A stretch of 64,000 nt of DNA from Capsaspora owczarzaki ATCC 30864 (lineage: Eukaryota; Opisthokonta; Filasterea): positions 1,176,882 through 1,240,881 of the forward strand of contig NW_011887292.1 of assembly GCF_000151315.2 (NCBI RefSeq), written 5' to 3'. The notes below the pieces were generated by a model that did not search any database, was not told where the DNA came from, and was given only the letters and a program-made list of their open reading frames with translations. This document shows, piece by piece, positions 1 to 64,000 of the stretch. The position numbers and the translations under genes are program-made. Positions within the stretch are counted from its first letter, which is position 1. Each line of letters begins with the position of its first letter.

Positions 1-297
1 GTGGAGATGCATGAGTTTCGAATGTGAAAGGAAAGGAAAAAAAAAGTTGAAACACAGAAAAAAAAAAAAAAAGTGAACTGTTCCCTGTTTAGGTTTCGTG
101 CGAATGGAGAATGAATACAGTATTGTTGGAGAATAGACGACAGCATACAGGCATTGGCAATGCAAAAGACGAAAAAGAAGAAGAAGAAGAAGAAGAAAAA
201 AAAAAAAAAGGAGAGAGACAAACACAAGACACAACAGCAAACCAAAAAACGAAACGAACGACCAGCAACCACCGAACAACCTCTTGCGACTGTGCTG
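1..297. other. 3' flank of the FCHO-like gene, no gene seen
   Basis: No convincing exon is visible. The stretch holds A-rich runs near 38-45 and 60-72 and a purine (AAG/A) tract at about 172-212. Short open frames across it are low-complexity Lys/Glu runs produced by the purine tract. It is probably the 3' UTR and downstream flank of the minus-strand gene that ends at 298. Confidence 0.5.
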
Positions 298-2089
298 TTA
301 GGCATCAAGCTCGGCCATGTACTTGCCAGTTGCAAATCGCTTCACAATCCGGCCCATCTCGATGGTAGCGGCAGGAGTCTTGTCAGCACTGCCAAACACA
401 AACTTGGGGTTGAGGTCGGTCACCGACGACCGCTCCGAGCGGAATTTGACGGCACACGTCACTGGGCGGCAAGAATCGCCCACAGGGAAGTGGGCGTCGA
501 GCTTGCCCTTGCCCGATGCAATGGAGGGAAGCTGCCACAGAAGGCGACGACTCTCCGCAGTCCATTGGCCAGCAGGGGTTGAATCACACTCTGCACAGTC
601 GCCGTCCACGACCACCAAGACGCTGACATCTTGCAGAGGATGCGCCAACAGGGACGAGCATTGATAAAACACAGAGACCGAGCTGCTGGAGGCGTCGCCA
701 AAGTGGGCAACCGCGACGCGCAGCGGGACCGCCGCAACAGATTCAAGGACAACCTGGTATTTGAAGACTTCGACGCGAGCAAAGCCATCAACGGCATGGG
801 ATTTAATGTATGCGACCAGGGCAGGGACGTTGAATGCGTACTTTTGATCGAGAATCGAGCTAGCACCGGCGTCCAACAGCGAGCTGTTTGCCTGGAATCG
901 ATCAAACCCGTTGCTTGGGACACCATCGAGTTGGAAGAAGAATGGCACGCCAGGATCGGCCGTGAGCACCTTGACTGCATCGACGGGGAAGTTGAACATG
1001 ATCTCACCGGAAACGACACACTTGACCAGCGTGCTGCCTTTGAACATGGCGTTCACGGTTTCCGTAACAGCCGAAGCTACCGTCACGGACGAAAGCGAAG
1101 GCGCATCAAACACAAAGCTACCACCTGCAGGGATCGGGGCGGTGGATCCCGGTGTCGAGGTGGTGCTACTGGCTCCACTGTTCAAGCCGCCGATGGCAAA
1201 GGAGGGGCCGTTCAAGAGGCCGGTACCAGGAGCAGACGCCACGGAGGTCGGCCGACCTCGTCGCGATGAGCCCGAGGACGACGGGGGAGGCAGCAAGGGC
1301 GAGGGCGCAATGTTGGAGGCTGCGGAGGCAGCGGCCGCGGTTGTCACCATAGCCGTCGCTGGCGAAACGGCCTTGGGTGGCGATACCACAGGGGTGGATG
1401 ATGGTGGTGTGCCAGTAGAAGAGACAGAGGAAGCGAGAGCCGCGTTCAAGCTGCTCGACGACGAGGTGCGCTGACGAGTGAGCTCGGCTTCCACAACAGC
1501 CGCCGGCCGAGGCGGTCGTGGCGGCAAGGACGGGCGTTGGGTCGTCGCGGGCTGGTCAGAGTCAAATGAAGTCTCCGAAAGTCCTGGGAGCGGACGCGAC
1601 GACGGTGGAGGCGTGATCATCGCCGAAGGCGACGCAGAAGGGATTGGCCCGCTGACTGCGGACGCCATGCTGTACGAGCTGACCGACGACGTTTCTGAAT
1701 CAATGTCATGGAGGGCGGAGCGCGGGCGAGTACGCGATGATGTGCGAGCGCGTGGCTCGTCGCCAGGCGGCCCGGCGAGGAGAGTGGGCGGGGGCAAAAC
1801 ACCCAAAGGCGACGGGAGTGCGCTCGAGCTGCTGCTTGAGGCAATGTCCGTGTTGGAGCGGCTGTTGGAAATCTTGACCATGAACTTGGGCTTGACTGTG
1901 CCATCGTCCTCGTCATCGGAATCACGCTTGGTTGCCCAAGTCGCTTGATACTCTGCAGCCAGGTCGGGGGCATCGCTGTACCCATCGTCATCGGTTGCGG
2001 GCGGCGCTCCTCCAGGTGCGGTGGCATTCGGGTCATCACTAACAAGGAAGGAAGGAAGGGAGAGGGTGGCACAGGGAGAGGTGAGTGAC

Positions 2090-2126
<37 letters not shown>

Positions 2127-4479
2127 ACTGCACCAATCCCGCAAACTTTGATGAGACAAAAAATAAAATGGCATACCCTTTCAGGTCTGGGCGAGGATGC
2201 TTCTTCTTGCGCAAAGTGAACGATGAGAATGTGTGATGTCTGCGCTTCTCTTCAGCTCCCTCGTCTGCGGCTGTGGCGCCCGATGCGGTACTCGATGCGG
2301 TGCTATGAATGGATGCCGCATTGGAGCTGACAGAAGCTCGTCGGGCGCTGGACCAGTCGACGCCTCCAAGATCCGGAATAGCAGCATCCATGAGCGATTC
2401 GCCTCCTGCCGCGTAAAGCTCAAAAGGCAGCAGATCTGGAGCAAAAACAACAAAGATAAAACAATAGCACAAGACAATGAGCAAACGAGCAAACGAGCAA
2501 ACGAAATCGGCAATCTTTCCATCAATCGTACCAGGATGCTCCGTGCCCGTCTTGCGGGACGCCACAAATTCAGCGAGGAGCTGCTCGGGGGTGGCAGTCG
2601 TAATGGGCTGTGTTTTGTCCTCAATGACCTGCGGGAATAGACCAAAAAAAAAAATCAGCCAAATCGACACAAAAACGCAGCGCATGAGAAGGTCACGCAA
2701 ACCCATAACGAAACCAACCTTTTTCAAGCGATCGGCATGGGATCGTTCCTTGACGGAGATCTGTGCAAAGACTTGTTGCGACGCTTGCAGGTAGTCTTTT
2801 TCTCGAGCTTCAAATTTCTGAAGGAGGAGCGGTACGAGTTAGCTTTGTGTGAAATCCAAGAGCACCGACGAGACCATGTTGTAACAACAAACAGAAGAGG
2901 CATGCAGTGACTAACGGTTAAAACTTTGCTCATGGATGCCTCGTAACGTGCCAACTCTTCGCTGTACTTGACAGTGGCAGTCTTGTACTCGGCCTCTACA
3001 CCCACCAAGTCACACATACGCATGGTACAAAACCAGAGATGAGACACGTACTGAGAAACGCCAAGCAATGAAAGCCAAAAAAGAAAAATAAACAAAGGAC
3101 AAGAATTGGAACACCCACCGGCCTGTTGCTGCTTGCTTTTGTGCTTTTTGACATCCTGTCAATACAAAAATAAGATTCACGACCGACCAAGTGTGAGTGG
3201 AGACTCGTCACCAGTTCAGCACATCACACTGCAAGAAGACGCGCAACAACAACGAAACGCTGATTCGAGCCTTGCCTTGCTCTTGGAGAGTTCTTGAGAG
3301 AGCTTCCAGTATGCCGCCTTAGTCTAGACGAAGTAGGAGTACCACAGCGTCAGCCAAGCTCCGTGTAAATCGAGCGTTGCATGAGAATACAAAAACGCAA
3401 GGTCGAAACATACCTTGGTCACCGTCGAGTGCGACGCCTGAAAGTTCTCCACCTGGGTGTGAATGTCCAGAGCTTGCATGTCCTTTATTACCTTGGACTG
3501 ATTGGCTGCGACGTCTTTGATTGTCTTCAGAGCGTCGTTGAGCTCGACAGCCAACTTGGCGTGTGTTTCCGCGACTCCAAGCGAGGAGCCAATCAAGCTC
3601 TCCCACCAAGTTTTGACCGATCTATGTTATCAAGCATGGGTGTGTCCACCGCAATCAACAATGAGGACGAGACTGCACACTGAACCGCTGCAAGCGATGC
3701 CACCAAATTGCACAAATTGTACAAATTGTGACAATTCCACCCTCACGTACCCAACTTCCTCCGATGGTGAGAGTCCCTTGGCCAATCGGGTCAAGGTTTT
3801 GGCATATTGATCTTCCAAAGCTTGTCTACCAACAAATGTCAGTTTTGGATGTGTGTGTCCGCCGACGCGGTGAGTGATCCTTGAGCCGCAAACAACAATC
3901 CAGACAAAGAAATGCAACGAGAAATTTGGTGCAACAAACCTTTGCTGCACAAAGTCAGAGAGCTCCTTCAGGACGTTTGATGTTTCCTTGAGGTTGTGCA
4001 TCAGGACGGCAGAGCCATTGAGACTCGTTCCCTGTGTGAGGCCAAGTGAGTGGAAATGGAAGAGGCAGGTCAAGCAAGCGGAAAAAAAAAAAAGAAAAAA
4101 AAAAGAAAAAGAAAAAAGAAAAAAAAAAAGAAAAAAAAAAAGAAAAAGAAAAAAGAAAATGGAGGGTGCGATTCGACAGTGATGGCGATGGCGATGATGA
4201 GGGGGGTTGGACATTGATGCATTCCATTTGAGCGAAGGGGGCAAAACACGCGCGGCTTTGGATGAATGACAGAACAAGAACAAGAAGAAGAAAGAAGCCA
4301 AAAAAAAAAAAAAAAAAAAAGAAACAGGTCGAGCAACCGACCGCCTCTGGGGTGACTCAGGAACATCCCCCTCGTCGAGATTGATAGGAAAGAAGGACAC
4401 AAAGCAAGAAGCGATGCTGCACCAAGCATGGGGAAGAGCGGGATGGCGAGCTTACCCAGAACGAGTCCGTGAACGACAT
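298..4479 (-). CDS. FCHO: FCHO-type muniscin (F-BAR plus mu-homology domain), 11 exons, 916 aa
   Basis: Endocytic adaptor that bends membrane and nucleates clathrin-coated pits with AP-2 and Eps15. Exons (descending): 4479-4456, 4031-3940, 3825-3751, 3621-3414, 3323-3276, 3155-3119, 2995-2925, 2817-2719, 2628-2532, 2435-2177, 2038-298. They sum to 917 codons. The start MSFTDSFW resembles the FCHO N-terminus. F-BAR residues include ALEDQYAKTLTRLAKG, then helices rich in Lys/Glu to about residue 250. A Ser/Pro/Thr-rich linker follows, and the last ~265 residues fit the muniscin mu-homology domain (IMFNFPVDAVKVL at its start, ending AELDA). Intron 5 needs a GC donor (AAG|gcaagg), and the donor after exon 7 (AAA|gtttta) is weak, so exons 5-7 are least certain. 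Intron 1 and the last intron are packed with sense-strand poly-T. Family identity is firm; FCHO1 versus FCHO2 cannot be assigned. Confidence 0.85.
2091..2125. repeat. 35-bp poly-A tract (poly-T in the sense of the FCHO intron)
   Basis: Uninterrupted run of 35 A on the + strand inside the last intron of the minus-strand FCHO-like gene, between the donor at about 2176 and the acceptor at 2039. In the transcript it reads poly-U, followed by a C/T-rich stretch up to the acceptor. Confidence 0.95.
4081..4159. repeat. A-rich/AAAG low-complexity tract in FCHO intron 1
   Basis: Imperfect A(n)G repeat about 80 bp long in intron 1 of the minus-strand FCHO-like gene. It reads as a polypyrimidine tract in the sense strand, about 50 bp upstream of the exon 2 acceptor. 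A second pure 21-A run lies at 4300-4320 in the same intron. Confidence 0.9.
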
Positions 4480-4772
4480 TGCCTTTCAATTGCAAAAAAA
4501 CGACTGACTTCCTTGAAGAACCAGAGTGATCACAATGCAAGCGAGTGTATTGAACTCAGTGGAATGGACTGGATACTGGACAAAATCAAAGACTATATCA
4601 ACAAGAGATGTCGCGGCGAGCAGGATTCTCGTACAACATGAAGCGATGCACAACCAAGCACGACAAAGCCATTGAGATTCGATTGTGAGTTTCAAAGAGA
4701 GCCGAAAACAGCTTTGTTGAAAGTTCACACGATCCCAGTGTGCCGCGCGTAGAAGCATCCCACTCATCGCCA

Positions 4773-5504
4773 TCAGACGTAGGAGACGGCGAGCTGGCCA
4801 AAGCGACTCGTGTTGGTCCAACCTGGGTACATGCAGCGCAGACTGACGGCAACTTCCCAGCCTTCGCGGATGGAGCGGAGGTCTTTGTCCGTGTCACAGA
4901 CCAGCCGAGCAGTCTTGTGCTCAAAGCTGCCCGTTGCGTGCCGGTTGATCAGAATCCGTTCGCGACGGAAGCGTTCGTTCTTGTCCTCGTCCAGCACCAC
5001 CAGGTCAAACCAGCTCCAGCAGGCCTGGTACGAGCCCCGCAGATTGAAATCGCCGCCCCAGCCTTGATCGTGACTGTCACAGCACAGCGTGATGGCTTTG
5101 ACGTGGGTCTTGGCTTCGTCCATGGTGGAGCGCGGCACAATGACGCTCAGGTACCTCAGATCGGCGTTGTTTTGACCCTGGACCTCGTTCGGGTTGATAT
5201 TGCTGATTGCCGGCCAATACTGGGCCTGGTCCATGATGTGCTCGGCAATCTCCAATGGCAGACGCGGTAGGAATTGCGTTACTGCCGTGGTGCTGTTGCT
5301 GATGTTGCTGCTGCTGCTGCTCGGAGCGCCCGTCATCAAACCAGCGTCCTTCGCCTCAGACACCTCGGATCCGTCCATCAAGAGTGCGCGCACTTTCTGG
5401 TAATCATCTTCACTGGCAAACGTCAACGGAGGAACGCGGGCCTCAGGTGGAGCAGCCGGATTGGGTGCCTGTGAATGCGCAACCCTTCGTCGCCTTGATG
5501 CCAT
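4773..5504 (-). CDS. uncharacterised protein with SHDQGW motif and F-box-like helix, 243 aa
   Basis: Single-exon frame. I chose the ATG at 5504 (MASRRRR) because the upstream in-frame residues look like UTR. After a Ser/Asn low-complexity segment near residues 70-80 comes LPLEIAEHIMDQAQYWP, which resembles the helix that opens F-box-like domains. A conserved-looking beta-rich region follows, with CCDSHDQGW, then SWFDLVV, and GWEVAVSLRCMYPGW near the end. I recall similar SHDQGW segments in uncharacterised fungal proteins, often together with F-box-like or ankyrin regions; no function is known to me. It is divergent from the RNF170-like gene and shares a ~300-bp intergenic region with it. Being a gene is well supported by length, composition and start; the role is not. 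Confidence 0.7.
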   Translation of the reverse strand: MASRRRRVAHSQAPNPAAPPEARVPPLTFASEDDYQKVRALLMDGSEVSEAKDAGLMTGAPSSSSSNISNSTTAVTQFLPRLPLEIAEHIMDQAQYWPAISNINPNEVQGQNNADLRYLSVIVPRSTMDEAKTHVKAITLCCDSHDQGWGGDFNLRGSYQACWSWFDLVVLDEDKNERFRRERILINRHATGSFEHKTARLVCDTDKDLRSIREGWEVAVSLRCMYPGWTNTSRFGQLAVSYV

Positions 5505-5805
5505 GGAGCCAAAATCGACGAGGAAACAAAAACTGAGCTCAGAGTAGAAAAAAACACGCAATCAAATTGTCGTCAATTGCAAAAAAACCCAGCACACACA
5601 TCGAGCATCAAAGCCCACACAACGGTGCTGCGTTTGTTGTCTCTTTCAATCCAAACACCTGTTTTTCCAATTCATTGTCGCTGACATTGGTTTGTTCTTT
5701 GTGAAGCAGTTACCACTTATTATTATTTATATTTCAAACAAAACCCGCCTTCAGCCAGTCGCAGAGAGCACCGGACTGCCAATCGAACAAGAGCTCGACA
5801 CTGCC
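5505..5805. promoter_or_regulatory. divergent intergenic region, probable shared promoter
   Basis: About 300 bp between the start codons of two divergently oriented genes. AT-rich with short T and A runs (for example 5549-5553 and 5580-5586). No TATA box or other motif could be assigned with confidence. One open frame runs upstream from the RNF170-like start to 5692, but it looks like leader sequence. Confidence 0.4.
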
Positions 5806-7014
5806 ATGGGCGACCAACCGACCCAGCCGCGGATGGCGTCGTCCGTGCTCGAAGGCGTGGACGACGACGTGATTGTCCTGTGCTCTGGCGCACTCACGAC
5901 AGTCGCATCGGCAGCCGCCCTCGTGTGGTGGCTGCAGCGGGGGACTGCTGCGAACGGCGGCGCAGGACGGCGGCGACGGGCGCCCATCCACCCTCAAGCA
6001 GAGCAGGGCGTCCTGCAGGCCAGGGCGAACATTCTACAGCATCGCCGACTCAGGCGAGACCAGGTTCACCATGGCGAGCATGCCAGCGACGACGATCCAG
6101 ACACAGACGCAGACGAGGACGACGACCATGATGCGGATGAGGATGATGACCAGAACAACCGGAACTCCGACCGGCCGCCATCGCAACGAGGAGTGCCTGA
6201 GGCGCCGCCACTCATGCAACGCCAGGGCTCACGACGGTTTCACGAGCAGGACGATGCATGTCCCATCTGTCTGCAGCAAGTGCAGTTTGCAATCGAGACA
6301 AACTGCGGTCATGTGTTTTGCTGTAAAGAAGGCGTCTTCACACACACGAGATTCAATGGATGGATCGGCGACCGAGGCAATGATGCTGACTCTTGGTATT
6401 GCTCTTCTCTTTGGTTTTTTGCTTGGACTTGGCGCAGCACCATGCGTGGTCGAGTACTGGCGGCATTCGGCCCAAATGCAAGCAATGCAATGTCCCAATT
6501 GCCGACAACGCGTCACGCTGCTATTACCAGAGTTCACGGCGGCCGAGCTGGCCTCTGCTGAAAGTGCACGGCATCGGCGGCACTTGGATGAGTACAATAG
6601 AACGTTTGCAGACACTCCAAGAAGCGTATGTGTGCATTCTGGGCTCTTTTTTTTTTTCGGTAGTTCGGGGGAGTTGGGGTCGATCGTTCGTTGCTCACCT
6701 TTTTTTGGTGCTGTTGTTTTTGCTCGCCCCGCTGACAGCTACTCGATCATCTACGAGATACACCGCAACTCTTTCGACGAATCATTCACGATCTATTCAC
6801 TGGACAGAGCATCGTACGCTTGCTACGCCTCCGCGCATTTGTGTGCATGCTGGTCTGCCTGCTCTACCTGCTGTCGCCGTTCGATCTCATCCCCGAGGAG
6901 GTATTTGGAGCGTTCGGCCTGATTGACGATCTCCTCGTCATTTTATTAATTCTGGTATACTTTGGCACCGTTTACCGGGCAGCGGTCGTGCAGCGTCTGG
7001 TTCACCAACAGTAA
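5806..7014 (+). CDS. RNF170: RNF170-like RING E3 ubiquitin ligase, 3 exons, 326 aa
   Basis: Endoplasmic-reticulum membrane ubiquitin ligase; in animals RNF170 degrades activated IP3 receptors. Exons 5806-6322, 6438-6625, 6739-7014 (327 codons with stop). N-terminal membrane segment at about residues 29-43 (VLCSGALTTVASAAALVWW), then an acidic/Arg low-complexity region. The C3HC4 RING spans intron 1: CPICLQQV, NCGHVFC, then CVVEYWRH and QCPNC. The motif EYNRTFADTPRS follows. The C-terminal two-membrane region carries SPFDLIPEEVFGAFGLIDD, the diagnostic DUF1232-type signature of RNF170. All exon joins restore family-consistent sequence. An upstream in-frame ATG exists at 5692, but the 5806 start gives the expected short N-terminus before the first membrane segment. 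Confidence 0.92.
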
Positions 7015-7148
7015 TCCCTTCGTTTTGTCTTCCTTTTTTTTCTTCTTTGGTTCATACAAATGTCTTTATAACGTTTTAATTCTCGCTGTTCTCCAAATTC
7101 GAAATGTCAGCACGATTCACTCCACACTTCTTCCTTTTTTCTTCTTGA

Positions 7149-7720
7149 ATGTCAACATTCGTGGGTCGCACCATTGAAGTTGGTGCCAGGCGGCTCAAAA
7201 TCAAAAAGCTGCTGGCTGAAGGTAGAACGTTCGCCTCTGCCACTGTGTCCATCCATGCAAACGCCCGCCTCCCCCCCCCCAAACCCTCTACACTTCCCAA
7301 GGAGCTTGAGACGTCGATGTTTGCAGGCCCTTCACACAGCCAGCCGAAGCAACACAGCAGGCGCCATTGAAGAACGACTCAATCGTCGCGTTCTTGCGAT
7401 TCCAGTCACTCTGACGCCCGCGCTTTCCCCGACTATCTCGAAAAGGGGGGGTGACTTGATGATGGCGATGCACTCTGCCTGCTGGTTGGTGGTTTGCGAT
7501 TGCTGGCTCGTCGTGATGAGACCGCGATTCTGTCGAACGCGAAACTTGGTTCTCTGTGTTTTTGGGGCTTTGTCCCCCCCCCCGCCCGCGCTCCCCCTTC
7601 ACCGTCCACTTCGACCTGCGCTGCTGCCTCGCTTCTGTCTCGCACTTGATCGTGCTGGTCTGGTCAAGTGGTGGTGGTGGCGGTGACTTGCGATGATTCG
7701 TCCTCACTTCTGTGCATTGT

Positions 7721-7754
<34 letters not shown>

Positions 7755-10700
7755 GGCTTCGTCCCCTTCTGTCAGGTGGCTTTGCGTTCGTCTTTGTCGC
7801 ACAGGACGTCGCTGCGGCGCCAGGAACGCCTGCCATCTACGCCGTCAAGCGCCTGATTCTGGCGGATCGCGATCGCCAAACCATGGCCAAGCGCGAGATT
7901 GAAATCATGGTACAGTTCAGCAGTTCATATGATTTTTTTGTATGCATTTGCTCACGTCCTTGTTTGCTTTGAATCTTTTCGACTCGATCGTCGACAGCGT
8001 GCCGTTTGCAAGAACGATAACATTGTGACGCTCTACGACTCCATTCTGATTCCAGGCGCACAGTCTGTCAGCGGCTCGGAAGAAGCCTTGATTGTTATGG
8101 ACTTGTGTGTTGGCGGCATGCTGGTCGACATTATGAATGCTCGCAACAAGCGCCCCTTCACCAAGTGGCAAGTCTTGCGCATCTTTGCCCAAGCCTGCCG
8201 TGCCCTCGAAGTGCTCCATCGCCAGCAGCCTCCGGTCATTCACCGCGACTTGAAGGTCAGATTTGGCACACAATCGCCATTTTTTTTTGTCGTTTCGTTT
8301 TTGTTTTACGCTTGGTTCCTCATTTCCACGCCCCGTTTCAACGTAGGTGGAGAATCTTCTCGTTACCGAGAAGGGCCAAATCAAACTGTGTGACTTTGGC
8401 AGCGCCACCACCACGGTCATGAAGCCCGCCAACCATGCCGAAACGCTGCGTTGTGAAGACGAGATTCAAACCAACACGACCGCCCAGTATCGTGCTCCTG
8501 AGATGAACGATCTCTACAGCGGCCAAGCAGTCACCGAGAAGGCCGATATCTGGGTATGTTGCGTTACTTTGGTTCAAATTTTTTTGGTTGTGTCTTGGCC
8601 AACAACGGGGCGTCTGACTTCCGAGTGTCACGATCCACACCACACCAGGCTATGGGTGTCATGCTGTACAAGCTGTGCTTCTTCGTCACTCCATTCGAAG
8701 AGGGCAGCAAGCTGGCCATCATCAGCGGAAAGTACTCTTTCCCCGAGCATTCTCAATTCCGCGAATTCCACGATTTGATTCGTACGTGTGCAAGGCCTCT
8801 TTTCTTCGTCTTCCGAGAATGATCCGAAATGATCAATGGCCGGCACTCATTTTCACTCAACTTGCCTATCTCATCTGCCCTTTGCACACTAGGCATCATG
8901 CTGAACGTCAACCCGGAAGAGCGACCCAACATTTCGGATGTCCTGCAGCAGGTCACGCTCACCTATGCCGAGCTCGGTCCAGACCCCACTCGCAAGACCC
9001 GCCCTGGCGGTGACAAAGGTCTTGCCGATTTGGCCGATGCTGATCTGATTGCATCCTCGCCAGCGGCTGCTGCGATGCGATCTGACAGCCAGCGCGCCGC
9101 GTCTCCCGCAACTCCAGCAGCTGGCAGCGCTCCCTCCACTGGCGGCCAGGCTCCCGCCCGACCCGCGGGCCCTCCTGCGTCGGCTGCAGCACACGTGACT
9201 CCTGCTCCCCAGCGGTCACACTCGGATCTCCATTCCGAGACAAGCAGCGACTCGTTCGGAGGGTGGGGTGATGATTCTCGCCACGACAACAAGGCCTCTG
9301 CTCTCGGCAAGCACCTGTTTGAGAAGGCCAAAGACATTGGTGGCAAGGTGAAGACTGCCGGCACGTCTCTGGTCCGGAATGTCAAGGACAAGTCTTCGGA
9401 AGTCATTCGCAATGTGGTTGCCAGGTGAGCAAAGCGGGGAAAAAGAACATTTGCGACGAGGATGTTTTTCAGAATGTGGTGTGTTTTGGCTAACGTGCTT
9501 TTGAATTCCCTCAGCAACACGATCAAACAAACTCATGATCTTGACATGACCTACATTACCCCTCGCATCATTGGTAAGCTCAAAAGCTTTGGAGCAGTGC
9601 GTTGCGCTGGTATTTTTTTTTGGTTGACTTTGAAGCGCACTGTTCCTGCCTGCAGCTATGGCATACCCTGCCGAGGGCCTCGAGTCCACCTACCGCAACA
9701 ACATTGACGACGTCCGCAACCACTTGGACGCCAATCACCGCGACCACTACATGGTGTACAACCTGACAGAGAAAAAGTACAACCACAACAAGCTCCGCAA
9801 CAATGTCATGGACTTTGGATGGCCGCCGCACCAGGCCCCGCCGTTGGAACGACTGTTTTCCATTTGCCAAACCATGCATTCTTGGCTCATGTCCAATCGG
9901 GAGAACGTTGCGGTTGTCCACTGCATTGCTGGCAAGGGTCAGACGGGTCTTGTCATTTCGGCCTATCTGAACTACTGTGGCCTGTTCTCGACTGTGGAAG
10001 ATGCGCTGCGCCTTTTTGCCAGCAAGCGCTTCCGCACTTGGCGTGGTGTCACCCAGCCCAGTCAGATTCGGTGAGACCCACGATTGATCAGATTGCACTT
10101 TGAGAGACCTGACCTCTGTTTGGCCCGCCGCCGCCGTGGGCGATTGGTTGTTGGCTGACTTTGTTGTCTTGCTTGGATTTGCTCGTCCACAGCTACGTGG
10201 GCTACTTCAACAAGCTGCTTGCCAACAACATCAATCCCCATGACAATGTGATTGTTATTCGCAACATGGTGTTCAACACCATTCCTCAGTTTGATGTGCT
10301 ACGGTCGGGCTGCCGTCCCTACTTTAAGATTTTCAAGGAGGGGCAGCTTCTTCGCTCGACACTGCCAACCAATCCGGATGAGCTCCCGTGCGTTTTTGGT
10401 TGCGTTTTCTCGCGTTTGGGTCTGATGCAGAAATCTCACAGCGATTGGATTTTTTCTGGAATTTTATTGTTGTGTATGTGCTTGGTAGGTCGTACGGTGT
10501 CAAGGACGGCCGTGCCAACTTCCGTCTCGATTGCGAGTGCCAGGGCGATATTCTGATCATCTGCTACAACGCCAGCGTTACGCTTGGCATCCTCAGCTCA
10601 ACCCCCATGTTCCGCCTGCAGTTCCACACTGGAACCATGCGCTCGCAGAAGATTGTGTTCAACAAGTCCGAGTTGGACGAAGCTGTTCGTGATGATCGCT

Positions 10701-13052
10701 TCTACGAAACTTTTGCCGTGCAGCTTGAAATTGAGATTACCGAGCGCAAGATTACCAGCCAAGAGAAGCACGCCTGGGAGCTCATCCCACCCAAAGACCA
10801 GCGAGCGTACAAGCAGACGTGCTTTTTCAACGACGAAGAATCCGACCAGTTCCGCAGCGACTATGGTACGAGTGTTTTTTTTTTTTTGCTGTTGCTGGTT
10901 GAATCTGCCTGGCCCAACAACTTGTGCGTTCTCTGCACTCTGCGCTCTGACCTCGAACAGAACTGACGTTGCGCACGTACAAGGATAACAACCACCGTGC
11001 TGGTTCCACGTCAAGCGGGCCTGGCAAGCCCCAACCTTCCGAAGGTCACGAAGATGACGATATGGATCATGATAATGAGGTGCCAGAAGGCTACGAGTCA
11101 TTCAACAATGGTCAAGCCGAAGATGATGATGATGATGACCGTGAGGAAGGAGGCTCTTCTCGTCAGGAAAACCCTGGTTTGGATTGGGACGAGGAAGAGG
11201 ACCGTCATTCGGCCGCTTCCGGTCACGAGGCGCCACAACCGCGTGCGCCGCTCCCCCAACAAGTTCCCACGGGTCCGATTGGGGCGCAGCTTCTTGATCT
11301 GTTTGGTGACGAACCGGCGCCAACTCCAGCGGCGGCGGCGGTTCCAAATGCCGCGCGCGGTCCTTCGCCGATGCCTGCTGCTCAGCCTCAAGGTGCCACC
11401 AATCCTCCCCGTCCGAGCGTCGCAACGGATGATCTTTTTGGTCTTTTTGACGCACGTTCCCCTGCTGCACCTGCACCTGCAACTGCGCCTGCGAAAGCAT
11501 CCCTCGATCCATTTGCAGTCCCGCAGCAGGCGCCGGCAGCGCGCTCTGCTTCAGTTACGCCACAACCGCAGACTCAATCTGCCCCGGCCAAGAAGAGCGG
11601 TGGATTGCTGGATGACTTTGACGTGTTTGGGCCTTCTGCAAGCGTCCCAGTGACCTCCATCAACACCAACAACCACGCTTATGCCTCGACTGGCTCGACC
11701 CCTACCGTGTCTGCCCCTGCCACGGTCTCTGCCTCTCGAGACTTGTTTGGCATGGATTCGTTCGGTCCAAGCTCGAGCGCTCCTTCGATGCTTCACACTC
11801 CGCCAGTATCCACTACTGGAGCCAACCAGCCAAAGTCCTCGTTTGACGATCTTCTTGGCGGATTCTCTGCATCATCGTCCCGCTCCAACTCGAATACTCC
11901 GATGAACAATCTTCCGCAGCAATCCATGCACAGCGGTGTCCGACCCGGCCAGCCACAGGCCAGCCACAGTACGGCGGCATGGGCGGCATGGGCAGCATGG
12001 GCAGCATGGGCAGCATGGGCGGCATGGGAAACATGGGCATGGGTGCCCAACGTCCATCCATGATGCCTCAGCAGCCCAACTACGGCGGCGGCTTTGGTGG
12101 TCCTTATGGCAACCCCTCTGCAGGTGTTCGTCCTGGAACTCCGATGCAGCAGCAGCAACCGGCGCAGCAGCAGCAGCAGCAGGCTCGTTCGTCCCACTCT
12201 GACGATCCTTTTGGTGATTTCGGATTTGGCAACGCTCCTGCCTCCAAACCCGCCACTACGATCCCGCAACAGGCGTATGGGCAACAGCCCTCGTTCGGTC
12301 AACAGCAGCCAGCTTTCGGTCAACAGGGCTTCGGCCAGCAACCCTTCCAAGGACAACAGCAATTCCAGGGTCAGCAGCAATTCCAAGGCCAGCAGCAATT
12401 CCAAGGCCAGCAGCAATTCCAGGGCCAGCAGCAATATCGCCCGCAGCAACCTTCAATGCCACAGATGCGCCCAAACCTCAACACGCATACTGTCCCGCAA
12501 CGAATGCCTGCAACGAACGCAAAGCCCGACGAAGGCGTCGGCGCGTTTGCGGATCTGCTTGGCGGCCACTCTGGATTCAATCCCGCAGCCCACCGAGTCC
12601 CGGGCTCCATGAACGAAATGCGCAAGGCCGCCGTCAAAGGTGAGGCCAAGACTCCGGAGGATCTCGAAGCCATTCGCGTTCAGGAATGGGTCGAAGGCGG
12701 CAAAAAGGGCAACATTCGCGCGCTCTTGTCCTCGCTGCACACGATTTTGTGGGAGGAGAGCGGCTGGAAGGAAGTGAGCATGGCACAGCTGCTCAAGCCG
12801 AGCGACATTAAAAAGCAGTTCATGAAGGCCTGCTTGATTGTCCATCCTGACAAGGTACAGAGTCCGTTTCGTGCTTGTGTCGTGATTGGACTCGAGTGTG
12901 CGTTGAACTGACTTTTGTGTGTGTGTGTGTGTGTGTGTTTGTGTTTGTGTGTCCGTCGCTAGGTTGCTGGATCGCCACACGAAAATCTCGCCAACCTGAT
13001 CTTTTGCGAATTGAGCGAGGCACAAACCGCGTTCAAGGCCGCCAACGAATAG
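7149..13052 (+). CDS. GAK: cyclin-G-associated kinase/auxilin (GAK), 12 exons, frameshifted in exon 11
   Basis: Clathrin-uncoating cofactor: NAK-family kinase, PTEN-like and C2 domains, clathrin-binding linker, J domain. Exons 7149-7221, 7776-7909, 7998-8255, 8347-8553, 8649-8781, 8893-9424, 9515-9573, 9656-10070, 10193-10387, 10489-10865, 10961-12854, 12963-13052. Kinase: Lys49 in AVKRL, HRDLK with Asp153, DFG at Asp171. PTEN-like domain starts near residue 466 with loop HCIAGKGQTG, where the catalytic Arg is Gln561. The C2 region follows, then a linker rich in DLFG and DPF motifs, GGM/GSM repeats and FQGQQQ repeats. The J domain carries HPDK and ends LSEAQTAFKAANE. The frame breaks at 11947-11968, where an 11-bp unit is duplicated. 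As given, translation stops at 12061-12063, before the J domain. Without one copy the exons sum to 1452 codons. It is either a real allele or an assembly error. Confidence 0.9.
7723..7753. repeat. 31-bp poly-T in GAK intron 1
   Basis: Uninterrupted run of 31 T on the sense strand, about 20 bp upstream of the acceptor of the second coding exon (7776). It may act as an oversized polypyrimidine tract. Confidence 0.95.
11947..11968 (+). repeat. 11-bp perfect tandem duplication causing a frameshift in GAK
   Basis: The unit GGCCAGCCACA occurs twice in direct succession (11947-11957 and 11958-11968). Upstream frame and downstream frame are both clearly protein-coding and differ by exactly the shift an extra 11 bp produces. 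No plausible intron removes it, because the available GT-AG pairs do not restore the frame. Confidence 0.9.
12357..12440 (+). repeat. in-frame 18-bp coding repeats (FQGQQQ) in GAK linker
   Basis: Five near-identical 18-bp units encode FQGQQQ inside the disordered linker of the GAK-like protein. An upstream repeat at about 11976-12035 encodes GGM/GSM. Both lie in the region between clathrin-binding motifs and the J domain. Confidence 0.85.
12916..12939. repeat. GT dinucleotide repeat in the last GAK intron
   Basis: Run of about 12 GT units within the intron between exons 11 and 12 of the GAK-like gene. Confidence 0.85.
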
Positions 13053-13274
13053 AGACAACACCTATTCTTCAGCTTTTTCAAGATTTGTTCTCGCGATGTT
13101 GCACTTTGGTTGCGTTTTTCCTGTTTTGCTTTGTTGTGAACTTTGCAAGCGAGGTGGACGGGTTGCTTTTTTTTTGTCTTTGTTGTTGTATTGAATTAGC
13201 TTTTCTTCAGTATCTCAGATAATAAGAGCGATTCTCGAATTGAGCGAAAGCGCACTCTTGCTTTTCTTTCGTGA

Positions 13275-13724
13275 ATGTCGCGACAAATCTCGCTGGACGA
13301 GCTTCGCGCACATGGACTGCGGGATCGAATTGAAGCATCGTCATCCAGCAATCCTGCTCCAACCACCATGATGGGGCGTCTGCAGGCAATGCGCGAGGTC
13401 GAGCGCAAGCTCGTGGAAGAATTCACTGCCGCGGACCCCAAGCCCACCCTGTGGATGGCCCTTCACGGCAAAGTCCTTGACGTGACGACATTTGTAACAA
13501 TGGTACGATAGAAGATTGAGTTGCGAATGCTGTGAGGCAAAACCGGACGGCCTGGAGGGAACAACTGACCGCCACAATATCGATGCTGACAGCACCCTGG
13601 TGGTCTCAAAGTCATCCTGTACTACGCCGGAAGCGACGCAACTGGGCCCTTTGCAACTATTGCACATTCGCGATCCGCTCATACAATGATTGAGCGATTC
13701 ACTATTGGCGAGCTTGTTCCATGA
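13275..13724 (+). CDS. cytochrome b5-like heme-binding domain protein, 2 exons, 119 aa
   Basis: Small haem-binding electron carrier or haem-sensing domain protein. Exons 13275-13502 and 13593-13724. The core motif is split by the intron: LWMALHGKVLDVTTF then HPGG, with GSDATGPFATIAHS and RFTIGELVP completing the fold. HPGG supplies the first axial His; the second is likely in the AHSRSAH stretch. There is no C-terminal membrane anchor, and the N-terminal ~60 residues carry a Ser-rich segment, so it looks like a soluble cytochrome b5-domain protein rather than microsomal b5. It starts about 220 bp after the GAK gene on the same strand and converges on the RFX gene. Confidence 0.88.
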
Positions 13725-13973
13725 CCAACCTGCACGAATCTTCATTCATTCGTTCATTCATTCATTCAAATCCAAAATACTAATTGTATTGTTTCAGAAA
13801 CGTCAAGCAGAAAAATCGCCGGAAAAAAAGAAGCAAAAGTCAGGAGGTGATGGTGGTGGTGGTGATACAAATGAGTAGACGTGGTGTTTGGGGCGGTTAG
13901 GAGCTGACAACCTCGAATGACCTGTTGTTGCTGTTCAGTCTTGACCTCGCAACAACAAATGGGGCATCCCGAA
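13725..13973. other. convergent 3' region with ATTC tetranucleotide repeat
   Basis: About 250 bp between the ends of the cytochrome b5 gene (+) and the RFX gene (-). It contains an ATTC/GTTC tetranucleotide repeat at about 13741-13768 and a GGTGAT-rich stretch at 13846-13866. No further gene is seen. Confidence 0.5.
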
Positions 13974-14490
13974 TCAGGGTGCCTCTTCTTTGATCTCGGG
14001 TGCCTCGTCTTTGATCTTGGGTGCCGTCGAAGGTGCATCGGCGGCAAGAGGTACGTCCGCAGCAGCAAGCGGGACATCTGAATTGCTCTCATCGTGATTG
14101 TGCTCGTGCTGTTCTGCATCAAGGCGAGTCTTCTTGACAGGCGGCGGTGAATCGGTCTCGCGCGTGGGCTGCCCAGCAGCTTCCGCTGACGTTTCACCGG
14201 CCTGCGAACTGCTGGATGGAGTTGCAGAATCTTCTGCACCGTCATCCTCATCTTCACGCGGGCGCCTCGCGGGCTTCGGAGGTTCCTCTCGAGCCGGTTG
14301 TGGCGCTGTTGCCATTGGGGGCGCAACCGGTTGTTGCTGGGTTTGGTAGGGCTGCATGTAGTATTGCTGTTGCTGCTGCTGTTGGAGTTGTTGGAGTTGC
14401 TGTTGTGGTTGTTGTTGTAGGAGTTGCTGTTGGTGCAGGGGTTGTTGGGGCTGTTGGTAGTGCTGGTGCTGCTGGTGCTGCTGCTGCTGG

Positions 14491-14549
<59 letters not shown>

Positions 14550-17500
14550 GTACTGTTGCTGCTGCTGCATGTGCATTGTCGCGGCACTCGTAACAGAATT
14601 AAAGCTGCGCGCAGAATCCGGCGGCGCTTGCCAAGGATGGGTCAAGGAGGTCAGGGCAATGGTCGGGACTGGGGTGGAAACCTGACCATCATCTGGCACG
14701 ACTGCAATGTGGCCGAGAAGAACAGTGGTCAAACCGAGCCGAGCATGCACTTCGGTTTCGAGCAAAAAGTAAATGTACTCGTCAACGAGCAAACGAACGA
14801 GATGGAAGGAGCCAAACGTCGGGCAGCTGCGGAGAGTCAAATCGCGAATGACGAGCGACGAGTAGTAGCTCCATCGCAGAATAAACTGGCAGGCGCGATA
14901 CGAAAACTCGGCAAGGTTGGCGGCCGCTGCCGGAGAAGGCTGCAAAACACTCGTAAACATGCTGCTGGAAGACGATGCGGATGTGGCAGACAGAGGAGCG
15001 CCCATGACGCCGTTCATTGGAGGAGAGACGGCCAGTGCCGTGCCGAAAAACCCGTGCTTGGGTCGCGATGATGATGCGGATTGCTGCGAGATCGGGGACT
15101 TTGAAATGACGAGCTCGTCCACAACACTCTCCACCCAAAGCGTCAGGTCGTCCAGTCGTGAAATGCTCCGCAGCATTTGACGGAATTGCTCACCCAATCG
15201 TGCAACGACGGTTTCATCGCAGCGAGTCACCCAGCCGGCCTGATCGTGGACGCTGTCAAACTCGATGCGCGCAATAGCGGCATTCATGGCCTGGAGCTGC
15301 TCGGGATGCTGGATCATGGAGTGCACGGCTTGGCCCAGGTACGTGATGGCCGTTCGTCGACGAAGGGTTCGCGCGAACGTCGAGGAGGCGCGCACAAGCA
15401 CCTCGACCACCTGCGGAGGCACGCAGGATTCGAGGGCATCGAGCATGGATCCCTCAATGTTCTTGGCAAACATGCGCACAGCCTGCAGGTTTTCGACAGG
15501 ACGAACCAATTCGGGGACGAGATGCCTGGTGAGTCCGTCGTACATGGCCAGGTCTGCTCGCTCCAGGAACTCCAGCACGGCTGGATGAGAAACAAACTGG
15601 ATTTGAATGGCCGAGAAGGCGCTGAAGGGCAGATTCAGCACCTGGATGGGCTGTTGCACGGCCGGGTTGGACGGCTGCCCGACAGGGCCAACGCCGTTCG
15701 CAGAAATGTGCCAGAATGTGTGCCAGACAAGTGGAATCAGTTCAAACTGGTGCGCCAGACCCAGCGCGAATACAACACGGCAAAGTTGACGGTGAGTGTG
15801 CACAAACTCGTCGCGCAAAGCGATCGCTTCGGCCCCCGAACCAGCAGGGAACACGTTGGGATCGATCGTCGCGGTGAACCGCGGCAGCATGTCGAGGAAG
15901 GCTGGGTTGATTTGCGTGGAGGGATCAACACCCGAAGAGCCACCTGTGCCCGGCGCAGGCACCGAAATCACCACGTAGGGGAGTGGTGCTGGGGCAGGGG
16001 GCGGTGGTTGCGGGGCAAGCTGATGCTGCTGTTGCGGCGGTTGTTGCTGTTGCTGTTGCTGCTGTTGTTGACGCAGGTACATGGTGCTGGGGGAGCTCGG
16101 TGTCGGGTAAAAGCCAGGTTGGTAGCCAGGGGGTGGCGCCAGATGCGATGGGAGTGGCGGCGCCATGCCGAATGCAGGGGGAGCGAAAGGCATCGCCTGC
16201 TGTTGCAAGTGCGGCGGTAGCGGGTGACCACCGGCATGGGGAGCGGCACCATACTCGACCGGGCCGCCCATGCCAGCCGCATCGGGCGCGGGATTCGCGT
16301 CGGCAGCGCGCGACTTTGGTGGGCGACCACGGCGCGGCTTCTTGTCCGATTCCCCTTCCAGCGACCACACGGTAATCTTACCAGAGCGACGAGGGTCGCT
16401 GTTGGGACCCTCGCCGCTGTCGTTATCATCGCCATCATCGTCGGCGGCGATGGCGTTGGCACCGCCGCGCTGGTTGCCTCGCGTCACTGCATGCAAATGC
16501 TCGTGCTGGGCGCTCAGCTGCTCGTACAACGGAGAAGATGGCTTGACGCGCATGCCAATGTAGTGGTACTTTGACTGCCCGCGCATCCCCAGCCGCCGAG
16601 TGCGGAGCTTGGGAAAGACCTGGCGGATGAGCTTGCCAAAGGTGGCCGCGTTGATACGCGCCAGCTTGTTTTCGCGGCAGTGATCCTCATAGCTCGCATA
16701 AATGATGCCACGGGCCACGCTGCCAGTCGACGCCTGCTCAAAGTGGGTCGTCAACCACACCAGCGCGGCTGGAGAGTGCCGCACATAGCCGCTGCCAACA
16801 CGATGGGAGCCCTGCATGTCGTCGTCGTCCTCTTCCTCTTCGTCGCCTTCCCCGTCGTCGCCGTCCGCACCATCCCCCATGTCGTCGTCGCCATTTGGGG
16901 TGAGTTTTCGTGCATGCAAGTCGTCCAACGAGCCATTCGACGGGCCGTGCATTGCGGGGAGGTTGTGCATCATGGGCGGTTGCGGCGGCTGTTGTTGCTG
17001 GTGCTGCAGATAGGGAACTGGCTGCTCGTTTGGCGACAATGTTCGCAACTGTGCGCCTGCTGGCACAAGCAGTTGGGTTTGTGACAAGGACTGTTGCGGT
17101 GGCATGAGCATCTGCTGCCGTTGCTGGAATTGCTGTTGTTGCTGCTGCAGCATTTGCTGTTGCGGCGATGGCTGTTGCTGCTGTTGTTGTGGTTGCTGTA
17201 GTTGCGGTGGTGCTTGCGACGCCATGTAGATGGGCTGCTGGTGTGGTGATGCAAGTGCCGGTGCTGGTTGTCCGACGTAAAAGCCGTGTTGCTGAGGATA
17301 GGGCTGCGACGGCGCCATGAACTGCTGGTTTGGCACATGCAGGAACTGCTGTGGTGGCTGCCCTGGCTGTTGCTGCATGAACATTTGGTCGTGCACTTGC
17401 TGCTGCTGCTGCTGCTGCTGCTGCGGCTGCTGCAGATATTGATGACTCGGAGCGGGCAGCAGGCCCATTGCAGGGCTGTTTGCGCTGGCGGCCGACGCGC

Positions 17501-17630
17501 TGCCCATGCTCGTCATGCTGGCGACTGGGCTGATGCGCATGCCACCCATCTGCACCATGGGGCCTGGATTTGGCTGAAATGACCCTGGGTGGTGGTTTAC
17601 GAGGAAGGGCATGCTGGTGGTCGTGTCCAT
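13974..17630 (-). CDS. RFX: RFX-family winged-helix transcription factor, 1218 aa
   Basis: Sequence-specific transcription factor that binds X-box promoters; in animals RFX1-4 drive ciliary genes. The coding region is a single uninterrupted exon. The start at 17630 (MDTTTSM) lies just after a splice-acceptor-like TTGTTTTGCAG, suggesting an intron in the 5' leader. The RFX DNA-binding domain is at about residues 288-367 (FGKLIRQVFP, LRTRRLGMRGQSKYHY). An extended region like RFX1-3 follows, with TLRRRTAITYLGQAVHSM near 757 and LVIRDLTLRSCPTFGSFH near 920. The N-terminus and the ~1025-1090 region are long Gln tracts coded by CAG/CAA (CTG on the + strand at about 14464-14575). An AT-hook-like RRGRPPKS lies after the DNA-binding domain, at about residue 436. 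Length is somewhat above animal RFX1. Confidence 0.93.
14464..14575 (-). repeat. coding CAG/CAA trinucleotide repeat (polyglutamine) in RFX
   Basis: CTG/TTG repeat on the + strand encodes a near-pure Gln tract of about 20 residues, flanked by Gln/His-rich sequence, in the C-terminal part of the RFX protein. A second Gln run is at about 17395-17435 near the N-terminus. Length is expected to vary between isolates. Confidence 0.9.
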
Positions 17631-22505
<4,875 letters not shown>

Positions 22506-22652
22506 GAGGCGTTTGAGCTTGTTTTGTTCGTCATTCAACAAAAATTGCAATTTCACTTCTGCAGTCATTACAACCCGAAGATCTTTAATGGAACAACATT
22601 TTAGAAATACAAAACAATGCAAATTCACCAGTCAGCCTTGGCAGAGCTCTGC

Positions 22653-25349
22653 TCAGTTCCATGTTGTACCGACTTGTGCGATTGCGGGATTTGCAAACCG
22701 TCCGCATGGACGATTGCGTCGATTCTGTCGCCAGTAGGTTCCGCAAGCTATGCAAAAAAAAACAGACAGGAGCGGAGAGGGAGGAGGGGTAAGCGGCGAG
22801 TAAGGGTGAATCACAGGTCAAAAAGGCACCAAACAACCAACCCACATACCGAAGCAAAGCGGTTGGTTTGGCAAAGCGCCATGCAGCCACTCGGGAGTGT
22901 CAAACACACCGCAGTTTGCGCAAATGTCTGTCATTGCAGCGTAGCACGATTGATGTCAGAAAAAAAATGGAGAACAGCAAGCAATAGGTCGCTGAGACAC
23001 CTTACAATCAGCAGCTTCGTCCGTATTGTCAATATCAAGCTTGGTATCGACGGTCGAGGACGCGCCGGTGGTGAAAGGTAGCGGCACCGAAACGGTAGTG
23101 GAACGGCCGGTACTTGTTGAGTTGGAGGCGACTTTAACTGGTTGCTGGACATTCAAGGCTGCACGAATCGCAGCCGAAGGCGGTATTTCGAGTGCATTCG
23201 GGAATGACGGGAGCAGATGTCGTAGGTTGCTAAAAACAGAGGCCGCTGCATCGCAAAAAGAAAAAAAACACATACATAGTGAGGCAACCCCAATCAGAAC
23301 AAAATAGGTCAGAGACGTGAAATGCGTACCAACTGCAGCCTCATTCGATCCAGGAGATGACAAAAGTTGAGTGGATAATCGTTCAATTTGCTGCAGTTGC
23401 AGAGATCGCAGCAAAGCCGAGTTGGCCGACAGAATGACTGCCACTTTGTCTCTGAAGAAAAGAATCATAGACGCGTGCCATCAGTCAGTCGCAGATGAAC
23501 AAAACAAAGTTGCAACCTGTCACATTGACCACATTCTGCAAGTGCTTTTTGTCTTCTCGTGATTCAAAATGAACGTACTTGGCTGAAATGCCTGCAACAG
23601 ATCCAAGCTGCTGCTGAGCTTGATGGTTCAAGGCATCAATCTCTTGCTGCGAGGTGCGCATCGACGCAATGCGCTTTGCTTCGTCCACGTCGTTAAACAA
23701 GAGCGCAGATTCGTCCTTGCTGAGACTTGCATGAGCAGAGTTGTAAGTCGGTGCAAAAGTTGCTCTCGCGCCATAGGAGGTGAACACGACTATGGCGGGT
23801 TTTCAAACGAAAGAAGAGCCCAAGTTCAAGTCAGACCGATATGCAGGCATCTACCCGTCGTACGCAATCAAAGAACGCAATCAAAGAACCTACCCGGCGA
23901 CACAATGTGGCTTTGTGGCTCGTTCAACGGAACAATCGGAACTGGGACATTGGAGGCATAGCTTTCTAATGTGGGCACCGAAGCAGGCATTGCATGCGGC
24001 ACTAGATCGACCCAATCGCAGCAGACAGCGAAACCAACATCAAAGCCCATGTCAAAACCAAAACCAAAAACGAAAACCAAACAAACATTAAAACTTAACT
24101 GCCACCCCCATTGAGCAACAAACCAGTCACTCGACTTACCGCTAAGTCCGAGAGGAGTGCTTGCTGTCATCGGAGCTAAACCGGAAGCTAACGTCGCATT
24201 CGCACTTGCTACGAGGGAGCTGGCAGTCGCATCGTCAAGAGGTGCGGCCGGTGTTGCACGTGCACGGCGAGGAAGCGCATGTCGAGCCAACACTTCTGGT
24301 GCCAAAGCAGCAATCTCGGCAGGAGTCAACGCAGTAACAGACTGGCGCCGGTGGTGTGGCTGCTGGTGCTGTTGTTGCTGAGGGCTGTGCTGTGAACTTG
24401 TGCGAGACTGCTGATGTTGAAGAAACTCTTGTTGCTGCTGGAGCAGGAGCTGTTGGTGTTGGTGGTGCGGCTGATGAGATTGCGGTTGTGGCGTTCGTCC
24501 TTGCAATTGTTGGTGCTGTTGGAGCTGGTGTTGCTGCAGTTGCAGCTGTTGTTGTTGCTGCTGTTGCAAGAGCTGCTGCTGCGACATTTTCTCGTCGCGA
24601 GACAGTTTCTGCTTGGGTGTTGATGCAGCGCCTGCCTCGTTGTCGCTGGCACCTCGGCTGCTGGCAGCAACTGGGGTTGGCGGGGCGCGCAGCTTTTGGC
24701 GATCGCGCTCGAACGCCGTCAGGGTTTTGGGCACCAGACGGTCCACGGACATCTGGAGCAGCTTCTTGGCTTGACGATGGTAGTGGTTCTCTGGGCCATT
24801 GTAGTGCATGCAATTGGTAAAGACGAGCTTGAGGTGGCGCTCGAAGGCTGCGAGACTGGGATACGCTCCGGCTTCAATGTTGCCGCGCATGGTTCGAAAG
24901 TCCATCGGCTCGCCAATCACGTCGGCATAGTCCGGCGCATCCTCGGCGCTCACTGGCTCTGCAAAGAACATGTACTCGTCGCGGCCTTCGACGTCCTTGA
25001 GCAGCTGGCGCAAGTGCTGCTGGAGCAAGGCCCGCTCGGCGTCCGTCGCAGGCGCTCCCGGCTCGCCAGGCGCCACGTGCACCTGCGGCAATGGCGGCGC
25101 CATTCCTGGAGCAATCCCATCGCTGGCAACTGAAGCAGCAGCAGCAGTAGATGGAGCGGTAGAGGTAGGAGCAGCGATCGACCCTTTGGCGCCATTTCCA
25201 CTCTGCTGCTCCTGCTGCTCCTGCTGCTGCTGCTCCTGCTGCGATAGTCCAGTGCCCTGCCCGCTCGGCTCGGCGTTCTCCAATCGCGCGATCTTGGCCA
25301 TCGGCTCGTCGTCTTGCGCGCCGTCCAGCGAGTGCTTGCGATCCGACAT
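22653..25349 (-). CDS. BRD7/9-like bromodomain protein with C-terminal GATA-type zinc finger, 7 exons, 687 aa
   Basis: Probable chromatin reader of a SWI/SNF (BAF/PBAF-type) complex. Exons (descending) 25349-24140, 24001-23894, 23789-23579, 23451-23330, 23245-23006, 22927-22850, 22747-22653; they sum to 688 codons. The bromodomain spans about residues 100-205, with MDFRTMRGNIEAGAYPS and the acetyl-lysine-binding Asn in CMHYNGPEN. A long Gln/His-rich stretch follows. Exon 3 encodes FAPTYNSAHASLSKDES, which matches the conserved BRD7/BRD9 motif downstream of the bromodomain. The last two exons build a finger Cys633-x2-Cys636-x18-Cys655-x2-Cys658, followed by GTYWRQNRRNRPCG, the layout of a GATA-type zinc finger. 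I know of no animal BRD7/9 with such a finger. Both finger exons have canonical splice sites and correct phase. Confidence 0.85.
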
Positions 25350-25606
25350 TGTTGGATACGAAGCTTTTGAAAAAAAAAAAAAAAAAAGGATTGGATTGAG
25401 TTTTGTATTGAGTTTTGTATTGAATTTTTTTTTTTCCTCATTCAAACTGAGGCTCTGTTGTTTGTATGGAAATTGAACAACTAGCGTTTTCGCGTTTGTC
25501 GCTCGGTTGCGAATACGTTGCAATGTTTGTTCGTTTGGCTTTTTTTTTTGTTGTTGTTGGTCCACTCTTTTGTGCTTTGCTTGGAAATTTGCTTGCTTTG
25601 GCTTCA
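25350..25606. promoter_or_regulatory. divergent intergenic region with short repeats
   Basis: About 250 bp between the divergent starts of the bromodomain gene (-) and the SWEET gene (+). It contains an A run at about 25370-25387 and three near-copies of ATTGAGTTTTGT between about 25393 and 25428. It probably carries both promoters; no factor site can be named. Confidence 0.4.
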
Positions 25607-26856
25607 ATGATTCAAACAATTCTGAGTGTCGCTGCCATCATTGCGACCGTCGCCGTGTTTGCATCCAGCATGTAAATGTTGATTGAGAGGGGGTGGTTCA
25701 AAAATGGCTTGTTTTTGTGGGTTTTGCTTTTGTGTCTGCGTTGCTGCAGTACTGACGACGAGCTCCACGACAATGACAGACCAGCCGTTCGTGAAATCGA
25801 GCGCAGTAGAACCACTGGCGCGACTTCCATCGTGCCCTACGTCGCAGGCATTGTCAAGTAAGACGAGCAACGAACACATCCCTCTTGCTGTGCTCGCGCT
25901 GACCGTGCTGTTGGGTGTGCCCGCGTTGGGTTGGTTGTCAACTGTGCAGCGCTGCGAATTGTTAACTCACGCATTGTCTGTCATACACCACCGTGACAAC
26001 ACAGCTGCGTACTATGGACAAGCTATGGCTTGCTCATCAGTGATCCAACGCAAATCATTGTGAATGGCATCGGCTCCGGCTTGTACATTTACTACCTGAC
26101 AATTTACTTTTCCTACACCAACGACGCGGTGAGTTTCCGTCCCTTCTCACTTGCACACTTTTGTTCAACCGCTGATAGTCGAGAGGGATTGGCATGATCT
26201 GGATCTAACGATGGATGCATCATGATGTGCTCGCTCTGTTTCGCTGCCCTGTTCTTTTGCTCTTTTTTTTTTTTTTTCAATTTGGCAAACGTGAAACTCG
26301 TGTCAAAACGCCAAACCAGGTCACCGCGCGACGAACGACGTTGCTTGGGTTTTGCTACATTGCAGCTGCCTTTACGTGGGTCGGAGGCATGTCCACCACC
26401 CGTGCCGAAGTTACCTGGAACCTTGGCATTGTTGGAGCGCTGACCACGATTCTGTTCTTTGCAGCACCTCTCTCGCTGTTGGTAAGGGAGTGCCATGCGC
26501 GCTTCTGATGATCACGCCCTGAAAACGACTGACATTTTTGATGTCGCTGTCATTTTCGTTTTTGGTTTTTGGTTGTTGTTTGTGTTTTCTGCTGGTAGGT
26601 GCGAATCGTCAAAACCAAGTCCACAGACGGCTTGTCGCGGCCACTGGCATGGCTCGGTTGCCTCGTGTGTATGTTGTGGGTTGCGTACGGACGGAACGAT
26701 CCGTTTGTTTGGCAGCCAAACGCCCTCGGACTGCTCCTCTCGCTTTGTCAAGTCGCGCTCCTCTTTCTCTATCCGAGCACATCCCCAAGTAACGATTCGA
26801 GCAATGGCCAGGGTCCAATGGGTAGCTCTGGCCTCCACATTAGTTTAGGGAAATAA
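25607..26856 (+). CDS. SWEET: SWEET (MtN3/saliva) sugar transporter, 5 exons, 238 aa
   Basis: Bidirectional membrane sugar uniporter with two triple-helix MtN3 repeats joined by a linker helix (7 membrane segments). Exons 25607-25671, 25750-25857, 26005-26128, 26320-26481, 26599-26856; 239 codons with stop. Repeat 1: VAAIIATVAVFAS, TSIVPYVAGIVNCVLWTSYG, and QIIVNGIGSGLYIYYLTIYF. Repeat 2: LGIVGALTTILFFAAPLSLL, KSTDGLSRPLAWLGCLV, LWVAYG and PNALGLLLSLCQVALLF. These keep the family pattern: Pro-containing helix 1, and a W/YG end followed by an N-containing helix. The loop after helix 1 is longer and more acidic than usual (DDELHDNDRP). The C-terminal tail is short and Ser/Gly-rich. Intron 3 carries a 15-T run at 26263-26277. 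Confidence 0.93.
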
Positions 26857-26965
26857 TGTCTCGAATCAACGAGGCGATTGTTGTTTTTATGGAGATTTTT
26901 GTGGTGTTGTTGCGGGTTTTATTTGAATTGTATTGGTGTTGAGCTTAAGGAAGCTGCGTCAAGTT

Positions 26966-29900
26966 TTACAAATACAAGCTGGCAGCAAACACGATATCGC
27001 GCTTGATCAGTGTGATACCTACAAGAATACAGAGCAAAAGCAGAGTCAGCAAACTGTCACCACAAAAAAAAAGTTGACAAGAAACAAAACCGTGCGCAAC
27101 ACGGCTACTTACCAGCAGCAAACTTGTTCTCAAGCTCAGTGTTACCGATGGATTTGGCCGCCTGGCACATTTGCCTCAAGAGCTCTTCGAGCCGGCGCAT
27201 GCAACGAATGATGCTGCCTTCATAGACACGGGTCATGTTGCAGATCTGAATAAACTTGGCGCCCTGCAAAGCCACAAACCAAAAAAAAAAAATCAGGAAT
27301 GACAGAAATCACGAATATCCACTCTCGTCGAAATGGCCAAAAGCGTCAAACGAACAACGAACAACAGCAAAGCATCTCTCAGCGTACCTTTGACCACGCA
27401 TGCACCACGTCCATCATCTCGGATCGGAACGAGTTGACATACTCTTCTTTGTCAACCACCAGCTTGCTGTCTTGAGAGACCTCGGCAATGCGGCGTGCAG
27501 CATCCTGCATTTGGCGCAATGGGGCAGCAAGCTCCTCCTTGAGAGCGCCGCTCGACTCGGTCTTTTCCTCAAAGACAAAGCAGCTGAGCAGCGCAACAGC
27601 CTGCTCGATGGCAAGCTCGTTGAAGGCACCGTTGAAGATCATTTCGGTGAGAAGCAATTCGTCGGCGCTGCTGATTTCGCACGCCACACGGCCCTTGAGA
27701 TCGACAACGTCCGACGAGGATGTGAAGCCCAGTCGACGCAGCACTCGCTTGCGGCACTTGAGTTCGTCCATCTGGAGGACGGTCTGGGACTGCTTGAGTT
27801 GCTTCCTTGCAGCCCGGACCTCTTCACCAAGCGCAATCTTTTCAGAGTAGCGATTGAACAATGATTCCAAGTTTGCGTCCTTGTGCAATGCATGCGAGAA
27901 GAGACGCTGCTCAAGCGACTCGATTTGCTATCGGAACAATCAAAACCCGAGGGGAGGGAGGAGAGGAAGGAAAGGTGAGACTGTGCCTCGCATTGGGAGT
28001 GACAGCTCGCTCGCGACTGTACCTTGACAACTTTGCGTGTCCCATCATCGCGCACATTCATGTCTTCAATAGGATCCAGCACTGGAATGCCATCGGGGAA
28101 TCGTCGCTTGACCTCCTACACAAGGTGAGTGTTGACAGAAAAAAACAAACGCGTTAGAAGAACACTCAAATATCACCAATTCAATCGAAACAAAGACCAG
28201 CCAAAGCTCACCAGAATCGACTTTTCGACTGTACGCCGATTGTCGCTGCTCTTGAGATCCTTGGCAAGATAAATACGAATGGTGCTGATCTTGTCCACCT
28301 TGTCAAGTACGACGGGTACCACTTGCACTTCCGCCTTATCATTGTCAAAGCGAACGGGCCGCGGTTGCTCAATGCCCTTGGTTTTGAGCGAGCATCGCAA
28401 AAGCACGTCCACAACCACCACAGCGTCCGAGCCGTCCACTGCAGCTGCCATGCCTTTGGCATTGGTGAGCTTCTTGTGATAGTTCACGACGGCACCCCAT
28501 CCCCAGTCCTGATCGTTATCGGTCACGTGGACCAGACGACCGGCTTGCAGGAAGGGCAGCGAGTTTGCAGGCTGCATCACAATATCTTTCAAATTGACGC
28601 GCAAATGCTCGAGTTGCTGTCGCAGGTGGTAATACTCGGCGACGCGGTCTTCGTTCGGGATGGAGATTGCGTTGCGTTGTTGCTCGAGCTGGCGGGCCTC
28701 TGTCAAGACGAAGATGCCAATGGTGAGCAAGGCACGACACAAGCACAAACAGACATTGTGCTACAACGCACTTTTGTGAAGAGCAGGAACCGCCGCATTG
28801 TTCTGGAATTGACGGAAGGAGCGCTGCAGCATGTACTCGGGGTTGATTTCCTCAACGCGAAGCAAGTTCAAGATCATGTTGTACGACAAGTAGAAGGCAC
28901 TATTGAGAGGATCGGCTTCGCCCTACGCAGCGCAAAAATTCACAGCGAGTCAGTGTCAAGAAACCCAAACCTAGCTTCTTTTTTTTTTTTCAAAAAAAAA
29001 ACCAAAACTCCTGCTCGTTCTCGTTACCTTTAGCAGGTTTTTGGCGACGGCAGGCTCCATCTTCTCGTCAACCATCAAAATAACAATACCGCGATCGTCG
29101 AGACCACGACGACCTGCGCGACCACTCATCTGAATGTACTCGCCAGATGACACCCAGCGGAAATCCTTGCCGTCAAACTTGCGAACACTCGTAAACACAA
29201 CCGTCTTGGCGGGCATGTTCAAACCCATCGAGAAGGTTTCGGTCGCAAAGAGCGCCTTCAACAAGCCCTCTTGGAACAAAATTTCAATGACCTCCTTCAG
29301 GATGGGCAGCAGACCAGAGTGGTGGATGCCAATGCCACGACGCAACAGGGGCAGAATGTTGTCCACTTGCGGCAATTTGCGGTCGTCCTCCGAGAGCGAA
29401 TCGATGGCATTGCTAAACACCTCGTCCACAAGCTTCTTTTCGGCGTCGTTGTTAAAGTCGAGCTTGGACATTTGCAGTGCGTACTCTTCGCATTCGCGCT
29501 TGCTAAAGCTGAAAACAATGACAGGTTGGTAGCTGCGGTCCATAATCATCTTGACAATCTTGAAAATGTCCGAGGGCCCGCCCGTGCCACCGGCGCCCTT
29601 GCGCTTCCCGCCTGGGCCGCCTTTGCTGTTCTTGTTGCTGCTGCCGGATGCGGCAAGCGCGTTGGCCTCAGGCGTGTCGGCAAGAATAGCCATGGCCTTG
29701 GCGAAATTGTCGTCACGGAACTCGCCCTTTTCATCCACGACGAGGTAGAGACCCTCGCCGCCGCCAGGGAAGATGTAGTGTTGAAGCGGCGTGGGACGGA
29801 AGCTCGTGTAGACGACGTGGCACGGTTGACGGTGCAAATGGCAAATCCACTGGGCAAACTCGCGCGCGTTAGGAATGGTTGCCGACAAAAAGACATAATG

Positions 29901-30740
29901 CACATTGTCGGGAAGCAGAATCATTGTCTCTTCCCAAACCACACCTCGCTCCTTGTCGCGCATGTAGTGCACCTCGTCGAAAATGACCCAGGCGACTTCA
30001 CGCATGACCTCACTACCACGATAGAGCATGGAGCGCAAAATTTCTGTCGTCATCACCAAGCACGAAGCACCAGGATTGATGGTGACATCACCAGTCATCA
30101 GACCGACGTCGCCAAACTCTTCATTGAGCTCGCGGTACTTTTGGTTGGACAAGGCCTTGATCGGAGTCGTGTAAATGCAACGCTGCTTGTCGCGCAGCGA
30201 CATGGCGATCGCGTACTCGGCCACGACAGTCTTGCCTGCAGAGGTGTGTGCGGACACAAGCACGCTCTCGTGGTGCTCGAGGCAGCGCACAGCTTCGCGC
30301 TGGAATGGATCGAGCGTGAACGGGTAGCTTTTGGCCGGGGTGGCAGGCATGCGCGCGTCCGACAGCGGCCGATAGTCTGCGCTGGTCAGAATCGCCACCT
30401 CGTGTGTGCAGCGCTCTGTCGTCTCGACATTGATGATGGTGGTGGACAGCGGGGTGACGGTGAGTTCCTCGTCGATCGCGTCCTCGACCGAGGTCAAGTG
30501 CGCCGCCATCGGCAGCGGTGCTTCTGCAGACTCGACCTCGTCCATGGGCTCTTGCTTGGCGGTGATGCCGTGGGGTCGCTTGGAGTCGGTCTCGCTTGTC
30601 TCGTCGTCTTCGTCGTCGTCCTCACGGCTGCTCGCCTCGTCGTCATCCGCTGCCTCCGATGCCTTCTCCGCCTTGATCCGGGCGCTTGCAGCAGCACTGG
30701 CCTTGCTAGCGCTCTTCTTCTTCGTCGCACTTGTAGTAGA

Positions 30741-30773
<33 letters not shown>

Positions 30774-31133
30774 AGTTGAGCGGGGCTGCTTGCGCTCGTC
30801 CTCGCCATGTGGAGCATCGTCCTGGTGCTCCAGCCGCGGTCGCTTGGAACGCGCGTCGCCGCCTTCGTCTGCGCTCTCGCTCTTGACAGCACTACTGCTA
30901 CTGCTACTGCTGCTGCTGCTGCTGCTGCTGCTGTGCTTGTTCTTGCGGCCCCGCGGCGTGGCAGCCCCAGCCTCGTCCTGCGCCGTGTCCATCATCACAG
31001 CCGCGTCCTCCGCTTCGGCCTTGATGCCGCCCTCGTCCGCGTCGCTGCGTGTGCGCCGCGCATTGGTGGTCTGGCGCGGTGGTGCGGCTGAGCTCGACCG
31101 ATCAAACGCGCTGAACAAGTCCAAATCGTCCAT
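26966..31133 (-). CDS. MTR4: MTR4 (SKIV2L2) exosome-associated DExH RNA helicase, 7 exons, 1193 aa
   Basis: ATP-dependent 3'-5' RNA helicase feeding RNA to the nuclear exosome (TRAMP/NEXT-type complexes). Exons (descending) 31133-29028, 28922-28772, 28699-28212, 28115-28023, 27927-27388, 27263-27113, 27018-26966; 1194 codons with stop. N-terminal ~230 residues are low-complexity (Ser and Thr runs, acidic patches, KR-rich). Motifs: [39 protein letters not shown]4-specific stretches include [28 protein letters not shown] with the KOW-containing arch region, [35 protein letters not shown] and the canonical C-terminus IVFAASLYL. The arch exon also carries Mtr4-type rather than Ski2-type signatures. 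It is divergent from the WBP4-like gene. Confidence 0.97.
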
Positions 31134-31302
31134 CCTGTTTTCAAAGCAGCTCAGAAAAGGACAAAAAAAAAAGAAAAAGAAAAAAAGTATGAATGAATGA
31201 CAATAAATTCTATGGCTTGTATTGCTATTGAATAGTCGAATAATCAAAACAACAACAACAACAACACTCTGAGAAAGGCAGTCCTCTTCGTTTGAACTTC
31301 CA
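31134..31302. promoter_or_regulatory. divergent promoter region between MTR4 and WBP4-like gene
   Basis: About 170 bp. It includes an A-rich tract at about 31161-31186 (sense poly-T just upstream of the MTR4 start), an ATGA repeat at 31188-31200 and a CAA repeat at about 31248-31265. No named motif could be assigned. Confidence 0.4.
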
Positions 31303-31390
31303 ATGTAACGCTCAGCCAAAATCCTCGAGCACTTGCACATGCACTTGCAAAACATCTCGCCACAATGATGACGATGATGCTGCTGAACTG

Positions 31391-31422
<32 letters not shown>

Positions 31423-32758
31423 TTGTGTAGGACTGAGTATTGGGTCTCGAACGCGCGCAAGTTCTGCGAGTACTGCCGCGTCTGGTTTGCCGACAATAAG
31501 GCGGTATGTCAGATTTGAAGGGGAGGAGTTTGACTTGTTGGCATGATCATGATGATGATTGCAGTCATCGTTGTCGGGGCGGGGCGCGCGGAGGGGGGGA
31601 TTGTCGTTGTATGGGCGACCAATGCTCAACGATATGTGTCAATCGTCTTGTTGGTAGAGCATCCAAATCCACGAGCGCGGAAAGACGCATCAGGAGAACG
31701 TGCAGAAACACATTGACGATGTCAAGAAGCGCGGCGGACTGCAGCGCAAGGCAGACGAGAAGCTCAAGGAGCAGATGGCCGCCATTGAGCGCGCAGCCGC
31801 TGAGGCAGCCCAGCGAGACTTGGCGGCCAATCCTCACCTCAAGAAGGACTCGACGGTTAAGAAGAGTGCGAAAAGTATAGCAGCAGCTGCTGCAGCGACG
31901 GCGGGCAGTAGTAACAACAGCACTAGTGGTGGAGCATCGGCTCCGGCGCCGAGCAAACCACCAAGCGCACCAAAGCTTGGCGCTTCTGCCAACGCAGGAT
32001 TTGCCGCCGCTGCATCTGCCGCAGACAAGGCTGCTGCAGGATTGAAGCATTCGGATGCCGCTGCGACAGCAACCCCTCAAGCCTCGACAGCTGATTCTGC
32101 AACTGCGGAGGCTCCAGCAACGACCTATGCTGCTGAAGGAGGCGTCGAGCTCACTGAACAACAAATGGCTGATTACTACAACTATTACTACTATGGCTTT
32201 TACGGACAGTACCAGACTGCTGAACAATCTGGAGAGGGCGCAGAGCAGGCAACCACCGACCCAGCGTCTGTACCCAGCGAGTCAACCGATTCCACCAGTG
32301 TCACAAACGATAAGGGTGGCGCACTGACAAGCTCTGCACCGCAGGTTGATGCCACGACAGAGAGCACAACAGCAGGAGACCAGCCAGCCACGGAGGCAGC
32401 AGCACCTGCGGTAGTCGAAAAGTTTAGTCCGTATGGTGCATGGCAGCGCGTCGAACGCCCTCCAGAACCCGTACCCGTTGTAAAATCTGAATCCGAGAAA
32501 GGCGACGCTCCCGAACCAGACGGCTCCAACGGCACGGTGAAAGCCCGACGTGTGGGTCACTTTTCGACCCAGTTCGCCGCCGAGAGCGATGAAGAGGACG
32601 AGCACAAGATTACCTTTGGTGAGCGAACAACGCAATCTGTCGAGGATGCAACCGGTGTAGCGGCAACCTCTGGCGACAAGGTTGTCTTCAAGAAGCGGCG
32701 CGCTCCTGCTGGAGCGGAAGCTGCTGCTCGCAAACGGCCCGCAACCGAGACTCGATGA
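31303..32758 (+). CDS. WBP4: WBP4/FBP21-like U1-type zinc-finger spliceosomal protein, about 391 aa
   Basis: Component of the pre-spliceosomal and B complex in animals. Exon 2 (31431-31503) begins G-ACT-GAG-TAT-TGG and encodes [21 protein letters not shown]. Exon 3 (31658-32758) continues [16 protein letters not shown]. Together they form the matrin/U1C-type CCHH finger typical of the WBP4 N-terminus. The only ATG I can supply is made by joining AT at 31303-31304 (donor gtaacg) to the first G of exon 2, so the start codon would be split by an intron. The C-terminus (TFGERTTQ to VVFKKRRAP) matches the WBP4 tail. The tandem WW domains of animal WBP4 are not visible; the middle is Ala/Thr/Ser-rich with a Tyr-rich patch ([16 protein letters not shown]) and a PYGAWQRV motif. 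Identity is firm, the first exon is inferred. Confidence 0.8.
31389..31422 (+). repeat. TTGACC hexamer repeat in WBP4-like intron 1
   Basis: Five to six tandem copies of the hexamer CCTTGA immediately upstream of the TTGTGTAG acceptor of exon 2. The repeat occupies the position of the polypyrimidine tract. Confidence 0.9.
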
Positions 32759-33017
32759 GATGTTAACGATGTTGTTGTTTTTTCTTCTGCGCTTTTTTTT
32801 TTTTTTTTTTTTGCATCTGTTCGTTGTATGGAACAGCTGCGCTACTGCTTGATGGTTTGTCCAGCAACGACCAAATGAAAAACACAAAGACACCCGCAAT
32901 TTTCCAATGTGGTTGCAATCCAATTTTGATATTCGTTCAACGAGCTGCCTCAGCAACTGGTTTGACAGGCATAACATGCATAACTTAAGTGAGATCAAGG
33001 TGCTGCGACATCTCTGG
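32759..33017. other. convergent 3' region with a 20-T run
   Basis: About 260 bp between the ends of the WBP4-like gene (+) and the SOSS-C-like gene (-). It contains a T run at 32793-32812 just after the WBP4-like stop. No gene is seen. Confidence 0.5.
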
Positions 33018-33600
33018 TCATAGCAGGACAGTGTCGCCGGAGACGTCCCAGTCAACTGGCTCTTGCGATCGGCCGCCAGTCGCAGCAGACATGGCTCCTA
33101 TTTGCGCAGTGCGAGCGATCGCGCCTCCCGCTGTGCTTGCAGCCGACGGAGCAGAGCCCGCCGCAGCAGCAGGCACGACGACGACGGCCATTGTCGGCGT
33201 GAGCGACTCTGCGTTGTTTGAGCTCATCAGTCCTGCGTGTTGACTGCCCGGATTACTGCTGCTATTGGTGCCACTACTAGTATTGGCGCTCTGCTCTTGG
33301 ATGGTCTGGCTCAGCGCGGCTGGCTGTGGAGGCCGTGGTCGCGGCAGCACCGGCAGCACAACGTTCGAGTGGTACGACTCGACCGCTGCATAGTAGCCAG
33401 GCTTGCTCTGAATCTGCTCAAGCGCAGCTCGCTTGGCCTGCACGAACTGGTGTCGTCGGACAACCTTGGGTTGCGAGATCGTAACAAGGCAAAATGGTTT
33501 TTTTTGGAGTAAGATCGATGAGCCTGTCAAGTTCTGAGCAATTCCAATTTTGTTCAATGTCAAACACAACAACACGTACCTCGTCGTGCGATGACGCCAT
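33018..33600 (-). CDS. INIP: SOSS complex subunit C (INIP)-like protein, 2 exons, 155 aa
   Basis: SOSS-C joins a single-stranded DNA-binding protein and INTS3 in the damage-sensing SOSS complex of animals. Exons 33600-33580 (MASSHDE) and 33464-33018; 156 codons with stop. The segment AKRAALEQIQSKPGYYAAV followed by VVLPVLPRP aligns by eye with the C-terminal half of animal INIP (a KAAL..., SSGYF..., LILPVLPRL pattern). Here it is followed by an extra ~100-residue tail rich in Ser, Asn, Ala and Thr that ends DWDVSGDTVLL. Animal INIP stops just after LPVLPRL, so the tail is unusual. The gene is real by splice phase; the family call rests on a short motif and is moderate. It is divergent from the ProRS gene. 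Confidence 0.6.
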
Positions 33601-33848
33601 TCAATGGAACAATCAACACACGATGATCAAATGGTTTGTTTGACGCGTGAGAGCGTGAGAGAGAGAGAGACACTGCGAACGGCAAGGAAAGCTAGACTGA
33701 GCTTTGTTTTGTTTCTTTGTGGCTCAGAATGATTGATGAGAATCCATACTCCCATTTGGACCTCCCAATTTGCAATTTGAAGTTGATTCAGTTTGGACTT
33801 TGATCTCGATTTCGAGTCTGTCTGAGATCCAGTCCTGAATAATACGCC
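33601..33848. promoter_or_regulatory. divergent intergenic region, GA repeat
   Basis: About 250 bp between the SOSS-C-like start and the ProRS start, with a GAGA stretch at about 33653-33670. Probable shared promoter; no specific motif assigned. Confidence 0.35.
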
Positions 33849-36800
33849 ATGTTGAGCGTCCATTGCTGCTGCCGCAAGAGCGGGACTGGCGCTCGCATGG
33901 CTGCTAGCCTTGGCCTGACTGTCATCCACCGCTCGACGTCACCATCATCATCATCATCATCATCGTCAGCATCGTGCAGTCGCAGCATGTCCTCGTCGTC
34001 CAAGCCAGACAAGCAAGTCCTCTCGCCGGAAGCGCTCAACCGCTCTGCCGCATTGGCCGCAGCGCAACTCGTGGCCAGCGCCGCGGGCAGCGCCTTCGTG
34101 CGCCCACTTCGCAAGCCCATCGCGCTTGATCAGCGTAGTGCTGCTGTTGCTGCTGGAAGCGAAAACTCGACGCGCGCTTGGCTGGCTGCGAGATCCGCGC
34201 GCATGGCTCGCACTCAGGCCGAGAACGCAACGTCCACTCCCGCTGCCGCCGATGCCACTGCTGCTGCTGCTGCTGCTGCCACTGCTGCTGTTGGACAGAG
34301 CGCAGCATTCTCAGTGAGTAATGGACTGCGTGGCCGCCGTGCAGTCAAGCGAAACCTTGTGTCGACGCTCTTCGCGCCGCTCTTCGCTCCGTTGGGCGCC
34401 GATGCCAAGACTCTCAGTCATCGGGTACGTGCTTCTTTGATTCGTCTGCTGCGGATCAACCGAGAGAAAACAAAATGAAGCAGTTTCGTTATTTACAAAT
34501 GTTGTGATACCTCAACCGGACGATGATTGCTCATTCTTGAAGTGTTTTGACTTGGTTTTGCGTTTTGTTGGATTGGATGGCAGTACCTCACGTACGCCGG
34601 TTTGATGGTGCAACATGCCGCGGGCATCTATGCGCTCACACCAGTCGGACTGCGAGCGCTTGAGAACGTCACACGCATCATTTGCGAAGAATTAGAGTAA
34701 GGTTGGGTGACATTTCATGCATCACGCATGGCTGTTATTTACATTGGGGGGCGGTGTGCGTCTTGCTTTCAGACTTGTCGGTGCGCAACGCACTGCTCTG
34801 CCGATGCTCATGACCAAAGAGCTGTGGGATAAGACAGGTACGTCGTAGCATCGTCTGATTCGACTCTTTTTATGCGTTGCGCTTTTTGACCTCAATTGTC
34901 CTTTCTCATTCCCTTTTCAGGCCGATGGACCAGCTCGGGTCAGGAGGTTTTCCGGTTGCAGGATCGCAAGGGCCGTGACATGCTTCTCGGACCGGTAGGA
35001 CGGCGGCCATGTTGTTGATGCGCTGCCTTGATGTTTTTGGTCGACCCAAAAAAAAAAATGCTCATTGTGTTTCAACTTGCAGACGCACGAAGAAGCGGTT
35101 TGCGAACTGGCTGCCACAAAACCACTTGGCCGAGGACAATTCCCGCTCATGCTGTACCAACTCGATCGCAAGTTCCGCGACGAGGCTCGGCCTCGGCATG
35201 GTCTGATGCGCGGGCGAGAGTTTTGGATGAAAGGTAAGTTCTATTGTTGATTTTGATGCTAGTAAGCTGTTGTTTTGATGCACTCAACTACGCAATTTCA
35301 ATGACCTGTTGGTGACGCCAGACTTGTACACGTTCGATGTTGATATTGAGCATGCGGCCAAGACGTACGATACGATTTGCGGTGTCTATGGTCGAATTTT
35401 TGACCGCCTCGGCTTGGACTATGTGCGCGCCGAAGCTGACACGGGCAACATTGGCGGCGTGCGGTCGCATGAATTCCATGTCATCTCTCCTGCGGGCGAA
35501 GACACTCTGCTTGTCTGCTCGAGCTGCAACCACGCCATGAACGAGGAGAAGGCTGTTGCCCAAGTTGCGCCGTTGCCCAGCAACCTCGCCGTGCGCCCTG
35601 CGCTTTCTGGCGCGGAGGTGGATGTTGCAGAGCAACACGCATTGATGCATGCCGACAAGTTGGCACAAGCTCTGGGAGTTCAAGTCGCCGTGGGCCAAGT
35701 AGACCAACACATTGCCGCAAACACTTTTGTCCGTATCTCAGGCTCCCAGCTTGAAGACGCCACTGGCCAGCTCGTGGACGACTTTGTCATTCTGCTGCAT
35801 CGACATGACCGAAAGCTCAACCACTTGAAGACACAACGCGCGCTCAATCAAGCCCGCCTCCATCGGCTTGATTGGTCTAAACTGTGCACTGTGATTGAAA
35901 ACGCGAGTGTGCAACGGCGCGTTCGAATTCTTCTCGACAACACCCTCACTGGTAGGTGCACGTTTCAGTTCGGTTGGCGTCGGAGTGCGTTGTTCAATAC
36001 CGTTTCGGACGGATTTTTTTTCTTGTTTTGTTTTGTTTTCTTGATTACTTACTGCTGGATTTTTTGTTTTGTTTTCTTGATTACTTACTGTGACGTGTTC
36101 ACATCAACCACTACAGCGTCGTTGCCACCGAATCTCGAGTCGCCAGTCCTTCAGGCATTCAAGCAGCACCTGAGCGTTCCAGATGGCGTTGTCAAGTGTG
36201 ACATCTCCGAGGTTGAGGCAGGAGACTTGTGCCGCACATGCCTTACCGACCACGGTCGAATGGCGCCATTGGTGACCAAACTTGGCATGGAGGTGGGACA
36301 TGCGTTCTTGCTCGGCCAAAAGTACTCGCAACCTCTGGGCGTCACATTCACCAACGCTGCCAACAAGCGCGTTACCACGGAGATGGGCTGTTACGGACTT
36401 GGTGTCTCTCGCATTCTGGCTGCCCTCGTCGAAACCCAGCTGCACAACGCGCAAACGACGATCGCACAATCCCCAGCCGCCTCTACAACTGCGCCTGCTG
36501 GGGCTGCTGCTGCTGCTACGCCGAAGCACCAACAGCAAACAGATCTCCTGACCCTCGTACGATGGCCAATTGAGGTCGCGCCTTTCGCGGTTTGCTTCTC
36601 CTTTGGCGGCTTGGGCTTGAGTGATGAGACTCGCGATAAGTGGCAAAAGGTTGCTCTCGCGCTTCATGACACAATTGTCCGCCAAGGCATCCTCCCCGTC
36701 AACGCCATGTTGATTGACGATCGTCTCGGGGCCAGTGCCCGCGAGCAGGCGCGTGTGAGCGATGTGCTCGGCGTTCCAATCAACATCACCATCGACGCGG

Positions 36801-37012
36801 CTCAGCTCGATGCGCTGGCGTTGGACCCGACGTCGGGAGCACCCAGCCTCGAGCAGCTGGGCAATGTCCGATTTTCGCTAACGCATCGAACTTTGCTTGC
36901 TCCTCGTGCTGCCGAATCTCAATCGCTGACGGCGCTCGAGCTTTTGCAAGTACTTCAAAAACTCGTGGAAAGTACCCCTCCTCGAGTGAGCCAGGCAAGC
37001 CCTATCGTGTAG
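33849..37012 (+). CDS. PARS2: prolyl-tRNA synthetase, bacterial/organellar type, 7 exons, 834 aa
   Basis: Charges tRNA-Pro with proline, probably in mitochondria. Exons 33849-34424, 34584-34696, 34773-34837, 34921-34994, 35083-35233, 35322-35951, 36117-37012; 835 codons with stop. The first ~50 residues are basic and Ser-rich without early acidic residues, as in a mitochondrial presequence. Class II motifs: YLTYAGLMVQHAAGIYALTP and LPMLMTKELW near motif 1, RDMLLGPTHEE and RFRDEARPRHGLMRGREFWMKD-type motif 2 (here QLDRKFRDEARPRHGLM), and EMGCYGLGVSRILAALVE as motif 3. The C-terminal anticodon-binding domain contains DDRLGASAREQARVSDVLG. The segment between motifs 2 and 3 is shorter than the bacterial editing insertion and has CSSCNHAMNEE. 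Exon 1 adds an Ala-rich ~140-residue stretch not expected in the enzyme. An alternative start exists at 33897. Confidence 0.92.
36026..36090 (+). repeat. 36-bp-period direct repeat in ProRS intron 6
   Basis: Two identical 29-bp copies (36026-36054 and 36062-36090), each a T-rich run ending CTTGATTACTTACTG. The CTTGATTAC element in each copy resembles a branch-point site; the second copy sits about 26 bp upstream of the acceptor at 36117. Confidence 0.95.
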
Positions 37013-37320
37013 TGTAGTCTTTGCACAATTTTGTGTGTTTGATACAGTATGTACAACTACCTCTCTTCCCAGAGTCAGGGAACCAAGTAAACTCTGCGAG
37101 ACACCGCTTTTACAACAAAATTTATCATTCCACAAAAACACACCGATACCAACACACAGTTACACAAAATTGACAAGGAGGCGAGCGGTTGGAATCACTC
37201 CAAAGATTCGTTGTTTTTAAAAAAAAACCACGCACCCCCACCAAGAAATAAGACGGAACAGCCAAAAAAAAAATGAGGGAATCCCGATTAGAAACAAATC
37301 AAGAACTTGGCTTCTTGGCT
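37013..37320. other. convergent 3' region, no gene
   Basis: About 310 bp between the ProRS stop and the AP-1 mu stop. It contains short A runs at about 37221-37227 and 37264-37273. No coding sequence is recognised; probably both 3' UTRs. Confidence 0.5.
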
Positions 37321-39151
37321 TTAGTTCATACGCAATTGGTAGTCACCGTTTTGTGTAATGTAGCGCACCCACGGAAGTGCTTGGTAGCCGCTGTTCTCAA
37401 TGATTTTAAGATAGCGGACCTGGATGCCGGAGGTTGTAAAGTATGGAATCTCAAACTTGACCGAAATCGGTGGTCGGCCCTCCTGGTCTTCAGCATCAAT
37501 ACTGGGCAGACCAAAGTGAGCGCGCATGAGGAACTCTTTGCCGCCAGGGAACTGCTTGATGTTCCAAACGATGGCGTTCTTTTCGGGTGAGTACGTGACC
37601 GTGCCGATGGTGGTCTTGAACTTTGGCGAATCAGCATCCGACGGGACTGGAATGACGATATCAACATTGTTGGCAATCGAACGACGCTTGAACTGGCTCT
37701 TGGCTTTGATGAGGTATTCGACGCGCGAGTGCGAGTGTCGCTCGACGACGGCCTCAATCCAGATCAGCGGCTTGACGGCGGTGGATAGACGGTAGGACAT
37801 GAGCTCAAACTCGCCATCCGGTGGCACGAAAGAAATGGTGCGATCGTTCTCAAAGCGCGAGAGACGCACGCACTGGTGGAATTTGACGTCCTCGAGCTCG
37901 ACCGCCTTGGCCTTGCCGGCCGTTCGGCCCGTTGCCTCGAATAGCACCTTGTCGTTGAGGCCCAGCCGCAACTCGGGCATGCCACTCAAGAAGACGCGCA
38001 TCTTGACTGCGCCCACAATCTCAGACCGCAAAACGTTGCCGTTTGCGTTTGCAAGCATGTTGACCGACTCAACCACATCCAAGAACACCTCGTTCTTCTT
38101 GTACTTGATGTTCGGTGGCCTCCACGACACGGCGTTCGTGAGTGCGACAGGCGGGCGTGGCGCCTCCTCTACTTTGTGATACTCTTGAGTAATGTACGAT
38201 TGGAGAATCTTAGAGTCGGTGGCCTGCGGGTAGCCAAAGTCCATCAACTCGTCCAGCAGCTCGTAAACAATGACAAAGTTGTCGCGGATGCTCTCTTCCT
38301 CGAGTTCCTTGAAATACTCGGTGAAGACCTGCCAAAGCAAGCAGAGTTGAGAGTGAGCCAAAAAAGCAATGGGAAAAAAAAAATCAGCAATAATAAAATC
38401 AAAATTCAATTGTGTGATTGTTTTTTTCGTCGATTGTTCGCTGCAACTCCTGCCCTCCCTCACCGCACAAAGCCGCGCCCGTAGTAGAGGGAACATGTTC
38501 AACGGTGCATCGTCCCATCATCGCACTGCCGCCGCAAAACGCGCCTCGCTGATAGTTGTCGCTCGCTCGCTCGACCAAAAAAAAAAAAAAAAAACGAGAT
38601 CCAAGACTTTTTTGTCGTTGGGTTTTGGGTTTTGGGTTGCCTTACCGTGAGAAGCTTATGCAGGTAGACAAAGATCATGGCGACGTTGGCGTTACGCTTG
38701 GTCGTGGCCACCACTGGAGAAGCGAAGGCACAGGTGTGTGTGAGGGAGGGTAGGAGAGGGAAGGGGTTTCAAGGAGCAAAACAAGCAAAAAAAAAAAAAA
38801 AAAAAAAAAGTTCAACGGTCAGTTCAGTGCAATGGTCAAAAGCCAATGGTCGGGATCAAGGGTTTGCAATGCAGCGAGCACTCGATGGGCAGCCGCTTTC
38901 TTGGAGGCGGGTGAATGGTGGGGAAGGCAGGGGAGAATCTGAACGAACGTACAATAGACATTGCTGTGCTTGACGTAGACGAACGTAACGCCGTCTGCAA
39001 TCACAATGGGGGACGAGGTGCCTTCCTCCTCCATGTCGAGCAGGAGAGGCATGAAGCGGTCGACGGCATTCATGGGGATGTCGCCGCGGTAGTTGCGGGA
39101 GATCAGCACCTTCCCCTTGAGATCGAGCAGGAAGACGGCAGACGCGACCAT
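37321..39151 (-). CDS. AP1M1: AP-1 complex subunit mu (medium chain), 3 exons, 424 aa
   Basis: Medium subunit of the AP-1 clathrin adaptor at trans-Golgi and endosomes; it recognises YxxPhi sorting signals. Exons (descending) 39151-38953, 38713-38646, 38328-37321; 425 codons with stop, essentially the animal AP1M length. N-terminal longin-like domain: VFLLDLKGKVLISRNYRGDI then ATTKRNANVAMIFVYLHKL. Linker ELLDELMDFGYPQATDSKIL is diagnostic of AP-1/AP-2 mu, and TNAVSWRPPNIKYKKNEVFL, with ALPWVRYITQNGDYQLR at the end, marks AP-1 rather than AP-2. The mu-homology domain carries GNVLRSEIVGAVKMR and FVPPDGEFELMSYR. Introns contain 18-A and 23-A runs on + (sense poly-T). One of three clathrin-pathway genes in the window. 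Confidence 0.97.
38577..38809. repeat. two long homopolymers in AP-1 mu introns
   Basis: A runs of 18 (38577-38594) and 23 (38787-38809) on the + strand, one in each intron of the minus-strand AP-1 mu gene, so poly-T in the transcript. The 68-bp exon 2 (38646-38713) lies between them. Confidence 0.95.
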
Positions 39152-39337
39152 TGTTCAAACGGAAAACGAGGACTGACGCTGATCTGACTTTGCTTGTGAT
39201 GTGCTGAGAGATCACAAATGCTCAGTCCTTCATCAGTAGTATTGAACGACATTCAACTTCGCCGTGACAACGTTGATCAACATCGATTGAGCGTCCATTT
39301 TTTTTTTTTCGGTGAAATTGAAAGCGTTTTTGCCAGG

Positions 39338-39885
39338 ATGAAACGGCGACGCGAGGCGGAACCACTCGATCATCACGGCTGCCCGGGATGGAGCAAGGTG
39401 GCGCAACGGGCTGAAGCAGCGTGCGGGTTGCTCTGTGGAAGCGGGTCGTTGCATAGCAGCGCTCAGAGCTTGTTGGCGCTGCAGCTCGAATCGCTGTCGG
39501 CGCTCGTCGATGTCTTCCCCCTGCCTGCCAGCAGACGGTTGACAACGTTCAATGGCGATCGAGATGTGTCAGACAGCGCGAGTCCTGGGCTTGGATTGAT
39601 CAACGGGCGTGTGTGTGCCACGCATCGACACTGGCTGACACAATACGCGCTTGACCACTTTGAGAAGCTGATGCCTGCATTGGTATGGGTGCCAGAAACC
39701 ACGATCGTTCGGTGCAGTATTTTAGAGTAGAAAGGGAGCGGGGGGGGGGTGGGCGGACTTGCATGATCGACCTATGATGCGCTCAGTTGTTGCCGGTTGG
39801 ACTCGTTGCTGGCGCCAAAAAATTTCTCAGAACAATTGCTTCACATCTCGCTCCCGCCCAGTCGCGCACATGGCTGCCAAGGTAG
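39338..39885 (+). CDS. unidentified protein or 5' part of the next gene, 2 exons, 147 aa as read
   Basis: Exon 39338-39682 begins at an ATG placed right after TTTTTGCCAG, an acceptor-like sequence, so the 5' leader may be spliced. Exon 39787-39885 continues in phase (LLPVGLVAGAKKFLRTIAS) and runs into TAG at 39883. Residues include a leucine-rich helix (SAQSLLALQLESLSALVDVF) and HWLTQYALDHFEKLMPAL. I recognise no domain. A GT donor at 39882 overlaps the stop, but splicing from it to the exon at 39991 puts that exon out of frame. This could be a separate short gene, or the N-terminal part of the gene that follows if one exon or base is missing from my reading. Confidence 0.5.
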
Positions 39886-41706
39886 TCCGCGGGCTGCTGT
39901 ATGTTATTGTAAGGATTTCTTGAGGCCTTTTGTTGCATTATTGAACCTAAACAGTCGAGCTGAACGATTTGTCCACTTTTTTGCCGATAGGAGGAAAGTC
40001 AAGCTTCACAAGTAGTCGCACAAAGCTTTGCACAAATGCAAGTGTTGCTCCTGACGCATCGTGCGCAATCATCGAACATGATACAAGGCGTTGCCGTGTG
40101 GTTGGACATGTTTCGCGAAATCATTCAAGCAGGCGACGCCACAAGTTCGTCCGACAGCTGGTTAGTTGGAACTTTTTCCTCCGGTTCACCCAAAACAAGG
40201 AAGCCCACGACTGCTTAATTCTGCTCACCCCCCCCCCCATTGTTTCATGCTTGTAGCTGCCCAGATTGCCGTGGCGCGCTCTCAAGCTTGCATGGCCCAA
40301 GTCAGGAGAATCTTGTTCAACGCATTTGTGCTGCACTCATGGAAGAGTCATCTTCCATTGTGCCACTACTTGTACTGCCACAGACGCATGTACAAGCAAC
40401 GAGCCAGGTGGTCATTGCAACCGCCTTGCAAGCGTTTGTTCAGCTTTTACGCAATACACTGGACACCGTCGTCGACCACGACACAGCGGTCGCGTTGGCG
40501 GTCGTGGCCAGCCAGCAGCTCGTGCACCTCAACCCTTGGCTGGTCTCTGTGCAGATGCGATCGCTCTTTCGTGCAGATTGCATGTTTGGTCCGCGCCAAT
40601 CGCTGGTGGGGTTGGTGCGGCGCTTCACGGAACTCGCGTCCAATCCGCAGGTGCCGCTCGCTGCTCGCGTTCGGCTTGTGGCGTGCACAGCGCTGGCGCT
40701 CGTGTCAGACTCAAAGGATGCACCAGTCCAAACGACCCCGACAGGCCGTGCTGCAATAATCTGGTGGAAGCAACTCGCTCTGCTTGCCAGGCTTACGAGC
40801 TCGATTGGCACTCTCGCTGAGCAGTTGGCAGCTCAACTCTTTGATCGAACCTGCGCCGAGCTTGCTTCCGAACTTGCTGCTGGCTCGCAGGCCATCAAGG
40901 TGGTATTGCACGCGCAACATTTGCTCGCGCCCACGCTCCACTCTCTGCACAACGTCTTGCCCGATACGATGGACTATGAACGGATGCAGCGAAACACCCT
41001 GGTTGGCATTCTACAACTGTTATCGCTTCAAGATAATACGGTCATCTTCCGGCTCTTGTCGCCTTTGCTTCGCTGCGAACTTGCGACCGCTCGCCTCCTC
41101 GCCCAATCCGCGTTGCCTGAAGCGTTGCGCTCGACGGTAGACACAGTTCGGCAGACGTGGCTGCTGGACGATCTACTGAGTCCCTCGATGCTCACAGTGC
41201 TTGCGCTCCGACAGTTTTCAGATTCGCCAGGCGCGCTGCTCGAAGAGTGTATGGAAAACGTGGCGTGCCTCGAGTTTTTTGCTCTTGCCTTTCGAATACT
41301 TGTGCAAGATTTTCCGCATCATCAGTGCACGCTCGATGAAGTGAATGCGGTGGTCACTCGACTGCACAGACGCGTGTCGGAATCCATAGACCCTGATGAA
41401 GGAGCGCTCGTCACGCACGTTGCTGCGCTTTCTCTAATAGGTGCTTATGGACACGACTCGAGCGACGAGGACGACGGCGATGGGAGTGAATCCGAAGCCG
41501 CAAGTCCGACCATGTGCGGTGCGGACGACAACGCTGACAACCTGGCTGAACCCTTTGATCTCGAGGTATTTCTGCCTCTACTCTCCAAACTTTTCAAGAT
41601 GCTGTCTAATCTACAAGTAGCCGGCCAGGTCCCTGGTGAACTTGACACTCTGGCGAAACGCCTGGAGGTGTTTCTGCGCGAAATGGCTGCGCAGACGATG
41701 GAATAA
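39870..41706 (+). CDS. unidentified all-helical (armadillo/HEAT-like) protein, about 543 aa
   Basis: Exons 39991-40160 and 40257-41706 join in phase (DSC|CPDC) and give a long, clearly coding frame rich in Leu/Ala helices, such as VIATALQAFVQLLRNTLD, MLTVLALRQF and FFALAFRILVQDFP, with an acidic patch (SSDEDDGDGSES) before a final helix pair. The helical, low-complexity-free character suggests an alpha-solenoid. The 5' end is unsettled: an ATG at 39870 followed by GCT GCC AAG and a GT donor gives an in-phase first exon (MAAK), but it lies inside the coding sequence of the preceding feature in another frame. The stop is 53 bp from the stop of the convergent AsnRS gene. No family was recognised. 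Confidence 0.6.
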
Positions 41707-41759
41707 ACATAAGCAACGGCCCTATTGGTGGCAATTGAGCGCTCTAGTATATTTTTGCA

Positions 41760-43751
41760 TTAATAGCGACATTGTCCTGCAGTGCGCGGGAATGGAATCG
41801 TATCACGCACGTTCTCCGTCCCCGTCAAATACATCATCAGCCGCTCAAAGCCCATGCCAAACCCGCCATGGGGTGCCGTGCCATACCGACGCAAGTCCAG
41901 GTACCACTGCATTTGCGGCAACATTTGATGGCTCCGCATGATTTGCATGAGCACGGATGCGCGCTCTTCACGAAGGCTGCCGCCCACCAGCTCGCCAATC
42001 CCAGGCACAAGCAAGTCCATAGCAGCGACAGTCTTGTTGTCCATGTTGCGACGCATGTAAAATGGCTTGATGGCCGCTGGGTAGTCGGTAATAAACACGG
42101 GACGCTTGCAGTACTGCTCGCACAGGAAACGCTCGTGATCGCTATTCAGATCCACGCCCCACTTGGGATCGACCTTGAACATGGTGCGTCGCTCTTCAAG
42201 AATTTCGACGGCCTCGGTGTAGGTCAGGCGCGCAAATGGCTGCTCGATCGTGTTGTGCAGACGCTCCAGCAGGTTGGAATCGACATGCCTTTGAAAGTGC
42301 GCAAGATCATCGCTGCACTTGGAAACGATGGTGGCAGTCAGATCCTTGACGCAGTCGCTGGTGAGGTCGAGCAGCTCGTCCATCTGGTCGATAAAGAACT
42401 GTTCCGCCTCGAGCATGTAAAACTCGGCCATGTGTCGCTTGGTGTGGGAGTTCTCGGCGCGAAAAGTCGGGCCAAGCACGTAAACGCGAGACATGCCGCT
42501 CGCCACAGCTTCAGCATGCAGCTGCCCGGAGCACGTCAGGTACGCTGGGTGTCCAAAGAAGGACTCGTGGGGTGCGGGTGGCTGGGAAGCGGCAGCAGCA
42601 TCCGCGCCCACGGCGGCGGCTGGCGAGGTTTCCAAGCGAAAGAGGGATCCAGCGCCTTCACAGTCACTGCTTGTAATGATGGGTGTATTGACATTTAAAA
42701 AGTCTTTGTCCTGGAAGTGGCGATGAATTCTGGGGAATTGTTTGGGTGAGGAATCCATGAGTGAGATGTTAAACGCTCCCACATCTGCGACAACACTCCA
42801 CTCGACAGAGGAACGCCAAACAAACAAAACCGCCTGCCGTACGCCATAGTCAGTGCATTCCGCACGCGTAGAATGGCCCCGCCGCTGTTGGTACGTGCAC
42901 GAAGGTGCGCAATGTCGCGCAGAAACTCGTTCGTGTGTCGCTTCTTCTGAAGCGGATAGTCTGTTTGGTCGGATGTTCCCAGAACGACAATTTCAGACGC
43001 GTCGATTTCCAACGCTTGGCCTTGTCCTGGACTGGCAACCTGAAACAGTTCTCGAGGATTAGCAGAGAGCAAAATATCCTGCCCACAATCCGCCCGTCAC
43101 ATCACTTTCACTTGGAGACGTACAAGCTTGCCCGTCACTTTGATGCAAGCGCCCGTTGCAATGTCCTTCTCTTGGCCAGGCTTGAGGACGATCTGAATGC
43201 TCTTCAGTGTGGAGCCATCGCTCAGCTCGGCGAACGACACTGACTTTTGGGCACGCACCGATCGCACCCACCCGGACACTGCGTCGGCAAGCACGCAGCG
43301 CACAACCAAAAACAGTCAGTCAACGAACGGCAGATCGAGAGCAAGGAGAGGCGGGGGGAAGTGAGGAAGCAGCTTCTATTGGGCCCAGTGCATTACCGAC
43401 AACATGGTCGCCTGCATTGCCTTCCACCAGCACGCTCCGGACGGACTGGAAGCGTAGCCGGACGACGTGTGTGTTTGCAACGTCGTTGCTATAGCGGCGA
43501 TGCGGAAGTGTCACTGCGGAGGACGAGGAGAGCAACGCGGGAAGCGACTGAGCGCGCGTCTTGGCGATCGCTCCAGTCGCAGCGCTCGTCGCAGGGAGGA
43601 CCATGCCAGTCGACAATGATGATGAGGATGAGGATGCATTGCGCGATGAAGGATGCGCAATGGCGATCGTGGTGCTGGAACGCGACATCCACCGCATGGA
43701 AGCGATGGCAGGAGACAGCCCGCTGCGAACGCGCTGAAGTGAGTGCAGCAT
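41760..43751 (-). CDS. NARS2: asparaginyl-tRNA synthetase, organellar type, 4 exons, 558 aa
   Basis: Charges tRNA-Asn, probably in mitochondria. Exons (descending) 43751-43397, 43278-43124, 43039-42843, 42729-41760; 559 codons with stop. N-terminus ([20 protein letters not shown]) is basic and Ser-rich, fitting an import signal; it is long (~100 residues). Anticodon-binding OB fold: [20 protein letters not shown]. Class II core: [20 protein letters not shown] (motif 1), [20 protein letters not shown] (motif 2), then [16 protein letters not shown] (motif 3) and the C-terminus [10 protein letters not shown]. The sequence [10 protein letters not shown] and the Asn-specific FRAENSHT distinguish it from AspRS. 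It is tandem with the upstream YIPF gene, 247 bp away. Confidence 0.94.
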
Positions 43752-43998
43752 GACAATAGAGATGGACTGAGAGCGGAGTGAGAATGAGGTTGAGATTGAG
43801 ATTGAGATTCGACATTCTCCACGAGTGCAAGTCAACGATAGACACACACAACGAAATGGGATGGAAAGACCAGCGAGTTGGTCGTGTAATGTTGGTGAAG
43901 CGACACAAAATCACAAAGTGTAGTCGCATAGCAAAACAACAAACAAACGCGGAAAGAGGCAGTGGATGCTCGGCCAGCACAAATCAATCGGAACAAAC

Positions 43999-45565
43999 TC
44001 ATGGCGAGGGAGATGGTACTGGCGTGTGAGATGGTGCTGGCGCCGGAGTGTTGCCTGACGAGCCAACTGCCGCATTGTACTCGAAAAAGAAGAGCTTGAA
44101 AACGATGGCGAGAGTGGCATGCGACAACAGCATTGCCGCACAGATGCCATAACTAATGCGATGGGGATGCGTTCGCAGCAGCGGCCAGATGTTTGTCAGA
44201 AGAGCGCCCCCTGATGATTGTTGTGCAAGGATGTTGTGCAAGAGCGTGTGAGACAGAGAAATCCGCCTCGATTGTTGCCTCATGATGGAGCCATTCCACA
44301 AACTCAGAAAACCAACAATCGACAAGAAAAAAAAAACCCTCCAAAACTTACCTGAAAAGAACAGCGCGATTATTACTGCCAGCCATCGGAACCACTCGAC
44401 TTGGAAAATAGATAGCAACTGCATATCGAAAAATTGCCAAGGTCAGATCCCTTAAATAAAGAAACCCGGACATTGTCTGCAACATGCAATTGCCTTACCG
44501 CCACTGGGATGAAGATGGAGAGCGAGTAGCCGTACAGGCACACCAGCTCGGTAAAGGCGATACGACCATTGCCAATCAACCATCGCAATGCAGCCCACAA
44601 GAGGAGCGGGACAACGAGCACGTAACCATACACAGAAGTGGCGCCGAAAGTGACCATTTCGAAATCGTACTGCCACGCCGTTTCAGAAGCGAGATAGCTG
44701 GAAAAGTTTCCAGCCATGGCCATTGCAAACACGAGTGTGGTTGAAATCCAGATTGGACCTGAGAGACGAGGAATTGTGCGGCACAAAAAAATGCTCAAGT
44801 CAAACAAGGCGGAAAAAAAAAACGTACAAAGCACCTTCGTCAAAATGTCGCGAGGGCTCGGTACCATAAAGATCGGGATTGGAGTTCAAGGTGTCGAGCA
44901 TGCGGGCGCCAAACGGCCATAACGCAGTGACCAAGCGCCGCCGCACCTAGGATCGGGGAAGCAAGCACACATTTGCATTGAATTGGCAATTTCAGCACGG
45001 CGCAAACTGGTTTGTTCAACCACGAGCATCTCTACACCGTACCACATGAGTCTCAATGTTGAAGAACTGAGCGTAGTACTCCAACGACCAGATGGGCGCG
45101 CCGTAATTTCGCTGTGCTGCATTCTCCTCGCGAAGAAGCGTAACGTTGTCGCTAAATCCAAACGCTGCAAAAAAAAAAAATCGCCCCCATAAAATCGTGC
45201 ATCACAACCCAAGCAAAATAGCAACCATGCGTGAGATTGTGCTTTGGCTCGAGTCCGAATGAAAGTCTCGCTTGTCTGAGTAACTCACAGCCATCCCCAT
45301 TCAGGCTGTCGTTGTCGTCGGCGCCCGCGCGTCCAGTGCGTGTATTGAGCGTTCCTGTAATGTCCGAGCTTCCTGACAAGTCTGCATAGAACAAGCGTCA
45401 CAGTGAGCTTTGCTGCCACGCAGGCCAACAGGGCGAAGAATCGCTGTCCTGCACTCTCAACGGCTCCCAATACGCGGCCAGAGCGCAGTGCCGTGAGTGG
45501 CTTTCAGTAGACGGCGTGTTGTCAGCACTGGAGCCCCATCTAGTCATCGGGGGGAAGGCGTCTGT

Positions 45566-45600
<35 letters not shown>

Positions 45601-45798
45601 AGTGTGTTACCGTGGAACTCGAAGGCGTGGCCCGTTCCCGACGCCGGTCGAGCCTATGAGCATGAACATTGAAGGATGCAGCACAGTCAACGCAATGTTG
45701 ATTGTTTGAGAGGCGAGGGGATGGTCAGCACAGAAGCCCATGTCAAACTGTCCAAAGCACACAACTTTTGTTAGCTTGTTCACCTCATTTCCGCTCAT
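43999..45798 (-). CDS. YIPF1: YIPF1/YIPF2-like Golgi membrane protein, 8 exons, 297 aa
   Basis: Five-pass Yip1-domain protein of Golgi/ER-Golgi traffic that binds Rab GTPases. Exons (descending) 45798-45784, 45653-45611, 45381-45289, 45164-45043, 44946-44865, 44758-44499, 44418-44352, 44210-43999; 298 codons with stop. N-terminal cytosolic region: FEFHDLSGSSDITG, then APIWSLEYYAQFFNIETHV, close to the YIPF1/2 pre-membrane motif. Then NPDLYGPIWISTTLVFAMAM, the family signature, DFEMVTFGATSVYGYVLVVP, ELVCLYGYSLSIFIPVAV, and SHATLAIVFKLFFF before a Pro/Ser tail. Exons 1 and 2 are tiny (15 and 43 bp) but in phase. The last intron and intron 3 show sense poly-T near the acceptor. Confidence 0.9.
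45568..45597. repeat. GT dinucleotide repeat in YIPF intron 2
   Basis: About 14 GT units on the + strand within the second intron of the minus-strand YIPF1/2-like gene. Confidence 0.9.
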
Positions 45799-45955
45799 CT
45801 TGCTCCCGACAGCAGTGATAACGAATGATGAATGAGGTCCTATTCAAATAAGTAAAGCTGCTGATCTCACAATCAGTCATCCTCAAAAATAAGAGGAACT
45901 TTTTTTGTTTTAGTCTACTTTTTCACTCACTGAACAAAGCCATTGACACTGAAAA

Positions 45956-48322
45956 ATGGACGTTTTGACGTTTATTCCAATGACCTCGACGATGGCCGCT
46001 GCGCCACTCGACCCGTCGCTGCGATTCGACCCGGAGCAGTTTAATATGCAGCAGCAGCAGCAGCAGCAGCATTCGTCAACTGCTCCCCCGATGGACTCGA
46101 TTCCTCAGCTTGTCGCGCGAAGTGAGGTAAGCGAGCGAACGGTTTTTTGACGAGTTTTGTGTTTCGCCCCCAATTCGTTCGTCTTGTCCTCGCCCCACCG
46201 TCCTGCTGGGCTGGGTATGTCGCTTTTGTCGTGAAGTAAACGTACACTAGAGTATCAGTGAGAAAGGAGCGTGAGTGGCGGTTTGTTTGCTGCAAGTCAG
46301 AAGAAATCTGGCGAAACAGTCGTTTCAAAACCTGTCAAAATTTTGAAACAGTTTCAACGAAAAAAAAAAAAAAAAAGCACACAAACGTCGCATTTTCCCT
46401 CAGTCCAACAAACACTGCAGCCAAACCCAACATCAAAGTATACATTGTCGTTTGGGAACAAGCTTGACTGACTGGTCCAATGACTATGACCCTTGCGCAG
46501 GAGCTGCAAACGCAACTCTACCGCATGCAAAGCGACTTGGAATACAGCCAGCAGCAGTCCGAGCGTTTGCGCGACGAACTCGCCCAGGCAGAGCGGGAAA
46601 TCTCGGCCAAACATGCCAACGAGTCGAGGCTGATGGACAAGTACAACAAGACCTGGGACCAGCTCCGTTCTGAAAAAGAAGAGGTCAGTGAATCAGAAAC
46701 AACGGCTTTTCGCTGTGAAACGACCCTATGCAAAATTTCTCATTCGAAATGAGCTACGGTTGACGCTCGCAGCACTCCAAGCTCAAAACTTCCATGCAAA
46801 GCAAGGAGAAGGAATACCAGGTCGAAGCCCGTCGACGCGAGCGCGAACATCTCGCCGTCAAGGACCAGCTGGCCAAGTTGCAAGTCGACCGAAAGAGCAA
46901 CGCCAAGTTTGGCATGGAAATTGTGAACGCCCCCAAGCGAGTGGACATTTCTCGTCCAGGAGCCCGTGCGCAGCAGGTGGCAGATCAGGAGAATGAATTT
47001 CACGCCTTCGTGCAAGCGACATTCGAGGTAGGATGTCGATACACTCTACTGACGGCAAAAAAAAAAAAAAAAAAAAAAAAGTCACGATTGCATCTCTGCG
47101 CTGACTGTTTTTTTCTTTCTTTTTCGATTGACTTGCCTTCGATTGACTTGCCTTCGTTGGCAAATAGGAACGCCAACGCGTGCTCGCAGAAGAAAACGCA
47201 ACCCTTCGTCAGGCGTTGCTGACCACGCATACTTTCCTCGCCGAAAGTGTTGCCTCGTTTCTGCCAGTCATTGACGAATTGAACGAGCAGGTTGCAAGCG
47301 CCGCAAAGAAGAATGCCAAGGAGAATGGCCTGGATGACAGCAAAGTTGTCACGTTGGCAATCACGCCTGTGCCTGTGGCTGCGTTCAACCAGCCGATGGC
47401 TACAGGTTTGCCCGCCATCGAAAAGAGTGCCCAGGCGCAAATGCGCGCCATCGCCGATTTGCTCGCATTGCTCAACCAGACACGTACTCTGGCGTTGCAA
47501 GAAGCGGAGCAAACTCGTGCCGAGCGTGGTGTGGGAGGTGACTCGCTAGCAAACAACCTGAACGAGAGCAGGATTGCCTCGCTCAGCAATTTTGACATGC
47601 AGCAGCGATTGGCCGAGCACCAAACCATGCACACGGCCACTGTTGCAGCAATGCAAGAGCAGATGGCTCAACTTGAGACCATCATCCAGCAGCAGGATGA
47701 ATTGTTGCAGCAGAACGTCTTCCAGTCGGAGGCAAGCGGTGGCGACGCTGTTCTCCTGGCGGCCGCTCGTATGACTAACGTGTCCGATTCGTACCTTGTT
47801 GAAGAGCACGAGGAATTGGTGAGTGCACATAGGAATCGCTGTGCATTGTCTGAAACTGAAACTTGGAGCTAACACTCGAGTTCCTTGCTTTGAAAATCAG
47901 CTGGACGCCAAGCGCCGGTTTGAACAAGAGCGCGCTTGTTTCGAGCAGGAGCGCAAGCACTACACTGACGCTTCCATCAAGTTGGCAAAGGAGCGCGAGT
48001 TGATCCAGCAGGAGCGAAAGGTAGGTCAAACCCTGCTCCATGCCATTGCCATTACCATTGCCAGATCGTGTCGGCTTCTGACGTACGAGTTTTTTTGCTT
48101 GTTTGTTTGTTTGTTTTTTGCAATCTGCAGACTTTGGAACGTGAGCGATCGACCATGCTGGACTTGCAAAAGACCTACACATCCTGCGGCTCCCCGTCGA
48201 CACCACATCGCAGTCGCGCGCCACTTACCCCAGTGCGTGGACAATCGCAATACGTGACTGTTGCTACGCCTGGGTGGTTGAAGGATATCCGCCACGAGCA
48301 AGCTCGTGCCGTTCTGTTTTGA
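45956..48322 (+). CDS. SSX2IP: ADIP/SSX2IP (Msd1)-like coiled-coil protein, 6 exons, 523 aa
   Basis: Animal SSX2IP/ADIP and fission yeast Msd1 anchor microtubule minus ends at centrosomes or spindle poles; ADIP also binds afadin and alpha-actinin. Exons 45956-46126, 46501-46683, 46773-47027, 47168-47818, 47901-48020, 48131-48322; 524 codons with stop. After a short Gln-rich N-terminus come long coiled coils: LYRMQSDLEYSQQQSERL, RREREHLAVKDQLAKLQ, then AKFGMEIVNAPKRVDI, which matches the short conserved insert of the ADIP family (a K-x-AMDILN type motif), and NEFHAFVQATFEERQRVLAEEN, another ADIP feature. More coiled coil continues to FEQERACFEQERKHY. An AATAAA signal lies at 48399-48404. Family assignment is by motif and architecture, moderately firm. 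Confidence 0.78.
47057..47153 (+). repeat. 24-A run and 15-bp tandem duplication in SSX2IP-like intron 3
   Basis: A run at 47057-47080 (poly-A in the sense strand, unlike most introns here), then two perfect 15-bp copies of TCGATTGACTTGCCT at 47124-47138 and 47139-47153, ending 14 bp before the next exon. Confidence 0.95.
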
Positions 48323-48589
48323 GGCGATAGCAGCCTTGTAGATTGTTGAGTTTGAATTGTGATTTTCGACGTTGAATCAGAGATGCAGTCTGAGAAAAAA
48401 TAAAGCGTGTGAGCAAGACATTTTCCAATGAACTTGCAAACATCGCATCGAATTTTGTTGTGTTTTTGGCGTTCAGTGTTATTTATTGCGGTAAGGTGAC
48501 AAAACAATGGGGGGTGGGATTTTGCGGAAGAGACAAATCACATAGCAGTTGAAAACCGAAAACAGGATGATGGACAAGCAAGGCAATGT
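48323..48589. other. convergent 3' region with poly-A signal
   Basis: About 265 bp between the stops of the SSX2IP-like gene (+) and the DBT gene (-). An AATAAA at 48399-48404 could serve the + strand gene. No coding sequence is recognised. Confidence 0.5.
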
Positions 48590-50822
48590 TTACTTGAGGT
48601 CCACAACCATGCTCTGGGGGTTTTCAATGTAGGACTTCCACAAGTTGGAGAAGCTGGCCATGGTGACGCCATCAATGACGCGGTGATCGGCCGACCAGCT
48701 GACCTGCATGATGTGTGCGGCATAGACGGAATCGTCTTCGTTGAAGCGAGGGAGCTTTTGGATCTTGCCAATGGCGCCGATGGCAACCTCGGGAACGACA
48801 ATAATGGGCTTCATGTAGGTGCCGCCAACGGTGCCAATGTTCGACAGCGTGAACGTGCCACCGGTCAAGTCTTCGGCGCGAAGCTGGCCCTTGGAGCCCG
48901 CCTGCTGCAGGCGGTTGAGTTCCGCTGCGACCTCGAAAATGGACTTGTCCTGGACGTTCTTAATGTTGGGGACAACGAGGCCTCCAGGAGTGTCCATTGC
49001 GACACCAATGTTGTGCGATCCCTTGTATGTGATTTCGGTAGCGTCGGCGTTCAGCGACGAGTTGAGGATGGGGTAGCGCAGGAGGGCAAGCGACGCAGCC
49101 TTGATCATGATGGGCATGTACGTCAGCTTGACGCCACGCGACTCTGCCAAGGGCTTCAGGTCGGTACGGAAGGAGATGAGGCGGTTCATGACAATCTCGT
49201 CGCAGTAGTTAAAGTGGGGAATGAGGTTGGCGGCATTCATCGACTTGATCATGGTGCGCTTGAAGCCACGAATGGGCTCCACACGATCGCCTCGGACAGG
49301 TGCCACCGAAACTGGGGCTGCTGCAGGAGTAGCGGTGGTGGCGGTGCTGGCGGCAGCAGAGGCAGTCGATGCAGGCGCTGCAGCAACAACGGGGGCGGCG
49401 GCAGCGGGGGCGGCAGAGCGACCACCGTTGGCGACAAAGTTCAGGACGTCCTCCTTCAGAACACGACCGTCACGGCCAGTGCCGACAATCTGCTTGAGCG
49501 ACAGGTTGTGCTCCTTTATTAGCCGACGAACGGCCGGGGTGGCAAGACTGAGAGCATCCGACGCGGCAGCAGCGGGAGCAGCAGCAGCAGCAGCAGCAGA
49601 GGAGGAGGCAGAGGAGGCAGATGTGGCAGATGCAGCCGCAGCAGCAGGAGTAGCGGATGGCGCGGCAGATCCAGCACCAGCAGCTCCCGCAACATCAATA
49701 TCAACCAGCACGGAGCCAACCTTGGCCATGTCGTGCACCTTGTAATACAGCTTGGCAACAGTGCCTTCGTAACGCGAGGTGATTTCTACCGTCGCCTTGT
49801 CACTCTGCACCTCGCAGATCTTGTCAAACTGGACGACCTTGTCGCCGACATTGACAAACCACTGGAGGACCTCAGCCTCGGCAATGCCTTCACCGATGTC
49901 TGCCAGGTTGAACGGCACGATGCCCGAAGCAGCAGTCGATGTGTGGAACGAACGCTGCAGCAATGATTTAAAGTCGACGACGGGAAGCAAGAGGAACCAA
50001 AAAAAAAAAAAACAAGTCAGAACAAGGCTAGTGGAACCGAACCGGATGAAATGAAAATGGTTGGTGTTACCATCGATCGAGCGGTCAAACGGGAAGCCGA
50101 CAGCGCCGAGACCTAGACGCACAGCAACAGCAATTTCAACAGCAGCAGAGACATGGACACGGTGCAGTGAGTCAACGTTGCGTGTTGCGCTTGAGCGTGA
50201 GACGAGCAGTCGTAGTTGGTTTTCTTCTCGCCGCATCGCAGACACGCGCCTCGTCGTTTGATCCCAGCTGAGATAGATCTACCTATTGCTCCACTTGCAC
50301 GCACCGTATGATGTCATGAACGGTCCGTGATCCATCCCCATCATCGGCAGAGAGAGAGAGATAGAGGGGTCAATTTTCTTCTTCTTCTTCTTCTTCTTCT
50401 TCTTCAAGTCCTCAAAGGGGCCTTATGTCGGCTCTCACTCTCGCCTCTGTATTGCCACTTGGTTGCGCTTGTGCAAGCCGATCGCTGCAACGCGCCAATA
50501 CACACTCGGGAACACCTCTCCAACCTTAAAAAAAAAAAAAAAAAAATCATGAAAATAAAAAAAAAATCATGAAAAATGAAAAAAAAAAAACACGATCACG
50601 CACAGTTTGAGTCGTGGCAGCACGGTGAGCGGCGGACGGGCGAGCGGCGGCGTGCGCAGAGAGCGAGCGCGATTGAGCAGCATTGATCAGAGCGGAAGGC
50701 GCTGGGGTGGAAGCAGCAGAAGGAGCAGCGGCAGGAGCAGCGGCAGCGCGGACTGCGGCAGTCATGGCAGAGCGCACCAGCGCATGGCTGCTGCGAAGTG
50801 TGGGCACAGATGCAGAGAGCAT
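48590..50822 (-). CDS. DBT: lipoamide acyltransferase E2 of branched-chain alpha-keto acid dehydrogenase, 3 exons, 541 aa
   Basis: Mitochondrial E2 core subunit that transfers branched acyl groups from lipoyl-lysine to CoA in Val/Leu/Ile breakdown. Exons (descending) 50822-50604, 50112-50071, 49954-48590; 542 codons with stop. The first ~95 residues are Ala/Ser/Arg-rich, a mitochondrial presequence split over three exons. Lipoyl domain: NLADIGEGIAEAEV, lipoylated Lys in CEVQSDKATVEI, the DBT-type context. Peripheral-subunit-binding domain: LATPAVRRLIKEHNLSLKQI and GTGRDGRVLKEDVL. The catalytic domain ends with SADHRVIDG (His and Asp of the active site) and YIENPQSMVVDL. Ala/Pro linkers separate the domains. 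FRTDLKPLAESRGVKLTYMP favours BCKDH E2 over PDH or KGDH E2. Confidence 0.95.
50378..50405. repeat. CTT trinucleotide repeat
   Basis: Nine to ten CTT units on the + strand in the first intron of the DBT gene. The same intron also contains a 20-A run at 50528-50547 and a GA repeat near 50350. Confidence 0.9.
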
Positions 50823-51024
50823 TCAGGAAGGGGGGACAAAAACAAGGAGTGAAGGAATCAGCAAGCGAAATCTGAAATACAAAGAGATAACTGAAAATCA
50901 ATGATGATGATGATGATGAGCAGAGAGAATGAAAAGATGGCCCAGATCGCACTGACAGTGAAGCGAGATGAGAAGAGAAAGAGAAAAGAATAAAGCGACA
51001 GTCACTCTTCCATTGCCGTTCATC
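50823..51024. promoter_or_regulatory. divergent promoter region between DBT and HADH
   Basis: About 200 bp between the starts of two mitochondrial catabolic genes; it includes an ATG/GAT trinucleotide repeat at about 50900-50920. Co-regulation is plausible because both products act in mitochondrial acyl-CoA breakdown, but no shared site was identified. Confidence 0.45.
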
Positions 51025-52540
51025 ATGTTCCGTCCGATTCTGTCCCAGGCAAGAAATGCATCGACAAGTCGAGCAGAATGATAATTGGATTGTTGTTGTT
51101 GTTGTTGTTGCTGTTACTGTGTTGGTTGGTGGTTGGTGATTGAGGGAAAAGTGTCACAGTGGACCGACTTTGGCAGACTTTGGCTCATCACGATCATCAC
51201 TCTCACCGACCTACCCCCCCCCTTCTCTTCAATCCTGTAGACTGCTGTCACTCGTGCTGCAATCCGCTCGATCGCAACTTCCGCTGCCTCGGCCAACGCG
51301 GCCGCTCCTGGTAGCGATAAGGTACTGCCCAAGCTCGGCTTTTGTGTCCTCAACTGCTGACTTTGTGAGCTCACGATCCAACCCGTGAACAAACATCCAT
51401 CTCTCAAAACCATGTGCAAGATCGTTGCGCCCGTGCGACGCCTCGGCGTTATCGGTGCCGGCCAGATGGGCATTGGCATTGCTCAGGTGGCGGCCCAGGT
51501 GGCCAAGATCCCCGTCACTGTGATGGACGTGAGCATGCCGCGCTTGCAGCAGCAGCTCGCTTTCGTCGACTCGCTGCTGGCCAAGAACGTTGCAAAGGGC
51601 AAGATGCAAGAGTCTGAGCGCAAGGACATTGTGTCTCGCTTCACCTTGACCACAGACATCAAGGACTTTGCCAGTGCCGACTTTGTGGTCGAGGCCGTCA
51701 GCGAGAAGACCGATCTCAAGCTCGACCTCTTCCGCCAGCTGTCCGAGGTCACCTCCAAGGACACCATCCTTGCTTCAAACACGTCGTCCATCTCAATCAC
51801 CAAGATTGCCAGCGTGACCAAAAACCCGGAGAATGGTGCGTTTTCCGGTTGTGTTTTTGAAACTAAACCATTTTCGGGTGTTGTTGTTGTTTGTTGACTC
51901 AATCGTCTTTGTTTTGCTTGTTGTTTCCGTTGTTCGCATGGGATGATTGAAAAACCTCCTTCGCATTGATGGGGTCGGGTCCGACACGGCACAGTGATTG
52001 GCGTTCATTTCATGAACCCCGTCCCTGTCATGAAGCTGGTCGAAATCATCTCGGGTCTGCAAACCTCTCCCGAGACGCTTCAGCGCAGCCTTGCGTTGGC
52101 CACTGCCATGGGCAAGACGACTGCCACGTCGCAGGATGTGCCCGGCTTTATTGCCAACCGTCTGCTGATGCCCTTCATCAACGAGGCCGTGTTTGCGCTC
52201 CAGGACGGCCTCGGCACTCGCGAGGACATTGACGCCACCTGCCGCCTCGGCTTTTCGCATCCCATGGGCCCCCTCACGCTGGCCGATTTCATTGGCCTGG
52301 ACACGTGCCTCGCCATCATGCAGATTCTGCACTCGCAACTCGGCGACTCCAAGTACCGTCCCGCAAACCTCTTGGTCAAGTACGTCGAGGCTGGCTGGCT
52401 TGGTAAGCCGTCTCGCGCTTTGATGCTGTGCGTGTCTTGCTGTTTGCAATGTGTGCGAGTGAATGCTGACGGTTTCTTGCTCGTCCTTGCTGCTTGGGCT
52501 CCTAGGCAAGAAGTCTGGCCGCGGCTTCTACAAGTACTAA
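51025..52540 (+). CDS. HADH: 3-hydroxyacyl-CoA dehydrogenase, mitochondrial (HADH-like), 5 exons, 320 aa
   Basis: NAD-dependent oxidation of L-3-hydroxyacyl-CoA in beta-oxidation; bacterial relatives act on 3-hydroxybutyryl-CoA. Exons 51025-51048, 51241-51321, 51421-51835, 51995-52402, 52506-52540; 321 codons with stop. The first two exons encode MFRPILSQ and a Ser/Ala/Arg presequence; intron 1 needs a GC donor (CAG|gcaaga). The core is LGVIGAGQMGIGIAQVAA (NAD-binding), ASNTSSISITKIA, HFMNPVPVMKLVE with the catalytic His, DVPGFIANRLLMP and the C-terminus GKKSGRGFYKY. The sequence resembles short bacterial 3-hydroxybutyryl-CoA dehydrogenases as much as animal HADH, so the exact substrate is open. 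A simpler start at 51412 (MCK) would omit the presequence. Confidence 0.9.
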
Positions 52541-53319
52541 AATTCCATACCTGTGACGTTGTCTCGTGCTCTATTATGGGTGAATTTTGGTTCTTGGTGC
52601 TGAATGAACAGTGCAATACAACGTTTGCCCAACTTTTTTTTTTTGTTGACTGACGATATTGGTCTGTTTCTCCTTGTGTATTGTCGTGTAAGTGGCTTCT
52701 ATAGTTCTATGACTGTGCCTCCAATACTTTTGACATGATAGGAGAGACAGATTAGGCGTATTGGAGAAGTTTGAAGGGAAATTTTCCAAAAATTTGCGAG
52801 AGTGAAATGGCCGACGCAACTGTGTTTGTCTTGAGACGACCTTGCCAGAACAAACGTGTCGCACCATTCGCACATCAGCGCACCACAAGCCCACTTTGTT
52901 ATTACATCAACTATATTCACAAATACAGCACAAACATTGACAATCATGGCAAAAAATGCAACGGGTAGCGTCATTTCGTTGCCGCTTTGAACAACACAAA
53001 ATCAACATCGAGTCATGTCGGTACCGCGAACCAACAGTCGAACGCCAACAGTCAAGATATCACGAAAACAATATTTAACGCTGATACACAGCTGTCGCGG
53101 TCCGGTTACGGCTATCGTAGTCAAGCAGTTGATGCCCGAAGTGGTCGGCTGCTCAAAAGCAAAGCATCTTGAAAGTTGACTCCCACAGACCTAGGATCAG
53201 CCTAAAAAAGGCGGGTGAATGATACAACAGAAAGCAGCGTGCATCGATTCCACTTGAAATGCACAAGCCGAGGGAGGAGGGGCGGGGCGGGGGGGGGGCT
53301 GGTGTGATCGTTTACTAGA
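52541..53319. other. gene-poor intergenic segment
   Basis: About 780 bp without a recognisable gene. Short open frames are present but show no family resemblance. A G-rich stretch (about 53278-53300) lies at its right end, next to the LRR relic. Confidence 0.5.
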
Positions 53320-53650
53320 AAACGGCAACTTGATCACCAGCATTCCCGCAAACGCATTTACAGGCTTGACTGCGCTGAGTTACTTGTAAGCAAGCCGAGA
53401 CACGAAGAATCGCACAGCCGATTCACTCGTTTTGCAACTCTATGTCTAGCGATCTGGGAGGCAACCTGATCTCCAGCACTGCTGCAAATGCATTTACCGG
53501 CTGACGAACTTGTAAGCCAACACAGCCAGGGACAGTGGCTCACTCGTTGGCGGCACCTATCTGTAGGAATCTGGACAGCAACAAGATCTCCAGCATTCCT
53601 GCACATGCCTTTGTCGGCCTGACTTTACTGATTAACTTGTATGCAACGAC
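53320..53650 (+). pseudogene. decayed leucine-rich-repeat array (LRR relic)
   Basis: Three degenerate LRR units can be read on the + strand. Unit 1 (about 53326-53388) reads NLITSIPANAFTGLTALSYL and then hits a stop. Unit 2 (about 53453-53505) reads LGGNLISSTAANAFTG and then a stop. Unit 3 (about 53570-53640) reads LDSNKISSIPAHAFVGLTLL. The units are separated by roughly 115-140 bp, have stops between them and change frame, and there is no flanking exon structure. They match the consensus of long extracellular LRR arrays (N-x-I-x-S-I-P-x-x-A-F-x-G-L). This is a fragment of a once larger LRR gene. Confidence 0.75.
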
Positions 53651-53985
53651 AATCGATGTTGTACCTTCAATGCAAACCGAGAAGGTCGATTTCGCGTAAG
53701 ATTGCAAACAAGCGAAGACGAGCGTCGTTGCTTGTGCTGTTGGAATGCCTTCTGTAGTAGATTTTACTTTCTGTGATTGTCATGCATCTCTTTTGCTGTG
53801 CCATCCTCGTGCAAGACGAAACAAAAACCCTTTTCTTTTTTCTTTTCATTTTTTTTTTAGGGAAGAGAGAGGTCATTGTTCCTTTTGAATTGGAACGAGA
53901 CTTTCCCCCTTCTATCGCTCTCTCTTGCTGTCTGTCGCTCTGTCTGTCGACTACCCCCCTCAGTCAAACCCTACCACACACAACA

Positions 53986-55392
53986 ATGGACGAACCGTGG
54001 CTGCTCGACGACCGCGCCAAGCGAGAAGTGCAGCACAGACTCTTGTCCTGCTTTGACGGGGTATGCGTTGTGGATTTTTGCGGTTCTCGTTTTTGAGCAT
54101 GTCCGTCGCCCGAAGGGTGTCAAGCGTGTGTGTGTGTGTGCGTGTGTGTGGTCTGGAGGCGGTGTGTGTGTGGGGGGAGGGACTTTGAGAGCACCTTAGT
54201 TTACTGTGGAGGCAGGAGTGCTGAGTGTTGTAACTCATTCAAAAAGCTCAACCTGCTCTCTCACTCTGCAACAGCTCGCCAGCCCGTTCGGTCATCGTCG
54301 GGTCGACGCCCTCCGCAGATTGCTCTCCTATCTCGGCAGCCTGGCCAGTGGCGAGAGCAGTCACGAGAAGGCCAGCTTCCTGTCGCTTCAAGTGCACGAA
54401 GGCGAGTTCAATGGTAGGGCCAACAAAAATGCGCAAGTCGCTCAACGATCGATCGCCCATAGGTGGGAGAACACCGTGTTTGCTGACTCGACGTCGAGTT
54501 TGGATGTCTTGTAGTTATCTTTCGTGCATTGTCTGCCTTGACGTCGCCGAATCACATCCCACCAGGTAATAGCGCTCGAGTTCCACCGCCACCACTGCAC
54601 TGCCGTTTGAGCTGGTTTGCAAACTACCAATGGGGCTGACCATCAATGAACCAACCTGCTTGTCTGCTTTATTTTTGGACGGAATGTGCGGTGGAGGACA
54701 GATTTCATTTCGGCGGAAGAGTACGTGCGAACATTTCAAGTTGTAGAAGGATTGTGTCTGTTGCATGTCGATGCACCGCGGCAATTCTGTGATCTCGGCG
54801 GCCTAGAGGTACTGTTCATGCTAGCAGTGTGCGTCAATGTTTGTTTGAGAGAAGAACAAGCGTGCTCATCTCTCGTTGGTTTTTTCTTGGACATGCTCTT
54901 TGCCCGTGGCGCATCCTCAGCTCCTCATTGCCGTGACGGAACAATGTGTACAAGTCGCAACATCGTCGAGTCGCGAAGTGTTTACCAACGCGCTGGACTT
55001 GCTAGCCAGCACCCTTGCTCAAGGTCCCGCCTATGTCGATAACTTTCGCGAACTCGAAGGGTTTTCAGTGCTAGTGAGCTTGGTGAATCGCAAGTCTTTG
55101 GATAATGCCATGCGGTACGTAATTTTTCGTGCATTCCACGTGTGCTTGCTTTGTTTTGGCCAAGCAATCTCACCCTTCATTTTTGCGACGCAGCGCTACC
55201 GTCGTCAGCACTCTTGCGTTGCTTTGTGCTAGCAACAAGCCGTTGCTTGCACAAACAGTAAGACAAAGACTCGGCGACCTAATGGGCACGGAGACAATCG
55301 ACCGCATGCTAACATTGACCAAGTGCGACTGGGAAGCCGGCAAGGAGCCGAGCATCGAGGCTGCGCAAAAGTTTTTGACAACCATCGACTAA
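53986..55392 (+). CDS. Cdc14 (septation initiation network component)-like protein, 6 exons, about 250 aa
   Basis: Resembles the fungal SIN scaffold protein Cdc14 (partner of the Sid1 kinase), not the Cdc14 phosphatase. Exons 53986-54060, 54275-54413, about 54566-54604, 54702-54808, 54921-55114, 55194-55392. Family-like segments are VDALRRLLSYLGSLASGE, ASFLSLQVHEGEFN, FQVVEGLCLLHVDAPRQF, ALDLLASTLAQGPAYVDNFRELEGFSVL, and ATVVSTLALLCASNKPLL near the end. These follow the order of the fungal protein: paired helices, the EGLLLLH-type motif, the F-EEL-G motif. Exon 3 is the weak point. It joins in phase (GNSARVPPPPLHC) but carries no family signal, and its donor GTTTGA is poor. The other joins are canonical. 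Finding this outside fungi is noteworthy. Confidence 0.7.
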
Positions 55393-55594
55393 AACAAGTT
55401 TCTGTGAGGACGCACAAGTTTCTATTATACAAATAATTATCCAAATTCAGAAATATCGCGTTAACATGATGATTTAGACCGCACGGCGGCGAGGTGCAAA
55501 CTCGACGGAATTTTGTTGGGATGGATTAGAGGAGCTGAGAGCTTCGGGCTGAGTACAACGTGTAAAGTGAGGTTAGGGGTGGCAATGTGAGCAG
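55393..55594. other. convergent 3' region, no gene
   Basis: About 200 bp between the stops of the Cdc14-SIN-like gene (+) and the RING1-like gene (-). No other feature is seen. Confidence 0.5.
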
Positions 55595-57212
55595 TCAGCC
55601 ACCCTTGCGAGTGTAGTAAAGCGCGAGCAGCTCGGATGGAGGGTGGCGAGAGGCCTGAAAGAAATTGCAAGAAAAAACAAAATAAAAAACAAAACAAAAA
55701 AAACAAACAAAGTGAATCGGACTCTCAGACTCGCAATTCGAATCAGCAACAACCGTTCCAAGTGCAACATACAGCGAATATTTCAGCAACTGTCGACGTT
55801 TTCGAAAAGCCTTCAGGGAGCTCGAGTTGAAGCGGCATGTCGAGTTCTCCTGCAGAAATAGTGTTGCAAAATGAAAAACACCGACACACCCACCAACCAC
55901 GATATCAAGTGCAGCTCGCTGCTTCATTACCGTTGGTTCGTGCAATAAGATCAAGCCAGGCGAGGATGTGATTCACCTGGCACGTGCCGGGCGTAGTCAC
56001 CGAGTCCATGGCAAGAATCGGCAAGCTTCCAGGAAGTGCATTTGGATCTGGCAACAAGCGAAACGCAAACTGTCTGTATGCCAAGCCACCTACACTCTGG
56101 CTGGGTGCACGGCTATCATTTCCCTTCGGTGACGGCAGGGGACCTGAGGGCGACGATCCATCTTCGGAACCAGCTGCGCTCTTGGTCTGTGCACGACTAC
56201 CGGCTACACCCGCAGATGGCTGGTGACTCGACGGTAATGACAAAGGCCTCGGAACAGACCGAGGTATCTGTTGAGCCGTCGGTGTAGGGGTCGGGCATTG
56301 ACGTGGCGACGACGCCGATGACGCCGCCGACGACTGACGATCGCCTCGCGCGACACGCTTCTCACGCCGTGGAAGCTTGAGGACGAGCGTTTGCGCTTGC
56401 TTCCGACGAATTTGCTCTGCCGAGTACTCGTTTTGCTGCTTTTCGAATTGCTCGTGATCACCATACATGGCGGCAACCAACTGATCAAGATTGCTGTCGT
56501 GACGCAACGACCGCCGAGTTGGCAATGAACCGCGGCACGACGGGCACTGCTTTGGGCTGCATTGATGATCGCCAATGCAATGCAAGGTGAGGTGAGGTTG
56601 TGAGTAAAGAGGAAGAGAGTGAGGCACACAAACAAGTACGAGCACATTTGACTTGAAACAGTCAAACATACCCCATGCGCACAGCAGATGTGATGCACTC
56701 TTCACAAAAGCGATGGAGACACTAATATGCATCAGATGGCAAAGTCGAGTCGACAGTTCAATGCGTTCAGCCATTCCAGTGAGCGAAGGGCATGGCGACA
56801 GAATGGTCGCTGGCGACTCCACACACCCAGGGAAGAGTCACGAAACCAAAGCAAGACATAAACAAGCTTACTTCAATGTTGCCGTGGGCATTCTGGATCA
56901 AGCAGAGGCAGACCGGGCACTGGAGTGGAGCAAAGGTCAAAGGGATGGTGGCTCGGCGGTTGTCCGCGATGGTCGGGATGGGAACGGAGCGCTGTTCCTC
57001 ATAAGCATCGAGTCCTGCGAGCAAGTGTGCGTAAAGTCATGAGTGTGAGTGTAAATGAAAGGGAAAGAGGTGGGGAGGGGGGGGGAAGAGAGAGACGCGA
57101 TCACAAAGACCACCACAATGCAGCACCAATACAACATCTTACGCATGGAGTCTGGAATCAGATCAAAGTCAAAGTCGATGTTGTCATTGGATGCATCGCT
57201 TGAACGTAGCAT
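55595..57212 (-). CDS. RING1: RING1/RNF2-like Polycomb-type E3 ligase, 6 exons, 341 aa
   Basis: In animals RING1A/B is the PRC1 catalytic subunit that monoubiquitylates histone H2A. Exons (descending) 57212-57143, 57014-56872, 56721-56672, 56556-55931, 55849-55773, 55654-55595; 342 codons with stop. RING finger C3HC4: Cys56, Cys59, Cys72, His74, Cys77, Cys80, Cys92, Cys95 (CPVC, CLHRFCEEC, CPSC). It is followed by RGSLPTRRSLRHDSNLDQLV, matching the RING1 motif KLVSKRSLRPDPNFDALI in order and spacing. A Lys/Arg and Ser/Pro-rich middle follows, and a C-terminal region (GELDMPLQLELPEG, PPSELLALYYTRKGG) that fits a RAWUL-like ubiquitin fold ending. The PRC1-type RING with RAWUL is the best fit; plant and other RING1-type ligases share it. 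Confidence 0.85.
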
Positions 57213-57484
57213 GTCTGGTTCGCCGCAGCGACGAGACTCAGTATCAAATGGAGTGAAAAAAAGAAAAAAGAAAAAAGAAAAAAGAAAAAAGAAAAAGACT
57301 GCAACCTGTCAAACTATTATGCTCACATTCATGCTGCGGCGAAAGGATGAAAACTAATGGAGCTGTAATAAATCGGATCGGACACAGAAAACAAACAAGA
57401 AACAAATTGAAACAAAGGGGAGAAGCAAGCGGAAAACAAAAAGCAGAAAAACAACGACCACAGAGGCAATCTCAACATCTCTGC
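57213..57484. other. tandem intergenic region with A(6)G repeat
   Basis: About 270 bp between the start of the RING1-like gene and the stop of the histidine kinase gene, both on -. It contains an A(6)G repeat at 57255-57297. No gene is seen. Confidence 0.5.
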
Positions 57485-60400
57485 TCAAACTGCGCTCTCG
57501 TCATGATAGTCCTCCTGACGGCCTGGGAGCGGTAGCATGGACGAGAGCAGCGTTTCGAGCTGAACGGCGGTAACGGGCTTGGCAAGGAAGCCAACCATGC
57601 CGACTTGCACGCACTGCTCGCGATCTTGTTCAAACACGTTGGCGGTGAGCGCGACAATACGCGGGCGCTCGGCGGGATCAGAGTGCTCGGCAAGAATAAT
57701 GCTGCAAGCCTCGAGACCATCCATCTCGGGCATTTGCAAATCCATGAGCACAACGTCGTACGTTTTGAGGCGACACATGTTGACGGCCTCGCGACCATTC
57801 CATGCTACATCGGCGTTGTAGCCCAGACGCTTGAGCAGCTTCAGAGCAACCATCTGGTTGATCTTGTTGTCCTCAGCCACTACAAAACACGAGCAAAAAC
57901 GGTTTGTGAATTTAGGGTTGGCAGTTTGCAGCAACAAGCAACATTCCGCATCCAGCGAGAAGAAAAAAAAACAAACAAACAAACAAAAAAAACAATCGCG
58001 ACAGTTAGCAATCGCACTAGTATCAAAATACTCACATAGCAATCGAAGCCTCGAAGCAGGCGCTGTGGCATCCTGTGGTGGTTGTGGTGGTGCCGCCGAC
58101 GCCGACGCCGCCCCCGCCGCCTGTTGCTGTGCCTTCCTCGCCGTACTTGGAGAAACTTGGACTGGTTCCGAGGTTAGTGGGGCAGAGGTAGGCGTCGGGA
58201 GCGAAGACACGTAGCTGGGCAGCAGCTGTTCGGACAGAGTTGTCGAAGGCAAAGCGGCCAAGGACGAGGCCGTCAAGCCGACTGGGGCGGACGTGGCGAT
58301 CGCTTCGTTGGCAACGTTGGCGGCATGTTGCGCCGCTGTGATTTGCTTGGGCGGTGCTTCTTGTGGAACGTACTCGAACGGAATGGTCGAATTGACTGAA
58401 ACAGGTGGATGTGAGATGCTGTGGAGCGGCAAGCTTTGCGGGCGAATGGCCTCGTCGTCGGGGGTCGAAAAGACAGGTTGAGAGAACGAGTGGCGTTTCG
58501 GCAAGGAAGGAGAGTTGTTGGCTGCCGGGTGAGGAACCACCAACAGTTGCTGGCTGCCCAGAGCGGCAGGAGACTCGCCCTTGCGGCTGCTGGTCGAGGC
58601 GGTGCTCGAATTGTGCGCCTGCTGCGATCCAGCACCGTGGACCGAACTGGTTGTGGAACCGTGAATTGAATGCGAATGGGGTGTTGACAGGTGCTGCAGC
58701 TGCGTTTGAAGACGCAGCTGAGTCACCTGCTGCTCGGTCAAGCTCAAAGCCTCATCCGGCTCGCGTTTACCACCAGCAGGATCTGGGCGACTAATCACAA
58801 AATCTTGACCTGACAGCGCAGACTGAAGCATGGCCGCATTGAACGCTGTCGAAGGTTGCAATCGAATGGGCTCGCGAGGATGCGGCTTGGCAGAAGAGCT
58901 GGCATGGGTGCTGGCCACAGACCCGCCATTGCTGGTGGCCGCGCTGCTCTGGAGCGTTGAAGCAGAACCACCGCTCTTGGAGGAGGTGATGCTGCGGTGC
59001 GACTGCTGGCGGACGTGCTCGAATGCCGAGCTGTTACCGGAAGTGGGATTCGCAGGTTGGCCAATCAATGGCGCGTCAGCGCCAGGCCAAAGTCCGCGGT
59101 TGCTGGCAAAGGAGAAGGTGAAGGTACTACCGCGACCGACTTCGCTGTGAACAGCAATGACACCACCGAGCAATCGGACGAGCTGACGACTAATGGACAA
59201 GCCAAGACCAGTACCGGCCGTCTTTCGAGTGAAGGAGGCGTCACCTTGAGTGAACGGGGTGAAGAGGCGCTTGAGCAGATCGCGCGACATACCCGGACCA
59301 GTGTCAACAACAGCCACGTAAATGAGGTCGTTTGAATTCTCGGCAATCGAGCCGACCGAGTGAAGGTCGCTGTGGGAGCCTTCCAGGACGACACTACTTG
59401 AAGATTCAGTGCCGACGGACTTGCCTGCCACTGGCGCAGCTCGAATGGTCGAAGCCATGGCAGCTGTAATGGTGGGCGGGGCAGCGACGGTGCTAGAGTG
59501 GCCGGCAGCATTTCGAGCGGTGGTTGCTTGTGAGCGCTGGAAGGATCCACTCTGGGTGCTCTGTTGACGAACATGATTCGCCACCTCGTCTGCACCTTCC
59601 TCTTCCACCGACTCGGCAATAGAAGTGGAAATCATGTTCAGGTTCGTATCTGAGCGGGGATTCGACGCGTCGGACACGCGTGGGGCAGCAGGGACATCGC
59701 TGCGTCCAAAGAGACGCTTCATGGTCGCAGCCACACTGTGGCCGTGTTTGGATGATCCGGAACTCGACGACTCGTCTGCCCCATGCGGGGTGATGAGTTT
59801 GAATTGGTTTGGTCGCATCCCGGAGCTTTGCCCAGACACGGTGGACGAGGAAAAGCCCTGGGCCGGGTCGCTGGTCGTGCTGCGGCTACTGCTGTGCGGA
59901 TGAACGGATGCCGCTGTCGCGCTATTGTTGGATTGACTATTGGTCGAGTGGCTGTTGGTCGAGTGGCTGTGACTGCTGGAAGCTGGAACGCCTTGAGCGC
60001 CAGCCTTGGGCAAAGTGGCATCGTCATCGCGCGCAGGACGGGATCGACGGCGGAAAAAGATGAGTTCAACGCGACCGTTCGGAGGTGTGAACTTGATGGC
60101 GTTGGAGAGCAAATTGATGACAATTTGGCGAAGGCGCACACGATCTGTTGACACTGTTGAAGGAACGTCGGCCATGATGACACAGGAGACTGTAATGTTC
60201 TTGACGGAAGCGGAATAGGCAACCAGATCGAGGGCGTCCTGGGCAAACTCTGAAACGGTGAAGCGCTCCTTGATGATCTTGAGCTTGCCAGACTCGATGC
60301 GAGTCAGGTCAAGAATATCATCAATGATACGCTTGAGGCCATTGGCAGATGTCCGGATGACCTGCACCAGCTCTGCCTGCTCGGATGTGAGACTGGTGAA

Positions 60401-61495
60401 GGAGAGAATATCCGTCAGGCCAATAACGGCATTCATGGGCGTTCGGATCTCGTGACTCATGTTGGCCAAGAAGTGCGACTTGGCAATGCCTGCTTGTTCG
60501 GCGAGCAGGCGGGCACGCTCCAAGTCGTCCATGACCAGCTGCTTGGCGGCGATTTCGCCCTTGAGTTGCTGATTCATTTCTTGCAACGCGCGCGTGCGGG
60601 CATTGATGATGGCCTCGAGGTTTTCGTTGATTGACAGCAGCCGCCGCTCGTGGCCGAGAGTGTTGATCAGGTTGCTCAGCGACTGGAACAGCACGTGCAC
60701 TTCGTCTTTTCGGTTCATGGCCTTTCGAGCAATCGTCATTGCCTTGCTGGTAGCCGACTCGGACAGCATACCGGGCATGAGCGGGCCAGGGGACGGCGCT
60801 GGAGACGGCGACAAGTGCATGCTAATGTGCGTGGCCATGTCAATGCTCACACGCCGATTCTCGAGTCGATTCCCGGAAATGGTCGAGTTCGCCGAGAGCA
60901 CCGGTTTGAGCGTCGACGACGATGAAGGCGAGGTGGCAAGCTGCGAGTACTGCGGCGATGCCGAATGGGCCAGCGGATGCTGCGCTGACTGCTGGCTGTG
61001 CTCGCTATGCTGCAATGGTGGCTGCACGGAGGGCTGCGATGACGCAGACGTGTGAGCAGGGAGCATTGGCACGGACTTTTGTCGCCTTGAGCTCAACCCC
61101 GCATCTGGCTGGCTTATATTGCGAACCACGGCACTAGCAGACGTCGTTCCGAGGCGGCCAGAGCCGGTTGATAGCGTGTGGGTAGCTGGTGCGTGCCCAC
61201 TGCTCGAGTGACCATCAGCTTTGGCCGCAGCGCCCGGCGTGCTGTTCGAATCAAACGACACACCAAAGAAGCCCGTGCTGACAACCTTGCTGTTTGCCGA
61301 GCCCGCGTGGACTGTGGCATGGTGCATAATGCTGTTCGATGGCAATGAGGAGATGGATGTTGACGACGACGATCGGTTGGACGGAGGCGACAAACTTGGG
61401 ACTACTTGAGCCATGCTAGTTGCAGAAATGGTTTTGAAGGGCGACGCCCGCTCACTCCCTGGTCGCAGAGACTGTGCTTCTTGTTGTTGTTGATT

Positions 61496-61531
<36 letters not shown>

Positions 61532-63672
61532 TTGCAAAACTTGAATCGGAAGCGGCTGCTGCGCCAGACTCGGCGCGACAAGCGTGTTCAAGCTTTGATG
61601 GGACGGACTTGAGGGAACATCGGATTCAATGACGTTCAATCTGGTCTCAGATGGCGAAGCTGGGGAGAGCTGGTTGGCGGCCGAGGGTGCTGAAGCAACG
61701 TTCGTGTGAATGTAGCTGTCCACAAGATTGACGTTAAACTCAGTAATGTCCTCTTCCTGGTTGCTGCCATGTGAGCGGTGGGTTCGCGCAGTCGATTCCT
61801 TCTCCCGATGATCCGATTGAGAAGAACTGAAGCTGGTAAGCGTTCGCTCGCCAGAGTCGTTCATGCCAACATCAGCCATGATCTGGGCAGCCGCCGTTGC
61901 AATCTCCATGATTGGGGCAACAATGCGCGTGGCAATGAGCCAGCCTGCCAAAAAGGCAAGCACGCACCAGGCTACACCCGTGCCAATGACAATCGCTCGG
62001 AAACGGACAACACTGTCATACGCAACGCTCTGCGGGATGACCACAAGCACCGTCCAGCCGGCACCCGGGAACGTGCGGAAGCCGACTGACGGCGCCGCAC
62101 CGACGAGCACCGACTCTCCGCCAAACCAATCACTAAACTCGTACGAATGGTCGGAAACACCGCCAGAGCGAACTCGCGAAACAAATTCCGACCCAACGTA
62201 TGGCGTGATTGAGCGGTTGACATACGCGTCTGGGCCAGAGAGAACCGTCCCAGTCAAATCAACGACGTAGAGCGTTGCTGACGGGCTGCTAGGCCGAATA
62301 GTGTCCAGAATATCATTCACAAAAGACCAGGACAGGGTGCAATAAACACCGCCGTGGTAGCAAGGAACTCCATCACACATTTGGCCTGCAGGGATTGCAG
62401 GAGAGGAATTGTTGCGATAGGCGATGGCAAGGTCTCCAGGAAAGGACGGGGCAGCAATGGAAAGGATTCGAACAAGCTCAGTGGCGTTCAATCTACTTGT
62501 AATGCCGGCTGAAAAGCGAGCGTCAGCAAAGAAGCGATAGCCGTGAGTGAGGGGGTCGGTCGTGTTGGAACGGAAAGATTGGCCTGGGAAAAACACGGGT
62601 GACTGAACTCCAATCGATCCATTCGAGGAGATTTTTCCAATCCAGATATTATACGGATAACTCTTCTGGAAGAGTGTGATTGCTGCTAATTGAGCAGCAG
62701 TATCATTCCCGAGTAGGGACGGGGTGGATGCCAACAGATCTATCTCTCGCTGTCGGTTGTACATTGTGCGGTCTGAGCAGCGCACAACAAACAAACAAAC
62801 AAACAAACAAAAAGCAAACAAACGTCAATTCCAAATTCCACAAGGTTCCGCCCCCACACCAGAGCATGCATCTCTACCAAAGGAAAAACCCGAAAAAACA
62901 AGAGCGGAGAACCAATAAAAGGAAATGGGCAGAAACAAAAGAAGGCAAAACCGCACAAGCACCCAAAACCAACTCGATCGAACGAGCGCAACACGAAGTA
63001 CTCACCAATCGTGGCGGCAGTGACAAATGCCAGCGTGCTGACATAGGTGCCTTGGTTGTCTCGAAGCTCAGAGTTGGTGATTTGGTCAATCACAATGAGA
63101 TACACAACCGCAATCATCAGCACGGAAAGGCCGAATGCAAAGGCCAAGCGCGCGCGCAACGAGCGCCGCGGGTCGACCATCTTTGCCGTGCGAGCCCATG
63201 CCCGCTTGGCACAGTTCGGGGGCTTTTCTGCCTTCTCGGCCTCTTTCGCAGCTTGCTGTTGCATGGCGATGGTGAACGGGTTGAAGTACTCCTCGCTCTT
63301 GCTGTTGCGGTCTTTGGTTCGACGAAACCGGCTCTTGCTTTTCGGCGCGTCCAGCTTTGGCGTCGCTGCTGCCGCCGCTGCCGCCGTGATGGGCACAACA
63401 GACTGCTCGTTGGGCTCATTGTCGTTGATCACAACTCCATTCCACAGCGCATCGGCACCAGCGAGGTAGATGTCGCTCTCGGGCAGGTCGTACATGGCGA
63501 CGCTCTCTGTTGACGCCAGCGCCGAGGTGTCGGGCTGGGCAAGGGCTCTCGCGGCGGTCGCAGCGTCCACGCCCGTCGTCGCAGCAGGCGCAAGTTGCTT
63601 GTACTGCTCTTCCGCCGTCGACGGCGCGGTACCGCTTTGCCCCATCGGCTCGCCCATGGCTGGCGGTGGCAT
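57485..63672 (-). CDS. hybrid histidine kinase (Cache-like sensor, HisKA, split HATPase, receiver), 3 exons, 1932 aa
   Basis: Membrane two-component phosphorelay kinase. Exons (descending) 63672-63006, 62772-58036, 57879-57485; 1933 codons with stop. A cytosolic N-terminus (~170 residues) precedes membrane segment 1 (LAFAFGLSVLMIAVVYLIVI, about 176-198). An extracellular Cache-like sensor of ~220 residues follows, then a second membrane segment (GVAWCVLAFLAGWLIA). Next is a very long Ser/Gln-rich region, then a coiled coil, then HisKA with FLANMSHEIRTPMNAVIG (phospho-acceptor His near 996). The HATPase N box QIVINLLSNAIKFTP is near 1105 and the G1 box DTGPGMS near 1378, so ~230 Ser-rich residues split the ATPase domain. 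GTGLGLSISRQLV and GGVIAVHSEVGRGSTF follow. Intron 2 precedes the receiver (LAEDNKINQM), with the phospho-acceptor Asp near 1848 in LMDLQMPEMDG. Confidence 0.95.
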
Positions 63673-64000
63673 CCTCAAGGACAATTAAAACAAAAAGTTA
63701 CAAAAAAAAAAAAAAAAAAAAAACTCTAAATTTCGGCTCCTCTTTGTTGGTTTTGTGAAAAGAGCAAAGAAAGTAAACACGGCGGCGTTTGTGCAATGGG
63801 AGAGTGTGCACAGCCCCTGTGAGGTGAGTTACAAAAGCAAGGGCAGAGGAGCGCAAGCAGAGAGGTGAGCGAGTGAGTGCGTGAGGGAGGGAGGGTGCAG
63901 TTTGAAGCGCAATGGGCAGGCCCAGATGTGGAAGAGTCATCCATTTTTTTTTTTTGTTTTTTGTTTTCAAAGACAAAAGATGATAAAAAAAAGAAAGAAT
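63673..64000. promoter_or_regulatory. upstream region of the histidine kinase gene
   Basis: About 330 bp to the window edge. It contains a 22-A run at 63702-63723, just upstream of the start codon (sense poly-T), and a GA/GAG-rich stretch near 63865-63895. A gene beyond the window may start here; nothing coding is recognised. Confidence 0.4.

Follow-up and report, generated by a model that had tools for sequence, protein, structure and literature searches.

The window analysed here, a stretch of 64,000 nucleotides from Capsaspora owczarzaki, carries a gene whose predicted product is well supported as a protein collinear with BRD7/9, to which a GATA-type zinc finger has been added past the last conserved segment. 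In the PBAF and ncBAF remodellers, BRD7 and BRD9 are the distinguishing subunits. We incline to the view that this gene is the BRD7/9 (SMARCI) of the genome, a subunit of SWI/SNF, and that its finger gives it a further contact on the nucleosome or on linker DNA; this contact is likelier to be a non-specific one with DNA, or one with histone tails, than recognition of GATA sites. Judged by its sequence, this GATA-finger arrangement of a known subunit appears to be real, and it is new to us.

Gene structure and genomic surroundings

Re-reading and joining of the minus strand gave the same coordinates, the same number of exons and the same introns 5 and 6 as the initial annotation of this DNA. 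The features of the gene are the following:

22653-25349, minus strand: BRD7/9-like gene, complete coding region, 7 exons, joined open frame of 687 aa
25349-24140, 24001-23894, 23789-23579, 23451-23330, 23245-23006, 22927-22850 and 22747-22653, minus strand: exons 1 to 7
22928-23005, minus strand: intron 5, GT-AG, 78 nt; its retention brings an in-frame stop, so that the frame ends at 22956 and the finger is lost
22748-22849, minus strand: intron 6, GT-AG, 102 nt, interrupting the finger; if it is retained, the frame meets a stop within it
22584-22589, minus strand: ATTAAA, candidate poly(A) signal, about 64 nt past the stop codon

After joining of the 7 exons, the predicted frame is open throughout (687 codons and a stop), and all six introns, with lengths of 138, 104, 127, 84, 78 and 102 nt, have GT-AG ends. 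The ATTAAA was called with the poly(A) signal consensus. The two halves of the finger, encoded by exons 6 and 7, form a correct finger only when intron 6 is excised at exactly that place.

Several other genes are found around this one. The convergent ORF that lies downstream on the plus strand (21546-22505) encodes a zinc knuckle (zf-CCHC_3) with long stretches rich in Lys and in Arg/Ser behind it; its predicted product is like a splicing-related protein and presumably resembles SREK1IP1. Upstream, the ORF at 26209-26508 gave no match when compared with Pfam, and beyond it there are fragments of a gene for a helicase of Mtr4/Ski2 type (DSHCT, MTR4 beta-barrel, DEAD). Besides, an RFX transcription factor is encoded on the minus strand at 13977-17708, where the RFX DNA-binding domain (8.3e-32) and the RFX BCD (4.5e-59) lie in one frame; this is the one RFX match over the cut-off in the genome.

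Domain organisation and identity of the protein

The initial annotation had proposed a domain scan of the joined protein. In the Pfam search, which covered matches up to E 10, the bromodomain, DUF3512 and GATA profiles each scored over their curated cut-offs, and one more match stood at 5.6. The domains and conserved segments are placed as follows:

24762-25010, minus strand: bromodomain, aa 114-196, exon 1; Pfam PF00439, 71.8 bits, E 4.8e-20
23692-23924, minus strand: DUF3512 core, aa 430-472, exons 2 and 3 (23924-23894, 23789-23692); Pfam PF12024, E 9.1e-7
23121-23414, minus strand: BRD7-like C-terminal segment, aa 523-592, exons 4 and 5 (23414-23330, 23245-23121); alignment to human BRD7 547-626
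22716-22922, minus strand: GATA-type zinc finger, aa 633-667, part of exon 6 (22922-22850) and part of exon 7 (22747-22716); Pfam PF00320

Given the three Pfam scores (GATA, bromodomain, DUF3512), chance is no serious explanation of this arrangement; chance or wrongly joined exons were rejected on the splice sites, the Pfam matches and the matches to BRD7.

The bromodomain alone is weak evidence for BRD7/9. Among the best 60 of 414 matches to PDB sequences, polybromo and TAF1 score highest through repeated stretches, and among the single-stretch chains of the same 60 BRD7 (70.5 bits) and BRD9 (68.3) lead with BRD1 (67.3) close to them. In the alignment with BRD7, an Asn of the bromodomain and a Tyr six residues further are identical; we take them to be the acetyl-lysine Asn and the gatekeeper. 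Between the bromodomain and the DUF3512 core there is a long linker rich in Gln and His, at about 24340-24570 on the minus strand.

The DUF3512 match reaches 29.3 bits against a cut-off of 23.4 and covers 43 of the 186 profile positions (90-132). In a PDB search, the 154-aa piece behind the linker matched human BRD7 with an E of 1.7e-4 for the whole sequence, through two collinear stretches that are weak when taken singly (i-Evalue 0.15 and 58; the second, 1.1e+02 in another PDB search). Direct alignment of the protein from aa 440 onward with BRD7 399-436, a stretch overlapping the DUF3512 core, gave a score of 81, against 20.0±4.2 for shuffled sequences, none of 5000 reaching it. The C-terminal segment aligned to BRD7 547-626 scored 70, against 25.2±4.5, and again 0 of 5000 shuffles reached the score. 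The BRD7 pieces used here were trimmed to the limits of the HMMER alignment, which somewhat favours their scores. As controls, BRD7 547-626 was aligned to two other parts of the protein, giving scores of 21 and 27 that were reached by 4522 and 2914 of the 5000 shuffles.

The bromodomain, the DUF3512 core and the C-terminal segment, found in this order, argue for a BRD7/9 gene and not for another kind of bromodomain gene. The BRD7/9 identity, and hence the link to SWI/SNF, is thus firmer than the initial annotation had supposed, as DUF3512 and a BRD7-type C-terminal segment both match. The finger starts 40 residues behind the latter.

The whole genome (27,456,641 bases in 29 contigs) contains one DUF3512 match, which lies in this gene. 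A second BRD7/9 gene was rejected on this single match, a search that weak, intron-split cases could escape.

The GATA-type zinc finger

The finger scores 32.4 bits on PF00320, against a cut-off of 26.8 (E 6.7e-8). GATA-type fingers show the spacing C-x2-C-x17-20-C-x2-C, and this one belongs to them by its profile match, its four zinc-ligand Cys (the fourth in exon 7) and its spacer of 18. The first reading of the DNA had reported the C-x2-C-x18-C-x2-C spacing, a tail GTYWRQNRRNRPCG and a motif FAPTYNSAHASLS, and the sequence shows all three as described. When compared with PDB sequences, the finger matched GATA factors best, with GATA-3 at the top (5.9e-11 over its whole sequence and 5.5e-5 in the better stretch); neither BRD7 nor BRD9 is among the 21 PDB sequences matched by this query up to E 10.

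The finger retains TPxW, the four Cys and a basic tail, RQNRRNRPCGR, that includes NRP. The Arg after Trp and the Asn of CNAC are typical DNA-contact residues in GATA fingers. The finger departs from this pattern of GATA-site readers, with Leu for the Arg and Phe for the Asn, and so lacks both the Arg after Trp and the Asn in the second CxxC by which a GATA transcription factor was recognised here.

Nine other GATA matches are present in the genome at E <= 0.001 in a profile search, a list from which the finger described here is missing because an intron splits it. The Arg after Trp is kept in 8 of these nine, and the second CxxC contains Asn in 6 of the 8 in which it is readable. One of the nine lies in an open frame (L024:864-2633; G000 C5) that has GATA and BAH matches: its GATA match reached 31.1 bits in the genome search and 26.5 on the frame, against a cut-off of 26.8, and its BAH match 24.5 against 30.8. 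This frame is possibly MTA-like, encoding a subunit of NuRD type. Another of the nine lies in a single open frame (L005:1093-3096; G000 C13) that combines ankyrin repeats with a GATA finger, an arrangement that looks uncommon. A recent paralogue was discarded as the donor of the finger, the nearest other match in the genome being 35% identical (E 7.6e-4) and located in this ankyrin-plus-GATA frame.

Some filamentous-fungal SNF5-type subunits carry a GATA finger; published support for this was not found in the literature searched. The protein described here is not a GATA-finger SNF5 of the fungal kind, since it has no SNF5 match in Pfam up to E 10. The genome has two loci of SNF5 type; 8 kb of each were scanned, and the full finger pattern had no match in them. 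The half pattern, from the first Cys pair to the Trp, matched 10 times at one locus (L022) and once at the other (L023), none of these matches having TPxW, and they were judged by eye not to be GATA-like. A finger common to the SNF5 of this genome was discarded on the missing full pattern in the 8 kb of each locus, a scan that would overlook a finger interrupted by an intron ahead of its Trp. In viral contigs, 47 stretches fit a pattern and none of them was confirmed as a relative.

Possible ligands of the finger

The initial annotation had interpreted the protein as a reader that may contact both acetyl-lysine and DNA. Of that interpretation the BRD7/9 identity and the SWI/SNF link are supported; the DNA contact is conjectural, and two residues typical of DNA reading are replaced. 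Non-specific DNA or histone-tail binding by the finger appears likelier than recognition of GATA sites, because the finger has lost the two residues of GATA readers while retaining the basic tail with NRP, and by analogy with the finger of MTA1 and with the GATAD2 proteins. In the finger of MTA1 the relevant residues are also changed, and a review considers that DNA binding is likely kept there, perhaps without sequence specificity (PMC4244562). The same source describes GATA fingers in the p66/GATAD2A/B proteins of NuRD, which take part in the binding of unmodified histone tails; in MTA1/2, one region that binds RBBP4/7 was mapped by GST pull-downs to a portion containing the GATA-type finger (PMC4244562).

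These observations on p66/GATAD2A/B and on the RBBP4/7-binding region, together with the loss of the residues typical of DNA reading, would also suit a finger that is chiefly a protein-binding or structural module and makes no contact with DNA. The histone-binding form of this alternative overlaps with the reading that we favour. As a whole it seems doubtful, given that the basic tail suits nucleic acid and that the finger of MTA1 is thought to be probably still DNA-binding (PMC4244562). It is less probable still that the finger is a sequence-specific reader of GATA sites recruiting the remodeller to GATA motifs, so that the subunit would be its own targeting factor. GATA-3 is the best PDB match and TPxW, the four Cys and the basic tail are retained, as such a reader would have them; nevertheless, only one finger is present, and Leu and Phe occupy the positions at which most of the other matches in the genome keep Arg and Asn.

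Inclusion of the finger exons

In exons 1-5 codon usage gives the own frame values from 0.14 to 0.35, above those of their other five frames. In exon 6 (78 nt) the own frame has 0.15, another frame 0.18 and the best antisense frame 0.24; in exon 7 (95 nt) the own frame has -0.34, a value that includes a stop-codon penalty of -5, and another frame 0.12. Exons 6-7 receive no support from codon usage, and this counts against the predicted finger-bearing gene. The test was trained with 15 ORFs chosen by length alone, and the stretches that it scores in exons 6 and 7 measure only 78 and 95 nt.

This result, and the end of the frame at 22956 when intron 5 is retained, are what speaks for a mature protein that sometimes or always lacks the finger, through retention of intron 5, early polyadenylation or a separate transcript of the finger exons; this is very improbable, as intron 5 is just 78 nt long with canonical ends and phase kept, and a valid finger arises from exons 6 and 7 only when they are spliced in the predicted frame. 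The layout makes a separate transcript for the finger exons unlikely in particular, since a promoter would find little space in the 78 nt separating exon 5 from exon 6; the convergent ORF ends at 22505.

Proposed place of the protein in a SWI/SNF remodeller

The genome has loci of SNF5 type, others for SWIRM and SWIB, and a frame with two bromodomains next to BAH matches, which makes the presence of SWI/SNF partners plausible; SWIRM, SWIB and BAH also occur in other complexes. The search for GLTSCR1 gave zero matches anywhere, and its controls likewise zero.

In human PBAF bound to the nucleosome, BRD7 has an anchor motif situated between Bridge and Fingers, the C-terminal domain of BRD7 binds to helices of SMARCA4 and to a SANT domain of SMARCC, and a weak density within reach of the histone tails is attributed to the BRD7 bromodomain (PMC9741621). 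In the case of BRD9, DUF3512 is sufficient and necessary for the interactions with its subcomplex (PMC6479050), a scaffolding role that has been restated (PMC10831031). The two conserved segments of the Capsaspora protein would correspond to the anchor motif and the C-terminal domain of BRD7, for which the cited passages give no residue numbers. On the reading that we favour, the protein would be held in the remodeller by the DUF3512 core and the C-terminal segment, as BRD7 is in human PBAF; its bromodomain would read histone tails that carry acetyl-lysine, and the finger, which lies 40 residues past the last conserved segment, would add a contact with the nucleosome or with linker DNA.

Comparison with known systems and significance

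As in human BRD7 and BRD9 (SMARCI; PBAF, ncBAF), the bromodomain, the DUF3512 core and the C-terminal segment (shown against BRD7) follow each other in the same order. Unlike them, the protein of Capsaspora has a long Gln-rich linker leading from the bromodomain to the DUF3512 core, and it carries a GATA-type finger at its C-terminus; as the initial annotation had noted, animal BRD7/9 proteins have, to our knowledge, no GATA finger. The protein is also like the BRD7/9 orthologues of fungi and plants, those of U. maydis and R. irregularis and BRD1/2/13 of Arabidopsis being listed as SMARCI subunits in a survey of SWI/SNF subunits that found BRD7/9 orthologues in most of the species examined (PMC9170682). 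The word GATA is absent from the main text of that survey, as distinct from its figures and supplements (PMC9170682). No fusion of a bromodomain with a GATA finger was described in the titles and abstract starts searched, a scope that leaves most subscription papers outside.

A GATA-type finger within a subunit of a chromatin complex is also found in MTA1-3 and GATAD2A/B of NuRD, and the finger of MTA1 likewise departs from the DNA-reading residues (PMC4244562). The finger of Capsaspora differs from those of NuRD in its host protein and in its complex, and its best match in PDB is GATA-3.

Placed at the C-terminus of the only BRD7/9, behind the docking segment, the finger may allow one SWI/SNF subunit to read acetyl-lysine and a second feature of the nucleosome, as a built-in substitute for a recruiting factor; we put this forward tentatively. 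If true, this natural variant, with its finger located past the C-terminal segment for docking, would reveal where BRD7/9 accepts extra nucleosome contacts, and deletion of the added finger as a single domain offers a clean way to test how SWI/SNF subunits evolve targeting modules.
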